The position numbers and the translations under genes are program-made. From an uncultured Lachnospiraceae bacterium (GTDB lineage: Bacteria; Bacillota; Clostridia; Lachnospirales; Lachnospiraceae): a stretch of DNA of 64,000 nucleotides. Of the stretch, positions 1 to 64,000 are shown in pieces. The first letter of the stretch is position 1, and every line of letters starts with the position of its first letter. A model generated the notes under the pieces. It was not told the DNA's origin, made no database searches, and was given only the letters and a program-made list of their open reading frames with translations. The stretch covers positions 18,522-82,521 of the forward strand of contig CAMWHJ010000003.1 in assembly GCA_947174015.1 (NCBI GenBank), in the 5' to 3' direction.

Positions 1-26
1 TTATGTTTCTGACTGTCAAGCTGTAA

Positions 27-1514
27 TTAAATTCCTAAAAATTTCTTTACCACATCTTTCATTTTATCTACTTCACAAACAGTATCATGTACCACTTCTG
101 CAGAACGAATTTCCTTAATGGCATTGGGTTCCGGAACTTTTGAAAGCTTGGTCAATTCATCAATTAAATCAAAATCTTCCATTTCCTGATATTTTGCATC
201 AATGGCAGACATAACGGAACGTGCAAACTTATATGGACTTGCTGTGCTGGCAATCACCGTCTTCTTGGTATCACCTGTTTCTGCCTTATACTTCTTATAT
301 ACTTTGGCAGCCACAGCAGTATGCGTATCTAATACATATTCCGCAGCCTCATACACTTCCTTAATCACATCTGCTGTTTCCTGCTCTGTGGCATAATTTC
401 CATAAAAATCTGCCAACTGAACTTTCATTTCCTCAGACACCTCATACTTACCCTCGGACGCCAGAGATGCCATAAATTCCGCATTCTTTTTATCATCATT
501 TCCTGCAATACGATAAATCAATCTCTCAAGATTGCTGGAAATCAAAATATCCATAGATGGGGATGAGGTTAAAATAAAGTCACGGTTCTTGTCATAACAG
601 CCTGTCTGAAAGAAATCATACAATACCTTGTTGTCATTGGATGCACAAATAAGCTTACCAATGGGCACTCCCATATTCTTTGCATAAAATGCAGCCAAAA
701 TATTGCCAAAATTCCCCGTTGGCACTACCACATTAATTTCCTCACCATTGGAAATCACACCCTTTGCCACCATCTTGGCATATGCATATACATAGTAAAC
801 CACCTGAGGTACCAGACGTCCAATATTGATGGAGTTTGCGGATGAAAACTGAAAACCGGACTGCTCCATAACCGAAGCCAATTCTTTGTCTCCAAAAATT
901 GATTTCACACCGCTCTGAGCATCATCAAAGTTGCCCTGAATTCCCACTACAAAAGTATTATCACCCTTCTGAGTAACCATCTGCTTTTCCTGCACTGCAC
1001 TGACACCATTCTTTGGATAGAAGACAATGATTCTTGTACCCTTTACATCTGCAAAGCCAGCTAAAGCAGCCTTACCTGTATCTCCTGAGGTTGCTGTTAA
1101 GATTACAATCTCATTCTTCACACCATTTTTCTTTGCTGCAGTAGTCATTAAATGCGGCAGAATGGATAATGCCATATCCTTAAATGCAATGGTTGCACCA
1201 TGGAATAATTCTAAGTAATATGCATCCTCAGCCTGAACCAAAGGTGCAATTTCTGTTGTATCAAATTTTGCATCATATGCTTTGTTGATACAATCCTTTA
1301 ACTCTTCCTCTGTGAAATCTGTGAAAAACAGCTTCATTACTTCATATGCTGTCTGCTTATAATCCATCTTAGAAAGTTCTTCCATGCTTACATCAAGCTT
1401 TGGCAGTGACATTGGCACAAACAAACCTCCATCCTCTGCTAAGCCCTTTAAGATAGCCTTGGAAGCCGTAACAGGTTCTGAGTTACTTCTTGTACTCTTG
1501 TATAACAATTCCAT
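27..1514 (-). CDS. thrC: Threonine synthase
   Basis: Catalyses the last step of threonine synthesis, conversion of O-phosphohomoserine to threonine, with pyridoxal phosphate in the cytoplasm. The protein is 495 residues, the long form of the family. The PLP lysine is in HGATIAFKDMA (Lys112 from my start), and ATSGDTGKAAL follows as expected for fold type II enzymes. The ORF track starts at 1595, but that lies inside a good promoter; the ATG at 1514 has AAAAGGA upstream and matches the usual MELLYKSTR start. It appears to be a single-gene transcript, as no other threonine gene is adjacent. Confidence 0.95.
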   Translation of the reverse strand: MELLYKSTRSNSEPVTASKAILKGLAEDGGLFVPMSLPKLDVSMEELSKMDYKQTAYEVMKLFFTDFTEEELKDCINKAYDAKFDTTEIAPLVQAEDAYYLELFHGATIAFKDMALSILPHLMTTAAKKNGVKNEIVILTATSGDTGKAALAGFADVKGTRIIVFYPKNGVSAVQEKQMVTQKGDNTFVVGIQGNFDDAQSGVKSIFGDKELASVMEQSGFQFSSANSINIGRLVPQVVYYVYAYAKMVAKGVISNGEEINVVVPTGNFGNILAAFYAKNMGVPIGKLICASNDNKVLYDFFQTGCYDKNRDFILTSSPSMDILISSNLERLIYRIAGNDDKKNAEFMASLASEGKYEVSEEMKVQLADFYGNYATEQETADVIKEVYEAAEYVLDTHTAVAAKVYKKYKAETGDTKKTVIASTASPYKFARSVMSAIDAKYQEMEDFDLIDELTKLSKVPEPNAIKEIRSAEVVHDTVCEVDKMKDVVKKFLGI

Positions 1515-1566
1515 CTTCTCTTCATCCTTTTCTCTTATAAACTCTAGGCTCTGCCCGTTACGAGTT

Positions 1567-1595
1567 AGTATATCATAGATTATCTGATGAAACAA
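1567..1595 (-). promoter_or_regulatory. Promoter of thrC
   Basis: On the minus strand TTGTTT, a 17-bp spacer and TATACT with an upstream TG (extended -10). It lies about 50 bp before the chosen thrC start and overlaps the upstream ATG/TTG candidates of the ORF track, which argues against them. Confidence 0.65.
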
Positions 1596-1622
1596 GAGAA
1601 AAGATTTCTTATTTTCATTTTC

Positions 1623-2618
1623 CTATGGAAGGGTATAGAATTCATGCCCTCCACAGGCAAAAAGCCATTTTAAATGGGTGTCAAACCAGCTCATGTTATT
1701 TGGATCCGCTTTGGAGCGGGCTGAGAAAAATAGTGCTCCCTGTGAGCTGTCCGCCCCACAAAGTACTGCTTCCACTGCGTCAATAGTATCCTGACTAATT
1801 GTAACACTGTCAAATCTGCCATCTGCTGTCGGTGAAAATTGTACTTTGCCGTTGCACCGTTCAAAGACCACCGCCTCTACGGAATCGGGGAACTTCTCAT
1901 GTGCTACCCTGTTCAAAATTACATTGGCAACCAGCATTTTTCCTTCCTGACTTTCGCCTCCTGCCTCTGCTTCCACAATGCGAAGCAGCACCTGATAATT
2001 TCTGTCATCTAAACAGATCACTCTGCCGGATGGCACAGGTGTGGGGGTTGGCATAGGTGTTGGTGTCGGTGTTGCCGTTGGTACCGGTGTCGCAGTCGGT
2101 GCCTGTGTTGCTGCCAGGCAGACCGTTGTTGTTTCCTGCTTTCCTGTAAAACTTCTTTGATTTTCCTCTTCCAGAATTTCCAGCATATTTTCGGAGGACA
2201 CAAGATTTCTCTGCTCTGCCTGCATGGCTGCCACCAGTTCTTCTGCCCCTTCTAATTCTGCCACTGTCACATCAAATTCATTGTTCCGACTGTTTGCTTT
2301 TGACTTTTCTGCTTCTTCTGTTTCTTTTAAATGATTAGAATTTTCTGTATCTCCTGCGGAAACACCTATGGTTTCCTCTATCTGCAACGTTTGTTCGTCC
2401 TCCGCACCTTCCTCTTCTTTCACTATCATTCCAGAATTGCTTATGGCAAGCATTGCGGTTTTATTCTTTCCGCCGCCTCCAAATTCCTTTGAATTAAATG
2501 ATATCAGGGCAACCACTGCTGCACCTGTTAGCAGCACTGCACAATTTCGATAGGCTTTCTTGGATATATTACCTATTACCCCGCAGAAGTTCTGAAAGAC
2601 TACATAAACATCCTGCAT
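1623..2618 (-). CDS. SleB-type cell wall hydrolase with Pro/Thr linker
   Basis: Likely a membrane-anchored peptidoglycan hydrolase. There is a short N-terminal basic segment, one membrane helix (CAVLLTGAAVVALISF), an acidic low-complexity stalk, a PTPTPTP-type linker, and a C-terminal hydrolase_2 domain of about 130 residues with VEAEAGGE and ANVILNRV, hallmarks of SleB/CwlJ enzymes that act on spore cortex or vegetative wall. I chose the ATG at 2618 because GAGGT lies 6 bases before it; an ATG at 2633 and the TTG at 2678 are alternatives. A consensus promoter stands about 110 bp upstream. Whether it works in germination or in growth cannot be read from the sequence. Confidence 0.85.
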   Translation of the reverse strand: MQDVYVVFQNFCGVIGNISKKAYRNCAVLLTGAAVVALISFNSKEFGGGGKNKTAMLAISNSGMIVKEEEGAEDEQTLQIEETIGVSAGDTENSNHLKETEEAEKSKANSRNNEFDVTVAELEGAEELVAAMQAEQRNLVSSENMLEILEEENQRSFTGKQETTTVCLAATQAPTATPVPTATPTPTPMPTPTPVPSGRVICLDDRNYQVLLRIVEAEAGGESQEGKMLVANVILNRVAHEKFPDSVEAVVFERCNGKVQFSPTADGRFDSVTISQDTIDAVEAVLCGADSSQGALFFSARSKADPNNMSWFDTHLKWLFACGGHEFYTLP

Positions 2619-2726
2619 ATCTCTACCTCGCATTCCTTTCCGTCTCCAAAATCGCTGAGACCAATTTTTGTTCTGCAATGAAAATCCATCACAGCTTTTG
2701 CTTAGCGTACCTGAGATACTTGTATA

Positions 2727-2755
2727 ACTATACGAATCCTTGCGGTGTCTGTCAA
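2727..2755 (-). promoter_or_regulatory. Promoter of the SleB-type hydrolase gene
   Basis: Minus-strand TTGACA, 17-bp spacer, TATAGT: a near-perfect housekeeping sigma promoter. This suggests vegetative rather than purely sporulation-sigma expression. Confidence 0.8.
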
Positions 2756-3010
2756 TATGACTTGTTCAATTTTGGGAATTCTTCCCTGAAAAAAAAATTT
2801 TTCTAAAATATGCCTATGCATTTGTTATGATTTTTACCGGAAAAGTTTATTTATATTGCCGGTAATATTGTCCTTTCTTTCCAATATCTGTTTGGAAAAT
2901 TTATTACATATTTTTGTCCAGTTTTTGGAATTTTATTCAAGGGTTCTGCATAAGCACCACTTTTCTCCTTTCAAAATATGTCTGTTTTTGTAGAAAATTC
3001 TTCGGATTTA
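2756..3010. other. AT-rich intergenic region between divergent genes
   Basis: No gene seen. It is T-rich on the plus strand and holds a weak inverted repeat TACCGG...CCGGTA near 2858-2885. It separates the minus-strand hydrolase promoter from the plus-strand promoter of the AP2/HNH-like gene. Confidence 0.5.
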
Positions 3011-3019
3011 TGATATGAT
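3011..3019 (+). promoter_or_regulatory. Extended -10 promoter of the AP2/HNH-like gene
   Basis: TGATATGAT is an extended -10 (TGn plus TATGAT). The -35 is poor. The implied start is about 30 bp before the coding ATG. Confidence 0.45.
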
Positions 3020-3056
3020 AATTTGTAACAATTCAGTCATCAGAAAGGAAAACACT

Positions 3057-3839
3057 ATGCTGCCCGGAGTATTTAAAGCTGTCAAAAAGGACGGAACCAT
3101 TTATTATCGTTCTTCCTTCACCTGCAACAATAAACATATCAGTCTCGGAAGTTTTCCCTCTGAATGGGAGGCACATACTGCATACATGGAATCAGTAAAT
3201 ATTATGCGTTCTCACTGCCATGTGAAAGATTATTCCCCTGTATATGCCATCTCTTTTGAAAAATATGTAATTCTCATTAATCTCAGGGAAAACGGCATAT
3301 ATTTTAAAACTCCCATTTTTTTAAAGCAAACATATTTCTACTATTACTTTGCACCCAATGACTATCTGATTTTTGATACAGATGATTTGTTTTATTATTC
3401 CAGTCACAAAATCATGCGCCGGAAGGGACATCTTTTTGTGGCAGATTATGGAATGCAGGTAAATATTCTGTCCCGCTATGGTATCAAAAATCATGCAGTG
3501 GCAGGCAGGGATTATGTGTTTAAAAATGGGGACTTTAGTGATTTCCGATACGAAAATATAGAAGTGATCAACCCCTACTATGGGGTATCCCTGTTTTTTG
3601 AGGAGGGACGTGAGCTGTACAAGGCTAAGATACATGTAAATGGGGATTTTTCTATTGGTATTTATTCTTCGGATGTGGAGGCAGCCATTGCCTACAATAA
3701 GGCGGTGGATGTACTTCGGAAAAATGGCAGCCACAAAAATTATGCTACCAATTATATTGATGGAATTTCCCCTAGGAAATATGCTGAGATTTATTCAGAA
3801 ATCAAAATCCCCAAAAGTATTCAGGAATATGAATTGTAA
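3057..3839 (+). CDS. AP2-like / HNH-like DNA-binding protein
   Basis: A 260-residue protein. I see two related blocks, one at each end: GVFKAVKKDG...HISLGSFPSEWEAHTAY and GVSLFFEEGRELY...IGIYSSDVEAAIAYNKA. Both resemble the AP2 DNA-binding module (a three-stranded sheet and an Ala-rich helix). Between them NGDFSDFRYENIEVIN matches the end of the HNH module of AP2-containing homing endonucleases, but the expected His-Asn core is weak, so cleavage is doubtful. ATG at 3057 has AGAAAGGA before it, better than the 3015 start of the track. It stands alone with its own promoter and terminator, so it may be a domesticated homing endonuclease used as a regulator. Confidence 0.6.
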   Translation: MLPGVFKAVKKDGTIYYRSSFTCNNKHISLGSFPSEWEAHTAYMESVNIMRSHCHVKDYSPVYAISFEKYVILINLRENGIYFKTPIFLKQTYFYYYFAPNDYLIFDTDDLFYYSSHKIMRRKGHLFVADYGMQVNILSRYGIKNHAVAGRDYVFKNGDFSDFRYENIEVINPYYGVSLFFEEGRELYKAKIHVNGDFSIGIYSSDVEAAIAYNKAVDVLRKNGSHKNYATNYIDGISPRKYAEIYSEIKIPKSIQEYEL

Positions 3840-3954
3840 AACTGGTATATCTGCTGCTCTGTGGTATTTCAGCAGAAGCCTGCACTCCTAATGAGGGGCA
3901 AAGGATATTCGCAATCCGCTTCCCTGATGAGGTTAAATTAATAAGTCTTTTTTG

Positions 3955-4010
3955 TATTCCCCCTGTATAGTGGCTCATCTGTCACCGCACAGGGGGAATA
4001 TTTTTCTTTT
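3955..4010 (+). terminator. Strong rho-independent terminator
   Basis: Stem TATTCCCCCTGT / ACAGGGGGAATA followed by TTTTTCTTTTT. It ends the plus-strand AP2/HNH-like transcript. Confidence 0.85.
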
Positions 4011-4012
4011 TC

Positions 4013-4116
4013 ATAACTATTCAGTACCCTCATAGTTACAAGCAAAGAACCATTGCCTATGGCAATGGTTCTTTGCTTGTTATATCCATTTTTCTTACGG
4101 TCTTTTCAATAATTAC
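4013..4116. mobile_element. MITE-like palindromic repeat, copy 1
   Basis: Left end ATAACTATTCAGTA; inside is a perfect 16-bp hairpin GCAAAGAACCATTGCC / GGCAATGGTTCTTTGC with a TAT loop (4042-4076). The right end is decayed (TTTCAATAATTAC). Copies 2 and 3 are at 21955-22086 and 47003-47127. The TTAC of the right end provides the TAA stop of the minus-strand SGNH gene. It lacks the second hairpin seen in the other copies. Confidence 0.75.
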
Positions 4117-5066
4117 CGTTCTTCCATAACCGGTTTTAAATCCTCAATTAACTGCTCTGTACGGATTTCGGCACCTTCCGTAGTTAAATGCAAAAAAGAG
4201 TTATAAAAATACTTATAATCAAAATAGTAATCTCGATAGTCGGAAATCATAGGACATTCCAATCTCTCTTTCAGTTCCTCCTGCACCTTCACAAAGTCTT
4301 CCTCTTTGGGGGTAAATTCTCCCTTACCGATAGGATAACCGGCTACCACCATCAGTGCACCTCGCTCTGTCAGATACTGATTCAGTTCATTTAAACGTTG
4401 GATACAAAGGTCATTAATTTCCGGCACCGACTGTTCCTGAAATACAAATGTTCCCTTCTCTCTGGGATATACCACATCTCCGTATTTGTTAAATGCATCT
4501 CTGCTGTAACAGGCATCCGTTTCTGCATTGTAATTTTTTGCCGTCTCCTGACTGAGCAATCCCAGCCCCCAGATGACACCTGCCTTTTTCATATAACTTG
4601 GCAATGCCATAGCCATGGAAGTTACATCTTCTTTTCCGATAAGTTTCCACAGATATGTGTGATTCTCCAGAGTAATCCATGCCAGCTCCGTATCGTCAAT
4701 CTTACCATCATCTGCAAAGGTGTGGTGGCAGATAACATAAATATCTCCCTCTGTCACATTCATTTTCGCCATCCTCTCATGAAAGGCATTGTCCAAGCCG
4801 CCATGAAGCCCCATATTCACCACGGGCATTCCATAAGCTTCCTCCAGTAAATCGGACTGAAATCCAAAGGATACATTGGAATTTCCAATCAACACTATTT
4901 TCGGTTCCTGAAGATTCATCAACCGTTCCGTCTTATCCAACAAAGATGCATTGTAGCCTTCCTCATATTGGGGTGCTATGAATTTGAAAAATAAAAATGC
5001 GGCTGAAAACAGCAGTACTGCCATAATACCAAAAAAAAGTAGCACATTTCCAATAAATTTTTTCAT
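4113..5066 (-). CDS. SGNH/DltD-like membrane-anchored protein
   Basis: A 317-residue protein with one N-terminal membrane helix (VLLFFGIMAVLLFSAAFLFF) and an extracytoplasmic SGNH-like domain; IVLIGNSNVSFGF corresponds to the first (nucleophile) block of that fold. Directly downstream of the MBOAT gene, 15 bases away, with AAAGG ahead of the ATG. Such partners (AlgX/AlgJ, DltD, PatB types) take the acyl group moved by the MBOAT protein and place it on a surface polymer. I infer O-acylation of an exopolysaccharide or wall polymer; the substrate is unknown. The stop codon lies inside the terminal repeat of a MITE-like element, so the last residues may not be ancestral. Confidence 0.7.
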   Translation of the reverse strand: MKKFIGNVLLFFGIMAVLLFSAAFLFFKFIAPQYEEGYNASLLDKTERLMNLQEPKIVLIGNSNVSFGFQSDLLEEAYGMPVVNMGLHGGLDNAFHERMAKMNVTEGDIYVICHHTFADDGKIDDTELAWITLENHTYLWKLIGKEDVTSMAMALPSYMKKAGVIWGLGLLSQETAKNYNAETDACYSRDAFNKYGDVVYPREKGTFVFQEQSVPEINDLCIQRLNELNQYLTERGALMVVAGYPIGKGEFTPKEEDFVKVQEELKERLECPMISDYRDYYFDYKYFYNSFLHLTTEGAEIRTEQLIEDLKPVMEER

Positions 5067-5081
5067 ACCCGACTGCCTTTC

Positions 5082-6521
5082 CTAAAATTGAAAATAAATA
5101 AATTCCTGCCCGGAAGTCACTGGAATATTGAATATCAAAAACAAAATAAACAGTACATAGATTATCCATCGAAAAACCTTTTTCTTCTTTGCCAATTCTC
5201 CCAGCACGTCACCGCTTAAGGAACAATAATCAAACCAAGCCAGCAAAGCTAAACTGGCTGCCATTCCCACAAAGGTCAGTTTATCCAAACCCAGCAGTAC
5301 AAAGATATTGCCAAAATAAGATGTCACATTACCAATTCCTGCAAACATATGAGTAATCACATAGAACGCATCCCCCAGATTCTCTGCCCGAAAAAATATC
5401 CATGCAAAGGTGGCAAACAGAAAGGTCATTGCCACTCTGCCCCACCACAAAGCCTTGCTTTGGTTTTCTTTCTGCCGAGGCAGGCAGAATTTTTCAAATA
5501 TCTGTGCCAGTCCATGGATTCCGCCCCAAATCACATACGTCCAGTTTGCCCCATGCCAAAGACCACTGACCAGAAAGGTAATCATTAGATTTCTGGCATT
5601 TTTCCCTTTGCTCACTCGGTTTCCACCCAGAGGTATGTATACATAATCCCGAAACCAACTGGACAGTGAAATATGCCATCTGCTCCAAAATTCCTTCACA
5701 GAAGCAGAGAAATAGGGGCTGTTAAAGTTCTGCATCAAATCCACACCAAAAAGCTTTGCCGTTCCGATGGCAATGTCTGAATAGCCTGCAAAGTCACAGT
5801 AAATCTGTACCGAAAACAGAAGTGACACCACCAATAAGGGAAAACCTGTATAACTATACAGATTATCATAGACGGTGTCAATATAAACTGCCAATGTATC
5901 TGCCACCACCATTTTCTTAAAAAACCCCCATGCCATCTGCCGCAAACCTGAGGATGCCTTGTAATAATCAAACTTATGTTCTCCTACAATCTGGGGCAGC
6001 AAATTTTTTGTCCGCTCAATAGGACCTGCCACTAACTGTGGAAAAAATGCAATAAAGGTAGCATATTTCCCAAAGTGGGGCTCTGCTTTCACATCTCCCC
6101 GGTATACATCAATTACATACCCTAAGGTCTGAAAGGTGTAAAAGGAAATTCCCACTGGCAGAAGCAGGTTCAGGGTTACCGGATGCACCTGGAGGGTACA
6201 CAAATTCAACAGCCCTGCAATGCTTTCACTGGCAAAATTGAAATATTTAAAGAAAAACAAGCAGCCTAAGCTTGCTGCCAAGGTTGCTGTTATTAAAATT
6301 TTCTTTTTTTGCTGCTGCTCTGCCCGCTCCAGCCCCAACGCACAGCCGTAGGAGATGACTGTAGTAAATAAAATCAAAGCCACATATTTTACATTCCAGC
6401 TCATATAAAAATAGTAGCTTGACACAAACAAAATCACCCAGCGGTATTTATCCGGAATCATCCAGTACAAAATAAATACAATAGGAAGAAAAATAGCAAA
6501 GGATAATGAATTGAAAAGCAT
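5082..6521 (-). CDS. MBOAT family membrane O-acyltransferase (AlgI/DltB-like)
   Basis: A 479-residue polytopic membrane protein. The family signature is clear: YSDIAIGTAKLFG, FWSRWHISLSSWFRDYVYIP, and the SGLWHGANWTYVIWGG block with the catalytic histidine. It moves an acyl group (usually acetyl) from the cytoplasm across the membrane to a surface polymer. First gene of a two-gene operon with the SGNH protein, from a promoter 45 bp upstream; GGAGA precedes the ATG. No dltA/dltC or alginate genes adjoin, so D-alanylation of teichoic acid is less likely than acetylation. Confidence 0.88.
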   Translation of the reverse strand: MLFNSLSFAIFLPIVFILYWMIPDKYRWVILFVSSYYFYMSWNVKYVALILFTTVISYGCALGLERAEQQQKKKILITATLAASLGCLFFFKYFNFASESIAGLLNLCTLQVHPVTLNLLLPVGISFYTFQTLGYVIDVYRGDVKAEPHFGKYATFIAFFPQLVAGPIERTKNLLPQIVGEHKFDYYKASSGLRQMAWGFFKKMVVADTLAVYIDTVYDNLYSYTGFPLLVVSLLFSVQIYCDFAGYSDIAIGTAKLFGVDLMQNFNSPYFSASVKEFWSRWHISLSSWFRDYVYIPLGGNRVSKGKNARNLMITFLVSGLWHGANWTYVIWGGIHGLAQIFEKFCLPRQKENQSKALWWGRVAMTFLFATFAWIFFRAENLGDAFYVITHMFAGIGNVTSYFGNIFVLLGLDKLTFVGMAASLALLAWFDYCSLSGDVLGELAKKKKVFRWIIYVLFILFLIFNIPVTSGQEFIYFQF

Positions 6522-6566
6522 ACACGTCTCCTATCTGGTAAGTTATCATTTTTAAATCTGTGAAAG

Positions 6567-6596
6567 ATTATACCACACCACCGGCTCACCCTGCAA
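6567..6596 (-). promoter_or_regulatory. Promoter of the MBOAT-SGNH operon
   Basis: Minus-strand TTGCAG, 18-bp spacer, TATAAT preceded by TGG (extended -10). Confidence 0.7.
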
Positions 6597-6619
6597 GTAC
6601 AGATAAATCTATTTTCATA

Positions 6620-7612
6620 CTACTGCTCCCCATAGAGCAGTGACACATCAATTCCGCTGCTGGCAAGAACCTCGCCATCTCTGGTAATAAAAACTGCCTC
6701 CACATTCTCCATTTCTTCGATGAGTCTCATCCCCTGTTCACTGCCCATCAAAAGACAGCATGTGCTGAGTGCATCTGCCTCTGTCGAGGAGGTGCCAATA
6801 ATTGTTACGGATGATACATCACTGTCAGAGGGTTTTCCGGTGACAGGATCCATAATGTGATGATATATCATGTCCTCCAGTTTAAAATACCGCTGGTAAA
6901 TACCGGAAGTTACCATGGTCTTATCTTGAAGTTTCACACTTCCAATCACCTGTCCTGCCTCTGCAAAAGGCTCTTGAATGCCAATATTCCAAGCACTGCC
7001 GTCTTTCTTACTTCCAATCACCACAATATTCCCGCCCAAATCAATTTTGGCACTGGTAATCCCTCGCTTTAATAAAAATTCTTTTAATTTATCCCCTATA
7101 TACCCCTTGGCAATACCGCCCAAATCTATCTCAGCCTGAGGATTGGACAAACGCACCTTATCATTTTCCACCTGCACCATATGATAATCCACCAGCTTTA
7201 AGGCACGGTCAATTTCCTGAGCCTTTGGCACAATACCGTCATTGTCAGTTACATGCCACAGCTCACTGACAGGTGCTATGGTGATGTCAAATGCTCCTTG
7301 AGACAGCTCACTGTAATTCAATGCCTGTGTAATCAAAGCTGCCGTCTCCTCCGATACCTGCACCCACTGCCCTTTTGCATGATTAATTCGGTAAATATCA
7401 CTGTTGTCTATATTTTTACTCAGTTTCTTTTCGTACTCCTCACACAGGATAAGACAGTCGTTTACGACTGTCTTATCTGCTGTGTCATATACATGAATGG
7501 AAATGAGGGTATCGAAATAAATTCCCGATTGGCTGTAATCACTTTTTACCTGACAGCCTGTGAAAACAGCCGCCAAAAGCAGAAGAAACAGCACTCTCCA
7601 CGTTCTCTTCAT
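6620..7612 (-). CDS. apbE: FAD:protein FMN transferase (lipoprotein)
   Basis: Attaches FMN from FAD to threonines of RnfG and RnfD outside the membrane. 330 residues. It starts with a lipoprotein signal, LLLLAAVFTGCQ, then the ApbE domain with DLGGIAKGYIGDKL, TSGIYQRYF, MDPVTGKPSD and the C-terminal metal-binding ADALSTCCL. I start at the ATG at 7612, since the 29 extra residues of the track precede the signal peptide and AAAGGA lies 10 bases before this ATG. Lies 41 bp behind rnfB on the same strand, so it is probably the last gene of the rnf operon. Confidence 0.93.
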   Translation of the reverse strand: MKRTWRVLFLLLLAAVFTGCQVKSDYSQSGIYFDTLISIHVYDTADKTVVNDCLILCEEYEKKLSKNIDNSDIYRINHAKGQWVQVSEETAALITQALNYSELSQGAFDITIAPVSELWHVTDNDGIVPKAQEIDRALKLVDYHMVQVENDKVRLSNPQAEIDLGGIAKGYIGDKLKEFLLKRGITSAKIDLGGNIVVIGSKKDGSAWNIGIQEPFAEAGQVIGSVKLQDKTMVTSGIYQRYFKLEDMIYHHIMDPVTGKPSDSDVSSVTIIGTSSTEADALSTCCLLMGSEQGMRLIEEMENVEAVFITRDGEVLASSGIDVSLLYGEQ

Positions 7613-7653
7613 CCAGTCATGTTCCTTTCTGATGATGCAAACACATGTCATGC

Positions 7654-8445
7654 CTACAAAATAATCTTTTTGGGACACTTCTCTGCACATTTTCCGCAAT
7701 TATTACATTTTTCCGGATCAATATGAGCCACATTATCAACCACGGTAATCGCACCTGTCTCACAGATCTTCTCACACAATTTGCAGCCAATACAGCCCAC
7801 AGAACAGCCCTTCATCACATCCACTCCTCTGTCTTTGGAACTGCACTGCACAAGATGGCTGCTGTCCTTCGGTACCAATTCAATCAGATTCTTTGGACAT
7901 TCTGCAATACATTTCTTACAAGCCTTACATCTGTCAGAATCCACCTTTGCCACACCATCTACAATGTGAATGGCATCAAAGGGACATACTTTTACACAGG
8001 AGCCAAATCCCAAACATCCATAATTGCAGGTTTTGGGACCTCCGTTTGGAACAAAGGAAAGCATTTTGCAGTCCTCTACCCCATAGTATTGATAATCCTG
8101 CTTTGTTTTATCACAGGTACCTGCACACTTCACAAAAGCAGTCATGGGCTTGCTTTCCTTGGCAGAAATTCCCATAATTTCACCAATTTTCTTGGCACAA
8201 GCGTCACCGCCCACCGGGCAGGCAGACACCTCCGCTTTTCCCTTGGCGATGGCTGCTGCCAGTCCATCACAGCCTGCATAGCCACAGCCGCCGCAGTTAT
8301 TGCCCGGCAGTTCTGCCCGCACTGCCACTTCTTTTTCATCAACCTCCACCTTGAACTTTTCTCCGGCAGCTCCAAGGAAGAGCCCCAGCAGCAAACCGAT
8401 GACTGCAATCACCAATGCCGCTATTATAATTCCAGTGATACTCAT
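7654..8445 (-). CDS. rnfB: Rnf complex subunit B, polyferredoxin
   Basis: The iron-sulfur subunit that receives electrons from reduced ferredoxin. 263 residues: one N-terminal membrane helix (IIIAALVIAVIGLLLGLFLG), the NCGGCGYAGCDGLA cluster motif with a later Cys-Pro, then four ferredoxin-type CxxCxxCxxxC(P) motifs (SCVKVCP, CKACKKCIAECP, CIGCKLCEKIC, CNNCGKCAEKCP). The long antisense ORF on the plus strand is a shadow. Follows rnfA by 12 bp. Confidence 0.95.
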   Translation of the reverse strand: MSITGIIIAALVIAVIGLLLGLFLGAAGEKFKVEVDEKEVAVRAELPGNNCGGCGYAGCDGLAAAIAKGKAEVSACPVGGDACAKKIGEIMGISAKESKPMTAFVKCAGTCDKTKQDYQYYGVEDCKMLSFVPNGGPKTCNYGCLGFGSCVKVCPFDAIHIVDGVAKVDSDRCKACKKCIAECPKNLIELVPKDSSHLVQCSSKDRGVDVMKGCSVGCIGCKLCEKICETGAITVVDNVAHIDPEKCNNCGKCAEKCPKKIIL

Positions 8446-8457
8446 AGCACTCTCCTC

Positions 8458-9033
8458 CTATATTAAGCCTGAAAATCCAAAGAATGCAATCGCCATCAAA
8501 CCTGCGGTAATCAGTACAATGGGCATTCCCTTAAAAGATTCCGGTACATCATTGTATTCCATCCGTTCTCTCAGACCTGCCAAAATTACGATGGAAATGG
8601 TAAAACCTAAGGCAGTGGCAAAGCCATTGACCACGCTCTGTAAAAGATTGTATTCCTTCTGTACATTGGTGATTGCCACACCCAGTACTGCACAGTTGGT
8701 GGTGATCAAGGGAAGAAACACACCAAGAGATTGGTACAGACCCGGCATGGATTTCTTTAAGAACATCTCCACAAACTGCACTAGGGCTGCGATCACCAGA
8801 ATAAATACAATGGTTCTCAGATAGGTTAAATTGGTCTTTTCCAAAATAAACGTATAAATCAGACTGGTGATCGCTGATGATAAGGTAATGACAAAGATAA
8901 TGGCCCCCCCCATACCCGCTGCTGTCTCAATCTTTTTGGATACACCTAAAAACGGACAAAGACCAAGAAACTGACTTAATACAACATTATTCACAAGAGC
9001 TGCACCAATGGCAATTATAATTAACTCCTTCAT
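8458..9033 (-). CDS. rnfA: Rnf complex subunit A
   Basis: Integral membrane subunit of the ferredoxin:NAD+ oxidoreductase that couples electron flow to Na+ or H+ export. 191 residues, about six membrane helices, with the QFLGLCPFLGVSK segment carrying the conserved cysteine that helps bind the intramembrane [2Fe-2S] cluster shared with RnfE. Starts directly at the end of rnfE (ATG adjoining its stop) and precedes rnfB, the order usual in Clostridia. Confidence 0.95.
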   Translation of the reverse strand: MKELIIIAIGAALVNNVVLSQFLGLCPFLGVSKKIETAAGMGGAIIFVITLSSAITSLIYTFILEKTNLTYLRTIVFILVIAALVQFVEMFLKKSMPGLYQSLGVFLPLITTNCAVLGVAITNVQKEYNLLQSVVNGFATALGFTISIVILAGLRERMEYNDVPESFKGMPIVLITAGLMAIAFFGFSGLI

Positions 9034-9717
9034 TTACTTCGCCTCCTCCTGAATTTTTCCGCTGCATCCGGTGTTGGTGCAGCCCAAACATCCTTCTCCG
9101 CATCGGCTTACAATGGCAGCTTTTCCCTTTTTCTTTCTCATACGATTCTGCAATGCTGTCAAAAGTGCCAGCACAAAGAAGGCACCTGGTGCCAAAACAA
9201 AAATGGTAACACCTTCATAGGAGGACGGCAGTATTTGCAAACCAAAGAGCTGTCCTGCACCAAGGATCTCCCTCACCATACCGATACTGGTGAGTCCCAA
9301 GGTAAATCCCAGTCCCATACCGATTCCGTCAAATACCGATTCCGCTGGTTTATTCTTAGAAGCATAGGATTCCGCACGTCCTAAAATAATACAATTTACC
9401 ACAATCAGCGGAATATAAATGCCAAGTGCAGAATACAAGGATGGAAGAAAGCCCTCCAACAACAGCTCAACTACGGTTACAAAGCTGGCAATAATAACAA
9501 TATATGCAGGTATTCTCACCTTATCCGGAATTACCTTACGCAACAGTGAAATAATTAGGTTAGACATTACTAATACCACTGTGGTAGTCAATCCCATGCC
9601 CAAGCCATTCATGGCAGATGTGGTAACTGCCAAAGTGGGACACATACCAAGCATCAGAACAAAGGTAGGATTTTCTTTAATCAAACCGTTCCACAAACGT
9701 TCCATATACTTATTCAT
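9034..9717 (-). CDS. rnfE: Rnf complex subunit E with Cys-rich tail
   Basis: Integral membrane partner of RnfA. 227 residues; the N-terminal LMLGMCPTLAVTTSA holds the conserved cysteine for the shared cluster, followed by membrane helices. Unusual is the cytoplasmic-looking C-terminus after a basic stretch (RMRKKKGK): Cys206-x3-Cys210-x2-Cys213-x4-Cys218, which could bind an extra metal or Fe-S centre. Overlaps the end of rnfG by 8 bases, so translation is probably coupled. Confidence 0.93.
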   Translation of the reverse strand: MNKYMERLWNGLIKENPTFVLMLGMCPTLAVTTSAMNGLGMGLTTTVVLVMSNLIISLLRKVIPDKVRIPAYIVIIASFVTVVELLLEGFLPSLYSALGIYIPLIVVNCIILGRAESYASKNKPAESVFDGIGMGLGFTLGLTSIGMVREILGAGQLFGLQILPSSYEGVTIFVLAPGAFFVLALLTALQNRMRKKKGKAAIVSRCGEGCLGCTNTGCSGKIQEEAK

Positions 9718-10318
9718 TTGCCTTCCCTCCCTGTGCCTTAAAATATTCTAAGCCTGCATTGACACCATTCGTTACTGCATTGGTGGTAATGGTGGCACCG
9801 CTGATGGCATCAACCTCATTGTCCGCAGCAGCACCTGACTTGGTATACACAAACTGTTCTACCTTTTTGCCTGCATACTGGGACTTAAAGTCCTCCTCCG
9901 CTGCTTTCATTCCAAGTCCTGCCGTTTCACTGATGGACAACATCTCAATTCCCATCACTGTTCCGTCACTTGAAATTCCCATGGTAAAAGTAATATCTCC
10001 GCCATAACCTTCACCGGTAACAATGGTGTACACATATCCAACCTCATTGCCCGTTCCATCCAATCCCTTTGCAGCTCCAGTGATTTCCTGAGCACTGTAA
10101 CCCGCCTCCGCCGGAATATCCACACCATCACTTCCTGCTATGGAAAGTTCTTCAAAACTCTCTGCTTCCGGCAGAACCTCTTGATATGCCGCCTGTTTGG
10201 TCAGTTCCTGCTGTTTTGCAATGGGTTCTTTGGTAATCTCATAGACACTGCCCAGTACGGTTCCGGAAATGGCAGTAATGGCAGTTAAAATCAACGCATC
10301 TTTTACTATCTTATTCAT
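9710..10318 (-). CDS. rnfG: Rnf complex subunit G, FMN-binding
   Basis: Carries covalent FMN on a threonine and passes electrons on the outer face. 202 residues: one N-terminal helix (DALILTAITAISGTVLGSVY) and an extracytoplasmic FMN_bind domain ending in SGATITTNAV, where the S-G-A-T-x-T motif marks the flavinylated threonine (target of ApbE, encoded at the operon end). Overlaps rnfD by 8 bases at its start and rnfE by 8 at its end. Confidence 0.95.
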   Translation of the reverse strand: MNKIVKDALILTAITAISGTVLGSVYEITKEPIAKQQELTKQAAYQEVLPEAESFEELSIAGSDGVDIPAEAGYSAQEITGAAKGLDGTGNEVGYVYTIVTGEGYGGDITFTMGISSDGTVMGIEMLSISETAGLGMKAAEEDFKSQYAGKKVEQFVYTKSGAAADNEVDAISGATITTNAVTNGVNAGLEYFKAQGGKANE

Positions 10319-11264
10319 TTGCCTTTACCTCCTTTTTGTCCGGTCCAAAAGGTTTTGGCATGGTCACTCTCTCAATTAAAGGCACCAGCATATTACAGAA
10401 AATAATGGCATAGGACACACCCTCTGCACTGCCGCCAAAAAGCCGGAATATACCAGTAAGTATACCTAAGAGAATGCCAAAGACAATCTGTCCCTTTGCT
10501 GTAATTGGCGAGGTTACATAATCTGTTGCCATAAAGAATGCACCAAGCATCAGACCACCGCCTGCTAAATGTGACACAATATAAGTTATGTCAAAGCCAT
10601 GACCTCCAAAGATCGTGATAAAAGCCACAAAGCTCAGTATATAGCTGGCAGGAATTTTTAAATCTATCACTCCCATAATCAAAAGAAATGATGCTCCTGC
10701 CAATAAAGCGATGGCACTGGTTTCCCCAATGGTACCCGGGGTACAGCCGATGACCATATCCAAGATATTTACACTCTCGCCACTCTTTAACAATGCCAGC
10801 GGTGTGGCAGTAGAAACACCGTCATATGTAAAATTGGTCATTCTTCCTGTAAAAGAAATCAGCAAAAAGCATCTTGCTGCCAGGGCAGGGTTCATAAAAT
10901 TTTGTCCGAGACCTCCAAAAATCTGTTTCACCACAATAATAGCAAACACACTTCCAAGAGCACTCATCCACCATGTTGCACTTGGGGGCAGGTTCAATGC
11001 CAGCAAAAGTCCTGTGAGGGCAGCACTGCAATCATTGACGGTTACCTTTTTATGCATTAATTTCTCATAGATAAACTCTGAGCCCACCGATAAACCCACA
11101 CAAACCACAATATTCATCAACGCACTGACTCCAAAATTATATATTCCAAACATTGTGGCAGGCATCAGTGAAAAAATCACCATAAACATAATATGGGATG
11201 TGGTTGTCTTATGTCTGATATGGGGCGATGATGATACATGTTTTAAATCGCTCACAATTTTCAC
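10311..11264 (-). CDS. rnfD: Rnf complex subunit D
   Basis: Membrane subunit with a second covalent FMN. 317 residues, around nine hydrophobic segments; DGVSTATPLALLK contains the Ser/Thr-rich motif where FMN is joined in the RnfD/NqrB family. Homologous to NqrB and thought to belong to the ion-translocating part. Lies 8 bp after rnfC and overlaps rnfG. Confidence 0.95.
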   Translation of the reverse strand: MKIVSDLKHVSSSPHIRHKTTTSHIMFMVIFSLMPATMFGIYNFGVSALMNIVVCVGLSVGSEFIYEKLMHKKVTVNDCSAALTGLLLALNLPPSATWWMSALGSVFAIIVVKQIFGGLGQNFMNPALAARCFLLISFTGRMTNFTYDGVSTATPLALLKSGESVNILDMVIGCTPGTIGETSAIALLAGASFLLIMGVIDLKIPASYILSFVAFITIFGGHGFDITYIVSHLAGGGLMLGAFFMATDYVTSPITAKGQIVFGILLGILTGIFRLFGGSAEGVSYAIIFCNMLVPLIERVTMPKPFGPDKKEVKANE

Positions 11265-11272
11265 CTCTTTCC

Positions 11273-12589
11273 TTATTTTTTACGGCTCGCAAGAACCATT
11301 TTTCTCATAGATTTAATAGACTGTGTCAGAGGACGCTTTGCGGGACAGATAAAACTGCAGCAGCCGCATTCACAGCATTCCATTCCATTGTTCTTTAAAA
11401 ATTTATCTCTATCAGAATGTTGTGCATAATCTGCCAATCGTGCAGGAACCACACGCCCCGGACATACCTCAACACACTTGCCGCAGTTGATGCAGGCAGT
11501 AGGCTCATACTTTGCCACTTCATCCTCTGTGAGACAAAGAAGTGCAGAAGAAGTCTTGGTAACTGGTATATGAAGATCAAAGATACCAAAGCCCATCATT
11601 GGACCACCGGAAATGATCTTTGCAGGCTCTTTTTTAAAGCCTCCTGCCTCCTCAATCAGCTCTGCATAGTCGGTGCCCACCCTTACAATGAAATTTCTTG
11701 GGTCTGCCACTGCATTGCCGGTAACTGTTACAATACGATGCATCAAAGGTTTCCCTTCGGTGACTGCATGATAGACAGCCACAACCGTATCCACATTATT
11801 TACCACACAGCCCGCATCCGCCGGAAGCATTTTCGAATTAATTTTTCTGCCTGTGGAGGCAAAAATAAGCTGACGTTCTGCACCTTGAGGATACTTGGTC
11901 TTTAATGCCTTCACCGTAATACGCTTTTCTTTCTCTGTCAGCTTTTCCAACAGCTCTATACAATCCCTTTTATTGTCCTCCACTGCCAAGATTCCCTGTG
12001 CGTTGTCAAAAAGCTGCAGAATAATTTTCAACCCCTCCACCAGCTTTTCCGGCTCCTCCAACATTCTCCGGTAATCGGAAGTAAGATAGGGTTCACATTC
12101 CGCACAGTTGGCAATGACATATTCAATCTTATTTGGCTCTTTGGGAGAAAGCTTCACATGAGTTGGAAATCCTGCACCACCCATACCTACAATACCAGCT
12201 TCTTTTATAATATCTCGAATTTCATCCTTGGTCAGTTCCGTATACGGTTTGTGTTTTAGATACGAGGCGGCTTCGTATAATCCGTCATTTTCAATGACGA
12301 TAGACATTACATTATCACCTACTGCCACTCTTCTGGGTTCGATTGCTTTTACCGTACCAGATACGCTGGCATAAATAGGTGCTGACACAAAACCAGCTGC
12401 CTCTGCAATCTTCTGTCCTTCCAGCACCCGCTGCCCTTTTTCTACCACAGGCACTGCTGGTACTCCAATATGCTGGGATAATGGATAGACTAAATCACCC
12501 TTGGGAAAAATTGCCTTCATAGGTTTATCCTTAGAGAGATTCTTTCCGTCATTTGGGTGAATACCACCTTTAAATGTTGACAATCCCAT
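11273..12589 (-). CDS. rnfC: Rnf complex subunit C, NADH-binding
   Basis: Peripheral subunit that reduces NAD+. 438 residues: N-terminal barrel-sandwich segment (HIGVPAVPVVEKGQRV), a Rossmann-like flavin/NADH domain (GIVGMGGAGFPTHVKL, YVIANCAECEPY), and two [4Fe-4S] motifs CINCGKCVEVCP and CCECGCCSFICP. First gene of rnfCDGEAB-apbE; AAGG sits 7 bases before the ATG. The 200-bp upstream gap shared with the divergent gene is AT-rich, and I found no convincing -35/-10 pair. Confidence 0.95.
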   Translation of the reverse strand: MGLSTFKGGIHPNDGKNLSKDKPMKAIFPKGDLVYPLSQHIGVPAVPVVEKGQRVLEGQKIAEAAGFVSAPIYASVSGTVKAIEPRRVAVGDNVMSIVIENDGLYEAASYLKHKPYTELTKDEIRDIIKEAGIVGMGGAGFPTHVKLSPKEPNKIEYVIANCAECEPYLTSDYRRMLEEPEKLVEGLKIILQLFDNAQGILAVEDNKRDCIELLEKLTEKEKRITVKALKTKYPQGAERQLIFASTGRKINSKMLPADAGCVVNNVDTVVAVYHAVTEGKPLMHRIVTVTGNAVADPRNFIVRVGTDYAELIEEAGGFKKEPAKIISGGPMMGFGIFDLHIPVTKTSSALLCLTEDEVAKYEPTACINCGKCVEVCPGRVVPARLADYAQHSDRDKFLKNNGMECCECGCCSFICPAKRPLTQSIKSMRKMVLASRKK

Positions 12590-12798
12590 ACTCTAACCTT
12601 CTTTCTCTGTTTTTCTCCTTCTATTTTCATAGGCATTCTCTATTTTACTATTTTTTTAAGAAAAATACCACATTTGTTGGCAAAAAAACTATAATTTTAT
12701 GCAAATTTGTTTTATACTAATACTTACAGCATATTTTTACATTTATATTACATTTTTTAACTTTTTTCTTTCATAGATTGATACAAGGAGGTTTTCTC

Positions 12799-13932
12799 GT
12801 GGAAGTGATTACCCAAAATTGTACTGCTACCATTCCCCATTCCCTGAAGGAGCATTTTCCCTTAGGGGAAACTTTAATTTTTGATATTGAAACCACAGGC
12901 TTTTCTGCCTGCAATTCCCAATTATACCTAATTGGCTGCATATACTTTGAAGAAGAATCTCCAAAGATACGTCAATGGTTTGCGGAAACTCCAGCGGATG
13001 AATCGTTGCTTATAACCGAATTTTTTCATTTTATAGAGAATTACCATTATCTGCTGCATTATAATGGCAGCGGCTTTGATATCCCCTACTTAACACAGAA
13101 GGCGGAATTTTTAGAGCTAAAGGGCTCCTTTTTACACATGCAAAGCATTGATTTATATAAAATCCTTTCTCCTTTTAGGACATTACTAAAATTAGAAAAT
13201 ATAAAGCAAAAAACGGTGGAAAACTATTTAGGAATTACTCGTGAGGATTTGTACCAGGGCGGTGAATTAATCCATATCTATCACCAGTATCTGAAATCCC
13301 CTAGTGAGGAAAATCACAACCTCCTGCTGCTCCATAACCATGATGATATTTGTGGACTCTTGCTGCTTACGCCCCTTCTCGCCTTTATAGATATCACCAA
13401 AGAGCAATTACAATTTATCGGTGTGGAGCTTTGCGACTATCCGTCCTTCGAAGGTATCACAAAAAAGGAGGCCTATCTTTCTTTTTCCCTTCCTTCCCCC
13501 CTTCCGAAACCAGTCAGTTTTGCCAGGGAAGGTTTTTATCTCTCCATGCAAGGCACTAGAGGCAGACTTCGAATTCCAGCCTATATGGGGGAATTGAAAT
13601 TTTTTTATGAAGATTACAAAAATTATTACTATCTTCCTTTGGAAGATACTGCTATTCATAAAAGTGTGGCAGAATATGTGGATAAGGATTATCGTCAAAG
13701 GGCGAAAGCAAATAATTGTTACAACCGTAAATCCAGTGTTTTTTTGCCCCAGTTCAGCAGGAAAATCTCCCCTTGCTTTCAAAAAGATTATAAAGATAAA
13801 AATTTCTATTTTGAAGCAAGTACTGAAAATTTAGAACATACTATGGTAATGAAGGAATATCTCTGGGATATTCTCTCCTTCCTTATGAAAAATAACATCC
13901 CCAAAAAACTCGGAAATAACTCACCAACGTAA
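12799..13932 (+). CDS. YprB-like ribonuclease H-fold exonuclease
   Basis: A 377-residue protein whose N-terminal half is a DEDD-type 3'-5' exonuclease: LIFDIETTGFSA (first Asp and Glu), HYNGSGFDIPYL (second Asp) and HNHDDICGLLLL (last Asp). This matches the RNase_H_2/YprB family of unknown substrate. The C-terminal ~170 residues are unassigned. The track begins at an ATG at 12778, but AAGGAGG lies inside that extension, 7 bases before a GTG at 12799, which I take as the start. A hairpin terminator begins at the stop codon. Confidence 0.8.
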   Translation: MEVITQNCTATIPHSLKEHFPLGETLIFDIETTGFSACNSQLYLIGCIYFEEESPKIRQWFAETPADESLLITEFFHFIENYHYLLHYNGSGFDIPYLTQKAEFLELKGSFLHMQSIDLYKILSPFRTLLKLENIKQKTVENYLGITREDLYQGGELIHIYHQYLKSPSEENHNLLLLHNHDDICGLLLLTPLLAFIDITKEQLQFIGVELCDYPSFEGITKKEAYLSFSLPSPLPKPVSFAREGFYLSMQGTRGRLRIPAYMGELKFFYEDYKNYYYLPLEDTAIHKSVAEYVDKDYRQRAKANNCYNRKSSVFLPQFSRKISPCFQKDYKDKNFYFEASTENLEHTMVMKEYLWDILSFLMKNNIPKKLGNNSPT

Positions 13933-13962
13933 AAAACTGCCAACAAAATGCGGCAGTTTTTT
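13931..13962. terminator. Bidirectional terminator
   Basis: AAAAAACTGCC / GGCAGTTTTTT with a 10-base loop, between the convergent exonuclease gene and cheR; A and T tracts on both sides allow it to serve both strands. Confidence 0.88.
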
Positions 13963-13981
13963 ACATTAAATTTTCCCAAAT

Positions 13982-14761
13982 CTAATTTGATTTCTGATAG
14001 AAAAATGACTTATATCTGTCAAAATTTAATTCCTTGTAATTCATAATCTGTTCGGTACTTCCGATAAACAACAAACCTCTACTGCATAAAGAATCATTGA
14101 ACTTCTTATAAATCATCTGCTTCGCCTCTTCCGTAAAGTATATGAGAACATTTCGGCATACAATCATGTGACAATCCGATAGATATTGCTCCTTTAACAG
14201 ATTATGCTGTCTAAATTCCACTCTGTTTTTTATCTCTTGAGAAATCTGATAAGACATTCCAATTTTTGTAAAATATTTTTCTTTTAAATCCCTGGGCACT
14301 GCAGAAATACTCTTCTCGTTATACAATCCCACCTTTGCCTTGGCAATCACCTGCTTGTCGATATCCGTAGCAATGATTTTGATATTGCTCAAAGGCAAAT
14401 GTTTCGACAATGCCATAACTAAGGAATAAGGCTCATCCCCCGTAGAACAAGCTGCACTCCAGATTTTCAGATTCTTACCATAGGCTTTGATCAATCCTGG
14501 AAACACATCTTTGTCTAAAATTTCCCACTGTTCCGGATTTCGATAAAACTCCGATACATTGATTGTCAAATAATTCACAAAACCTTCAAACAATTCCTTA
14601 TCCTTCTGAATTGCTTTCACATAGTCATCATAACCCACAATATTATTCTTCGCAATCAGTGTATCAATTCTACGCTTCATCTGCTTTTCCTTATATGCAT
14701 TCAAGTCGATTTTCGTAAGGTCATACACGCTTTTCTTGAAACCTTCGTAATCCATTGCCAT
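13982..14761 (-). CDS. CheR-type protein-glutamate methyltransferase
   Basis: Methylates receptor glutamates with S-adenosylmethionine. 259 residues: an N-terminal all-helical CheR_N region (YDLTKIDLNAYKEKQMKRRID) and a Rossmann methyltransferase domain with IWSAACSTGDEPYSL and VFCRNVLIYF-like CRNVLIYFTEEAK. No other chemotaxis genes lie nearby, so it may serve chemotaxis from afar or another signalling system. It is the last gene of the minus-strand run from cmk/ispH/rpsA, 75 bp after rpsA. Confidence 0.88.
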   Translation of the reverse strand: MAMDYEGFKKSVYDLTKIDLNAYKEKQMKRRIDTLIAKNNIVGYDDYVKAIQKDKELFEGFVNYLTINVSEFYRNPEQWEILDKDVFPGLIKAYGKNLKIWSAACSTGDEPYSLVMALSKHLPLSNIKIIATDIDKQVIAKAKVGLYNEKSISAVPRDLKEKYFTKIGMSYQISQEIKNRVEFRQHNLLKEQYLSDCHMIVCRNVLIYFTEEAKQMIYKKFNDSLCSRGLLFIGSTEQIMNYKELNFDRYKSFFYQKSN

Positions 14762-14836
14762 ATAAAAATCCCCTTTACTTTGCCAAAATTTGAAAAAGCG
14801 AAACAGCTGCTGCCGCCTCGCTTTCTCCAGCAGTTA

Positions 14837-15922
14837 CTATTCTTCTGTGGTTTCCTCTGCTGGTGCTGCTTCCTGCTCAAGCACCTTCATGCTTAAGCTG
14901 ATTTTCTTATCTGCTTCGTTGAAGTCAACAACCTTAGCTTCCACTTCTTGTCCTATTTTCAAAATATCAGACGGTTTTTCCACATGAATTCTCGAAATCT
15001 GGGAAACATGCAGTAAAGCATCTACACCAGCCTCCAATTCAATAAAGGCACCAAAATCTGTCATTCTTGCAACTTTACCCTTTACCACTGTTCCGGCTGC
15101 ATATTTCTCTGCTGCATTGTTCCATGGGTTTGCATCTGCAAATTTCATGGAAAGTGCAATCTTATCACCGGCAATATCTTTGATTAATACCTTAACTTCT
15201 TCGCCAACCTTAAATACCTTCTTAGGATTCTCCACTCTTCCCCAAGACATTTCTGAAATGTGAAGTAATCCGTCTGCACCACCTAAATCAATAAAGGCAC
15301 CAAAGTCAGTGACATTTTTCACTACACCATTTACCGTATCGCCCACAGATATTCTTGCAAATAGCTCTTTCTGCTTTTCTGCCTTTTCCGCAACGATAAG
15401 CTGCTTACGGTCACCGATAATTCTTCTTCTCTTAGGATTGAACTCACTGATCACAAATTCAATCTCCTGATCCGCATACTTCTCTAAATTTTTTTCATAA
15501 GTATCTGAAACTAAGCTTGCAGGAATAAATACTCTTGCTTCATCTACAACAACACTTAAGCCGCCCTCTAATACCTGTGCAACCTTTGCTTTCAACACTT
15601 CCTTATTGTTAAAAGCTTCTTCCAGTCTTTCATTTGCCTTGTCAGCAGCAAGACGCTTGTAAGTTAAAAGCACCTGACCTTCTCCATCATTTACCTTTAA
15701 CACCTTAGCTTCCATCTTCTCGCCAACCTGTACCATTGTGGTTAAGTCAACGTTTGGTGCATTTGTGTACTCATTTCTTGTAATAATACCATCTGACTTG
15801 TAACCTATATTTAAGATGATTTCATCTTCCTTTACGCTTATTACAGTACCCTCCACCTTGTCGCCATTTTTAATTGTTTTTAATGACTCCTCTAACATTT
15901 CTTCAAAACTTAATTCTGACAT
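14837..15922 (-). CDS. Ribosomal protein S1-like, four S1 domains
   Basis: RNA-binding protein of 361 residues. Four consecutive S1 OB-fold repeats are visible: GDKVEGTVISVKEDEIILNI, an altered second one (VLKAKVAQVLEGGLSVVV), then two close matches containing TDFGAFIDLGGADGLLHISE and TDFGAFIELEAGVDALLHVS. An acidic tail ends it. E. coli S1 has six repeats; four is usual in Firmicutes, where its role in translation is less certain. The start overlaps the end of ispH by 13 bases, an arrangement found across Clostridia, where the two are sometimes fused. Confidence 0.9.
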   Translation of the reverse strand: MSELSFEEMLEESLKTIKNGDKVEGTVISVKEDEIILNIGYKSDGIITRNEYTNAPNVDLTTMVQVGEKMEAKVLKVNDGEGQVLLTYKRLAADKANERLEEAFNNKEVLKAKVAQVLEGGLSVVVDEARVFIPASLVSDTYEKNLEKYADQEIEFVISEFNPKRRRIIGDRKQLIVAEKAEKQKELFARISVGDTVNGVVKNVTDFGAFIDLGGADGLLHISEMSWGRVENPKKVFKVGEEVKVLIKDIAGDKIALSMKFADANPWNNAAEKYAAGTVVKGKVARMTDFGAFIELEAGVDALLHVSQISRIHVEKPSDILKIGQEVEAKVVDFNEADKKISLSMKVLEQEAAPAEETTEE

Positions 15923-16752
15923 TTAAATTGAACCTCCTCAATAATATTCTTTGGGGTGGATGCCCCTGCGGTAATACCTACGCTGTGAACTGTCTTTAGT
16001 CTGTCAAAATCTAAATCAACAAGTGTCTGTATATAGTAAGTATTTTCACATTCTTTTTTACATATTTCAAATAGCTTTTGCGTATTGGAACTGTGTCTGC
16101 CGCCAATCACTATCATGGCATCCACCTCCTGCGCAATCTTCTGTGCCTCCTGCTGGCGTTCCTCTGTTGCGTTGCAAATAGTATTTAAAACAATTATATC
16201 ATAACCCTTTTTTGAAATAATTTCAACTAATTCTTGAAATTTATTGTAATTAAATGTCGTTTGGGATACGATACATAGCTTTTTTTCGATAAAAACATCG
16301 AAATTTTCCGCTTCTTCCACTGTATTGATCACATATGACTGTGTTTTGCACCAGCCACGGATTCCTTCCACCTCCGGATGCTTCTCATTTCCGATAATTA
16401 AAATTGTACTGCCCTTTTCACTTTCCTCTTCTACAATCTTATGAATTTTGTGTACAAAAGGGCAAGTGGTATCCACATGTTCTAAATTTTGCTGTTTCAA
16501 CAGCTCATAAACATCCTTGGACACACCATGAGAACGGATGATCACCGTTCCGTCCTCCACAGATTTTAAATCCTCCGGAGACTCCAAAACCGTAACACCT
16601 TTTTCTTCGAGATCCCGCACCACTTCTTCGTTGTGGATAATGGATCCCAGTGTATATATTTTTTTTCCGGTTTTTACCTGTTCATATGCCGTATCTACTG
16701 CTCTTTTCACACCAAAGCAAAAACCGGCACTTTTTGCAAGCTTTACCTCCAT
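15910..16752 (-). CDS. ispH: 4-hydroxy-3-methylbut-2-enyl diphosphate reductase
   Basis: Last enzyme of the MEP pathway, forming IPP and DMAPP with a [4Fe-4S] cluster. 280 residues. The three cluster cysteines are in AKSAGFCFGVKRAV, VDTTCPFVHKIH and NTICNATEERQ. RSHGV, HPEVEGIRGW and GASTPKNIIEEV are also typical. Four bases separate it from cmk upstream and it overlaps rpsA downstream, so cmk-ispH-rpsA is a coupled unit. Confidence 0.96.
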   Translation of the reverse strand: MEVKLAKSAGFCFGVKRAVDTAYEQVKTGKKIYTLGSIIHNEEVVRDLEEKGVTVLESPEDLKSVEDGTVIIRSHGVSKDVYELLKQQNLEHVDTTCPFVHKIHKIVEEESEKGSTILIIGNEKHPEVEGIRGWCKTQSYVINTVEEAENFDVFIEKKLCIVSQTTFNYNKFQELVEIISKKGYDIIVLNTICNATEERQQEAQKIAQEVDAMIVIGGRHSSNTQKLFEICKKECENTYYIQTLVDLDFDRLKTVHSVGITAGASTPKNIIEEVQFKCQN

Positions 16753-16755
16753 ATG

Positions 16756-17421
16756 TTATACCCTCTCTTGAAATAGATCTATGATGGTTTTCACTGCCTC
16801 ATCAATGCTCATATTGGAGGAATCCACCAAAATGGCATCCTCTGCCTGCATCAGCGGAGAATTTTCCCGGTGCATATCCCTGTAATCCCGATCCACAATA
16901 TCTTTTTCAATGGTTTTCAAATCACAGTCCACCTGTTTTTCCTGCAATTCTTTATAACGGCGCTCTGCTCTGATTCTGGAGCTGGCAGTCAGGTATATCT
17001 TTAAAACAGCATCTGGCAGTACTTTGGTGCCGATATCCCTGCCATCCATAATCACATCTGTGGTTTTTGCCAGCTGCTGCTGTAATTCCACCATTTTCAC
17101 ACGCACATTTTGATTCACAGAGGTGGCAGACGCCATATTGCCCACTTCTTCTGTACGGATAAATCCATTGACATTTTCACCGTTGAGCATCACCATCTGT
17201 TCGCCATCCTGGTATGAAATGGTAATATCTGCCTGCTGACATGCCTGATTAATTTTCTCGGTTTCCTCTGGACGGATCCCCTGACGGATAAAAAACAAAG
17301 CCATGGCACGATACATTGCCCCTGTATCCACATAAATGTAAGACAGCTCCTTGGCAATTTTTTTTGCAATGGTACTTTTTCCTGCACCGGCCGGACCATC
17401 GATTGCTATATTATATGACAT
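16756..17421 (-). CDS. cmk: Cytidylate kinase
   Basis: Phosphorylates CMP and dCMP with ATP. 221 residues, standard length. Walker A is IDGPAGAGKSTIAKK; the CMP-binding region has DTGAMYRA and MDGRDIGTKVLPDA, and the lid has RAERR. Lies between the flavoprotein gene (12 bp) and ispH (3 bp) on the same strand. Confidence 0.95.
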   Translation of the reverse strand: MSYNIAIDGPAGAGKSTIAKKIAKELSYIYVDTGAMYRAMALFFIRQGIRPEETEKINQACQQADITISYQDGEQMVMLNGENVNGFIRTEEVGNMASATSVNQNVRVKMVELQQQLAKTTDVIMDGRDIGTKVLPDAVLKIYLTASSRIRAERRYKELQEKQVDCDLKTIEKDIVDRDYRDMHRENSPLMQAEDAILVDSSNMSIDEAVKTIIDLFQERV

Positions 17422-17433
17422 ATTCTCTTCTCC

Positions 17434-18672
17434 TTATTCTTCTTTGCTGGCGGCTCTGGCGGCTGCCATGGCAGTAGACCATGCAATCTGCAGATTAAAA
17501 CCGCCGGTTAAGGCATCCACATCCAATACCTCACCTGCAAAATATAAATTTTTCACTTTCTTAGACTCCATGGTAGAAGGATTGATTTCCTTCACATCCA
17601 CACCGCCTCTGGTTATGATTGCCTCCTCATACCCGCACACACCGTTGACGGTCATGGTTAAGGACTTCAGGGTATGTAACAGTGCTTTCCGCTCCTTTTT
17701 ATTGATTTCATTCACCTTTTTCTCCGGTGTGATTCCAGATAAAAGAATCACCACCGGTATCAGTTTTGCAGGAAGAAGACTGCCCAGCACATTTTTAAAC
17801 TGCTTATTTTTTGCCTGGCTGAAATCTCTCAAAATTCTATCATCCAACTGTTCTGGCAAAAGGGCTGGTTTCAAGTCAATGGATAACGTCAAATTCTCCT
17901 TTCTTAAATCCTCCAAAATTACACTGCTGGCACTTAAAATCAAAGGTCCGCTGACACCAAAATGAGTAAACAGCATTTCCCCAAATCCATCGTATATCAC
18001 CTTACTGCCCTTTTTCACCACTGCATTTATATTTTTCAGGGACAGCCCCTGCAGGGAACATACCCATGGTTCCGCACAAGTAAGGGGTACTAAGGCCGGG
18101 GATGTATCTGTGATTTTATGTCCCATGGCCTTAGCAAAAGAAAAACCATCTCCGGTGGAGCCTGTCAGTGGATAGGACAAACCTCCTGTTGCCACAATCA
18201 CTGCATCTGCCTCTTCTGTTTTTCCATTTTGCAATGTGATGCTGCTAACTTTTCCATTCTTTTGGTTCAACTTTGCCACTGGCTGCTTCCGGAACACCTT
18301 TACCTGAAGCCGTTCTAATTCCTGCTCCAAAGCTCCTATCACATCTGAGGAATGGTCAGAAACAGGAAAAACCCTGTTTCCTCTCTCTATCTTGGTCGCC
18401 ACTCCCAATTCTTCAAAAAAGCCCAGAGCCTCCCAGTTACTAAAATTCTGAAAACTGCTGTACATAAATTTGGGATTTCGCATCACACTCTTTTGCAGCT
18501 CCTCCATATCACAGGCATTGGTCAAATTGCATCTGCCTTTTCCTGTGATAAACAGCTTCTTTCCCAGCTTTTCATTTTTCTCATACAAAACGACAGCAGC
18601 ACCATTTCTGGCACATTCCACCGCTGCCATCATGCCAGCGGCACCACCGCCTATTATGATCACTTTTCTCAT
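17434..18672 (-). CDS. BaiN/HI0933-family FAD-dependent oxidoreductase
   Basis: 412-residue flavoprotein. The N-terminal Rossmann motif IIGGGAAGMMAAVECARNG with ITGKGRCNLTN binds FAD; near the end LYFAGEVLDVDALTGGFNLQ contacts the flavin again. Members include BaiN, proposed to act on bile-acid enone intermediates in Clostridium, but the family is broad and common next to cmk in Firmicutes, so I do not assign a substrate. Overlaps the RpiR regulator gene by 4 bases (ATGA). Confidence 0.85.
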   Translation of the reverse strand: MRKVIIIGGGAAGMMAAVECARNGAAVVLYEKNEKLGKKLFITGKGRCNLTNACDMEELQKSVMRNPKFMYSSFQNFSNWEALGFFEELGVATKIERGNRVFPVSDHSSDVIGALEQELERLQVKVFRKQPVAKLNQKNGKVSSITLQNGKTEEADAVIVATGGLSYPLTGSTGDGFSFAKAMGHKITDTSPALVPLTCAEPWVCSLQGLSLKNINAVVKKGSKVIYDGFGEMLFTHFGVSGPLILSASSVILEDLRKENLTLSIDLKPALLPEQLDDRILRDFSQAKNKQFKNVLGSLLPAKLIPVVILLSGITPEKKVNEINKKERKALLHTLKSLTMTVNGVCGYEEAIITRGGVDVKEINPSTMESKKVKNLYFAGEVLDVDALTGGFNLQIAWSTAMAAARAASKEE

Positions 18673-19616
18673 ATGCCTTTCTCCAGATAGGAATTTTTTA
18701 TACTCATATTTTCTTCCGCAAAATTGATTTCATCATTGCTATACACTTGATATTCGTCCCAGATTTCTTCCAGCGTTTCCAGCGTATTTACCACCTGGTT
18801 CTGCTTTTTCATGCACAGAGCCACCACCATGGCATTGATAACGCTTAAGGGTGCCACCAGCGAATCCACAATGGATGCCATATCACTTCTGGCAATCAAA
18901 TTACAGGAAGAATACAGATTCATTGGAGAATGAATACTGTCTGTAAGAGTAATCACCTTGGCATTTCTGTTGTTGGCAAACTCCATTGCTTTCAAAGTGC
19001 GCACTGAGTATCTTGGAAAGCTGATGCCGATAATGGCATCCTCCTGACTGATTCGTATCATCTGTTCAAAGATCTCACTGGCACTGCTGGTCTGAATCAA
19101 ATGTACATTATCAAATATCATATTTAGATAAAAACTCAAAAAATTAGCCAACGGCATACAACTGCGAATGCCCAGCACATAGATATGCTTTGCATGTAAT
19201 AAAATATCTATGGCTGTATCAAAGGCTTTCTTGTCAATATGTTCCAAGGTCAGCTTAATCTTATCTGCATCCGACTGTAAGACAGTGGACAAAATTTCTG
19301 ACTGGCTGATGCGTCCATAAGCCACTTCCATCCGCTGAATGGAATTCAGCTTATTCCGCACCATCTCTTCCAAGGCTTTCTGAAAATCAGGATAGCCCTG
19401 ATAGTCCAAAGCAGCCGCAAACCGCACTACGGTAGATTCACTGACACCCACCACACTTCCCAGCTTTGCCGCCGTTAAAAAAGCCGCCTTATCATAATTT
19501 TCCCGTATATAATCTGCCAACAGTTTCTGCCCTTTGCTGAATTTCTCATAGCTTTCATTAATTTTTATGAATACTTCATTACTTTTATCAATTTTTTTCT
19601 CTGTTGCCATTTCCAA
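18669..19616 (-). CDS. RpiR/MurR-family transcriptional regulator
   Basis: 315 residues: N-terminal helix-turn-helix of the HTH_6 type (SKGQKLLADYIRENYDKAAF, GVSESTVVRFAAALDYQGYP) and a C-terminal SIS sugar-phosphate-binding domain (HIYVLGIRSCMPLA, AIIGISFPRYSVRT). Such proteins usually sense a phosphosugar. The start is a TTG with AAGG 7 bases before it; an ATG two codons later is possible. Lies 19 bp after hisIE and overlaps the flavoprotein gene, so it may be co-transcribed with the his genes, though no sugar pathway is nearby. Confidence 0.88.
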   Translation of the reverse strand: MEMATEKKIDKSNEVFIKINESYEKFSKGQKLLADYIRENYDKAAFLTAAKLGSVVGVSESTVVRFAAALDYQGYPDFQKALEEMVRNKLNSIQRMEVAYGRISQSEILSTVLQSDADKIKLTLEHIDKKAFDTAIDILLHAKHIYVLGIRSCMPLANFLSFYLNMIFDNVHLIQTSSASEIFEQMIRISQEDAIIGISFPRYSVRTLKAMEFANNRNAKVITLTDSIHSPMNLYSSCNLIARSDMASIVDSLVAPLSVINAMVVALCMKKQNQVVNTLETLEEIWDEYQVYSNDEINFAEENMSIKNSYLEKGI

Positions 19617-19635
19617 TGCTACACCTTCTGTTTCA

Positions 19636-20886
19636 CTATCGATTTGCCAGTTCTTTGGTAATATCTTCCCAACTCACACCCTTTTCTACCATGAGAACCA
19701 TAACATGATACAGAAAATCAGAAATCTCATATTTGATTTCTTCCGAGTCAGTGTTCTTGGCAGCAATCACAATTTCTGTTGCCTCTTCTCCCACTTTTTT
19801 CAAAATCTTATCCATCCCCTGCTGAAACAGATAATTGGTGTAAGAGCCTTCCTTGGGATGCTCCTTTCTGTCCGCAATGACAGAATACACCTGATTTAAC
19901 ACACCCATGGGATTTTTCGCTGTTGCTGCCTTCTCTGTCAAATGATTGAAAAAGCAGCTGTAACTTCCAGTGTGGCAGGCAGCCCCCACCTGAGATACCT
20001 TCGCCAGAAGCGTGTCCAAATCACAATCCATGGTAAGGGATTTTACATACTGAAAATGACCCGAAGTCAGTCCTTTTACCCAAATTTCATTGCGGCTGCG
20101 GCTAAAGTAAGTCATTCTGCCTGTGGCAATCGTAAGCTTATATGCCTCTTCATTCATATAAGCTAACATTAGGACTTCATTGGTCATATAATCCTGTACA
20201 ACCACAGGAATCATGCCATCGGAATTCAGTTTAAATTCTGCCCACTCCATGGAACTCTCTAAGATTTCCACAGCAATTCCCTCTGCCTTGCATTTCTTCT
20301 TGATACCGGCAAAATCAGTGTCTTTTTGAGAAAGATCTAATGTACTGATTCCCCTTACATTTTTTATCGAAAGTATCTGACAGATATCTGCCTTTTGTTC
20401 TTTCCACACAGAAAGCACCGGAGTGGAAAGGTTTTGAGAAAGTTCCTGTAATTCCTCCGGCTTTCCCTGATGAAAATAGATAAGTTCCCCAGCAAATTCT
20501 TCTATTATTGCCTTATTATCTGCAATTACTGCCAGATTATCAGCAGATACCGCAATTTTTTCCTTGCCAAAGCGTTTTGACACTTCCTCTGTCAGTGCCT
20601 GATTGTCTGCTTTTTTTAAATTGAGGATGGCTTTTTCTGCCCCTGCATATAACAGTTTTTTGATATCCTCTGCACGTTTTACATTGCCGCCGGCAATTAC
20701 CGGGATCTCCACGGTTCTCACCACTTGTCGCAGCAAACCAATGGCTTTTTCATGGTCTTGGGCAGAATCCGATAAATCAAGTACCAGTAATTCATCCGCC
20801 CCGGCATCGGAATAGTATTTTGCCAGTTCCAGTGCATTTTCCCGCTGAAGAAAAATACAGGGAACTAATTTCTTCTTGTCTTTCAT
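19636..20886 (-). CDS. hisIE: HisIE with N-terminal decayed HisF-like domain
   Basis: 416 residues. Residues about 213-320 are phosphoribosyl-AMP cyclohydrolase ([37 protein letters not shown]); about 325-416 are phosphoribosyl-ATP pyrophosphatase ([22 protein letters not shown]). These are steps 2 and 3 of histidine synthesis. The first 210 residues align with HisF ([36 protein letters not shown]), but the catalytic CLDVxxGRVVKG loop has become PCIFLQ and is shortened, so the first catalytic Asp is gone; Asp116 in VSADN remains. I infer a non-catalytic, perhaps structural, barrel. AAGGAG precedes the ATG; the gene follows hisB by 10 bp. Confidence 0.9.
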
Positions 20887-20896
20887 TGTCTACTCC

Positions 20897-21877
20897 TTAC
20901 AGCATTCCTTTGGTGGAAGGGATATCTTTAATTCTGGCATCATAGGAAATCGCCTCATCCAATGCCTTGGCAAATGCCTTATAAGCAGCTTCGATAATGT
21001 GATGATTGTTGCTTCCATGAATCAGCTTCATGTGAATATTCATTCCTGCCGCATAGGAAATAGCATAGAAAAATTCCCGTACCATTTCTGTATCAAAATA
21101 GCCCACACGTTCTGCGGTAAAGTCCACATCAAACACGAGATATGGTCTGCCGGAAAGATCAATAGCACATAATAACAGCGTCTCATCCATTGGCAGATAT
21201 CTCTGCCCGAAACGCTTTATTCCTTTCTTATACCCCAATGCCTTTCGAATGGCAGTTCCCAAAGCGATTCCGGTATCCTCAATGGTATGATGGCAGTCCA
21301 CAATCAAATCACCTTTCACTCTGCAGGTCAAATCAAATAAACCATGCTTTGCAAAACCCTCCAGCATATGATCAAAAAAACCAATACCGGTTTCAATCTC
21401 TGCCTTTCCGCTGCCATCCAAATTCAATTCCAGGAAAATCTCTGTCTCATTGGTTTTCCGCACCACTCTGGTAGCTCTGTCTGTGTTTCTATCGTTTTGT
21501 CTGTTTCTGTAATCATTGTTGTATTCCCGGTTCTCCCGATTATAACCTCTGTTATTGTAATTATTACCATAATTATTGTTGTAATTGTTCTCTCGACTAT
21601 TGTAATTATTATAATTTCGGTTATAACTATAATTTCGGTTGTTATCCCGATTCATCTCCCTGTTTCCATATTCCCTTCCTATGTTTTGATTCTTCTCCTG
21701 ATTTGCCTCCTGAACTTCCATTACACTTTTTTCCAACATCTTTCTCCAATCCTGCTTATTATCTTCCATATCACTATTCATTTCTTTGCTGCTTTCCGTA
21801 TTCATCTCTTTTTCAATTTCCTTATTCTTTTCATCATTCATATCGTAGTTTAACTCCCTGCTGTTCTCTTCATTCAT
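20897..21877 (-). CDS. hisB: Imidazoleglycerol-phosphate dehydratase with Asn/Arg-rich N-terminal tail
   Basis: The core (about residues 135-326) is a complete HisB, which dehydrates imidazole glycerol phosphate with Mn2+: FFDHMLEGFAKHG, HHTIEDTGIALG, RYLPMDETL, HHIIEAAYKAFAKAL. Ahead of it lies a 134-residue tail: first acidic and Glu/Lys/Met-rich (1-66), then Asn/Arg/Tyr-rich (67-134; for example NYNNYNSRENNYNNNYGNN). Usual HisB is about 195 residues. The tail is in frame with no stop, and GGAGAAG sits 8 bases before the ATG at 21877, so it is probably translated. It looks like a disordered, prion-like segment. A hydrophobic plus-strand ORF opposite it is a shadow. Confidence 0.92.
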   Translation of the reverse strand: MNEENSRELNYDMNDEKNKEIEKEMNTESSKEMNSDMEDNKQDWRKMLEKSVMEVQEANQEKNQNIGREYGNREMNRDNNRNYSYNRNYNNYNSRENNYNNNYGNNYNNRGYNRENREYNNDYRNRQNDRNTDRATRVVRKTNETEIFLELNLDGSGKAEIETGIGFFDHMLEGFAKHGLFDLTCRVKGDLIVDCHHTIEDTGIALGTAIRKALGYKKGIKRFGQRYLPMDETLLLCAIDLSGRPYLVFDVDFTAERVGYFDTEMVREFFYAISYAAGMNIHMKLIHGSNNHHIIEAAYKAFAKALDEAISYDARIKDIPSTKGML

Positions 21878-21954
21878 TTTTTCTTCTCCATATCTTTCTT
21901 ATTAATTATGAAACAAATCGTAACTGTTTGTACTTTCACAGTTATTCTTATTTT

Positions 21955-22086
21955 GTAACTATTCAGTACCTCATAGTTACAAGCAAAGAATCATGTAAAA
22001 TTGCCTATGGCAATGGTTCTCTGCCTGCTATATCCATTTTTTCTTACGGTCTGTGCAGTAAATGCACAGACCTACTGAACAGTTAC
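21955..22086. mobile_element. MITE-like palindromic repeat, copy 2 (most complete)
   Basis: 132 bp with terminal inverted repeats GTAACTATTCAGTA and TACTGAACAGTTAC (13 of 14 match). Two internal inverted repeats: ATTGCC-TAT-GGCAAT with flanks decayed on the left, and GGTCTGTGCA...TGCACAGACC. It ends 1 bp before the hisD stop codon and lies between hisD and hisB, inside the his operon. A further GTAACTGTTTGTA at 21920 resembles a fragment of the terminal repeat. Confidence 0.78.
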
Positions 22087-22087
22087 C

Positions 22088-23380
22088 TTATTTTTCAAAT
22101 CGTATGCGAATTGAATTGGCATGTGCCGTCAACTGCTCGGCTTGTGCAAATTTAATGATATCTTCATGTACTTCTTCCAACGCCTCTCTGGAATAGGAAA
22201 TAATGCTGGATTTCTTGATAAAATCATCCACACTGAGGGGCGAGAAAAACTTGGCGGTTCCATTGGTGGGCAGTACATGGTTGGGTCCTGCAAAATAGTC
22301 TCCCAAGGGCTCTGAACTGTATTCTCCAATAAAAATAGCACCTGCATTGCGAATTTTTGTCATCACATCATAGGGATTCTTTGTCTGAATTTCCAAGTGT
22401 TCAGAGGCAATTTCATTGGCGGCTGCAATGGCATCTTCCATAGTATCTGCCACTAAAATATAACCATAATTATCCAAAGATTTCTGGATAATCTCCCTTC
22501 TGGAAAGCTCAGCGGTAAACTTCTCTGTTTCTTTAGAAACCTGCTCTGCCAGTTCTCTGCTGGTGGTAATCAGAATCGCTGATGCCATCTCGTCATGTTC
22601 TGCCTGAGACAGTAAGTCTGCCGCCACATATCTTGGATTGGCACTTTCATCTGCAATCACAAGAATTTCACTGGGACCTGCAATGGAATCAATACTCACA
22701 TGTCCATATACTGCCTTTTTTGCCAATGCCACATAAATATTTCCCGGTCCGACAATTTTATCCACCTTGGGCACGCTCTCGGTTCCATAAGCCAGCGCTG
22801 CAATGGCCTGAGCTCCTCCCACCTTATATACCTCTGTGGCTCCCGCCTCTGTGGCTGCCACCAAAGTGGTGGCACAGACTTTACCGTCTTTTCCGGGAGG
22901 AGTGGTCATGATAATTCTGTCAACGCCTGCCACCTTTGCCGGAACAATGTTCATCAATACAGAAGAAGGATACACTGCCTTTCCTCCAGGCACATACACG
23001 CCTGCCTTTTCCAAGGCAGTCACCTTCTGTCCTAAAATCGTTCCCTTGGGTGAAGAGTGAAACCAACTCTGCTGACGCTGCATTTCATGATATTCTTCAA
23101 TATTCTTTAAGGCTTTTCGAATAATAGCCAGCAGCTCATCACTAACCTGTTCATAAGCTTCCTGAATCTCCTCCTCAGTGACACGAATGGTGGCGGCATC
23201 CACCTTCACACCATCAAATTTTTCTGTGTATTCAAAAATAGCCTTATCACCATTTTCTTTTACATTCGCCACAATTTCATTGACCCTCTGTTCAAATTCT
23301 CCGTAGCTGTTTGGACTTCTCTTTAATAAATTCTCCAAAATGTTTTTCTTTGTTTCTTCTTCCAGCCTGATAATTTTCAT
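22088..23380 (-). CDS. hisD: Histidinol dehydrogenase
   Basis: Oxidises histidinol to histidine in two NAD+-dependent steps. 430 residues, full length. Zinc and catalytic residues are visible in [36 protein letters not shown] and [20 protein letters not shown] precedes the ATG, which follows hisG by 9 bp. A MITE-like repeat abuts the stop codon. Confidence 0.96.
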
Positions 23381-23389
23381 AACAACCTC

Positions 23390-24037
23390 CTATAAAATTG
23401 CTTTCAAATTATTGATAATTTTCGTAATTCGCTCATTCTCCATCTTCATGCTCACCTGATTCACCACCATTCTGGCAGACAGCGGACAAACCTCCTCTAA
23501 AACCGTAAGTCCGTTTTCCCGCAGGGTAGTTCCCGTCTCCACAATATCCACAATCACCTCAGACAGCCCCACTATGGGTGCAAGTTCAATGGAACCGTTC
23601 AGTTTAATAATCTCCACTGTCTGGTGCTTTTTATTGTAGAAATAATCTTTGGCAATGTTGGGATATTTGGTTGCCACGCGAATCAGCTCATGGTGCTGCA
23701 ATAATTTCTTTGCCTCCGCAGGTCCGCACACACACATGTTACACTTTCCAAAGCCCAGATCCAAAACCTCATACATCTTTCTGCCTTCTTCTAAAATGGT
23801 GTCTTTGCCCACAATACCGATATCCGCTGCACCATACTCCACATAGGTAGGTACATCCGGTCCCTTTGCCAAAAAGAATTTCAGTTTTAACTCCTCATTG
23901 ACAAAAATCAGCTTTCTGGAATCTTTGTCCTTCATTTCCTCACAGGTAATGCCTATTTTCTCAAACAGTTCCAGAGTAGTTTTTGCCAGACGCCCCTTTC
24001 CCAAGGCAAATGTTAAATATCTATCCTTATTTTCCAT
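23390..24037 (-). CDS. hisG: ATP phosphoribosyltransferase, short form
   Basis: First, committed step of histidine synthesis. 215 residues: the short HisG that lacks the C-terminal histidine-binding regulatory domain and needs HisZ, which is encoded just upstream. [37 protein letters not shown] and the phosphoribosyl-binding [14 protein letters not shown] are present. Feedback inhibition should act through the HisZ-HisG complex. Confidence 0.95.
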
Positions 24038-24088
24038 GATTGCATATTCCCTTTCTACACAAATGCTGTTTTTCCCTGCCGTTCTCTG

Positions 24089-25297
24089 TTACTGCTCTGT
24101 CACCTTGCCCTCAGGGGCAACATGATAGATAGTTCCAAATCCATTCCGCTTTCCATAGGCTATGCAGTCCTCAAGGGTATGATTTTCTTTTCTCATCAGA
24201 AGAGCCGCTTTCCTGCCCTCTCCTCTCAATTCCTCTGCCTTTCTCACCGCCTCTTCTGCCCCATCTGCCTCATAGACCAAAAGAATGGCATCCTGTTCTG
24301 TATCGATGGCGATCTTTTGTCTGGAAAGTGCCGCTAATAGCTGGTTCACCATCAAGACACAGCCGATGGCAGCCGCATCTTTGCCAAAATGCTTCAGCAG
24401 ACCATCGTATCGTCCGCCGGTAATCAACGCCTCGCCCACTCCATAAGTGTATGCCTTAAAAATTACACCCGTATAATACTTATATTTGCTCACCATGCCC
24501 AAGTCAAAGGTCACATAATCCTCCACACCATAAACCTTTAACGCCGCATAGACTGCCTCCAAACGTTCCAATGCTGCCTTAGACCTTTCATTGCCTGCCA
24601 TTTCTTTTGCCTTGGCAAGCATGTCAATGGAACCGAAAAACTCCGGTGTCATCTTTAAGCATTCCTTAATATTCCGGGGAATATTATGCTCTGCCAAAAG
24701 TTCCTCCACCCCAAAAGGATTCTTATTGGAAATTAACTCTCTCAGTTCATATTCTGTATCTTCCTCCAACTGTGCTGCCTGTGTAAGCCCTTTGAAAAAG
24801 TCCATATGGCCAATGCTCACCTGAAATTCCTTTAAGCCTGCTGTCTTTAAACAGCGAATCATCAGGGCTATCATCTCCGCATCCCCATTGACACTGTCAT
24901 CTCCTATCAGCTCTGCCCCCAACTGGGTCGTCTCCTTCAGCCTGCCCTGAAGGCTCAGATGATTAATAAAGGTATTGCCCATATATCCAAAGCGGATTGG
25001 CATATCTTCGTCATGGTAATACTTTGCTGCGGAACGTGCAATGGACGGTGTAAAATCCGGGCGCATTACTAAAGTATTGCCTTCTCTGTCAAAAAATTTA
25101 AACAATTCCTTGGAGGCCGTGGTTCCCACCTCTCTGGAAAATACGTCAAAATATTCAAATGTAGGTGTCTCGATTGCCTGATAGCCATACTGTTTCAACA
25201 CGGAAAATAAACGGTTCTGTAATACCTGCTTTTTCTCACATTCTGTGTTGTAAATGTCTCTCACACCCTCCGGTGTATGTAATAATCTGTTTTCCAT
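24089..25297 (-). CDS. hisZ: ATP phosphoribosyltransferase regulatory subunit
   Basis: 402-residue paralogue of histidyl-tRNA synthetase that activates short HisG and senses histidine. LLHTPEGVRDIYN, class II motif 2 (LVMRPDFTPSIARSAA), and a motif 3 remnant (ALITGGRYDGLLKHFG) are present, while the anticodon-binding domain is reduced to a short C-terminal segment, as expected for HisZ rather than HisS. First gene of the his operon. Confidence 0.92.
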   Translation of the reverse strand: MENRLLHTPEGVRDIYNTECEKKQVLQNRLFSVLKQYGYQAIETPTFEYFDVFSREVGTTASKELFKFFDREGNTLVMRPDFTPSIARSAAKYYHDEDMPIRFGYMGNTFINHLSLQGRLKETTQLGAELIGDDSVNGDAEMIALMIRCLKTAGLKEFQVSIGHMDFFKGLTQAAQLEEDTEYELRELISNKNPFGVEELLAEHNIPRNIKECLKMTPEFFGSIDMLAKAKEMAGNERSKAALERLEAVYAALKVYGVEDYVTFDLGMVSKYKYYTGVIFKAYTYGVGEALITGGRYDGLLKHFGKDAAAIGCVLMVNQLLAALSRQKIAIDTEQDAILLVYEADGAEEAVRKAEELRGEGRKAALLMRKENHTLEDCIAYGKRNGFGTIYHVAPEGKVTEQ

Positions 25298-25403
25298 GGG
25301 TTACATCCTTTCCATCATCTATGTATCTGAGCACAATTCCGTCCAATACTTTAATACGATAAATCGCTAATTCATTAACTTATTATCAAAATAAACTCCC
25401 ATC

Positions 25404-25432
25404 ATTATATTATGACAAAGCTGGTATGTCAA
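25404..25432 (-). promoter_or_regulatory. Consensus promoter of the his operon
   Basis: Minus-strand TTGACA, exactly 17 bp, TATAAT: a perfect housekeeping promoter. The leader to hisZ is about 100 nt and shows no T-box or attenuator structure I can recognise. It lies in the gap behind recU. Confidence 0.9.
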
Positions 25433-25454
25433 GGTTTTTCTTCTTATCTGTACC

Positions 25455-25988
25455 TTATTCACGCATATCCAAATCCCGCTGTATCCCTTCCAAATAAGGC
25501 ACCAGAATACCGTTTTTCCCCACAATATCATACTCCGGTTCCAATTCCTCCAAGCGAAAACTCTTTCTTCCTCCCTGCTCCATCCGTTCATAAAATTCCT
25601 TTAACTTTTGAAACCGCAGGTAATGAAGCTGGTTGATATTAGAATAATACAACAGCAAAAATGCAATTCCTTTCTGTGCTTCAAATTCTTTCATAAACTG
25701 ATACTGATGACTGTGAATGTTCTGCATGGGAAAGGTACCTGTGGTACATTCCTTAGCGTCAAAGCACACAGGAATCCCCTGTACCACACCAATATAATCT
25801 ACGGTACTTTTCTGTTCAAAATATGCCATAGTAATGTGCCTTGTATTTTTGTCAATGGAAATGGGGGTGATGGGGGTGGGAACCTTCTGTATCAATGCCA
25901 ATCCACTTTCCCGGTATTTTTCGTTGGTTCTGTTAATCATCTCTTCTAAGGTGGAGCCTCGCAAGCCCCTGGAACTCCATGTAGCCAT
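25455..25988 (-). CDS. recU: Holliday junction resolvase RecU
   Basis: Cuts Holliday junctions in recombination repair and chromosome segregation in Firmicutes. 177 residues. NRTNEKYRESGLALIQKVPTP, STVDYIGV and CFDAKECT (acidic active-site residues and Lys), then FLLLYYS are typical. The track starts at 26096, but the true ATG at 25988 overlaps the stop of the preceding rluA-family gene (TAATG), giving translational coupling and the expected MATWSSRG start. Confidence 0.9.
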   Translation of the reverse strand: MATWSSRGLRGSTLEEMINRTNEKYRESGLALIQKVPTPITPISIDKNTRHITMAYFEQKSTVDYIGVVQGIPVCFDAKECTTGTFPMQNIHSHQYQFMKEFEAQKGIAFLLLYYSNINQLHYLRFQKLKEFYERMEQGGRKSFRLEELEPEYDIVGKNGILVPYLEGIQRDLDMRE

Positions 25989-26968
25989 TATTTTCCCAAC
26001 CTTTCCATCCGTCGAAATTCCTCCGGCACCTGTGCCTGAAACTTCTTTCCCGAAAGATAGGACAGTTTTCCCAAAATCTGCGGAAATTCCAGACAATAGG
26101 CATGCAGTAGCTGAGATTTGATCCCATGTTGCCTTCGAAAACTCTCATTGACCTTTTCATCTCCATACTTTTGATCACCGATAATAGGATGGGTAATGGA
26201 AGCAAGATGTGCTCTGATTTGATGGGTTCGTCCAGTGATCAAAGTTACCTCCAGCAGAGTATAATCCTCTCCCACAAAAATAGGGCAATACTTGGTTTCA
26301 ATAGGTCTTGCTTCCTTATCTGTGGACCGGGCAAGAATTTTTACCTGATTGTTCTTTTCATCCTTCACTAAAAAGCCTTTCATATGTTCCGGTTTTTCCA
26401 CCCGTCCAGTCACATAGCATCTGTAATATTTATGTATGGTTCTGTCTTGAAACATTTTCGACAATTCCTGCAAACCTGCCAGAGACTTACCTGCTGCCAC
26501 CAGACCACTGGTATTTCTGTCAATACGGTTACAGATGGATGGCTTAAAGGTTCGCAATGTGTTCTCGGTCACCTGCCCCTGCTCCATGAGATATTCTAAA
26601 ATGGCATCATTTAAGGAATAATCCTTCGGCTCTGCCTTTTGCACCAGCATACCGCTTTTTTTGTTTACCAGGAGAATATTTTCATCCTCATAGACTATCT
26701 CCAGTGGCTCTCTCTTTTTCTGAGGCTTGACAGCCCCTACTATGGGCTGTTCGTGGAACTTGTCAAAGGTTTCGTCGGATAAATATATTTTTATCACATC
26801 TCCCAACCGGGTTTTTTCATTGCCCTCTGCCTTTTTGTCATTTAATGTGATATTTTTTTTCCGCAGCATCTTGTAGAGAAAACTTTTGGGTGCCCTATTC
26901 AGATATTTTCCCAAAAGCTTATCTAATCTTTGCCCGGCTTCATTTTCCTTCACATCTATCTGTTTCAT
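25988..26968 (-). CDS. RluA-family pseudouridine synthase with S4 domain
   Basis: 326 residues. An N-terminal S4 RNA-binding domain (GQRLDKLLGKYLNRAPKSFL) is followed by the RluA catalytic domain with the active Asp in CNRIDRNTSGLVAAGKS and TGRTHQIRAHLAS. It isomerises uridines in 23S rRNA; the RluC/RluD site specificity cannot be read from this. One base of overlap with recU downstream. Confidence 0.9.
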   Translation of the reverse strand: MKQIDVKENEAGQRLDKLLGKYLNRAPKSFLYKMLRKKNITLNDKKAEGNEKTRLGDVIKIYLSDETFDKFHEQPIVGAVKPQKKREPLEIVYEDENILLVNKKSGMLVQKAEPKDYSLNDAILEYLMEQGQVTENTLRTFKPSICNRIDRNTSGLVAAGKSLAGLQELSKMFQDRTIHKYYRCYVTGRVEKPEHMKGFLVKDEKNNQVKILARSTDKEARPIETKYCPIFVGEDYTLLEVTLITGRTHQIRAHLASITHPIIGDQKYGDEKVNESFRRQHGIKSQLLHAYCLEFPQILGKLSYLSGKKFQAQVPEEFRRMERLGK

Positions 26969-27033
26969 CTGCTCTCAATCCTATCCTTTATGATATCTTG
27001 ACTGTTTTTTACTTTTCTAATATTACAATACTT

Positions 27034-27606
27034 TTAGATGGAAATTGCCTTGATAACAGCCGCCAGTTCTTGTTCATAGACTTCTTTTCTCTCGCCTGCC
27101 AGATTTTTCTGCATTTCCTGAATTCTGTTTATGTATGCCTTTTCCTCTTTATAAATTTTCACTGACACTCCATGAAATCCGTTTTTTTCCAGGGCAGTCT
27201 TGATAAATTCTGCCGCATGTTTTTCATCGGTTTTGGTCTTTTCACTGAATCCTACCACCGTCTTGCCTATAATGGTGATATGCAGCAGTTCATGAATTTT
27301 ATCATAGGCAGTAATTACAATGTCCGACAGACAGGTGGCATTTTCAACCGAAGCCTGAATTTTTTCATAGGTTTCCTCACTTCCCGATGGATAGTGGTAA
27401 TACAAAATAGCTGTGGTCAACTGTTTTGCTGCTGGAAGAACCGACACTACTGCCACCACAGTAAGCAGATTCCTGCGGGTGCCGGTTGTGGCATAGCCCA
27501 CAAAGAAAATTGCAAAAGAAAGGGCAAACAGCAGAAGTGTTTTTATGGTCTCCCTTCTTTTCTGGTATACCAGGTAACCATAAGTTCCCTTTTGTATCTT
27601 TTTCAT
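27034..27606 (-). CDS. Hypothetical membrane protein
   Basis: 190 residues, family not recognised. Two N-terminal membrane helices (TLLLFALSFAIFFVGYATTG and LLTVVAVVSVLPAAKQLTTA) precede a soluble domain of about 120 residues, mixed alpha/beta in appearance, ending in a helical, charged region. AAAGGA stands 11 bases before the ATG. It lies 65 bp before the rluA-recU pair on the same strand. Probably real, since codon use is like its neighbours and nothing better covers the span. Confidence 0.7.
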   Translation of the reverse strand: MKKIQKGTYGYLVYQKRRETIKTLLLFALSFAIFFVGYATTGTRRNLLTVVAVVSVLPAAKQLTTAILYYHYPSGSEETYEKIQASVENATCLSDIVITAYDKIHELLHITIIGKTVVGFSEKTKTDEKHAAEFIKTALEKNGFHGVSVKIYKEEKAYINRIQEMQKNLAGERKEVYEQELAAVIKAISI

Positions 27607-27607
27607 T

Positions 27608-27735
27608 TTACTCTATATCCTTTCCCTTTTTATTCTCGCAAGTAATAAGGAAAATAGCCATGCTTACATGGATATTTGACGAATACCGCAAGGGTCTGAT
27701 ACCTCGCTGCTCCATCCCCATTGCTTGCAGCTGGG
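27608..27735 (-). other. Intergenic element, recurring peptide-like ORF
   Basis: Gap between the SDR gene and the membrane protein. Its minus strand can be read as GIRPLRYSSNIHVSMAIF, a string I associate with many spurious short ORFs in Lachnospiraceae genomes. A conserved non-coding repeat or small RNA is more likely than a protein. This rests on memory, not on a search. Confidence 0.3.
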
Positions 27736-28500
27736 TTATTGACTTTTTGAAAACATTTTTAACAGCAAGGAGTTTGGCAGCAATTTTGCTGCCAGACAAA
27801 TTGCCTGCATAGACAAACCATACACTGAAACTTCCCGTCCCCTTTTTAAGTCCCTGATTGCCTTTTTCACTACTCTTTTGGGGTCAGCCAAAAAGAACTT
27901 TTTATAAGCAGCCATAGTTTCAAATTCTTCTGCCACCTGAAAAAACTCTGTTTTCACCGGTCCCGGACACACTGCCATTACATGGATGTTTTGTTGCTTT
28001 AATTCCCAATACAAAGCCCTTGAAAAACTCAACACATAGGATTTGCTTGCCGCATACACTCCAAAACCTGCCTGCGGCAAGAAAGCAGCGGAGGATGCCA
28101 GATTAACAATTTTACTTTTTGATTTCATATAAGGCAGGGTATCATAGGTAATTTTTGTCAACACATGACAATTTAGCTGAATCATTGAGAGATTTCCTTC
28201 TCTGCTGATTTTTGAAAAATTTCCGATTTTCCCCAATCCTGCACCATTGACCAGAATTCCCACTTTTGGTTTTTCTTTCTGCAAGGCATCAAGATAGCTC
28301 TGGTATTCCTGAGGTTTTTGCAGGTCTATGGAAAAAATGCGAAGGGGCACACTGCTTTCTGACTGCAGCTTTTCCAGCCGTTGTCTCCGTCGGGCAAGCA
28401 CCCAGATTTCTTCCAGTTGATCTCTGTATTCTTTTTCAAGTGCAAGGACAAATTCTCTTCCCATACCGGAGGATGCACCCGTTACCACCGCTATTCGCAT
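27736..28500 (-). CDS. Short-chain dehydrogenase/reductase
   Basis: 254 residues. Rossmann motif VVTGASSGMGREF, NGAGLG, catalytic Ser in NLASSAAFLPQ and YAASKSYVLSFS (Tyr-x3-Lys), followed by CPGPVKTEFF. Close to the YqjQ/DltE-type subgroup, NAD(P)-dependent, substrate unknown. The C-terminus ends in a hydrophobic helix (MQAICLAAKLLPNSLLLKMF) that may touch the membrane. Same strand as neighbours but with a gap of 137 bp upstream. Confidence 0.85.
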   Translation of the reverse strand: MRIAVVTGASSGMGREFVLALEKEYRDQLEEIWVLARRRQRLEKLQSESSVPLRIFSIDLQKPQEYQSYLDALQKEKPKVGILVNGAGLGKIGNFSKISREGNLSMIQLNCHVLTKITYDTLPYMKSKSKIVNLASSAAFLPQAGFGVYAASKSYVLSFSRALYWELKQQNIHVMAVCPGPVKTEFFQVAEEFETMAAYKKFFLADPKRVVKKAIRDLKRGREVSVYGLSMQAICLAAKLLPNSLLLKMFSKSQ

Positions 28501-28637
28501 TTTCTTACCTGCCTTTCTTCTCTACGCTTACTATGCTGACACTTCTTCGTATCGGACAATACTGTCTCTTTATCATATTTGCTTTTCTACTGACTTTGAA
28601 ACAATTATTTTAACTGCTCCATTCCTTCACCGTTACA

Positions 28638-30563
28638 TTACTTCTTCTTTTTATGAACATTTCGAATTGTTTTCTTGGACTTTCGATTTTTCTGTTTTTC
28701 ACTTCCCTCTGTCATGACTTGGCTCTTCTTTCCCTTGTTTTGGCTGAAGAATTTCCCATCTGCCGTATTTCTTGGACGTATCAGGCAGTGTTTGTCAAAA
28801 CCAATCAAATCCGTTCTGCCCGCCAAAGTCAGTGCTTCCTTTACCAATTCATAATTCTTGGGATTTCTATACTGTATCAACGCCCTTTGCATTGCCTTTT
28901 CATGGGGATTCTTGGGAGTATATACCTTTTCCATGGTTCGAGGATCATAACCGGTATAATACATGCAGGTGGACAAGGTGGAGGGGGTGGGATAAAAGTC
29001 CTGTACCTGTTCCGGCATATAGCCTAAATCCCTGAGATACTCTGCCAGCTCCACAGCTTCCTGAATGGTGGAACCCGGATGGGATGACATGAGATACGGC
29101 ACCAAATACTGTTTTTTATTTATTTGTTCGTTGATTTTCTTATACTTTTTTTGGAAGGCTTCATATACCGCATTTTCCGGTTTTCCCATATACTTTAGCA
29201 CATTATCGGAAATATGCTCCGGTGCCACTTTTAACTGACCGCTTACATGGTGGCTGCAAAGTTCATAGAAAAATTCTTCATTTTTATCTGCCATCAGATA
29301 ATCAAAGCGGATTCCCGACCGCACAAAAACTTTTTTTACGTTGGGCAATGCCCGCAGCTTACGAAGCAGCTTTAGATAATCACTATGATCTACTTTTAAA
29401 TTCCTGCATGGCTTTGGAAACAGACACTGTTTGTTGGGACAGGCTCCATGCTCTGCCTGCTTACTACATGCCATATGGCGAAAGTTGGCAGTGGGTCCGC
29501 CCACATCATGGATATATCCCTTGAAATCTTTATCCCAGATGATTTTCTCTGCCTCTGCCAGCAAGGATTCATGACTTCTGGTCTGAATAATTCTTCCCTG
29601 ATGAAAGGTCAAAGCACAAAAACTACAACCGCCAAAACAGCCCCGGTTGCTTACCAGACTGAATTTCACTTCTGCAATGGCAGGTACCCCGCCTGCCTCC
29701 TCATAAGAGGGATGATAATTTCTCATATAAGGCAGGGCATACACCTGATCCATCTCGCTTTGGCTTAAAGGCTTTGCCGGGGGATTCTGCACCACAAACT
29801 GCTTTTCCTTATAAGGCTCCACCAACCGTTTTGCCACAAAAGGATCCGTATTGCAATACTGGGTATAAAAACTCCCTGCATAGCTTTTCTTATTCTCTTT
29901 CAGCTCTGTATAGCTTGGCAGAACAAGGTAATCATAAACACTTTCCAAAGAATTGGTCTTGTACACCGTACCGTCAATAAAGGTAATATCTTTGATATCA
30001 ATACCGCTGTTCAGTGCATCTGCAATCTCCACAATGGGCTTCTCTCCCATGCCATAAATTAGTAAATCTGCTCCAGAATCCAACAACAGGGAACGTTTCA
30101 TAGAATTTGACCAATAGTCATAATGTGCCAATCGTCGCAGGGATGCCTCAATTCCACCGATAATAATTGGTGTCTTCTTATATGTCTGACGTATGAGATT
30201 AGAATACACTGTGGTGGCATAGTCCGGTCTTTTTCCCATAACTCCTCCCGGTGTAAAAGCATCGGTATTTCTGCGTTTTTTCGATACAGAGTAGTGGTTT
30301 ACCATGGAGTCCATATTACCAGCGGTGACAATAAAAGCAAGTCTGGGTTCCCCAAACTCTGCAATGCTTTCCTTTTTCTTCCAGTCGGGCTGTGATATGA
30401 TTCCTATGGTATAGCCATTGGTTTCCAAAACACGGCTGATAATAGCATGTCCAAAAGAAGGATGATCCACATAGGCATCCCCGATAATGTACACAAAATC
30501 CAGTTGTTCTATACCTTGCTGCTTCATTTCCTCTCTGCTGATTGGTAAAAATCCTTTTTCCAT
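28638..30563 (-). CDS. YgiQ-family radical SAM protein
   Basis: 641 residues. An N-terminal domain ([35 protein letters not shown]) is followed by the radical SAM core with the cluster motif [18 protein letters not shown] (Cys-x3-Cys-x2-Cys), [10 protein letters not shown], and VAPEH. The tail is Lys-rich. Function unknown across the family; the name UPF0313/YgiQ is all that can be said. Follows the RsuA-family gene closely on the same strand. Confidence 0.9.
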
Positions 30564-30574
30564 AATGCCTCCTG

Positions 30575-31288
30575 CTATTTCTCTCTCAGCAATGCCAGTT
30601 CTTCTTTCGTCAAATGACGATATTCTCCAGGCTGCAATTTTTCATCCAGTGTCAGCTTTCCCATGGAGATACGTTTCAGATAAATAACCTCTTTGGAAAC
30701 CGCCTGAAACATTCTCTTAATCTGATGAAATTTCCCCTCCCGGATCACCACTTCCACCTCTGAGATTTCTCCAGACTTCAAAATGCGAAGGTCTGCAGGC
30801 ATTGTGAGTTTCTTCTCCCCAATGTCCAAACCTTCGCAAAATTCTGACACATCCTGTTCTGTAACAAAACCTCGAACTAATGCATAATAAGTCTTATCCA
30901 CATGCTTTTTGGGGGACAGCAGACTGTGAGCCAGTGCACCGTCATTGGTTAATATTAACAAACCTTCTGTATCCTTGTCCAGCCTGCCCACCGGGAAAAG
31001 TTCATCCCTATACTTATCTTCTATCAGAGATATCACCGTCTCACTTACATTGTCAGTGGTGGCACTCACCACTCCTTTCGGTTTATTCATCATATAATAC
31101 ACAAATCCTTTTTTGTAAACCTGTGTACCGTCAAAGAAAACCTGTGTTATCTCCGGATCAATTTTCACCTCTCCCCTTTGGGCGGTTTCCTCATTGAGCT
31201 GAATGCGGCCCTTTTTGATGTATTCCTTTACTTCACTTCGGCTTCCCACCTTGGCATCTGCCAAGAATTTGTCCAGTCGAATTAGCAT
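30575..31288 (-). CDS. RsuA-family 16S rRNA pseudouridine synthase
   Basis: 237 residues: S4 domain ([20 protein letters not shown]) and catalytic domain with [17 protein letters not shown] (active Asp), then [10 protein letters not shown]. Likely acts on uridine 516 of 16S rRNA. The ATG at 31288 is preferred over the 31297 start since AAAGGA lies 8 bases before it but abuts the upstream ATG. Gap to the YgiQ gene is 11 bp. Confidence 0.9.
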
Positions 31289-31318
31289 GTCTTTCATCCT
31301 TTCTGCTGCTTTCTTGTA

Positions 31319-32134
31319 TTAATTGAGGGCATGCTTAATTCCTTGTACTTTGTAACCCTCTGCAATCAGATCAATTTCCTGTTGAAATTTAGAAAGCTGT
31401 TCTAAATCATCCTGCTCATAAATACGATAAAATTCATCCTGAATCTTTACCAGTTCCCGCTTATTTGCCACCTTATACAGATTCTGCATAGTATTCAATA
31501 TGGAAGCCACCACATTGGCTTTGATGCGGAATGAATTCTGTGCATCCATAATCTCACTGCGCACCGCAGACATTTCCTTGTCCAGCACAATCACTGCCGT
31601 TGCGGCACCACTTAGGCTGTCCTTAATGTAATCCGGCATATTCTGACTATATTTGTATTGCAGGGAATGCTCAATCGTAGCCCAGAAGTTCATAGCAAGG
31701 GTGCGAATCTGGATCTCCACCGGAATGTTCTTAGATCCATTCAAAGTCTGAATCTTGTACATCACTATCATATGATAACTCTGATAGCCGCTGGGCTTGC
31801 GGTGTGCAATATAGTCCTTAATACTCTTAACCTCCATGTCTTCTCTGTTTTTAATCATTTCTGCGATTGCATAGATATCTTCCACGAACTGACATATAAT
31901 ACGGATACCTGCAATATCCTCAATTTCCTCCTCAATACGATTGATTGGTATATGTTTCTTATTTGCTTTTTCAATAATACTTGTCACAGATTTTACACGT
32001 CCTAACACTTGCTCAATAGGAGAATACAAGCCCTTTTCCCTGTGTTCTCTGATATTATGGTTGAACTTCACTTGTAGCTCTTCTACTGCAAGTTCATAAG
32101 GATTTAAAATCTCTCTCCATAACTGTATTTCCAT
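31319..32134 (-). CDS. Small GTP pyrophosphokinase ((p)ppGpp synthetase)
   Basis: 271 residues from the ATG at 32134, which has GGAG at good spacing; the track start adds nine residues. Contains only the RelA/SpoT synthetase fold: VTSIIEKANKKHIP, EIEDIAGIRIICQFVEDIY and RKPSGYQSYHMIV, then EIQIRTLAMNFWATIEH. No HD hydrolase and no TGS/ACT domains, so it fits the small alarmone synthetases (YjbM/SasB type). It makes pppGpp/ppGpp from GTP/GDP and ATP and could be allosterically stimulated as YjbM is. Apparently monocistronic or first of the run to YgiQ. Confidence 0.92.
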   Translation of the reverse strand: MEIQLWREILNPYELAVEELQVKFNHNIREHREKGLYSPIEQVLGRVKSVTSIIEKANKKHIPINRIEEEIEDIAGIRIICQFVEDIYAIAEMIKNREDMEVKSIKDYIAHRKPSGYQSYHMIVMYKIQTLNGSKNIPVEIQIRTLAMNFWATIEHSLQYKYSQNMPDYIKDSLSGAATAVIVLDKEMSAVRSEIMDAQNSFRIKANVVASILNTMQNLYKVANKRELVKIQDEFYRIYEQDDLEQLSKFQQEIDLIAEGYKVQGIKHALN

Positions 32135-32275
32135 AGTGATCACTCCATACATGATATTCACGAAATTGATAATAAAATTATATCACATTTCACTGATTGT
32201 GCCTATTCCTTTTCAAAATTTTTCAAAAATTTACAAATATATACACCAAGTATATATCACCGAATATATGAAAAG

Positions 32276-33166
32276 CTATGGCTTCCCATAGTCCATCCTG
32301 ATTTTTTTATCCTCCAAGTAACGCATCACTGGATAAGGATTAATGCTCTGTTCTTGATTGTGTTCTGTAACTATGTAAATTCCCATATGCAGATGCACTG
32401 CGAATTTTCCTGTGGTTCCCTCACTGCCATAACCGCTGTCTCCCATAAAACCCAGCAGTTCTCCTGCCCGCACCGTATCACCCACCTGCAAGTCCCCATA
32501 AGAATAAAGGTGAGCATAATAAAAGTAAGCACCATGGCTGCTGCGGATTCCAAGTCGGTAGCCGCCTTTTTCCAACCACCCCTTCTGTTCCACCACACCA
32601 TCTGTAATACTCACCACCGGATACAAGCCTCGCTGATTGATATCTGCCATAATATCACAGCCTTCGTGAGTTCGCTTTCCTCCATAGGTTCGTTCAAATC
32701 TCCAAGAATCCCCAAAGGTTACACTGCAGCTCTCATCCCATGAGGAAGCTGCCACCGGAAAATACTCTATGTCCGCCCAGATTGCCTCATTGCTGGCAAG
32801 GAGGCTCTGGTATTCCCTGGGAAAGTCATTTTTGAGAAAAGCAATCTTTTTTTGTTGATTCTCGCTACCTGTGAATTCTTGATGATATACTCCTTCATAA
32901 AAATACATATCTGTCAAAAGTTTTGGCAGTCCCTGTTCCCTGCCCCCCTCTGACTTTAGATAAGAAAACAAAGGTTCATTTATCGGTGTTGCACGAAATT
33001 CCTCCTGTTCATTGATATTTTCATGAATCCAGGAACAGGATGCCCGTTTTCGCAGATCCGACTGAAAAAAGGTAATTATTATGCTCAAAAGCAGCACCAT
33101 CACAAAACCTGCACCATAAATACAGCTCACACTGCCACGAGAATTTCTCCGGTATCTTCTTTTCAA
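32276..33166 (-). CDS. Membrane-anchored M23 (LytM) peptidase
   Basis: 296 residues: basic N-terminus, one membrane helix (AGFVMVLLLSIIITFF), a stalk, and a LytM domain with THEGCDIM (zinc His and Asp), SHGAYFYYAHL and VHLHMGIY (the HxH motif), so all zinc ligands are present and it may be an active peptidoglycan endopeptidase. TTG start with GGAGG 8 bases ahead. Divergent from the YlbJ-like sporulation gene across 131 bp, so a SpoIIQ-like sporulation role is possible, but no engulfment genes are nearby. Confidence 0.85.
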   Translation of the reverse strand: MKRRYRRNSRGSVSCIYGAGFVMVLLLSIIITFFQSDLRKRASCSWIHENINEQEEFRATPINEPLFSYLKSEGGREQGLPKLLTDMYFYEGVYHQEFTGSENQQKKIAFLKNDFPREYQSLLASNEAIWADIEYFPVAASSWDESCSVTFGDSWRFERTYGGKRTHEGCDIMADINQRGLYPVVSITDGVVEQKGWLEKGGYRLGIRSSHGAYFYYAHLYSYGDLQVGDTVRAGELLGFMGDSGYGSEGTTGKFAVHLHMGIYIVTEHNQEQSINPYPVMRYLEDKKIRMDYGKP

Positions 33167-33297
33167 TACCTTCTCCTCCCCTTTTCAGAGACATCTTTAT
33201 ATTCTATGAATGAATTTTCAAAATTATTCCCATATTTTTCATTCATAACCCCTTTCTTTCACTCATAAACTATACTAAAACCTTGGAGGTGGTACTG

Positions 33298-34242
33298 GTG
33301 GCAAAGACCTTCCGTTTTCTTATTCCACTTCTTATCTGTGCTATTTTCCTCTTTCTTTTACTATTTCCCACACATGCGGTAACTTCTGCCCGCTCCGGAT
33401 TGATGCTCTGGTTTCAGGTGATTCTGCCCACATTGCTGCCATTTATGATACTTTCCAGACTGTTAGTGGAAACTAACGCCATATCCGGTCTGACTTTCCT
33501 CTTTGCCGGTCCCTTCAAAAAACTGCTGGGTTTAAGCAAATCCGGTACTTTTGTAGTTATGACAGGATTTCTCTGCGGTTATCCCATGGGGGCCAAACTC
33601 ACTGCTGATTTATATCTCCATGGACAGTTGACAAAAACAGAAGCCGGCTATCTTCTATCCTTCTGCAACAACTTAAGTCCTATGTTCATCAGCAGTTTTC
33701 TGAACCTTTCCTGTTTGGAAGCTCCTGCTCTGCTGTCCTTATTGTTTTTGCTTATTTACGGTGTACCTATTTTCTTTGCTCTAATTACCCAGCCTTTATA
33801 TCGGCGGACAGTATCAAGCAAAAGAACCGCAGTTTCTCCTGACGCCAGTACCTCTGTCCTGAATTTCAATATAGTGGACACTGCCATCATGGACGGTTTT
33901 ACCCAGATTACCAAACTGGGAGGATATATTATACTATTTTCCATTATATCCGGCATGTTTTTAACACTGTCTCTGCCCAATCGGCTTTTAGCACTGATTA
34001 CCGGACTGGTGGAAGTCACTACTGGCATAAATTACATATCAGCCCAGCAATTTTCTTTGGAACTGAGACTACTCTATTGTATTCCTATTTGTGTATTTGG
34101 TGGATGTTCCGGTCTAATGCAGACTTATAGCATGATAAAAGAAACCGGACTGCCCTTTTCTCTGTATTTTTACTCAAAGGCAGCCCAGACAATACTTTCT
34201 TTCATTGTGACATGGATGTTTATATCTATATGTATCAATTAA
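33298..34242 (+). CDS. YlbJ-like sporulation integral membrane protein
   Basis: 314 residues, around eight membrane helices, with nucleoside-recognition (Gate) features: SGLMLWFQVILPTLLPFMIL, GFLCGYPMGAKLTADLY and YLLSFCNNLSPMFI. In Bacillus YlbJ is needed for spore cortex formation. The track begins at a TTG at 33283, but GGAGG overlaps that codon region and lies 8 bases before a GTG at 33298, my start. Only plus-strand gene in a long minus-strand region; it suggests a spore former. Confidence 0.85.
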   Translation: MAKTFRFLIPLLICAIFLFLLLFPTHAVTSARSGLMLWFQVILPTLLPFMILSRLLVETNAISGLTFLFAGPFKKLLGLSKSGTFVVMTGFLCGYPMGAKLTADLYLHGQLTKTEAGYLLSFCNNLSPMFISSFLNLSCLEAPALLSLLFLLIYGVPIFFALITQPLYRRTVSSKRTAVSPDASTSVLNFNIVDTAIMDGFTQITKLGGYIILFSIISGMFLTLSLPNRLLALITGLVEVTTGINYISAQQFSLELRLLYCIPICVFGGCSGLMQTYSMIKETGLPFSLYFYSKAAQTILSFIVTWMFISICIN

Positions 34243-34271
34243 GTTTTGGCATTTGTGCAGGGACTTAAGTT

Positions 34272-34874
34272 CTATTCCTGTACATTTTTTTCTGAAACTG
34301 CATCCTCTTCTTCTGACAACGATTCCTCTTCTAAATAAGAGGGATCTAAGGATGCCTTATTGGTATCAATGATCTCACAGGCACGCTTTAACTCATAGAT
34401 CAAATTATCATACTTGGCACTGGCAGAATCAATGGCATGGCTAACAATATTGTGGAGGCTGCCAAGCATTTCATCGGTGTACTGAATGGCACCGCCCCGA
34501 ATGGCATTGGCATCATTGGTAGCCGAGTCTAAAATCATCTGGGCTTTTTCCGTTGCCTGCTGGACGATCTCATTCGCCTGAGCATATGCCTGCTGCATAA
34601 TCTCATGCTCACTGACTAATTCATTGGTTTGAACAGCCGCCTCCTTAAGCATTGCCTCTGCCTTTACCTTGGCATCCTCAATAATAGCATCCCGATTACT
34701 GATAATCTTCTGATACCGTTTAATTTCCTCCGGTGTCTTCATCCGCAGTTCTCTTAACAGTTCATCAATTTCATCCTTGGAAACCACAATTTTGGTGTTG
34801 GATAAGGTGGCATATTTACAACTGTCTATGTAATCCTGTATTTCATCAATAATCTGTTCTATTTTACTATTCAT
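34272..34874 (-). CDS. DivIVA/V-ATPase subunit H-like coiled-coil protein
   Basis: 200 residues, nearly all helical and charged. The middle (AEAMLKEAAVQTNELVSEHE to ATEKAQMILDSATNDANAI) is a long coiled coil with repeated Ala; the tail is acidic. Similar genes follow coaD in many Lachnospiraceae and are often called ATPase without basis, as no nucleotide-binding motif is present. A structural or cell-division role in the manner of DivIVA/SepIVA is a guess. Lies 24 bp after coaD. Confidence 0.6.
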   Translation of the reverse strand: MNSKIEQIIDEIQDYIDSCKYATLSNTKIVVSKDEIDELLRELRMKTPEEIKRYQKIISNRDAIIEDAKVKAEAMLKEAAVQTNELVSEHEIMQQAYAQANEIVQQATEKAQMILDSATNDANAIRGGAIQYTDEMLGSLHNIVSHAIDSASAKYDNLIYELKRACEIIDTNKASLDPSYLEEESLSEEEDAVSEKNVQE

Positions 34875-34898
34875 TCAAAGACATCTCCTTTTTATTTT

Positions 34899-35390
34899 CT
34901 ACTGTTCCCGCAGACTTCGATACTTTTCATGAATCTTCTTTTCTATATATTCAGACACAAAATGGGACACGTCCCCCTGATAGGATGCAACCTCCTTCAC
35001 AATGGTGGAGCTTACATAAGAATATAATATGTTGGTGGTTAAAAACATGGTATCCACCTCCGGCAGCAATTCATGATTTGTCTGTGCCATCTGCAGTTCA
35101 TATTCAAAATCTGTAATTGCACGAAGCCCACGGACAATTACATTAATATTCTCTTTTCTTGCAAAATCCACCAAAAGCCCCTGAAAGGAAGTAATTCTCA
35201 CATTTGGCAGGTCTTTGGTAGTTTCTTCTAACATATTAACACGTTCTTGTACAGAAAACAATGGATTTTTCGCCTGATTGTTCAAAACAGCCACCACCAC
35301 CTCATCAAACACATTGGCAGCTCTCTTAATAATATCCAAATGTCCCAGTGTTACCGGATCAAAACTTCCAGAATACAAGGCTCGCACCAT
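34899..35390 (-). CDS. coaD: Phosphopantetheine adenylyltransferase
   Basis: Penultimate step of coenzyme A synthesis. 163 residues from the ATG at 35390, which has GAGGG before it; the ten extra residues of the track lie upstream of it. The T/HxGH signature is in [15 protein letters not shown], and [17 protein letters not shown] and [13 protein letters not shown] are typical. Begins 1 bp after the rsmD stop, the common rsmD-coaD pair. Confidence 0.95.
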
Positions 35391-35391
35391 A

Positions 35392-35955
35392 CTATCCCTC
35401 TTTTCTCTCAACAAATACATGCATATTTGTCTTGTATTTTTTATATCTTACCACTTCAAAAGGCAGATTTTCCTGTTCCAAAAAGGAAAAAGACGTTTCT
35501 AAGGATGACTCGATTATTATCAGGGTATCCTGATCTGCCAGCGAAGAATCTTTCAGATATCTTAGAACCTGCTGTTCCAGTTCCTGACCATATGGGGGAT
35601 CCATGAAAATCATATCCATTGCCTTCTGTCCCTCTAAGCGCCTGAGTGCTGACAGGGCATCTGTCATAAGAAGTTCTGCCTTATCCATCAGTCTGGTAAA
35701 TTTCAAATTATCTTTGATACATTCCATAGCCTTGGAATTTTGTTCCACAAAATAAGCTCTCCTGGCACCTCTGCTCAGTGCCTCAATGCCGATTCCGCCG
35801 CTGCCGCTGAACAGATCCAAAAAAGTGCAGTCCAGCAATTCCGGCTGAAGTATATTAAATAGTGTTTCCTTGATACGGTCTGTGGTAGGTCTGGTGTCCT
35901 TCCCCTCTATGGTCTTTAATTGCAGCCTCCTGGCTGTCCCGGCAATTACCCGCAT
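35392..35955 (-). CDS. rsmD: 16S rRNA (guanine966-N2)-methyltransferase
   Basis: 187 residues. [15 protein letters not shown] start, [18 protein letters not shown] motif [20 protein letters not shown], and catalytic [13 protein letters not shown] identify RsmD. It methylates 16S rRNA during 30S assembly. Follows the topoisomerase subunit A gene by 9 bp. Confidence 0.95.
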
Positions 35956-35964
35956 GATGCCTCC

Positions 35965-38247
35965 TTATCTCCGGTATTTATTTCCTTTTGTATCCCTGCT
36001 TGCCTTTTTCAGTCTGGACAAGGCAATTTCTTTTTGGTCATACTCTATGGTTACCGGCTCATTTTCATTAAATATATATACATTTTCTATGGTGTCCTCT
36101 TCCACTAATTTTATGCCTCGCACACCTACTGCACCCCGTTTTTTCTCTGGTACTTCTTCTGAGGCAAAACGCAGAAAAATGCCTTTCGCAGTCTGCAATA
36201 CGATATTGTTATTGTTCTTGGGAATCTCCGCTACACTCATGCCTTCCTGTATAAGAATCATATCCTCCGTGAGCACACTGCATACCTCATCTCCCTCATT
36301 TAACTTTGTAGCTGCAATGGTTCTCTTTGCCACATTAAATTCTGTGCCCATTACCTTTTTCATCATACCATATTTTGTGGTAAACACAAGATATTTCTTG
36401 TCCAAATCCTGCAAAGGTGATACAAAGACAATTTCTTCCTCCGCACTGTTGTAATTGCTGACATTATCAATGGGCGTTCCCTTATCTCTCAATTTTCCTG
36501 CTGGTAAGTCCAGCACCTTTACTGTATGCAGGGTTCCTGTGTTGGTAAAAAGACATATTTTATCGGTGTTCATACAGGTAAAGACATATTTGTTTTCCCC
36601 GTCTGCCACCTCTTTGTTCCGCTCATACAAGGAAAGATCGATGGTTTTGGCATAATCGAACCGATCCATCAAAAATACCACCGGCTGCTCCTCTATCTTC
36701 TTTTCTTCATAAACTGCCTCTACCCCATTTTCAATCACAGTCTTTCTTGGTACGGCATATGCCTTCTTAATGTCATCCAATTCCTTGCGGATCACCTTGG
36801 TCATGGTACTGTGATTGCTTAAAATATCTTGGTACTTTGCAATATTGGCAAGGGTCTGCTCATGCTCCTTCATCAATCCTTCTATCTCTAAACCGATTAA
36901 TTTGTAAAGGCGCATTTCTAAAATGGCAGTTGCCTGCCGCTCCGTAAACCGGAGTTTGGATGCCTGCTTTTTGGATGCCTGAGACTTGAATTTAATATTG
37001 GCAGTCTCTCCCTCCACCAGACATGCTTTTGCCTCTTTGATATTCTTGCTGCCCCTGAGAATCTCAATAATCAAGTCAATCACATCACAGGCCTTGATCA
37101 GACCCTCCTGTACTTCCTGCTTGTCCAGTTCTTTTGTCAGCAATGTCTTATACTTTCTGGTGGTAATTTCATACTGAAAGTCCAAGTGGTACTCTAAAAC
37201 CTCCCGCAGTCCCATGGTTTCCGGTTTTTGGTCTGCCACAGCCAGCATATTCATGCCAAAGGTATCCTCCAGCTTTGTCTTCTTATAAAGCATATTGATG
37301 ATCTGATCCGCATCTGCATTTTTCTTCAATTCCAGCACAATGCGTATCCCTTCTTTGGAGGATTGATTGGAAATATCCACAATATCAGGAGCTTTTCTGG
37401 ATTCCACCAGACTGCCCACATCATTTAAGAATTTTCCAATATTGGCACCCACCATGGTGTAAGGAATTTCGGTGATGACAATTCTGTCCTTCCCGCCCTT
37501 TCCATGCTCCACTTCTACCTTTCCCCGAATCTTAATCTTTCCCATACCGGTTTTGTAGATTTCCAGCAAATCATCCTTATTTACCACAATACCGCCAGTG
37601 GGAAAATCCGGTCCCTGAACATACTGCATCAGTTCCTCGGTGGTAATGTTGGGATTTTTTAAAAATGCCTTTTCCGCCTCTATAAGTTCTCCCAGATTGT
37701 GGGGCGGCACATTGGTTGCCATACCTACGGCAATACCCTCAGCTCCATTTAACAAAAGATTTGGCACCTTCACCGGCAATACCAACGGCTCCTTCTCTGT
37801 CTCATCAAAGTTCGGTCCAAAATCCACCACATTCTTATCTAAATCTGCCAAAAACACTTCCTGGGTGATTTTCTGCAAACGTGCTTCTGTATAACGCATT
37901 GCCGCTGCACCGTCACCTTCAATGGAGCCAAAATTACCATGTCCGTCCACCAGGGGCTGTCCCTTTTTAAAATCCTGTGCCATAACCACCAGGGCATCAT
38001 AGATGGAACTGTCACCATGGGGATGGTATTTACCCATGGTATCACCCACGATACGGGCACACTTTCTGTACGGCTTGTCGTAGCGAATTCCCAACTCATG
38101 CATATCATACAAGGTTCGTCTCTGTACCGGCTTTAACCCGTCGCGCACATCCGGCAGGGCTCTTGCAATAATGACACTCATGGCATAGTCAATGTAAGAC
38201 TTCTGCATAATGTCAGAGTATTCTGTTTTTATAATCTGTTCTTCCAT
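35965..38247 (-). CDS. Type II topoisomerase subunit A (ParC/GyrA-like)
   Basis: 760 residues. Breaks and rejoins DNA through the active tyrosine Tyr119 in AAMRYTEARL. The quinolone region reads HPHGDSSIYDALV, with the Ser and Asp of sensitive enzymes (Ser80, Asp84). The C-terminal domain has degenerate GyrA-like blades (KKRGAVGVRGIKL) but no canonical GyrA box QRRGGKG, which favours a topoisomerase IV-like decatenase over gyrase. Partner gene lies 10 bp upstream. An additional gyrase would be expected near the origin. Confidence 0.88.
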   Translation of the reverse strand: MEEQIIKTEYSDIMQKSYIDYAMSVIIARALPDVRDGLKPVQRRTLYDMHELGIRYDKPYRKCARIVGDTMGKYHPHGDSSIYDALVVMAQDFKKGQPLVDGHGNFGSIEGDGAAAMRYTEARLQKITQEVFLADLDKNVVDFGPNFDETEKEPLVLPVKVPNLLLNGAEGIAVGMATNVPPHNLGELIEAEKAFLKNPNITTEELMQYVQGPDFPTGGIVVNKDDLLEIYKTGMGKIKIRGKVEVEHGKGGKDRIVITEIPYTMVGANIGKFLNDVGSLVESRKAPDIVDISNQSSKEGIRIVLELKKNADADQIINMLYKKTKLEDTFGMNMLAVADQKPETMGLREVLEYHLDFQYEITTRKYKTLLTKELDKQEVQEGLIKACDVIDLIIEILRGSKNIKEAKACLVEGETANIKFKSQASKKQASKLRFTERQATAILEMRLYKLIGLEIEGLMKEHEQTLANIAKYQDILSNHSTMTKVIRKELDDIKKAYAVPRKTVIENGVEAVYEEKKIEEQPVVFLMDRFDYAKTIDLSLYERNKEVADGENKYVFTCMNTDKICLFTNTGTLHTVKVLDLPAGKLRDKGTPIDNVSNYNSAEEEIVFVSPLQDLDKKYLVFTTKYGMMKKVMGTEFNVAKRTIAATKLNEGDEVCSVLTEDMILIQEGMSVAEIPKNNNNIVLQTAKGIFLRFASEEVPEKKRGAVGVRGIKLVEEDTIENVYIFNENEPVTIEYDQKEIALSRLKKASRDTKGNKYRR

Positions 38248-38257
38248 GGTACACCTC

Positions 38258-40180
38258 CTATATGTCTAATTCTGCATCTTGTGCATGCCGGTAGATAAAT
38301 GCTTTCCGCGGCGGCACCTCAGTACCCATCAGCATTTCTGTCACATCCGATGCCATGCGGGCATCCTCAATCTCTACCTGCTTTAGCATCCTGGTTTCCG
38401 GATTTAAGGTAGTCTCCCACAGTTGGTCTGCATCCATTTCTCCCAGACCTTTGTATCTTTGGAGGGTAAAGCTGCCTTTATGTTTTTTTCTGTATTTTTC
38501 CAATGCCTTATCATCATAGAGGTACTCTTCTGGTCCCTTAGAAGGCATCGCCTTATAAAGAGGCGGCATTGCAATATACACATGCCCCTCATAAATCAAT
38601 TCCGGCATAAAGCGGTAGAATAAGGTCAAAAGCAGGGTACAAATATGAGCACCATCCACGTCCGCATCTGCCATAATAATAATCTTATTGTATCTTAATT
38701 TGCTGATATCAAAATCATTGCCGTAACCTTCCGAAAAACCGCAGCCAAAGGCATTTATCATGGTCTTGATCTCCGCATTTGCCAACACCTTGTCCATACT
38801 TGCCTTTTCCACATTTAAGATCTTTCCTCTGATGGGCAGAATTGCCTGATATTCCCGATTTCTGGCTGTCTTGGCAGAACCTCCGGCAGAATCTCCCTCC
38901 ACAATAAAAATTTCACACATCTGGGCATCCCGGCTGCCGCAGTTTGCCAGTTTTCCATTGGAATCAAAGGAAAACTTTGGTTTGGAAAGCATGTTTGTCT
39001 TGGCTTTCTCCTCGCTTTTCCTAATCTTAGCTGCCTTTTCCGCACAGCCGATCACATTCTTTAAAGTCTCTAAATTGCGGTCAAAATATCTTATAATTTC
39101 ATCCCCGGTTACCTTGCTGACTGCTTTGGCAGCATCCTGATTGTCCAGCTTTGTCTTTGTCTGCCCCTCAAATCTGGGATCCGGGTGCTTGATGGAGATT
39201 ACCGCAGTCATACCGTTTCTGATATCTGCACCAGTAAAATTGGCATCCTTTTCCTTCAAAATTCCCAATTCTCTTGCATAAGAGTTAATCACCGTAGTAA
39301 ATACAGTCTTAAAGCCTGTCAGATGGGCACCACCCTCTGCATTGTAAATATTATTGCAAAAGCCCAGCACATTTTCGTGGAATTCGTTGACAAACTGAAA
39401 GGCAGCCTCCACGGTAATACCCTCACTTTCCCCCTTAAAATAAATGGGCTCGTGCACTGCCTGACTTTTATGATTTAGCTCCTTCACAAAGCCCACAATG
39501 CCCTCCGGTTCATGAAACTCTACCGTTTCCGCCTCTGCCTGCCGCTTATCCTGAAAAATAATGGTCAGTTCCGGATTCAGATAGGCCGTTTCGTGAAGTC
39601 TGGATTTGATTTCCTCCTCCTTGAATCTGGTCTTTTCAAAAATGGTATCATCGGGCAGGAAATTGATGGTGGTCCCTGTCTCTTTTGTCTTTCCAAGGGT
39701 TGGCAGTAAGCCATCCTCCAATTCAACCACCGGATTCCCCTTTTCGTAACGGTCATGATGAATAAACCCATCCCTTTTCACTTTGATATCCAAAAAGTTA
39801 GACAGAGCATTTACCACAGAAGAACCGACTCCATGAAGACCACCACTGGTCTTGTATACAGAGTCATCAAATTTCCCCCCTGCATGAAGCGTGGTAAATA
39901 CCAGACGTTCCGCACTGATTCCCTTTTCATGCATATCCACCGGAATACCTCGTCCGTTATCACTGATGGTTGCTGAACCATCCTTTTCCAAAGTTACCTC
40001 TATACGGCTGCAAAAACCTGCCAAGTGTTCATCCACAGAGTTATCTACTATTTCATAGATCAAGTGATTCAAGCCCTTGGTGGTTACACTTCCTATGTAC
40101 ATTCCCGGCCGCTTTCGCACTGCCTCTAAACCTTCCAAAACGGAAATATTCTGTGCATCGTAAGATGTCTGTTTTGCCAT
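38258..40180 (-). CDS. Type II topoisomerase subunit B (ParE/GyrB-like)
   Basis: 640 residues. GHKL ATPase domain: EIVDNSVDEHLAGF, SDNGRGIPVDMH, TSGGLHGVGSSVVNAL; TOPRIM: IVEGDSAGGSAKTARNR and MADADVDGAHICTLL; the C-terminus has QRYKGLGEMDADQLWETT. ATP-driven strand passage with the subunit A product. The ATPase PGMYIG is also present. Read from an extended -10 promoter about 50 bp upstream, as a two-gene operon likely running on into rsmD and coaD. Confidence 0.9.
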   Translation of the reverse strand: MAKQTSYDAQNISVLEGLEAVRKRPGMYIGSVTTKGLNHLIYEIVDNSVDEHLAGFCSRIEVTLEKDGSATISDNGRGIPVDMHEKGISAERLVFTTLHAGGKFDDSVYKTSGGLHGVGSSVVNALSNFLDIKVKRDGFIHHDRYEKGNPVVELEDGLLPTLGKTKETGTTINFLPDDTIFEKTRFKEEEIKSRLHETAYLNPELTIIFQDKRQAEAETVEFHEPEGIVGFVKELNHKSQAVHEPIYFKGESEGITVEAAFQFVNEFHENVLGFCNNIYNAEGGAHLTGFKTVFTTVINSYARELGILKEKDANFTGADIRNGMTAVISIKHPDPRFEGQTKTKLDNQDAAKAVSKVTGDEIIRYFDRNLETLKNVIGCAEKAAKIRKSEEKAKTNMLSKPKFSFDSNGKLANCGSRDAQMCEIFIVEGDSAGGSAKTARNREYQAILPIRGKILNVEKASMDKVLANAEIKTMINAFGCGFSEGYGNDFDISKLRYNKIIIMADADVDGAHICTLLLTLFYRFMPELIYEGHVYIAMPPLYKAMPSKGPEEYLYDDKALEKYRKKHKGSFTLQRYKGLGEMDADQLWETTLNPETRMLKQVEIEDARMASDVTEMLMGTEVPPRKAFIYRHAQDAELDI

Positions 40181-40229
40181 TTTATCGTCCCTTCCCTAAT
40201 TATTTGGTGCCTAAAACCACTAATGATTT

Positions 40230-40259
40230 ATATTAGCACATGTGTTTGGTATTCGTCAA
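40230..40259 (-). promoter_or_regulatory. Promoter of the topoisomerase operon
   Basis: Minus-strand TTGACG, 18-bp spacer, TAATAT preceded by TGC (extended -10). Confidence 0.6.
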
Positions 40260-40416
40260 ATGTACTTTTCACTTTTTTGCTCTAACCGATGTTACAGAAC
40301 AACAGTTCGATGAGTCAAACTGCTATGCCACAGAAAAACAAGCAGTGTACTTATCTGAATTTGTACACCGCCTGAATCCAAAAAACATTTTATACTTTTT
40401 TAATATTTTTTATGGT

Positions 40417-42909
40417 TTATTTATACATTTTTCTTATTCTCCGAACTTCCAGCTTTCGCCAGACGAGCTCTTCCTTGGGAATACACCTGTCGGAGTAAGA
40501 CAGCTCTTCCAAACTGTCTGCCAATTTCTCTGCCTCTTCTATGCTCATTTTATTCAGCTTTTCCTGTATCCACAACATTTGTTCTCTGTGTGTGATACAG
40601 CGGTTAAACTCCTTATCCCGCTTTCTGGCTCGTCTGCACAATAGCTTGTATTCCTCCAACAGATTATTTTTCTCATCCTTACCATGCGTTTTGCAATAAT
40701 CCGCCACCATAGGCATACCAATTCTCGCTGCCAATAACAGAAGTACCACACCCACAAATACCAGCAGCGTATTTTTCGGCATTTGGAAATAAAAGGCTCC
40801 CATATTATCCTGCTGTTCTGCATTGTTCTCCTGACTGCTGTTGGAAAATAAATTGCCGAAAATGCTCCAGAAATCTCCGTACTCTTCCTCTCCGTTCGAG
40901 GATGGTGTCACATCCACCGGCACCCAGCCAAAGCCCTCTAAATAGATTTCCACCCATGCATGTGCCATGGCATCAGTAACTTCTACCTGTACCACCGCTG
41001 TTTCTCCCAGCTCAGAATATCCTTGATAATAGTCACTGTATTCCTTATCAGTTAAAATATCTCCTTCTGCCACATGGGCATAATCCACGGCATAGCCTTC
41101 CACATATCTGGCAGAGATCCCAAGATGTCGGAATATCAACGTGGCTGCCGATGCAAAATAGGCACAGTATCCCTTTCGGCTTTTTGTGAGAAAATAGTTA
41201 ATGGCATCTTCGTCTCTGGGCACCGCCCCGGGCCGCATGGTATAGGGAATGTTCTCCTGAAAATATTGGATCACCTGTGTGAGCTGGCTCATTTTATCTC
41301 CCCGTAAATTCATCTCTTCACAAAAGGCAGCCACTGCCTCTTGATTTTTCTCCGGTACATTCAGATACATGTTTTCCTCTGATCCTATCACTTTCTTCTC
41401 TTGAGAGATAAGATAATAAGCAAAATTGGCATTCAGCTTATCCTCTCCGTATTTTCCCGGAACTGCATTCTCTATGGTGTATAAACGAGGAAAATATACA
41501 TAGGTATTTTCGAATCCCTCCTGCAGATGTATCCGGTTTTGAACATTGTTGAAATCCACCTGCGTATAGTAGGGGGTGTACATATATTTTCCCACTGCCC
41601 CTACATTTTTCACTTTCATCATGCCTCTGCTGCCCTTTTCTTCCCCTTTTACCTGATAATTGGACGCTAAAATCCCTGCTTCTTCGCTTAGGGAATCTTT
41701 CATTACCTGTTCTTCCATTTCTTCAGGAGTAATCAGGGAATCTTCTCCAGAAGCCAGCTTCATTTGTTCTTCGTCCAGCCAGCAGTTGTCATCATAAATA
41801 ATACCCGTATATGCCTTTAAATAAATGGGATCTCGACTATACGGAGCAAATTCAATGATCATGTCCGTCTCATAATCCGGCCGCACCGAAGAATTCCGTC
41901 CCAGCACACCGCCGCCAACACCTCCACTGGCACTGCGGTTGCCCAACAGCCCCTCCAGACCAAACTGATACAAATCCAGAATTTGGGCATCCAAGGTTTT
42001 CTTAAAATTACTCTCTTTTCCGTTCTGAGTTATCAGATTCTGGGGCACAAAGGTGTCTATCAACAAAACGGCAAAAATACTAAGCACTGCACCGATACAT
42101 AACATCTGAAAACTATACCGGAAAGAATGATCATAACTTAAAATCTTCTGTTTTTTTTCATTCCACTGTCCAATTCTGCCCAGCACATTAACACGATATT
42201 TCTTCTCTTTCCACTTCTTCTGTCGGCTTTTATAATGCTTCCCCTGCTTTAAAGCAAGAATGCTCACAAAGGCTAAAATCACAAAGTTCTGATAACTGCC
42301 AGAGGGCTTTAAGTCAAAGAAATAGCAGAGTCCATAAAGAAGCACACACTGCAATGCCACACTGAAAATCCGTATTCTTGACAGCATGGAAATATTCAGC
42401 AGCAGGGCATCCACCACACCCAAAAAACAGATGGCCGCTGTCACTGTCACATAACGTTCTGCCATGGTCTCTGTATATTCATTAGCACCCGGCAAATCAT
42501 AGTAATTTACAAACTTCTGTGTCAATTCGTTGACAATGGCATAGAAACCGCTGTTAATGTACCTGCGGTATTGAATTGCCAACGATATAAATCCCCCAAA
42601 AAACACCACATAAGCAATATCTCTTACCATTGGGTTCACATAGATCACACTGAACACCACGGATAAAACTCCCAGCATTAGAAAAAACAGCAGACTATTA
42701 TATTCCCGCTCCAAGGCAGACAAAAAACCGCCCATGACACCATAAACCAGAAAGAAAACCATCAGACCCTTGGCAATCAAAAACAGCAGTGCTTGGTTCT
42801 TCTCTTTCTTCTGCTCATAAAAATAAATTCCCCGTGCCAGTTTTGCATTCACCTCCGGCACCAGTCTTTCTTTTTTCTTTCTCTCTAATTTCAAAGCTGC
42901 ACCCTCCAT
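40417..42909 (-). CDS. Transglutaminase-like membrane protein
   Basis: 830 residues. Several membrane helices in the first ~290 residues, a large extracytoplasmic region with a transglutaminase-like core, and one more helix (LLVFVGVVLLLLAARIGMP) before a cytoplasmic helical tail. The Cys-His-Asp triad is visible in RKGYCAYFASAAT, AMAHAWVEIY and WVPVDVTPSS. Such proteins are encoded with MoxR and DUF58 genes, as here; a protease or cross-linking role on the outside has been proposed but is not established. Its start overlaps DUF58 by 19 bases. Confidence 0.85.
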   Translation of the reverse strand: MEGAALKLERKKKERLVPEVNAKLARGIYFYEQKKEKNQALLFLIAKGLMVFFLVYGVMGGFLSALEREYNSLLFFLMLGVLSVVFSVIYVNPMVRDIAYVVFFGGFISLAIQYRRYINSGFYAIVNELTQKFVNYYDLPGANEYTETMAERYVTVTAAICFLGVVDALLLNISMLSRIRIFSVALQCVLLYGLCYFFDLKPSGSYQNFVILAFVSILALKQGKHYKSRQKKWKEKKYRVNVLGRIGQWNEKKQKILSYDHSFRYSFQMLCIGAVLSIFAVLLIDTFVPQNLITQNGKESNFKKTLDAQILDLYQFGLEGLLGNRSASGGVGGGVLGRNSSVRPDYETDMIIEFAPYSRDPIYLKAYTGIIYDDNCWLDEEQMKLASGEDSLITPEEMEEQVMKDSLSEEAGILASNYQVKGEEKGSRGMMKVKNVGAVGKYMYTPYYTQVDFNNVQNRIHLQEGFENTYVYFPRLYTIENAVPGKYGEDKLNANFAYYLISQEKKVIGSEENMYLNVPEKNQEAVAAFCEEMNLRGDKMSQLTQVIQYFQENIPYTMRPGAVPRDEDAINYFLTKSRKGYCAYFASAATLIFRHLGISARYVEGYAVDYAHVAEGDILTDKEYSDYYQGYSELGETAVVQVEVTDAMAHAWVEIYLEGFGWVPVDVTPSSNGEEEYGDFWSIFGNLFSNSSQENNAEQQDNMGAFYFQMPKNTLLVFVGVVLLLLAARIGMPMVADYCKTHGKDEKNNLLEEYKLLCRRARKRDKEFNRCITHREQMLWIQEKLNKMSIEEAEKLADSLEELSYSDRCIPKEELVWRKLEVRRIRKMYK

Positions 42910-44093
42910 TGTATCACTGCATCAAGCTTTCCTCTTGCCACAATCTCACCCTTTTGCTGCTCTCCAAGCTTTCCTGCCCACAAATAACTTCCTGCTTTCA
43001 GTTCTCTGGCTGCCTTCTGCTCCACCAAATGTTCTTCCTGATAGGCACTGGAATCCAGCAAAAGCTCCAGTGCCTTCTGTATATGGCTTTCCTCCCAAAT
43101 TTCTGTCTGTACCAACTGATTCTTTCTCTGATTCCAGCACACCAGTTCCAACTTCTGATTCTTCTCTGCAATTTTGCGGAGATAAATAACCAAAAGATTG
43201 AAAAGGGCATCCAACATTCTGCCATCCTCCTGCTGCCAGTTTATGGGTTGTTTTCGCAATTTCATGGGATTATAGCGGGATGCAAACAGCAAATTGTTTG
43301 GAAAAGCAGTTTCATTTTTGTATGTTTTTTCATCAAAAAGTTCCACCAAAAGCCGAATACCCTTGTCAGACTGGGTTACGTGTTCCTTGATAAAAAGCTT
43401 GTCATTGTCTGATTTTGCAGACAATTTCCAGTGAATATCCCGAATCCTATCTCCCGGTACATATTCCCGAATACCGCTGATCTCCATGGCATCCTCCCCC
43501 TTTTGTTCACTTTCATTGCGGGGATATTGCTCACGATTGGAGGTACTGTCGTATTTTCCATCCTGTACAGAAATATCCAGTTTTTCCGGAAAAATATAAA
43601 ACACCTTGGATTCTGCATCACATGGGATACTGCTGGTGAAAATCCCCAGAATCCCTGTTGTTTTCACGCTTTCAATACTTACCCGAATTTTACCGCAGTT
43701 CTCAAACAACAAGGGCAGGTAAAGCTGTCGGTTCTCTCCCATATGCAGCGGCAGATTAAAGGTCTGCACCGATTTCCGGTTATAAAACTCGTTGGCAATG
43801 CACAGAGTCAGGAATACATTGGAGCTTAATGCCACAGACGGATTATTCACCTGTATTCCCAGAGAAATTCTCTGATTCTGGTAACAATCTCCAAGGGGAG
43901 CTGCCAGAGAAAACTGTACCTGTTTTTTGCTAATATAAACATTAAAGAGATCAAAAATTCCCAATAAAATTAGTGTCACATCTATTACCACAAAAAATGC
44001 CCCATGCAGCAAAAGATAACAGGCGGCAAACAATACCAGCACCAACACATAGACGATCATATTTCCTATTCGTTTTCCTATTCCCATGGGCAT
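42891..44093 (-). CDS. DUF58 domain protein
   Basis: 400 residues. Two N-terminal membrane helices (MIVYVLVLVLFAACYLLLHG, FFVVIDVTLILLGIFDLF), a beta-rich region, then the DUF58 motif REYVPGDRIRDIHWKLSAKS. DUF58 proteins resemble von Willebrand A domains and are thought to be targets or partners of the MoxR ATPase encoded 5 bp upstream. Overlaps the transglutaminase gene. Confidence 0.85.
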   Translation of the reverse strand: MPMGIGKRIGNMIVYVLVLVLFAACYLLLHGAFFVVIDVTLILLGIFDLFNVYISKKQVQFSLAAPLGDCYQNQRISLGIQVNNPSVALSSNVFLTLCIANEFYNRKSVQTFNLPLHMGENRQLYLPLLFENCGKIRVSIESVKTTGILGIFTSSIPCDAESKVFYIFPEKLDISVQDGKYDSTSNREQYPRNESEQKGEDAMEISGIREYVPGDRIRDIHWKLSAKSDNDKLFIKEHVTQSDKGIRLLVELFDEKTYKNETAFPNNLLFASRYNPMKLRKQPINWQQEDGRMLDALFNLLVIYLRKIAEKNQKLELVCWNQRKNQLVQTEIWEESHIQKALELLLDSSAYQEEHLVEQKAARELKAGSYLWAGKLGEQQKGEIVARGKLDAVIQWRVQL

Positions 44094-44098
44094 GCCTC

Positions 44099-45025
44099 CT
44101 AGGTTCTTGGCACCGGAATCTCTGTGAGCAATTCAAACAGTGCAGTCTCCGTCGTCAATCCCTTGGCTCTGGCACTGGAACTTAAGGAAACCCTGTGCCC
44201 CAGCACGTCCACCAGTACTTCTTTGATATCCTGAGGAGAAACAAAGGTTCTCTCCCGCAGATAAGCATATGCTTTTGCCATTCTAAGCAATGCAATACTA
44301 CCACGGGGACTTGCTCCTGCATAAAAATATTCACTGGTTCTGGTTCTCTCCACAATAGTTACAATATAATCGTAAATGGCATCATCCACATAGATTTCCT
44401 CCACCTGCTTTCTGGCTGCCAGCAATTCCTCTCTGTCTATTTTCTTCTGAAGCTGTGCCAAAGGCACATTTTTATTATTCTTTAGAATATCAATGGCTGC
44501 CCCATGACTGGGATACCCCATGGAAATGCATATCATAAATCGATCCAACTGGGATTCCGGCAAAAGTTGGGTTCCGGAAGAACCCACCGGATTTTCTGTG
44601 GCTATTACCACGAAAGGCTCCGGTACGTTTCTGGTAACACCATCCACTGTCACGCTGCCCTCCTCCATAACCTCCAACAAGGCAGACTGTGTCTTGGGCG
44701 AGGTTCGGTTAATCTCATCTGCTAAGAATAGGTTACACATAATAGCTCCCTGCCGATACTCCAATTCCCCGGAATTTTTGTTGTACACAGAAAAGCCTAA
44801 AATATCGCCTGGCAATACATCCGGCGTAAACTGCACTCTTTTGTAGGCAAGCTCCATAGATTTAGAAATACTTACCGCCAGTGTGGTTTTCCCCACTCCC
44901 GGAATGTCCTCCAGCATAATGTGTCCCCCTGCCAGAATTGCTGCCAGCACCTTGGTGATAACCTCATCTTTTCCCTTCACTGCTTTCTTAATTTCCTCTT
45001 TTACCCCTGCTATATTTGATTCCAT
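44099..45025 (-). CDS. MoxR-family AAA+ ATPase
   Basis: 308 residues. Walker A EDIPGVGKTTLAVSI, Walker B NLFLADEINRTSPKTQ, sensor ATENPVGSSGT and arginine-finger region ESQLDRFMI. MoxR ATPases act as chaperones that activate neighbouring proteins; here DUF58 and transglutaminase products follow on the same transcript. A promoter with an extended -10 lies about 35 bp upstream. Confidence 0.92.
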   Translation of the reverse strand: MESNIAGVKEEIKKAVKGKDEVITKVLAAILAGGHIMLEDIPGVGKTTLAVSISKSMELAYKRVQFTPDVLPGDILGFSVYNKNSGELEYRQGAIMCNLFLADEINRTSPKTQSALLEVMEEGSVTVDGVTRNVPEPFVVIATENPVGSSGTQLLPESQLDRFMICISMGYPSHGAAIDILKNNKNVPLAQLQKKIDREELLAARKQVEEIYVDDAIYDYIVTIVERTRTSEYFYAGASPRGSIALLRMAKAYAYLRERTFVSPQDIKEVLVDVLGHRVSLSSSARAKGLTTETALFELLTEIPVPRT

Positions 45026-45058
45026 TGTTCCTCTCCTTTTTTCGACTTCTATTTTAAT

Positions 45059-45088
45059 ATTTTACCATAATATAGCACTATTGCTCAA
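45059..45088 (-). promoter_or_regulatory. Promoter of the moxR operon
   Basis: Minus-strand TTGAGC, 18 bp, TAAAAT preceded by TGG. Confidence 0.55.
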
Positions 45089-45130
45089 GGGTATAAATAT
45101 GTGAAAACTCACACTTTTCACATTTTTTTC

Positions 45131-45159
45131 TTGTAATTAAAACTTGAAAGAGATATAAT
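45131..45159 (+). promoter_or_regulatory. Promoter of the FAH-family gene
   Basis: Plus-strand TTGTAA, 17 bp, TATAAT; a GGGAG site precedes the ATG at 45191. Confidence 0.7.
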
Positions 45160-45190
45160 TAAGTGATTAAAAAAGCGGGAGCGTGGCAAA

Positions 45191-46084
45191 ATGAAAATAT
45201 TATCTTACATGAACAGGACGGATGACTACCCAAAACTTGGCATTTTGCACAGAGAGAGAAATGCAATTATACCATTTTCTATTTTGGATATTGATTACCC
45301 AGATATGATGTCTGTCATCGAACAAATGACTCATGCTGAATTTGAACGGCTCAATCTGGCTCAGACAGCAGCGGAAATTCCTACCATACCATTAAACAGC
45401 GTAAAGCTTTGTGCCCCCATAAAAAAACCGGCTCAGGACATTATCTGTCTAGGCATCAATTATGCAGAGCACCAAGCGGAAGCTGTCTCATATGAAAAGG
45501 GAAATCTCTCCCCAAAAGCATCATACCCCATATACTTTTCCAAACGGGTAAACGAAACCACCGATTACGGTGACACAATCCCTTCCTATCCGGATTTAGT
45601 GGATTCTCTGGATTATGAGGCAGAGTTAGCCATTATTATAGGAAAAAATGCGAAAAATATTTCCGTGGAAGATGCCCATAAATATATTTTCGGTTATACG
45701 ATATTAAATGATATTACTGCCAGAAATCTCCAATCCAGACATCATCAGTGGTATTTCGGAAAAAGTCTGGATGGTTTTACACCTTTCGGTCCCTACATTA
45801 CCACTGCCGATGAACTTCCATTACCTCTAAGCCTTTCCATTCGAAGCTATGTAAATGGAGAATTGCGTCAGGACAGCAATACTGACCAAATGCTCTATTC
45901 CATTCCCCATATTATCAGTGAGCTTTCTTATGGGTTCACCCTGCAGGCAGGTACCATTATCTCCACCGGAACACCGGCAGGCACAGGCATGGGCATGAAC
46001 CCACCCCGGTTCTTAAAGGCAGGGGATGAAGTCTGCTGTGAAATCGAAGGCATCGGAACATTAGTAAATACCATAGGTGAATAA
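45191..46084 (+). CDS. Fumarylacetoacetate hydrolase family protein
   Basis: 297 residues. The C-terminal FAH domain begins at about residue 75 with DIICLGINYAEHQ and includes the metal ligands in DYEAELAIIIGK and later LNDITARNLQ, then TPAGTGMGMNPPRFLKAGDEV. Family members cleave or decarboxylate 2-oxo acids (fumarylpyruvate hydrolase, oxaloacetate decarboxylase); substrate here unknown. Two bases separate it from the RluA gene on the same strand. Confidence 0.85.
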   Translation: MKILSYMNRTDDYPKLGILHRERNAIIPFSILDIDYPDMMSVIEQMTHAEFERLNLAQTAAEIPTIPLNSVKLCAPIKKPAQDIICLGINYAEHQAEAVSYEKGNLSPKASYPIYFSKRVNETTDYGDTIPSYPDLVDSLDYEAELAIIIGKNAKNISVEDAHKYIFGYTILNDITARNLQSRHHQWYFGKSLDGFTPFGPYITTADELPLPLSLSIRSYVNGELRQDSNTDQMLYSIPHIISELSYGFTLQAGTIISTGTPAGTGMGMNPPRFLKAGDEVCCEIEGIGTLVNTIGE

Positions 46085-46086
46085 AT

Positions 46087-46989
46087 ATGAATCGCAATTT
46101 TACATACCATATAGATATTGAGCATAACAACAAAGCCATTGACTTATTTTTAAAGTCACATGGCTTTTCTCGTCATATTCTTTCTGGTTTAAAAGCAAAT
46201 CCACAGGGAATCCTGTTAAACGGTGTCCATGCCACCACAAGACAACTTTTGAGCACAGGTGATGTTCTGTCTATCCAGATTTTAGAGGAAAAACCTTCCC
46301 AAAACATTCTGCCGATGGCCGCACCCCTGTCCGTCTGTTATGAAGATGAAGATATATTAGTGGTAAATAAACCAGCAGACACTCCCATTCACCCCTCCAT
46401 GAACAACTATGACAATTCTCTTGCCAACACAGTTGCCTACTACTATCGGAAAGAAGATTCTCCCTTTGTGTTCCGCTGCATCAATCGTCTGGATCGGGAT
46501 ACCACCGGTCTTACCATCATTGCCAAAAATGCCCTAAGCTCTGCTATCCTGTCTTCAATGGTGAGCCGTCGGAAAATTCATCGGGAATACCTTGCCATCT
46601 GCTCCGGAATCCCTCCCCGGCAGGGAACCGTAAATGCCCCCATCGCCAGAAAATCGGATTCCTGCGTGGAACGGATCGTAGATTATGAACAAGGTGAGCA
46701 AGCCATAACTCATTATACAAGGCTTACCCACACGGATACCCTCTCTCTGCTTGCTTTAAAACTAGAGACGGGACGCACCCACCAGATTCGAGTTCATATG
46801 AAGTATTTGGGGTACCCCTTAATCGGTGACTACCTATACCATCCGGATACCAGCAGAATCAACCGTCAGGCACTCCATTCTTTTCGCCTGACCTTCTGCC
46901 ATCCCATCACCGGAGAAAAGCTGTGCTTTACAGCACCTCTTCCGGAAGATATGGCTGCCATTCTTCCTTTACCCTCATATATGAAGTAA
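46087..46989 (+). CDS. RluA-family pseudouridine synthase
   Basis: 300 residues. A degenerate S4-like N-terminus (SRHILSGLKANPQGILLNGV) and the catalytic domain with CINRLDRDTTGLTII, ETGRTHQIRVHMKYLGYPL. Second RluA-type enzyme in the window, 20 kb from the first. Cotranscribed with the FAH gene. A MITE-like repeat starts 14 bp after the stop and may end transcription. Confidence 0.9.
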   Translation: MNRNFTYHIDIEHNNKAIDLFLKSHGFSRHILSGLKANPQGILLNGVHATTRQLLSTGDVLSIQILEEKPSQNILPMAAPLSVCYEDEDILVVNKPADTPIHPSMNNYDNSLANTVAYYYRKEDSPFVFRCINRLDRDTTGLTIIAKNALSSAILSSMVSRRKIHREYLAICSGIPPRQGTVNAPIARKSDSCVERIVDYEQGEQAITHYTRLTHTDTLSLLALKLETGRTHQIRVHMKYLGYPLIGDYLYHPDTSRINRQALHSFRLTFCHPITGEKLCFTAPLPEDMAAILPLPSYMK

Positions 46990-47002
46990 CATAGAAAAAT
47001 TT

Positions 47003-47127
47003 GCAACTGTTCCGTAGGTCTGTGCATTTACTGCACAGACCTACGGAACAAGCAGCTCTAACAGGCAAAGAACCATTGCCATATGCATGGTTCTTTGCTG
47101 ATAACTATGAAGGTACTGAATAGTTAC
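47003..47127. mobile_element. MITE-like palindromic repeat, copy 3 (inverted)
   Basis: 125 bp, opposite orientation to copies 1 and 2. Ends GCAACTGTTCCGTA and TACTGAATAGTTAC; internal GGTCTGTGCA/TGCACAGACC and the AAAGAACCAT hairpin. It fills the gap between convergent genes and ends 6 bp before the stop of the ABC permease gene. Confidence 0.75.
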
Positions 47128-47133
47128 AAAAAT

Positions 47134-49788
47134 TTATCCATTTTCCCGCAGCCGTTCCACAATGGACTTTTTTGATACAAAGTGGTACACTGCCAATGGC
47201 AATACCATACCCAAAAGAAGGAATGCCGGAGCAACCAATAGGATGGGCAGTATGGTAAATTTATAACGAAAGAACCAGAACATATTTTCCATCAAATGTC
47301 CTGCCAATGGTTCCATCACCAGAGACAAAATCAAGGAAAACAGAATGGCTGCCACACTATAGAATACCCCTTCATACACAAGCATGGTCTTTAGCTGCTT
47401 TCCTGTCATGCCCACTGACTGAAGCATGGCAAATTCTCGTCTGCGGCTGAGAATCCCTGTGAGAATTCCATTAAAGAAATTCAATATTCCAATCACTCCC
47501 ACCACAAAACTCAGCACGCCCCCCAGTAACAGAAACATATCACGAAACCCCTCAAAATCCTCACGCACCAGTGCTTTACTCTCATACATGATCTCAGAAG
47601 ACTCTCCCTTGGTATACTCTGCCAAAAACGCTTCTGCCTGCTTTTCTGCCTCCTCATTAGGTGTATCAAACACATATACAAGTGGATATATGTCCTCCCC
47701 GCTATCTTTTCGCAAAGCTTCACCTGTCAATACGGCTTCCAATCCTCCTATGCTGAAACGATATCCCATATCATACGGAACATTCACCACTGCACAAACC
47801 GTATATTCCACATCATGGAACTTAACAATACGATACTCCACAAATTCAGCCGGTGTTTCCTCGGTGCATAATTCTCCTGTACGACTGTCATAAAAGTGTC
47901 CTTCCTCCACATACGTCACGGTAAATTTGGAACCAACCTCAGGGGAACTGCCATAGCGATTTCCGTAGTCATCCACAGGAGCAGCAATGGCAATGGCATG
48001 ATTGTCTGGATCGAACAGCGGAGTAATGTCCCCCTCAAAGACAGTTAATTTTTCCAACAAAGCTTCATCCAGTCCTTCCAACATAATATCCGCTTCATAC
48101 ATAGAATCACGTTGTGGTATACTAGACATTCTCATTTGAATCTCTTCCTCTGAGTAAAAATCAGAATAGAGTTTCTTATATTGCTCTTCTGGCATCCAAC
48201 ATTGAGCATCGATATTTTCAAAACCGGAATAAGCGGCACCAGCTATGGTCTGCTGAGTGTTTTCCTGAATCTCTTTTATCACATCCTCCGACAGTGCTGC
48301 ATTTGTGCTGCCCCCGTTATAGCGAAAATACTCTGTGGTTCCCAGCACAAAATCTGAACTCAATTGTTTGCTCAAATATTTTTCCATATCAAAGCCGCCG
48401 GTAAAAGAATATACACAGTTCAGCAAAATGACTGCCAAAGAAAGAGAGACCACCACAAGAACCAACTTTGTCCTGCTGCGATCTAAATTTGCAATTGCCA
48501 TCTGAAACACCGTGGCTCCCTTTGTGGTATGCCTTTTCTTTCTCTTGATAGTTGTCTCTGTGTAACGGACTGCCTCCACAGGTGATATTTTTGCTGCCAT
48601 TCTTCCCGGACGGCTACAGGAAAACAGCACTGTTATCAGTGAGAATAAAGTAGCACCTAAAAAGATAAGCGGCGAAACACTAAGTTTCACAACAGAGCCA
48701 AGTGTGGTAGACGACATTACTGCTGGAAGCAGCAGTGCACCCACACCATATCCGCCCAAAAGCCCAAAGGGGATACCAAGTATCGAAAGGCAGCATGCCT
48801 GCCAACGAATTATTTTCTCTATCTGCTTTGGTGTGGTGCCTATGGTTTTTAACAGCCCATAAAACCGGACATCATTGCTGACAGAAATTCGAAAAATGTT
48901 GTATATAATCAAATAACCAGTAAAAACCACCAGCAGAAGAAATGCCACAATGGATGCCACAAGACCCAGATCCAGATTAGCCCCTGCTTCCGATGCCGTA
49001 TATCCCCAGTTTACACCGATACGGACACAGTTCTCTGCATCTCTTTCCTCCCACTGATAGCCCAAATCTGTGTCTATATTCTCCATCACACCTTGAATAT
49101 TAATACTGGAAGCCAACATCACATTCATATCCTTGCGAAAAGAGCTGCCGCCTGCCGCAATATGCTCTGCTTCCACCTGCTGTGCATAGAATTCTGAGAT
49201 ATTAATATAATGCACCGGAGACAGAGTATCATAGTTCCAAAAACCCACCAGCGTAAATACATCTGTGCGTTCCTCCGTGGTTCCTGTTCCCTGCTTATCT
49301 TCCTGTTGATAAGTCAAAATGATCTGCTCTCCTAATTTTGCCGGAACTCCAAGTTTTTCCAGTGCTTTGGTGTCCATGGCAATTTCATTTCTTTCTTCCG
49401 GCATCCGTCCTGTGGTGGGCACGGCATAAGACCATTTGGTACAATTTGCATCCATCCAGCTAATCTCTGCGGGAATTTTTGCAAAGGGTTCCTCTGTACA
49501 AAAGCCGATTGTCTGACGAAGTCCATATTCCTTTATTTTAGAATGGGAAGAAAGTGCTGTTATCTTTTCCTCATCTACATCCTTAAAGGTACCATGGCAA
49601 TATCCCCCTGTCTGCCGGAAACTGTATTCCTCATAGCTGGAATTTAAAGACATTGCAATGGTAAACAGTGCGGTAAATAAAAGTGTAGTCAATGCAATGG
49701 CAAACACTGCAATCAAATTGCGCATCTGTGATGCTTTTAACTGCCTTAAGCTCAAATGGCGGATACAGCTTTGATTCTTTACTTTCAT
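47134..49788 (-). CDS. FtsX-domain ABC transporter permease
   Basis: 884 residues, large two-FtsX-domain form. First helix near residue 30 (VFAIALTTLLFTALFTIAMS), a big extracytoplasmic loop, a three-helix FtsX core (LVASIVAFLLLVVFTGYLII onward), a second extracytoplasmic region, and a second core at the C-terminus (GILNFFNGILTGILSRRREF, MLQSVGMTGKQLKTM). With the ATPase it forms a MacB/YtrF-like export or mechanotransmission system. No sensor kinase/regulator pair adjoins, unlike BceAB loci. Confidence 0.88.
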   Translation of the reverse strand: MKVKNQSCIRHLSLRQLKASQMRNLIAVFAIALTTLLFTALFTIAMSLNSSYEEYSFRQTGGYCHGTFKDVDEEKITALSSHSKIKEYGLRQTIGFCTEEPFAKIPAEISWMDANCTKWSYAVPTTGRMPEERNEIAMDTKALEKLGVPAKLGEQIILTYQQEDKQGTGTTEERTDVFTLVGFWNYDTLSPVHYINISEFYAQQVEAEHIAAGGSSFRKDMNVMLASSINIQGVMENIDTDLGYQWEERDAENCVRIGVNWGYTASEAGANLDLGLVASIVAFLLLVVFTGYLIIYNIFRISVSNDVRFYGLLKTIGTTPKQIEKIIRWQACCLSILGIPFGLLGGYGVGALLLPAVMSSTTLGSVVKLSVSPLIFLGATLFSLITVLFSCSRPGRMAAKISPVEAVRYTETTIKRKKRHTTKGATVFQMAIANLDRSRTKLVLVVVSLSLAVILLNCVYSFTGGFDMEKYLSKQLSSDFVLGTTEYFRYNGGSTNAALSEDVIKEIQENTQQTIAGAAYSGFENIDAQCWMPEEQYKKLYSDFYSEEEIQMRMSSIPQRDSMYEADIMLEGLDEALLEKLTVFEGDITPLFDPDNHAIAIAAPVDDYGNRYGSSPEVGSKFTVTYVEEGHFYDSRTGELCTEETPAEFVEYRIVKFHDVEYTVCAVVNVPYDMGYRFSIGGLEAVLTGEALRKDSGEDIYPLVYVFDTPNEEAEKQAEAFLAEYTKGESSEIMYESKALVREDFEGFRDMFLLLGGVLSFVVGVIGILNFFNGILTGILSRRREFAMLQSVGMTGKQLKTMLVYEGVFYSVAAILFSLILSLVMEPLAGHLMENMFWFFRYKFTILPILLVAPAFLLLGMVLPLAVYHFVSKKSIVERLRENG

Positions 49789-49800
49789 GGCTGCACCTCC

Positions 49801-50472
49801 CTAATTCCGCTTTATGATTCTGCCGTCTTCAATGCGAATAATGCGGTCAGCAAGCTGGGCAATTTCCTCATTATGCGTAATCATGACAATGGTCTGGAAA
49901 AATTTCTCACTGGTAACCTTCAAAAGCCCCAGTACATCCTGACTGGTCTTGCTGTCCAGATTTCCTGTGGGTTCATCTGCAAGAATAATGGCAGGCTTGG
50001 ATGCCAACGCTCTTGCAATGGCAACACGCTGCTGCTGACCACCGGACAGATTATTTGGCAGATTGTCAAGCTTGCCGGCAAGTCCCAGCGTTTCGATAAT
50101 ACTGTCAATATATGATTTATCCGGCTTCATGCCATCTAACTGTACCGGAAGCAAAATATTTTCATATACGTTCAACACTGGCACAAGATTGTAGTTTTGA
50201 AACACAAAACCGATTTTTCTCCGCCGAAAAATGGTTAATTCTTCATCCTTCAAAGAAAAAATCTCTTTTCCGTCTACGGTTACGGTACCGGAAGTGGGGC
50301 GATCCAATCCTCCCAGCATATGTAGTAAGGTGGATTTTCCGCTTCCCGAAGTTCCTACAATAGCAATAAATTCCCCCTTTTCCACAGAAAGCTCTACTCC
50401 GTCCAGCGCATGTACTGCTGTCTCGCCTTCTCCGTAAATCTTTTTCAGTTGCACTGTGGTTAATATTGACAC
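49801..50472 (-). CDS. ABC transporter ATP-binding protein (MacB/LolD type)
   Basis: 223 residues. Walker A GTSGSGKSTLLHMLGGLD, Q-loop FVFQNYNLVP, signature LSGGQQQRVAIARAL, Walker B IILADEPTGNLDSKTS. Powers the permease encoded 12 bp downstream. The track start at 50490 contains the ribosome site: GGAGG lies 7 bases before a GTG at 50472, which I take as the start. A 114-bp palindromic element begins 22 bp upstream. Confidence 0.93.
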   Translation of the reverse strand: MSILTTVQLKKIYGEGETAVHALDGVELSVEKGEFIAIVGTSGSGKSTLLHMLGGLDRPTSGTVTVDGKEIFSLKDEELTIFRRRKIGFVFQNYNLVPVLNVYENILLPVQLDGMKPDKSYIDSIIETLGLAGKLDNLPNNLSGGQQQRVAIARALASKPAIILADEPTGNLDSKTSQDVLGLLKVTSEKFFQTIVMITHNEEIAQLADRIIRIEDGRIIKRN

Positions 50473-50494
50473 AATAATTCCTCCAATCAAAAAA

Positions 50495-50608
50495 ATGTAT
50501 TGTAAAGTAAGCCTTGATGACAGGCTTGGTAGTCTGCTGAATTTGCCTATATCTGAATAAATTCGATATAGGCAAATTCAGCGACCACTTTATTCTTTTA
50601 CAATACAT
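50495..50608. repeat. 114-bp nested palindromic element before the ABC operon
   Basis: Ends ATGTATTGTAAA / TTTACAATACAT are perfect inverted repeats. Inside, GCTGAATTTGCCTATATC (50536-50553) and its perfect 18-bp complement (50565-50582) form a hairpin with an 11-base loop. Either a small non-autonomous element with terminal repeats or a leader hairpin controlling the ABC operon. Confidence 0.7.
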
Positions 50609-50758
50609 ATTATTGCACACAAATCTTTCCAAAATCTTTCCAAAGAAAAATAAATTGTGACAGTTTTGTAAGAATGGGGGAGAGTTTTGTAGATTTTGTT
50701 TCTTTTCAGAATTTGTTGTATGTTTTTAGATTCCCTTCTTTTAGGGCTTTAGAAGGAG

Positions 50759-50773
50759 TTGAGGATACTATTT
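50759..50773. repeat. 15-bp direct repeat, left copy (att-like)
   Basis: TTGAGGATACTATTT, identical to 51866-51880. The two copies bracket the xis/int scar, as attachment-site cores would. Confidence 0.6.
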
Positions 50774-50816
50774 GAAAACGATATGTTTTCAAATGGTTTT
50801 GTATTTTTCGGTGAAT

Positions 50817-50871
50817 CTGTGTAAAAGCTGTGTAAAATGGGGCTGTGTTCTGTGTACGATTCTGTGTAAAA
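50817..50871. repeat. Cluster of CTGTGTAAAA repeats
   Basis: Exact copies at 50817, 50828 and 50862, with two partial CTGTGT copies at 50843 and 50850. Placed between the att-like repeat and the end of int, where arm-type integrase sites lie in Tn916-like elements. Confidence 0.5.
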
Positions 50872-50985
50872 AGCGAAGTATTTTCAGAGAATTGTTCCCT
50901 TGTTTCGTCTTACTCTACTATCTTATCATCAGCCTTCGCAAATAGAACACAGATAACAGATACAAACCATTTGAAGTTGGAAATC

Positions 50986-51690
50986 TCAAGAAACCTTGAA
51001 CATATTGCCGTTGTTGTCATTTTCTATGTCTTTGCTTACATTCCGCACAGCATCCAGCTTGTCCATCTCATCACGCATACGTTTTTCGTCCACATGGTTA
51101 TAAACTTTCATGGTAAGTGCCAGATTTTGGTGTCCCATAATCTCCTGTAAGGTTCTCTGATCCATACCCTTTTCTGCCATACGGGTGCAAGCAGTGTGCC
51201 GGAGTATGTGGGTAGAAATGTTCGGCAATAGTTCCGGTTCGGTATCTGTCTTAATGGCATTTGCAATCTTTCTAGCATTGCACTCATACACAATACGATG
51301 AATCAGCAAATCCAATCTCCCAGCATTTAGTAGCTGTCCATCCTCTCTCAGAAATACAAAACCACTATGACCATCTACGGTATGGTTTTCCAATAAGCCA
51401 GCTTTTTGCATCTGTTTTTTCTGCATTTTCAATGCCTGCAATACTCGCATACTTAACGGAACCTTTCGGATGCTTTTGATGGTCTTTGGATCTGTTACCT
51501 GAAAACGCCTCTCATCATTTTCATCCAACTCATAGATAAGCTGATGGTCAATCTTAATGAAGCGCTTATGAAAATCCACATCTGACCAAGTCAAACCAAT
51601 ACTCTCTCCGCAGCGGCACCCCGTCTCAAAAAAGAATACGAACAGATTATAATACCAATTTAATTCCTGACTGTGTTCTACAAGTATCTC
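50986..51690 (-). pseudogene. Truncated tyrosine recombinase (integrase), C-terminal part
   Basis: About 235 codons of a Tn916-type integrase. The catalytic domain is preserved: ETGCRCGESIGLTWSDVDF (catalytic Arg), ISTHILRHTACTRMAEKG (His-x2-Arg), LQEIMGHQNLALTMKVYNHV (His/Trp position and Tyr). The N-terminal arm-binding and core-binding domains are absent; the frame runs straight into the start of an excisionase gene in another frame. The track start (TTG at 51594) is only the first possible codon, not a real start. Probably non-functional for integration. Confidence 0.85.
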
Positions 51691-51812
51691 GCCGCTTCTT
51701 CTACGGATAGGGTGTATTTTTGCCAGAGGGGAATTTCTTCTGGAGCAGTTTTTCTTCCACTGCTTGTATCTGCTTTGTTTGTTAATGGAATTATTTTGTC
51801 TTCTTTGCTCAT
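51678..51812 (-). pseudogene. Truncated excisionase (Xis), N-terminal part
   Basis: ATG at 51812 with GAGGAG ahead, encoding 44 residues that include IPLWQKYTLSVEEAARY, the start of Tn916-family Xis. A TAG then ends the frame at 51678, where int sequence takes over in another frame. The missing end of xis and start of int point to one deletion of several hundred bases. Too short for the ORF track. Confidence 0.75.
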
Positions 51813-51865
51813 GGTGTATCTCTCCTCAAACTTGATTTTCTTGTTGTTACGATATCTTGGCTGAT

Positions 51866-51880
51866 TTGAGGATACTATTT
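51866..51880. repeat. 15-bp direct repeat, right copy (att-like)
   Basis: TTGAGGATACTATTT, same orientation as 50759-50773. Confidence 0.6.
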
Positions 51881-51905
51881 TTGATGGGGTTTGAACAGTG
51901 CGTGA

Positions 51906-51948
51906 GATGGTGGTTTTGAGGAAGAAAATACCATGGGATGGTGGTTTT
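51906..51948. repeat. Pair of GATGGTGGTTTT repeats
   Basis: Two exact 12-mers at 51906 and 51937, 31 bp apart (about three helical turns), just outside the right att-like copy; possible second set of recombinase arm sites. Confidence 0.4.
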
Positions 51949-51973
51949 ATACATTGCTACACCTATTACTACT

Positions 51974-52012
51974 AAAAGACAGGATAACCTCATTTTGAGG
52001 TCCCTGTCTTTT
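51974..52012. terminator. Bidirectional terminator
   Basis: AAAAGACAGG / CCTGTCTTTT with an inner ACCTCA-TTTT-TGAGGT stem, 33 bp behind the stop of the Rpn-like gene. Confidence 0.8.
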
Positions 52013-52045
52013 CTGTTTAATTAATATATCTTTTAATAATTCTTC

Positions 52046-52852
52046 TCAAACTGGTTGCAAAACCTTAACTGCTTTCACTTCCTCTACCGTCAAGCCTGAA
52101 CATTGTGCAATCTCTTCCAATGTTAATTTACCATTGTTTAATAGATTTTTTGCAATCTCTATTCGCTCTTCTCTCATTTCTTTTGCTACAATATCTTCTA
52201 CAATCTTACACATAAATCTTTGTCCCTCCTTGTCTGTCTTGAAATATCTGGCACGGTCTGCCAATTCTTTATAATTCATATCTTCCGGATTCGTACAACT
52301 GAAGTCATGCATCAGTTTTCCTAGTGGTGTGTTATCTTTAATTTGTCCATTCACATATATAATATGTGCATCATCTCCAAAAAGCTCCCCTGTTTCTTCA
52401 ATTCTTCTATCTATATGGTATATCGGCAAATTCCCTTTCAAAACATCACTTTCCGTAATAAAAATCACATAAATTTCCGGCAAATACTCTGTATCATCTC
52501 CTGGAAGAATGGCGTTAGCATCCATAATACTGCTATTATATCTTGCCCTCTTTGGTTTTGCCCCAGAAGATGCACGCTGTGTTTCCACATCATACTGTTT
52601 AGCTGCACGGTCAACTGCTGTCACATCCATTCGTATAGAACGCCCTTGTAAATTCTTTATACCTATCTGTGTGCGTGCTTTTTCTACCACCAGTTCATTA
52701 TCATTCATAATAATACGCAAAACCAGTTCAATGCCTTCCTTATAATCCTCAAAACACTTAGTCATGAAGTCATCATCAAAATAGCACATTTCTTGAATCC
52801 GATCTAAAATATATTGTCTTTTCTGTTCGCTGCTTTGTTTTTTATCTGCCAA
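52046..52852 (-). CDS. Rpn-like PD-(D/E)XK nuclease family protein
   Basis: 268 residues. The nuclease motif is seen in RMDVTAVDRAAKQYDVETQR: an Asp, then Glu-x-Gln in place of Glu-x-Lys, as in the Rpn/PDDEXK_2 family of recombination-promoting nucleases (often annotated as transposase). YLPEIYVIFITESD and the C-terminal helix-turn-helix-like ending (TLEEIAQCSGLTVEEVKAV) are typical. TTG start with AGGTAGGTG ahead. It lies between the integrase scar and gajB on the same strand; not known to be part of Gabija. Confidence 0.75.
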   Translation of the reverse strand: MADKKQSSEQKRQYILDRIQEMCYFDDDFMTKCFEDYKEGIELVLRIIMNDNELVVEKARTQIGIKNLQGRSIRMDVTAVDRAAKQYDVETQRASSGAKPKRARYNSSIMDANAILPGDDTEYLPEIYVIFITESDVLKGNLPIYHIDRRIEETGELFGDDAHIIYVNGQIKDNTPLGKLMHDFSCTNPEDMNYKELADRARYFKTDKEGQRFMCKIVEDIVAKEMREERIEIAKNLLNNGKLTLEEIAQCSGLTVEEVKAVKVLQPV

Positions 52853-52945
52853 CTAATGCACCTACCTTTGTCCGTTTTCATTATCTTACCATGCAATGCC
52901 CAATAAGACAATGGAATTTTAAAATAAATGGAATCCACATTTTAA

Positions 52946-54085
52946 TCAAACACTTGTCACATAATCCAAAACCCCTATTGTATGTTCTCCGATATTTAGC
53001 ACGCCTTTTTTCCATTTATCATTTTCTGCTGGTAATTTATCCAAAACAAATGCAATGCTGTATTTTGCCCTTGTTGCTGCTACATAATATTTTTGTGGAC
53101 TTTTTAACACTTTTCCCTTAAGTAAAAAATCTTTAAAAGGTCCATTCGGAAATATTATTACTCGCTCAAATGTCATTCCTTTGCATTCACCAAAATTATA
53201 AGACAAATATATTCCTGTATCTGTCTTCTTATCATATCTCAATACAGTTGGTAAAAAATAATTATAATATTCTGACAAATCATCTTTTGCAATTAAAATC
53301 ACACCATCATGTTCTGTTAGATCTAACATTGAAGTAGACATATTATTTTCATTAGAATAAACTTCATTTGCAAAACTACATATTTTACCATTAAACCTTC
53401 TACTTACGAGGTTCTTCTTTATTTCAGCAATACCCTCACTAACCATCTTTTCAAAAAACATCCATATATTCGTTCCTGTCATTTTTTTATTTTTTGTAGA
53501 ATTATTTGTTTTAAAAGTTGCTTGCTTATTATCACCAACACAAGTTACCGAAACATCCGATTTCATTAAAATTTCAATAATATTCAAATCATAGCCCGCC
53601 ATATCTTGCACCTCATCAATAAAGATATGACTATATATTTCTTGAAGTCGATTTATGACTCTAGAATTGCTAATACTGTCTAAATATACTATTAACTCAC
53701 TTGCAAAATTCGAACGAATATCTCCATGTGAATTTATATATCTTCCTTTGGTCCCTTTCTTTCCATAATTAATTTTTCCATACATCTCACTAAAATCCAA
53801 AGATTTAATCTCGTTGATATCAAATAGAAAAGATTGATACGGCTTTATCAATTCTCCTAATAAAAAAGTATACCAACTCATAACATCAATTTTATTACTT
53901 AAAACACCCATATTTTGTTTCTTAATCTCAGTTTTAATCGCATCAATGCCCCTGTTTGTATAACTGAGTATGAGAACTCGCTTTATTTTCGTTTCCTTCT
54001 CTGTAACCTTCAAGGCACTTTCACATAAACTGTATGTCTTTCCTGCTCCTGCTGCTTCAATTTTAATTATATTGTTTGATTGCAT
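52946..54085 (-). CDS. gajB: UvrD-like superfamily 1 helicase, Gabija GajB-like
   Basis: 379 residues. Walker A EAAGAGKTYS (11-19), motif II HIFIDEVQDMAGYD, motif III CVGDNKQATF, motif VI YYVAATRAKYSIAFV. Short for a UvrD protein (GajB in Bacillus cereus is near 490), so the inserted 1B/2B domains are small. It overlaps gajA by 23 bases, with GGAG inside the end of gajA. In Gabija, GajB is thought to sense or use nucleotides and DNA ends produced during phage replication and to trigger GajA. The assignment rests on the pairing with an OLD-type nuclease. Confidence 0.8.
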   Translation of the reverse strand: MQSNNIIKIEAAGAGKTYSLCESALKVTEKETKIKRVLILSYTNRGIDAIKTEIKKQNMGVLSNKIDVMSWYTFLLGELIKPYQSFLFDINEIKSLDFSEMYGKINYGKKGTKGRYINSHGDIRSNFASELIVYLDSISNSRVINRLQEIYSHIFIDEVQDMAGYDLNIIEILMKSDVSVTCVGDNKQATFKTNNSTKNKKMTGTNIWMFFEKMVSEGIAEIKKNLVSRRFNGKICSFANEVYSNENNMSTSMLDLTEHDGVILIAKDDLSEYYNYFLPTVLRYDKKTDTGIYLSYNFGECKGMTFERVIIFPNGPFKDFLLKGKVLKSPQKYYVAATRAKYSIAFVLDKLPAENDKWKKGVLNIGEHTIGVLDYVTSV

Positions 54086-55685
54086 TTTTAATATACTCCG
54101 GATAATTTATTTTTTCTGTACTATCAAAAACTCGTAATGCCCATTCAGCCTTATTATTTTTCATAAAATCCAAAACTGCCTGTTTCCCTTTAGATTTCAT
54201 GGAACCATTTTTAGATATTGCCTTCTTAAAAGTTTCTGTTGGCTCTCCATTTTCACAATTCACTGATAAAACACTTGGCTCAATTGTATTTAATGTCTCA
54301 TCTTCCTCATAGATAAACAGCAGATTGTCTTTGGTAAGATAATCGTTATATTTCTTTTTTATATGTTCATCTATATTTCCATCATTATCTGTCACAATAA
54401 CCACCTTTTTATTTAACATCGAAACAATATCACAATATCTTTTGAAAGCAAGCGAATCAACGACTATAATATCAATACCATCACTAATAGGAAGTTTTCC
54501 ATATTCATCCAAATATGCTCTTTGCATTATAAGCTCATCTGTCGGTCCTTCAACTAATATAACTTTTTCAGCTAATATAACTCTCAAAGTGTCATAACCA
54601 GGTAATTTCATGAAATACTTTTTTGTTTCTTCATTCAAATTTGACATTGGAAAAATCTCACCGCTGTTCATCAAATAAATTTTCCCTAAGTCTAATTTAT
54701 TCGCAACATAACTGCTATGTGTAGAAATAAAAACTTGTTTTCCTTCACTCTTAATCACATTTTTGATCAACTTAACCATATTAGTGAAAGATAAATTATT
54801 TTCTGGTTCTTCCATTAAAACAACATTTACCTGTTCTTTAGAATTTTTGATTGCCAATTCAATCTTAATAAAATTCTGCGTTCCAAATCCAACATTTTCA
54901 AACGGTATATCCTCCACCACAACCGACATCTGACGTTTCCATTCATCTACTCCATCTTCACGTAAATCAATCGTAATTCCCTTGTTATTCATTTGCACAT
55001 TTTCACGTACTGATTCATTTAATTGCTTAACAGCTCCATTTTCACGAAAAGAATGCCTACTTTTTCTATATGCAGTACTTAAATCCGTCTGCTCTTGTGA
55101 AGTCAAATAAGTAGTAATATTATCAGTCACAAAATGATCCATAACATATGAATAATCTTTTCTCGTTGTATCAATAACGCTTGCTTTTACTGGTGCAAAT
55201 CTAAAAGCTACCATGTCACCTTTGAAATATCGAAATGAAACAGAATACAGTTCAACTGGAATATCGTATACTTCCCCTGCTTTAAGCATTTGCTTATACG
55301 CATCCGCATATTCTTGATTAAGCGATAATTCCATTCTAATACCTGAACAATCTTCTCTTAATTCATTGTTTGTTCCTGCATACTTCTTATCGTCTAAATC
55401 CAGATATGCCTCTATGATAATTCGGGGTGGCTCCATAGGTTTACTTACAGTTTTTAATGATTCAATATACTGTTCTCTTTCTTTACAATTAAATATATTA
55501 GCTTTAATCTGTCTTTCAAATGCATAGCCATTTACTTTTCCTGTTGTCACAATAGATAAAGCCTCTAAAATTGTGCTTTTCCCAGAATCATTTTCCCCAA
55601 CAAAAATATTAATATCTTCATTCAAATTTATAACTGTATTTTCAATTGATTTATAATTTCTTATTAGCAATTTCCTTATTGTCAT
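54063..55685 (-). CDS. gajA: OLD-family ATP-dependent nuclease, Gabija GajA-like
   Basis: 540 residues. N-terminal ABC-type ATPase: FVGENDSGKSTILEAL (Walker A, near 32), VVLMEEPENNLSF (signature/Walker B, near 295). C-terminal TOPRIM nuclease: LVEGPTDELIMQRA (Glu) and VIVTDNDGNID (DxD). This order is that of class 2 OLD proteins and GajA, which nicks DNA at particular sites when nucleotide pools fall during infection. Starts 77 bp after hsdR; RBS GGAAAGG. A Gabija identification needs the helicase neighbour, which is present. Confidence 0.83.
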   Translation of the reverse strand: MTIRKLLIRNYKSIENTVINLNEDINIFVGENDSGKSTILEALSIVTTGKVNGYAFERQIKANIFNCKEREQYIESLKTVSKPMEPPRIIIEAYLDLDDKKYAGTNNELREDCSGIRMELSLNQEYADAYKQMLKAGEVYDIPVELYSVSFRYFKGDMVAFRFAPVKASVIDTTRKDYSYVMDHFVTDNITTYLTSQEQTDLSTAYRKSRHSFRENGAVKQLNESVRENVQMNNKGITIDLREDGVDEWKRQMSVVVEDIPFENVGFGTQNFIKIELAIKNSKEQVNVVLMEEPENNLSFTNMVKLIKNVIKSEGKQVFISTHSSYVANKLDLGKIYLMNSGEIFPMSNLNEETKKYFMKLPGYDTLRVILAEKVILVEGPTDELIMQRAYLDEYGKLPISDGIDIIVVDSLAFKRYCDIVSMLNKKVVIVTDNDGNIDEHIKKKYNDYLTKDNLLFIYEEDETLNTIEPSVLSVNCENGEPTETFKKAISKNGSMKSKGKQAVLDFMKNNKAEWALRVFDSTEKINYPEYIKNAIKQYN

Positions 55686-55762
55686 TTTAAACCCTTACCT
55701 TTCCTCGACTAAATTAAACCAGTAAACAATACTCTTAGCTGGTAAAATCTCAAAAATTTCTA

Positions 55763-58700
55763 TTATAACTCCCTCTTGGTCCCATATGATGCATTCTCTG
55801 CCACCATTGACAACTCCTCTGGAACATCATAAACATAAGCATTTGTTACCTTCTCTCCCTCTCTCAAACACTTATACACTTCTTCTGTAAAAATTCCCAA
55901 CACTTCTTTCTTAATCTCATCATTGGATAGCAACAGCGAGAAAAAGTCCTTATTCTGCTCCAATCCTTCTATCAGTGCATCATCAATATTATCAAAATAA
56001 GCAAATTCAAAATCCTTTACAGTATTATTTTTTGCACTGGTCTTTAGCTTGTCGGACTTCATCATAATATCTTTAAGCTGTAGCATTGCCTTGACTGTAA
56101 AATCTTCATCATATTCTTTCCCTGTCTTGCTATTTATCTCTGCAATAATCTGAGAAAGACGTTCCATCTTTTCATCACTAAGTACAAATTTATCGGCAGT
56201 TGGCAATTTAACAAAAGGATTAGAAACCAAATCGGAGGTATTATGTTCTTCGCTCTTTCTCTGTACAAATTTGGTTGCCCGAATTTTCCCATCCAAATTG
56301 TAACCACCACCAGGATGTTTAATATTGATATACGACAACAAGCAATTGATAAAATTATATTTCTTATGTAATTCCGTATCTTCAAAACAGGAAACCTGCA
56401 ACAAAAACTCATAAAACCGCACAAAATTACGAAATAGTAATACAATATTTCTTTGTTCTTCTTCACTGTACTGCTCTATCATTTTCTTTGCTTTTTTGAA
56501 ATAGAATGTCATCTTCTGCTTGTCTTTGCCATTCTGCTCTGGCTTGTAGAATAAATCATTCATTGCATCCACATCAAATGGTTCAATGACCATATATGCA
56601 TCAATTCTGGTTTCCAAATCATATACAGATGTTGGGGTAACAGAATTTGCCAGCAAAGTTGTTGTGTAATATGGAGCAAATGCCTCCTCTATATCTTCAT
56701 AAGAATTGACAAAATCAAGGATAAACGTCTTTTTGTCATAAGGCGGACAAATTCTGTTTAATCTCGATAAAGTCTGAACCGCTGAAACCTTTCTAAGTTT
56801 TTTCAGTACATACATGGCACAGAGTTTCGGCTGGTCAAAACCTGTCTGATATTTGTTTGCCACCAACAATACCTGATAATCATCCCTGTCAAATTCTCTT
56901 GTAAGCTTATCTTCGGAAAATCCATTCATATTACTTTCCGTATAAACCTTTTCTTCATTATCTTCCTTTATCTCCACTTTTCCGGAAAATGCTACTAAAG
57001 CGTGGATATTTGTGTACCCTTTCCTCTGAACATATTCATCAAATGCCAGCCTGTATCTGACCGCCTCCTCTCTCGAACTTGTAACTACCATCGCTTTTGC
57101 CATTCCGTTTAATTCCTGCATAACAGTTGTTCTAAAATGCTCTATGATAATTTCCACACGCTGTCCAATATTTACTTCATGTAGAGTTACAAACCGTGCA
57201 ATCTGCTTTTTTGCATCCGATGTTTTACATTTCGGATCTTCCTCTATTTCTTTATTAATTTGATAATATGTCTCATATCTTGTGAAATTCTGCAATACAT
57301 CTAATATGAATCCTTCTTCTATCGCCTGTTTCATAGAATAAATGTGAAATGCCTCACGCTGCCCCTTTTTATTAATCCTGCCAAACAACTGTAAAGTTGT
57401 TGGTTTTGGAGTCGCTGTAAATGCGAACATAGAAACATTGCTCTGTTTCCCATGCCTGACAATCTCATCTACAATCATTTCCTCAGAATCCATATATTCC
57501 TGTTCCCCTGCACCAAGTGACTTTGTAACTGCAGCCATATCCTTTCCAGCAGTGGAAGAATGAGCCTCGTCAATAATGACGGCAAACTTCTTTTCCTTTA
57601 ATCCTGCCACACTGTCTACAATATAAGGAAATTTCTGAATAGTAGTAGCAATGATTTTGGTATTTCCATTTAAAGCATGTTCTAAATCAACAGAATTGCA
57701 TTTTTCATCCATTACACGAATTAATCCCGCTTTATGTTCCATTCCCATAATGGCTGCCTGTAGCTGCCTATCCACTACAACTCGGTCTGTAACAATAATC
57801 ACATTGTCATAAATTATTTTGTTGTTTGTATCATGTAAAGAGGATAATCTATAAGCAAGCCATGCAATGGAGTTTGTCTTTCCCGAACCTGCACTATGCT
57901 GTATCAAATAATTCTGTGATGTTTTATTAATCAACACATCCTCTATCAACTGACGAATAACATCAAGCTGATGATATCGAGGGAAAATCAAAGTCTCCTT
58001 CTGTTTTTTCTTTCCACTATCTTCGTCCTTCTCCTCTTTTATTTCTAAGAAAACAAATCTCCCCAGCAAATCTAATAATGTCTCTTTTGTCAAAATATCT
58101 TCCCATATATAGGAAACACTAAATTTATCCTCATAAATTGGGTTTCCTGCTCCGGAATTTACGCCTTCTCCATTTCCCATATTAAAAGGCAGAAAATTTG
58201 TTGTATCCCTTGTCAATCTGGTAGTCATATAGACCTCTTCTAAATCCATCGCAAAATTCACAAGACATCCAGCTTTAAAAAGAAATAATCTCGTCTTTGG
58301 ACTTCTTTCTTTCCGATACTGATATATAGCATCTTCATAGGATTGTCCAGCCGCATTACACTTTAACTCAAAAGACATAATAGCAAGACCATTGAGGAAA
58401 ACAACAAGGTCAACTCGCTCTTTATCACTCGCCCATACCTCCTCCATCACTGAAAAAATATTTTTCTGACATTTATCCACCAAATCCTGATTAAATGTAG
58501 TAGCAGGTATCGTATACATCAATTCCAATTTTTGATTAGAAATTTCAATACCATGTTTTAATACAGAAATCAGACAACTTCCCTTTTTTGTCATCTCTGA
58601 ATTAATATAATTAACAAGAGTCTCCTCTAAATCATCTTTATACACTTTCCGCAAAGCATCCATTGCATCAGGCTGTGTATTATTTAAAAATTCAAATAAC

Positions 58701-58825
58701 ATCTCCCTGTCCATGGCAAAAAGGCGATCATACCTTTTAGCACTTCGTACCACATAACCGTTATCCTTTTCCAAACGTTCTATTATGTATTTCTGGTATT
58801 CTTTTTCGGATAATATGTTGTTCAT
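55763..58825 (-). CDS. hsdR: Type I restriction enzyme R subunit
   Basis: 1020 residues. PD-(D/E)XK nuclease near the N-terminus: RVDLVVFLNGL and SFELKC (Asp139, Glu153, Lys155). Superfamily 2 translocase: QHSAGSGKTNSIAWL, VIIDEAHSST, AFTATPKPTT, and motif VI region QTLSRLNRICP. It cuts unmodified DNA after ATP-driven translocation, in complex with HsdM and HsdS. AAGGAG precedes the ATG, 13 bp after the TIR gene. Confidence 0.95.
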   Translation of the reverse strand: MNNILSEKEYQKYIIERLEKDNGYVVRSAKRYDRLFAMDREMLFEFLNNTQPDAMDALRKVYKDDLEETLVNYINSEMTKKGSCLISVLKHGIEISNQKLELMYTIPATTFNQDLVDKCQKNIFSVMEEVWASDKERVDLVVFLNGLAIMSFELKCNAAGQSYEDAIYQYRKERSPKTRLFLFKAGCLVNFAMDLEEVYMTTRLTRDTTNFLPFNMGNGEGVNSGAGNPIYEDKFSVSYIWEDILTKETLLDLLGRFVFLEIKEEKDEDSGKKKQKETLIFPRYHQLDVIRQLIEDVLINKTSQNYLIQHSAGSGKTNSIAWLAYRLSSLHDTNNKIIYDNVIIVTDRVVVDRQLQAAIMGMEHKAGLIRVMDEKCNSVDLEHALNGNTKIIATTIQKFPYIVDSVAGLKEKKFAVIIDEAHSSTAGKDMAAVTKSLGAGEQEYMDSEEMIVDEIVRHGKQSNVSMFAFTATPKPTTLQLFGRINKKGQREAFHIYSMKQAIEEGFILDVLQNFTRYETYYQINKEIEEDPKCKTSDAKKQIARFVTLHEVNIGQRVEIIIEHFRTTVMQELNGMAKAMVVTSSREEAVRYRLAFDEYVQRKGYTNIHALVAFSGKVEIKEDNEEKVYTESNMNGFSEDKLTREFDRDDYQVLLVANKYQTGFDQPKLCAMYVLKKLRKVSAVQTLSRLNRICPPYDKKTFILDFVNSYEDIEEAFAPYYTTTLLANSVTPTSVYDLETRIDAYMVIEPFDVDAMNDLFYKPEQNGKDKQKMTFYFKKAKKMIEQYSEEEQRNIVLLFRNFVRFYEFLLQVSCFEDTELHKKYNFINCLLSYINIKHPGGGYNLDGKIRATKFVQRKSEEHNTSDLVSNPFVKLPTADKFVLSDEKMERLSQIIAEINSKTGKEYDEDFTVKAMLQLKDIMMKSDKLKTSAKNNTVKDFEFAYFDNIDDALIEGLEQNKDFFSLLLSNDEIKKEVLGIFTEEVYKCLREGEKVTNAYVYDVPEELSMVAENASYGTKREL

Positions 58826-58838
58826 TACTGAGCTCCTT

Positions 58839-59594
58839 TTATAGATTCTTAAGTCTTTTTATAAGTTGTCCCGCAAATAGTAATGCAATATGATCACATG
58901 TATACTTCTTTGAATCAATAGCCTGTATGTTTGCAACAGATGGATATTTTTCTTGTAATTGTTCAAGAGATATATTGTGTAAAATAGGAAGAATTAATTT
59001 CTGCCCATTTCTATTTTGCCTATTTAAAAACTCTACCAGTTCTCTCTCTGTCCACTCTCTATCAAAAAAATTCTCTGATATAACAATAATTGCAAATTCA
59101 GCTCTTTTTGTTCCATTTAAAATTTTTTCCTTCCAATTATCACCCCATTCAAGAGATTCCTTATCATAAAAAATATGTATTCCAAGTTTACTCAGTGATT
59201 GATAAAGTTTCTCCACCAACTCTTCCTTATCCTTACTTGCATGAGAAATAAAAAGATCATATTCTGGCAATTGCTTTGCCTGATATGCTGGAACACTTAC
59301 TTCTTTAATTCCATTCATTTTATCTAAAAACTTTCTATCATTTTGTATGCTAATCAAACATGCTACAATTTCATCATATGCATTTAATCCGCGTTGGAAC
59401 AATAATACTCTAATTCTTTCTCCTAAAGCATGCTTTTTAAGATAATTATTGTAAAATATTTCCACATCATTCATCCAAATCTCACTAGGAAGATTATACT
59501 CTGCCAAGCTCATACCTGATGGTGCAACATTGACTGGCGATTTTACATTTTTAGTTCTTTCTAAAAGTATCTTCAATTCTTCCTCAAAATTCAT
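58839..59594 (-). CDS. TIR-domain protein inside the hsd operon
   Basis: 251 residues. Residues 1-105 form a helical, unassigned domain; 111-245 are a TIR domain: YDLFISHASKDKEELVEKL, FYDKESLEWGDNWKEKIL and VISENFFDREWTERELVEFL. The Glu in WKEKI (Glu156) sits where bacterial TIR NADases have their catalytic glutamate. The ATG adjoins the hsdS stop, with GGAGG 8 bases upstream, and hsdR begins 13 bp after its stop, so it is built into the restriction operon. I infer an NAD-depleting abortive-infection effector linked to the RM complex. No ThsA is nearby, so it is not ordinary Thoeris. Confidence 0.88.
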   Translation of the reverse strand: MNFEEELKILLERTKNVKSPVNVAPSGMSLAEYNLPSEIWMNDVEIFYNNYLKKHALGERIRVLLFQRGLNAYDEIVACLISIQNDRKFLDKMNGIKEVSVPAYQAKQLPEYDLFISHASKDKEELVEKLYQSLSKLGIHIFYDKESLEWGDNWKEKILNGTKRAEFAIIVISENFFDREWTERELVEFLNRQNRNGQKLILPILHNISLEQLQEKYPSVANIQAIDSKKYTCDHIALLFAGQLIKRLKNL

Positions 59595-60914
59595 TTACTT
59601 TACCTCCTTTTTTCCTGTAACATATTCAAAAATAAAATTTTTTTTGTACTTTTCTATTATTGTTAATTGCTCTTTCTTTGAATCAATAAGTACATCTATT
59701 TCTCTGATTTTCTCATCAAGGTAATCAGAAATCAAAACCTGTTCTTTATATGATGGCTCAAAAACCATTAATCGAGAAAATCCAGAAAAGTTCAATCCCT
59801 GTCTCACTCCATTTCCCATATTATAAAATACTTTCATTATATCATAAGAATGTAACAAGTAGTGAAAATAACGTGTATCTATGTGACGAATTGGCATTAA
59901 ATCAATATATGCAGATGTTATTATTCCATGCTCTTTTACTAAGCCTGTACGTAAACTTCTTTTATCATTTTGTAAATCAGTAGGTCTGATAATAATATCG
60001 CCATCTTCCACAATATTGTATGTATTGAAGTTTTCTGGCAAAAGCCCCCCATTTGCATTTATATCTTTTCTTATTACCCGTCCATAGCTCAATGACAAAA
60101 GATTATTTTCTTTTCCTCGTGTATTCCTATTTTTACGTTCTACAAAATAAAAATAAAGAGGGTGTAGTTTCCAATGAGCAGGTATTTGTCCAATCCACTC
60201 AATCCCGCTATCTTTCATTTTGACATTAGTATTTAATCCCTTTGTTACCACTTCAGTAATAACAGATTGTTTGTATTGTTCAAGGATATCAATTTGAGAC
60301 TTTATATTCAAATATATGGCATCTATCTGAACACATTTCTTTTCAAGAAACTGAGCTAAACCCAATTGCTTAACTGTTGTTGGAACAGGTATGTATATAT
60401 TTTTCAATGTTTCACTATATATAACTTCTATCGTTGTAGCATTACTTTTATACAAAATCTGCTTTTCAACAAAATCAGAATAATTAAAAAGCAATTGTAG
60501 CAAAGAATAGCATATCTTTTTTTCATCAATCCTAAACTTAATGATACATGGATGAATAATTCCCTCCTTATGCTTTAGTGGAACTCTGCTAATTTTTCCA
60601 ATAGTACCTCTTGTTGTAATTAATATATCATCCGTCTGCACTTGAAACCCACGCATCAATTGATATTTATCTTCTGAAATATTGGTATTATTTGTTTTGT
60701 AATTATTGTCTATTACACTTCTTTGATTATATACCCAATAGCCATCCTCAACAAAATCATTTCCCGTCAATTGACTTCCAAATGGTCCCACTTTAATATT
60801 ATCTTCCTCTGAAGACAACAAATATTTTAGTGGAACCAATTTAATATTTTTTCCAATTTCCCCAATCCATTCAATCCCACTATCTTTCATCTCTCGCACA
60901 TCAAACACCCCCAA
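59595..60914 (-). CDS. hsdS: Type I restriction specificity subunit S
   Basis: 439 residues. Two target-recognition domains, each opened by MKDSGIEWIG and followed by a conserved helix (QIDILEQYKQSVITEVVTKG; KEQLTIIEKYKKNFIFEYVTGK). It sets the DNA site for HsdM methylation and HsdR cutting. Overlaps the hsdM end by 14 bases. The repeat at the head of each domain is nearly identical in DNA, see the repeat entries, which could permit domain exchange with another hsdS. Confidence 0.93.
   Translation of the reverse strand: MGVFDVREMKDSGIEWIGEIGKNIKLVPLKYLLSSEEDNIKVGPFGSQLTGNDFVEDGYWVYNQRSVIDNNYKTNNTNISEDKYQLMRGFQVQTDDILITTRGTIGKISRVPLKHKEGIIHPCIIKFRIDEKKICYSLLQLLFNYSDFVEKQILYKSNATTIEVIYSETLKNIYIPVPTTVKQLGLAQFLEKKCVQIDAIYLNIKSQIDILEQYKQSVITEVVTKGLNTNVKMKDSGIEWIGQIPAHWKLHPLYFYFVERKNRNTRGKENNLLSLSYGRVIRKDINANGGLLPENFNTYNIVEDGDIIIRPTDLQNDKRSLRTGLVKEHGIITSAYIDLMPIRHIDTRYFHYLLHSYDIMKVFYNMGNGVRQGLNFSGFSRLMVFEPSYKEQVLISDYLDEKIREIDVLIDSKKEQLTIIEKYKKNFIFEYVTGKKEVK
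60190..60218 (-). repeat. hsdS internal direct repeat, copy B
   Basis: 29 bp encoding the MKDSGIEWIG segment before the second recognition domain; 27 of 29 bases equal copy A. Confidence 0.75.
60862..60890 (-). repeat. hsdS internal direct repeat, copy A
   Basis: 29 bp encoding MKDSGIEWIG before the first recognition domain; paired with 60190-60218. Confidence 0.75.
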
Positions 60915-62994
60915 ACAGCTCTTTTATCTGCTCACTTACACTCTTTTCAAGCTCCAAAAACTGCTTTTCCAATTCTTCACTCGGTATTGGTGCCTGATAT
61001 TTATAAAAATACCGTGTAAAAGGAATCTCTGCACCAGTTTTTATTACTGGTTTTTTCTTTCCTAAATCCTCCTCGAAGAAAGCAACCGCATCCGGAACAT
61101 GAGGCAACACTTCCCGTTCCATATATGTATTTATATCCTCCTCATATTTCACAATCTCTGTATCCTTCGTTTCCTTATCATAGATTATATTGCCCTTTTT
61201 ATCTTTTTGAATTTCTGCATTTTTATCCATAACAGACAATCCATCTGCAATCTTGCCCATCCACTTACTATCTAAATCAAGACCGAATAACACCTCTGTC
61301 AAAACTGGCATAAAATCCTCCAGTGACATATATATTTCATAATTTATATTAGTCCGCAATGTATCTATAATCGCATCAAAAAATAGCTTGTTTTCATAAT
61401 AATTTTCTAATTTCTTCTGTTCCTTCCCAGTGAGTTCTACCGCATTTTCCAAAGCATACACCTTCCCCTCATCATATAAATTATTAAGCGTTCCTTTGGA
61501 AATCATTCGCTCTATTCGTTCTTCTGTTATCGCATAACTCCTCTGTAATGGCTGCATCACAGTATACTCTCTATACATAAATTCCTCATTACTGCAAATT
61601 TTACATAAATCATTTTTCTTAAACTCACTATAAAGTTTTGTAATCTGCACCCTGTCTTCTGGTGTTAATTCATTTTTCTTATTCCCTAATGCCTTGCGCA
61701 ACTTATGATAAATGCCTGATGCATCAATCAATTGCACTTTTCCCTTACGTTCTTTTCGCTTATTTTTTGATAAAACCCAAATATAAGTGGATATGCCTGT
61801 GTTGTAAAATAAATCTATTGGCAATGCAATAATTGCCTCTATCAAATCATTCTCCAACATATAACGCCGAATCTGACTTTCCCCTGATGAAGTTCCACCG
61901 GAAAATAATGGACTTCCATTTTCAATAATAGCCGCCCTTCCAAAATCATCATCCATTTTATCAATGGCGGACTGCATAAATAAAAGCTGCATATCGCCAG
62001 AACCCGGCAATCCGGCTCCCCATCGTCCAGCAAATCCCTTTTTATGTTCCTCTTTTACAGCCTGTTCCACACCCTCAGCAGCATCTTTGCCTCCCCATGC
62101 CGTCCCAAATGGTGGATTTTCAATCACAAACCTCATCGCTGTATCGGCAAAACAATCTTTCTTCATCGTATCCTGATAACGGATGTTCTCTGCATTCTGT
62201 CCTTTTATCAACATCTCTGCCAGACAGATTGCATAAGATTCTGGATTAACTTCCTGCCCAAATAATCTTATATTGGCAGATGGATTATGTCTTTTGATAT
62301 AGTTCCAACTGGTTGATAACATACCACCTGTGCCACATGCCTGATCCAAGATAGTGATAACTTTTCCATCATCAAAAATATCATCGCATCCCTCTGACAA
62401 CAATATGCTAACCATTGTTTTAATAACATCTCTACCTGTATAGTGGTCACCCGCCTCTGCATTTTCAGAAAACTTTCGGATAAGTTCCTCAAATATATAT
62501 CCCATTTTTACATTATCAATCGTTTTCGGATTTAAGTCAATTTCTGAAAATGCCTTTACAACACTGAGTAAACGATTGTTTTTATCCATTTTATCAATCT
62601 GCTTTTCAAAATCCAAACTACGGATAATATCCTGAACATTTGCAGAAAATTTTAATATATACTGTTTAAAATTAGCTGCCAAATGTTCTGAATCATTTAC
62701 CAGCTCGGCAAGGTCATACTCACTTGTATTGTAAAATTGATACCCGGAAATACGATACATTGCTTTTGCCGGATATGCCGGATTTTCTTTATCCTTCTTT
62801 ATTACGTCTGCCTTTGTGTCAGCCAATGCACACTCAAACCGACGTATAATAGTCATAGGAATAATAACATCTTTATATTTATCACTCTGATATGGTCCTC
62901 TTAACTTATTTGCAATAGACCAGATAAAATTTACCTCTGTAGACACATCAACAGGTGTATCATCCCACATTGCATCAATCTGTTTTTTATCCAT
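60901..62994 (-). CDS. hsdM: Type I restriction-modification methyltransferase subunit M
   Basis: 697 residues. N-terminal HsdM_N helices, then N6-adenine methylase: motif I ILDQACGTGGMLSTSW, motif IV VIENPPFGTAWGG. Unusually long compared with E. coli HsdM (529), with a C-terminal extension of acidic helices seen in the longer family members. First gene of hsdM-hsdS-TIR-hsdR(-gajA-gajB); GGAGG 7 bases before the ATG. I found no strong promoter in the AT-rich upstream region. Confidence 0.95.
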   Translation of the reverse strand: MDKKQIDAMWDDTPVDVSTEVNFIWSIANKLRGPYQSDKYKDVIIPMTIIRRFECALADTKADVIKKDKENPAYPAKAMYRISGYQFYNTSEYDLAELVNDSEHLAANFKQYILKFSANVQDIIRSLDFEKQIDKMDKNNRLLSVVKAFSEIDLNPKTIDNVKMGYIFEELIRKFSENAEAGDHYTGRDVIKTMVSILLSEGCDDIFDDGKVITILDQACGTGGMLSTSWNYIKRHNPSANIRLFGQEVNPESYAICLAEMLIKGQNAENIRYQDTMKKDCFADTAMRFVIENPPFGTAWGGKDAAEGVEQAVKEEHKKGFAGRWGAGLPGSGDMQLLFMQSAIDKMDDDFGRAAIIENGSPLFSGGTSSGESQIRRYMLENDLIEAIIALPIDLFYNTGISTYIWVLSKNKRKERKGKVQLIDASGIYHKLRKALGNKKNELTPEDRVQITKLYSEFKKNDLCKICSNEEFMYREYTVMQPLQRSYAITEERIERMISKGTLNNLYDEGKVYALENAVELTGKEQKKLENYYENKLFFDAIIDTLRTNINYEIYMSLEDFMPVLTEVLFGLDLDSKWMGKIADGLSVMDKNAEIQKDKKGNIIYDKETKDTEIVKYEEDINTYMEREVLPHVPDAVAFFEEDLGKKKPVIKTGAEIPFTRYFYKYQAPIPSEELEKQFLELEKSVSEQIKELFGGV

Positions 62995-63047
62995 TGTAAC
63001 CCTCCGTACTTAAATATTGTATCATTCAACCTTGCATTATTTGCTTA

Positions 63048-63221
63048 CTAATAAAACAAATGTATATTATTTATTTCCACTGATTGTGCTAAAACGTCTA
63101 CGCCAATAGTGTAAACAAAAATATGTGATGGTAGTTTCCTAGGTACTATATCAAATGATACCGTAACTTCTTTTATCTTGTCATATATCATATTCATATT
63201 TTCTTCTTCAAATTTTACCAT
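63048..63221 (-). CDS. Possible small protein (57 aa) upstream of hsdM
   Basis: Below the length cut of the ORF track. ATG at 63219-63221 with AGGA four bases ahead; 57 codons beginning MVKFEEENMNMIYDK and ending in VEINNIHLFY. Same strand as hsdM, 53 bp before it. Family not recognised. It could be a leader peptide or a controller-like small protein, or chance in AT-rich DNA. Confidence 0.35.
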   Translation of the reverse strand: MVKFEEENMNMIYDKIKEVTVSFDIVPRKLPSHIFVYTIGVDVLAQSVEINNIHLFY

Positions 63222-63550
63222 TTCATCCTATGCCTTTGTCTAACACAATTCCACATACAAAATATTATATCATATCCTTCGCTTTATCAAAAGAAAAAAT
63301 GTATGTTCAAAATTTTTATACCCAGACATCAAAAAAAATTTTCCCTGCTCTGTCACACATTCATCCATGACTTTAACAATATTAAATCTGTTTCTTGTAC
63401 TACAACAATTCTTCTGCCTGCTCCAATATCTTTGCCTTCCCAACACATTCAGCTTAAGATCATTTTCGCCAGATACGCATTTTGTATCACAAAATGCTGC
63501 TGGTTAGGGAAAATCCCCCTAAAAACCTCATATGCCTGTCAAAGAAGTAT
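63222..63550. other. Intergenic region with possible gene debris
   Basis: No convincing gene. On the minus strand two short open stretches (QAYEVFRGIFPNQQHF and RRIVVVQETDLILLKSW) look protein-like and may be remains of a decayed gene. No promoter identified. Confidence 0.35.
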
Positions 63551-63598
63551 AAAAAGCACTATATTTACGCCAGTGATAGCGTAGATATAGTGCTTTTT
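63551..63598. terminator. 20-bp stem bidirectional terminator
   Basis: AAAAAGCACTATATTTACGC / GCGTAGATATAGTGCTTTTT with an 8-base loop and one mismatch; T tracts on both strands. Lies behind the repeat-protein gene. Confidence 0.75.
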
Positions 63599-63770
63599 GC
63601 CATTTTGATATACCCTGATATATAGCTTTTATGGAAAGTGATATAACTATGATATAGCTTTTTCCTTTGATGCAAGGGAAGATATATTACTATGATAGTG
63701 CTGTTCCATATCTGAATATATAACTTTTCGCAAAAGTGATATAGCTGTTCTATATCACACACAATATTAT
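63599..63770. repeat. Cluster of GATATAGC-type short repeats
   Basis: Many variants of TGATATAGCT in both orientations, including the hairpin GTGATATAG-CTGTT-CTATATCAC (63738-63760). The 65-aa ORF of the track here looks like a shadow of these repeats. Confidence 0.45.
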
Positions 63771-64000
63771 TTAGTCTATTCTGTACCAGGGTGCCGCCTG
63801 TATTCCTTTTGGGTGACCAAATGCCGGATATACATCATTCCCTCTTATTTCATACCAAGGTGCTGCCTGTATCCCCTTTGGGTGACCAAATGCTGGATAT
63901 ATACTATTTCCTCTTACTTCGTACCAAGGTGCTGCCTGTATCCCCTTTGGGTGACCAAATGCCGGATATACATCATTCCCTCTTATTTCATACCAAGGTG
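63771..64000 (-). CDS. Tandem 23-residue repeat protein, C-terminal end (partial)
   Basis: Stop codon at 63771-63773; the gene runs off the window. The visible 75 codons are three complete repeats and part of a fourth, with the core PWYEIRGNDVYPAFG followed by HPKGIQAA, period 69 bp (in-frame copies at 63785, 63854, 63923, 63992), 90% or more identical. The last unit ends PWYRID. The alternating pattern suggests a beta-repeat fold; I cannot name the family. Missing from the ORF track because it lacks a start in the window. Two terminator-like hairpins follow. Confidence 0.8.
   Translation of the reverse strand, partial: PWYEIRGNDVYPAFGHPKGIQAAPWYEVRGNSIYPAFGHPKGIQAAPWYEIRGNDVYPAFGHPKGIQAAPWYRID

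Follow-up and report, generated by a model that had tools for sequence, protein, structure and literature searches.

An abundant, probably IS66-type miniature inverted-repeat element of the Lachnospiraceae with a well-conserved internal fold

Three short inverted repeats in a 64,000-nucleotide stretch of DNA (the window) from an uncultured Lachnospiraceae bacterium are very probably copies of a non-autonomous, IS66-type miniature inverted-repeat transposable element (MITE), which accumulate in tolerated non-coding DNA and are not terminators. The element is abundant and family-wide and is ordinary in kind, with an internal fold that is unusually well conserved. Its transposition, its target duplications and its spread through the family are established at the level of sequence. 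In the mechanism proposed here, IS66-family single-ORF transposases would mobilise the MITE in trans, the element would insert at A+T-rich sites ending in T or C and duplicate 8 bp, and selection would remove insertions from genes, leaving copies to pile up in the remaining non-coding DNA. Copies would adjoin stop codons as tolerated A+T-rich sites, and not as suppliers of terminators.

The element is new, having no matching Rfam family and no paper in the searched open-access literature, in which neither a description of it nor one of MITEs tied to IS66 or to Lachnospiraceae was found. It matters as an abundant repeat of a major family of gut bacteria that disrupts assemblies. The combination of a family-wide fold with little apparent site-level selection would also make it a clean system in which to ask whether the palindromes of MITEs serve the transposon or the host.

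Copies in the window and in the source genome

The three repeats lie exactly where an earlier note on this DNA had placed them, and all were recovered by a covariance model (CM; Table 1) trained on elements of other genera and of the genome itself, including copy 2 and two further own copies. No other full copy was found in the window with this model. The 14-bp ends that had been described are present and read GTAACTATTCAGTA / GTAACTGTTCAGTA, with one variant end in copy 3 (GCAACTGTTCCGTA). Copy 1 is decayed: its right-end hairpin is mostly lost, its right terminal inverted repeat (TIR) is degenerate and its duplication is not intact. The arrangement of the neighbours was also as reported, with copies 1 and 3 between convergent ORFs and copy 2 in the his operon, between hisD and hisB (hisD, hisB and hisIE were identified by NCBIfam). 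A stop codon is indeed close to each copy. It lies 1 bp from copy 2 (hisD) and 6 bp from copy 3 (the ORF at 47134-49788, − strand), and at copy 1, by reading, the terminal GTAA of the element itself supplies the stop of the ORF at 4113-5066 (− strand). Rfam searches returned nothing at gathering scores in the window, and relaxed searches of seven loci returned nothing on the element.

Table 1. Positions of the three element copies and their parts in the window
Feature	Position	Strand	Description
Intrinsic terminator of the upstream gene	3956..4012	+	hairpin and T tract directly before copy 1; outside the element
MITE copy 1	4013..4116	+	104 bp, decayed; CM E 1.8e-14
Copy 2, left 8-bp target duplication	21947..21954		CTTATTTT
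MITE copy 2	21955..22086	+	132 bp, complete, in the hisD/hisB gap of the his operon; CM E 2.6e-30
Copy 2, terminal inverted repeat	21955..21968	+	GTAACTATTCAGTA
Copy 2, core two-part hairpin with A-rich bulge (helices 2 and 3)	21983..22025	+	covarying across genera; limits approximate
Copy 2, right-end hairpin (helix 4)	22048..22072	+	GGTCTGTGCA-GTAAA-TGCACAGACC; covarying across genera; limits approximate
Copy 2, terminal inverted repeat	22073..22086	-	GTAACTGTTCAGTA
Copy 2, right 8-bp target duplication	22087..22094		CTTATTTT; contains the hisD stop codon (TAA, - strand)
Copy 3, left 8-bp target duplication	46995..47002		AAAAATTT
MITE copy 3	47003..47127	-	125 bp, core hairpin with a small deletion; CM E 6e-21
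Copy 3, right 8-bp target duplication	47128..47135		AAAAATTT; overlaps the stop of the 47134-49788 (-) ORF

A separate observation concerns the product of hisB. The ORF at 20897-21877 (− strand) begins with a low-complexity N-terminal extension of about 130 aa that is rich in Asn, Tyr, Arg and Glu; the corresponding extension in 72 Lachnospiraceae relatives is mostly 2-35 aa long, with a maximum of 65.

Three copies is the right count for the window but not for the genome. The source genome (G000) is a 3.2-Mb draft in 131 contigs, which belongs to the Lachnospiraceae and is closest by HisD to assemblies labelled Roseburia (81% identity). The genome-wide search with the terminal repeat that had been proposed gave 431 matches when up to one mismatch was allowed, while the reversed pattern gave 10; exact matches numbered 297, with 0 for the reversed control. 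Chance origin of the repeats is excluded by the comparison of 431 with 10. By extrapolation, the genome would hold a few hundred copies plus fragments.

The census covered 1.64 Mb (51%) of the genome, examined in stretches, and gave 152 merged element places and 71 complete copies. The 8-bp target duplication is perfect in 52 of the 71 complete copies and matches at 7 of 8 bases in 15 more, and because 67 of 71 therefore carry it, the copies are transposed MITEs. The other marks of a MITE are present as well, as the element is short, has TIRs and many dispersed copies, and has no coding capacity and no transposase gene. Duplications of the same fixed length of 8 bp also accompany the elements of G250, G130, G278 and others. 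The target is A+T-rich and ends in T or C, approximately NNNWTTTY. The element is bounded by TIRs of 14-16 bp (GTAACTRTTCAGTACC), with the 14-bp sequence GTAACTRTTCAGTA at both ends. Elements range from 42 to 236 bp, most being 133 or 211 bp long, and the 211-bp form has an extra 78-bp segment within the core hairpin. The earlier description was thus right about the repeats and their ends, and had overlooked the duplications, the further copies and the 211-bp subtype.

Contig ends of the draft fall inside an element copy in 33 of the 41 cases inspected, so the draft breaks at these copies, and other short-read assemblies of the species will do likewise. Two loci are recorded here for their arrangement. 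At G000:C24:34651-36251, two copies 1.3 kb apart have near-identical 8-bp targets (AACTGTTC and GACTGTTC). At L014:15964-16780 (G000:C1:115964-116780), an 817-bp segment has a different element end on each side, without a matching duplication, and by reading it contains two direct repeats that resemble each other and have terminator-like hairpins.

Transposases with the same ends, and distribution in the family

In all likelihood the element is moved in trans by IS66-type transposases, as we infer from its ends and its duplications. The IS66 family makes 8-bp target duplications, and the element has the signature of this family, GTAA termini together with an 8-bp duplication. IS66 ends reading GTAAGCG... 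are given in PMC12888890. In all, five other Lachnospiraceae genera have IS66-type transposase sequence bordered by the ends of the element. In G344, the element at L257:1552-5158 has the ends GTAACTATTCAGAACC / GTAACTATTCAGCACC and an 8/8 duplication (ATAATTTT), and encodes a 481-aa transposase with PF03050 (E 1.2e-43) and DUF6444; it is split by a nested second IS, which by reading we take to be ISL3-like. An exact 16-bp end (GTAACTATTCAGTACC) adjoins an IS66 transposase in G329, and the cases in G018, G030 and G120 are similar.

The IS with matching ends that had been sought was thus found in five other genera but not in the source genome, where a PF03050 search of the draft, which breaks at repeats, gave no IS66 transposase, and where no transposase lay between paired element ends in the 1.64 Mb. 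The genome's own IS66 transposase may have been lost, or may be hidden in collapsed repeats. The suggestion that an unseen transposase moved the repeats is nevertheless borne out by the 8-bp duplications, by the few hundred copies and by the same-ended IS66 transposases of other genera.

Several candidates were considered and rejected. L049 has only a sub-threshold match to PF03050, and its locus is presumably an IS256/mutator-like element. Two longer end-to-end candidates with near-matching 8-mers in the 1.64 Mb are pairs of separate MITE copies, and at four IS66 loci in relatives (L136-L139) the ends are different or unrecognisable. Among plasmid records, the IS66 C-terminus matched one sequence only, a distant one from Leptospirillum.

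Matches to the covariance model were obtained in 45 of 250 sampled genomes, with one genus per genome, and related forms of the element are present in about one in six Lachnospiraceae genera. Across the family, elements are 132-145 bp long and follow a common plan, in which the first terminal repeat and a subterminal inverted motif are followed by a two-part hairpin whose bulge is A-rich, then by another hairpin and the other terminal repeat. Within the genus of the source genome, G001 (L155, L156, L157, L160) carries a distinct sub-lineage with the right end GTAACTATTCAGTACAGGTCTCAGC, and three other genomes have no exact match to the terminal repeat. The element is also found at about 75% identity in three unannotated faecal records labelled 'Bacteriophage sp.' (MT836459, MT837311 and MT839789), the carriers of which are either phages or mislabelled host contigs. 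Plasmid records searched with the element gave no match.

The internal fold

The alignments indicate that the internal hairpins are conserved through compensatory changes across genera. In a MAFFT alignment built without structure, 18 of 38 pairs show changes on both sides, compared with 7.4 after shuffling and at most 8 when the pairing was slid. Among 41 sequences aligned to the model, an alignment which leans towards that model, both-side changes occur at 30 of 38 pairs and in 212 cells, compared with 19.9 and 50 after shuffling. All ten pairs in the lower stem of the core hairpin have changed, yet are still paired. This covariation could result from selection on the element as DNA or as RNA, or from palindrome-correcting mutation, and the simplest account would be either that the spreading element requires the fold, in its DNA or its RNA, or that such mutation produces it. 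A more specific proposal, which is tentative and on balance unlikely, is that this is a Lachnospiraceae-wide MITE lineage whose two-hairpin fold is under selection, in addition to its ends, because it is required by the IS66-type machinery or at an RNA step. If true, a DDE transposase family would have a non-autonomous element that depends on its structure.

Somewhat less likely again is a role for the host of the kind described for ERIC and NEMIS, in which folded, co-transcribed copies alter the decay or cleavage of neighbouring transcripts and are retained in place for that reason. These two repeats provide a precedent (PMC2229807), many copies are found in short co-directional gaps, and the compensatory conservation of the fold across genera would fit. 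If the fold served the host at each copy, private changes should avoid the stems, and if one strand acted as RNA, G-U and A-C departures should differ. Private changes are rarer in stems in G130 (20/84 versus 16/30, P 0.02), and within genomes there is a weak tendency of distinct changes in stems towards G-U on the strand that is mostly transcribed (34 versus 20, P 0.076). However, private mutations are equal in the source genome (12 per 54 stem columns versus 12 per 51 unpaired) and number 16/66 in stems versus 7/39 unpaired in G250, neither G-U nor A-C departures predominate across genera (10 versus 13), and the orientation bias in tandem gaps, given below, is about as target-strand asymmetry predicts. 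Stem conservation among recent copies was rejected as proof, as the scarcity of shared changes in stems in the source genome (3 versus 15, by subtraction) was not reproduced in G250 or G130.

For individual copies, signs that the fold is under selection thus appear weak or absent. Since private mutations fall mostly evenly on stems and loops, they suggest a fold that is of use to the spreading element, or that reflects palindrome upkeep, rather than one serving the host at each site. The mutation data speak mostly against an RNA role, which is possible at some sites.

Placement relative to genes and likeness to known systems

To describe placement, each complete copy was excised by script together with one duplication, and the insertion sites were compared with random sites. 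Genes were called with a home-made simple codon-usage caller (about 87% coding), and the P values are several and uncorrected. Called genes contain only 8 of the 67 insertions, where A+T-matched random sites would give 55, a shortage that is ordinary purging. The 59 intergenic insertions comprise 4 in convergent gaps (6.1 expected), 43 in tandem gaps (42.7) and 12 in divergent gaps (10.2). Under a null restricted to the same gaps and weighted by the target motif, 13 insertions lie between −4 and +5 bp of a stop codon, where 7.4 are expected (P 0.0085), and 20 lie 20-45 bp upstream of start codons, where 10.1 are expected (0 of 2000 simulations). Insertions avoid the 20 bp immediately before starts (2 against 6.8 expected). 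The excess at stop codons is modest, and that upstream of starts is larger. In G250, 6 insertions lie within 10 bp of a stop against 2.2 expected under a uniform null (P 0.009), and in G130 neither the stop-related nor the start-related excess is significant.

Placement is the remainder after coding sequence and ribosome-binding sites are avoided, plus an extra preference for the edges of stop codons. Of the earlier claim that copies are placed at gene 3' ends, only the modest stop-codon excess is seen; convergent gaps are not favoured, and the sites upstream of starts are enriched more. The target motif does not fully explain the stop-codon excess, which leaves room for a small 3'-end effect. 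The element can also create the association itself, as its terminal GTAA contains TAA, of which copy 1 is an example.

Within tandem gaps, 33 copies are in the opposite orientation and 9 in the same. Polarity selection was rejected as the main reading of this bias, as about 10 'same' copies in 42 are expected from a model of the target motif that was trained on other insertions. Same-orientation copies sit in longer gaps (P 0.03), which is a weak hint only.

Targeted insertion of the elements into intrinsic terminators or stop codons is improbable. Such targeting would account for the position of copy 1 just where the T tract of a terminator ends, for the stop-codon excess and for the T-rich target motif, but only 14 of 47 insertions lie within 10 bp of stops, and the preference weakens once the target motif is considered and is not significant in G130.

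The least probable account, and a very unlikely one, is that in the earlier note, by which the repeats are portable bidirectional terminators: the internal hairpin would halt RNA polymerase in both directions, and copies would be retained at gene 3' ends on that account. The strong hairpins within the element, in either orientation, and the excess within 5-10 bp of stops, including that in G250, fit this, but no hairpin directly before a T-run was found in window copies 1-3 (by a scan limited to loops of 3-8 and by reading of both strands) or, by eye, in the element consensus; on the + strand, a T5 run starts more than 10 nt past the hairpin. The gap types match the random null, with convergent gaps not favoured, the excess upstream of starts exceeds that at stops, and 13 of the 33 'opposite' copies are in co-directional gaps of less than 100 bp, which are likely operons. 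Copy 2 itself is within the his operon; among 72 relatives with hisD then hisB, the pair is adjacent in nearly every case, with gaps mostly below 130 bp (gap lengths only), and a strong terminator in copy 2 would cut off hisB, barring an internal promoter. The gene upstream of copy 1 has already ended before the element, because it has its own strong terminator there (−29 kcal/mol). The element does not appear to be a special gene-end signal, and a terminator function is not supported.

Taken as a non-autonomous IS66-type MITE, the element can be placed among known systems. With the IS66 family (single-ORF, PF03050 and DUF6444) it shares GTAA-starting repeats and the 8-bp duplication, and its end is identical over 16 bp to that of a Lachnospiraceae IS66; unlike IS66, it has no coding sequence and only about one-fourteenth of the length, and no autonomous copy was found in the source genome. 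It resembles ERIC, NEMIS (Correia) and RUP, which are about 105-155 bp long and intergenic, with terminal repeats, a long paired interior and subtypes with an extra internal segment (PMC2229807). These have TA termini (PMC2229807), whereas the present element has GTAA ends, an 8-bp duplication and different hosts. MITEPsy1 of Pseudomonas syringae, a 100-bp MITE with IS-matching ends that was shown to transpose (PMC3189936), is similar in having such ends, but differs in its probable IS5-type partner, its 4-bp duplication and its few copies. REPs are palindromes of 20-40 bp with a tagged end (PMC3733652), and REP/BIME systems with TnpA-REP are likewise high-copy extragenic palindromes; the element described here differs from them in its length of 133 bp, its terminal repeats and its 8-bp duplications.
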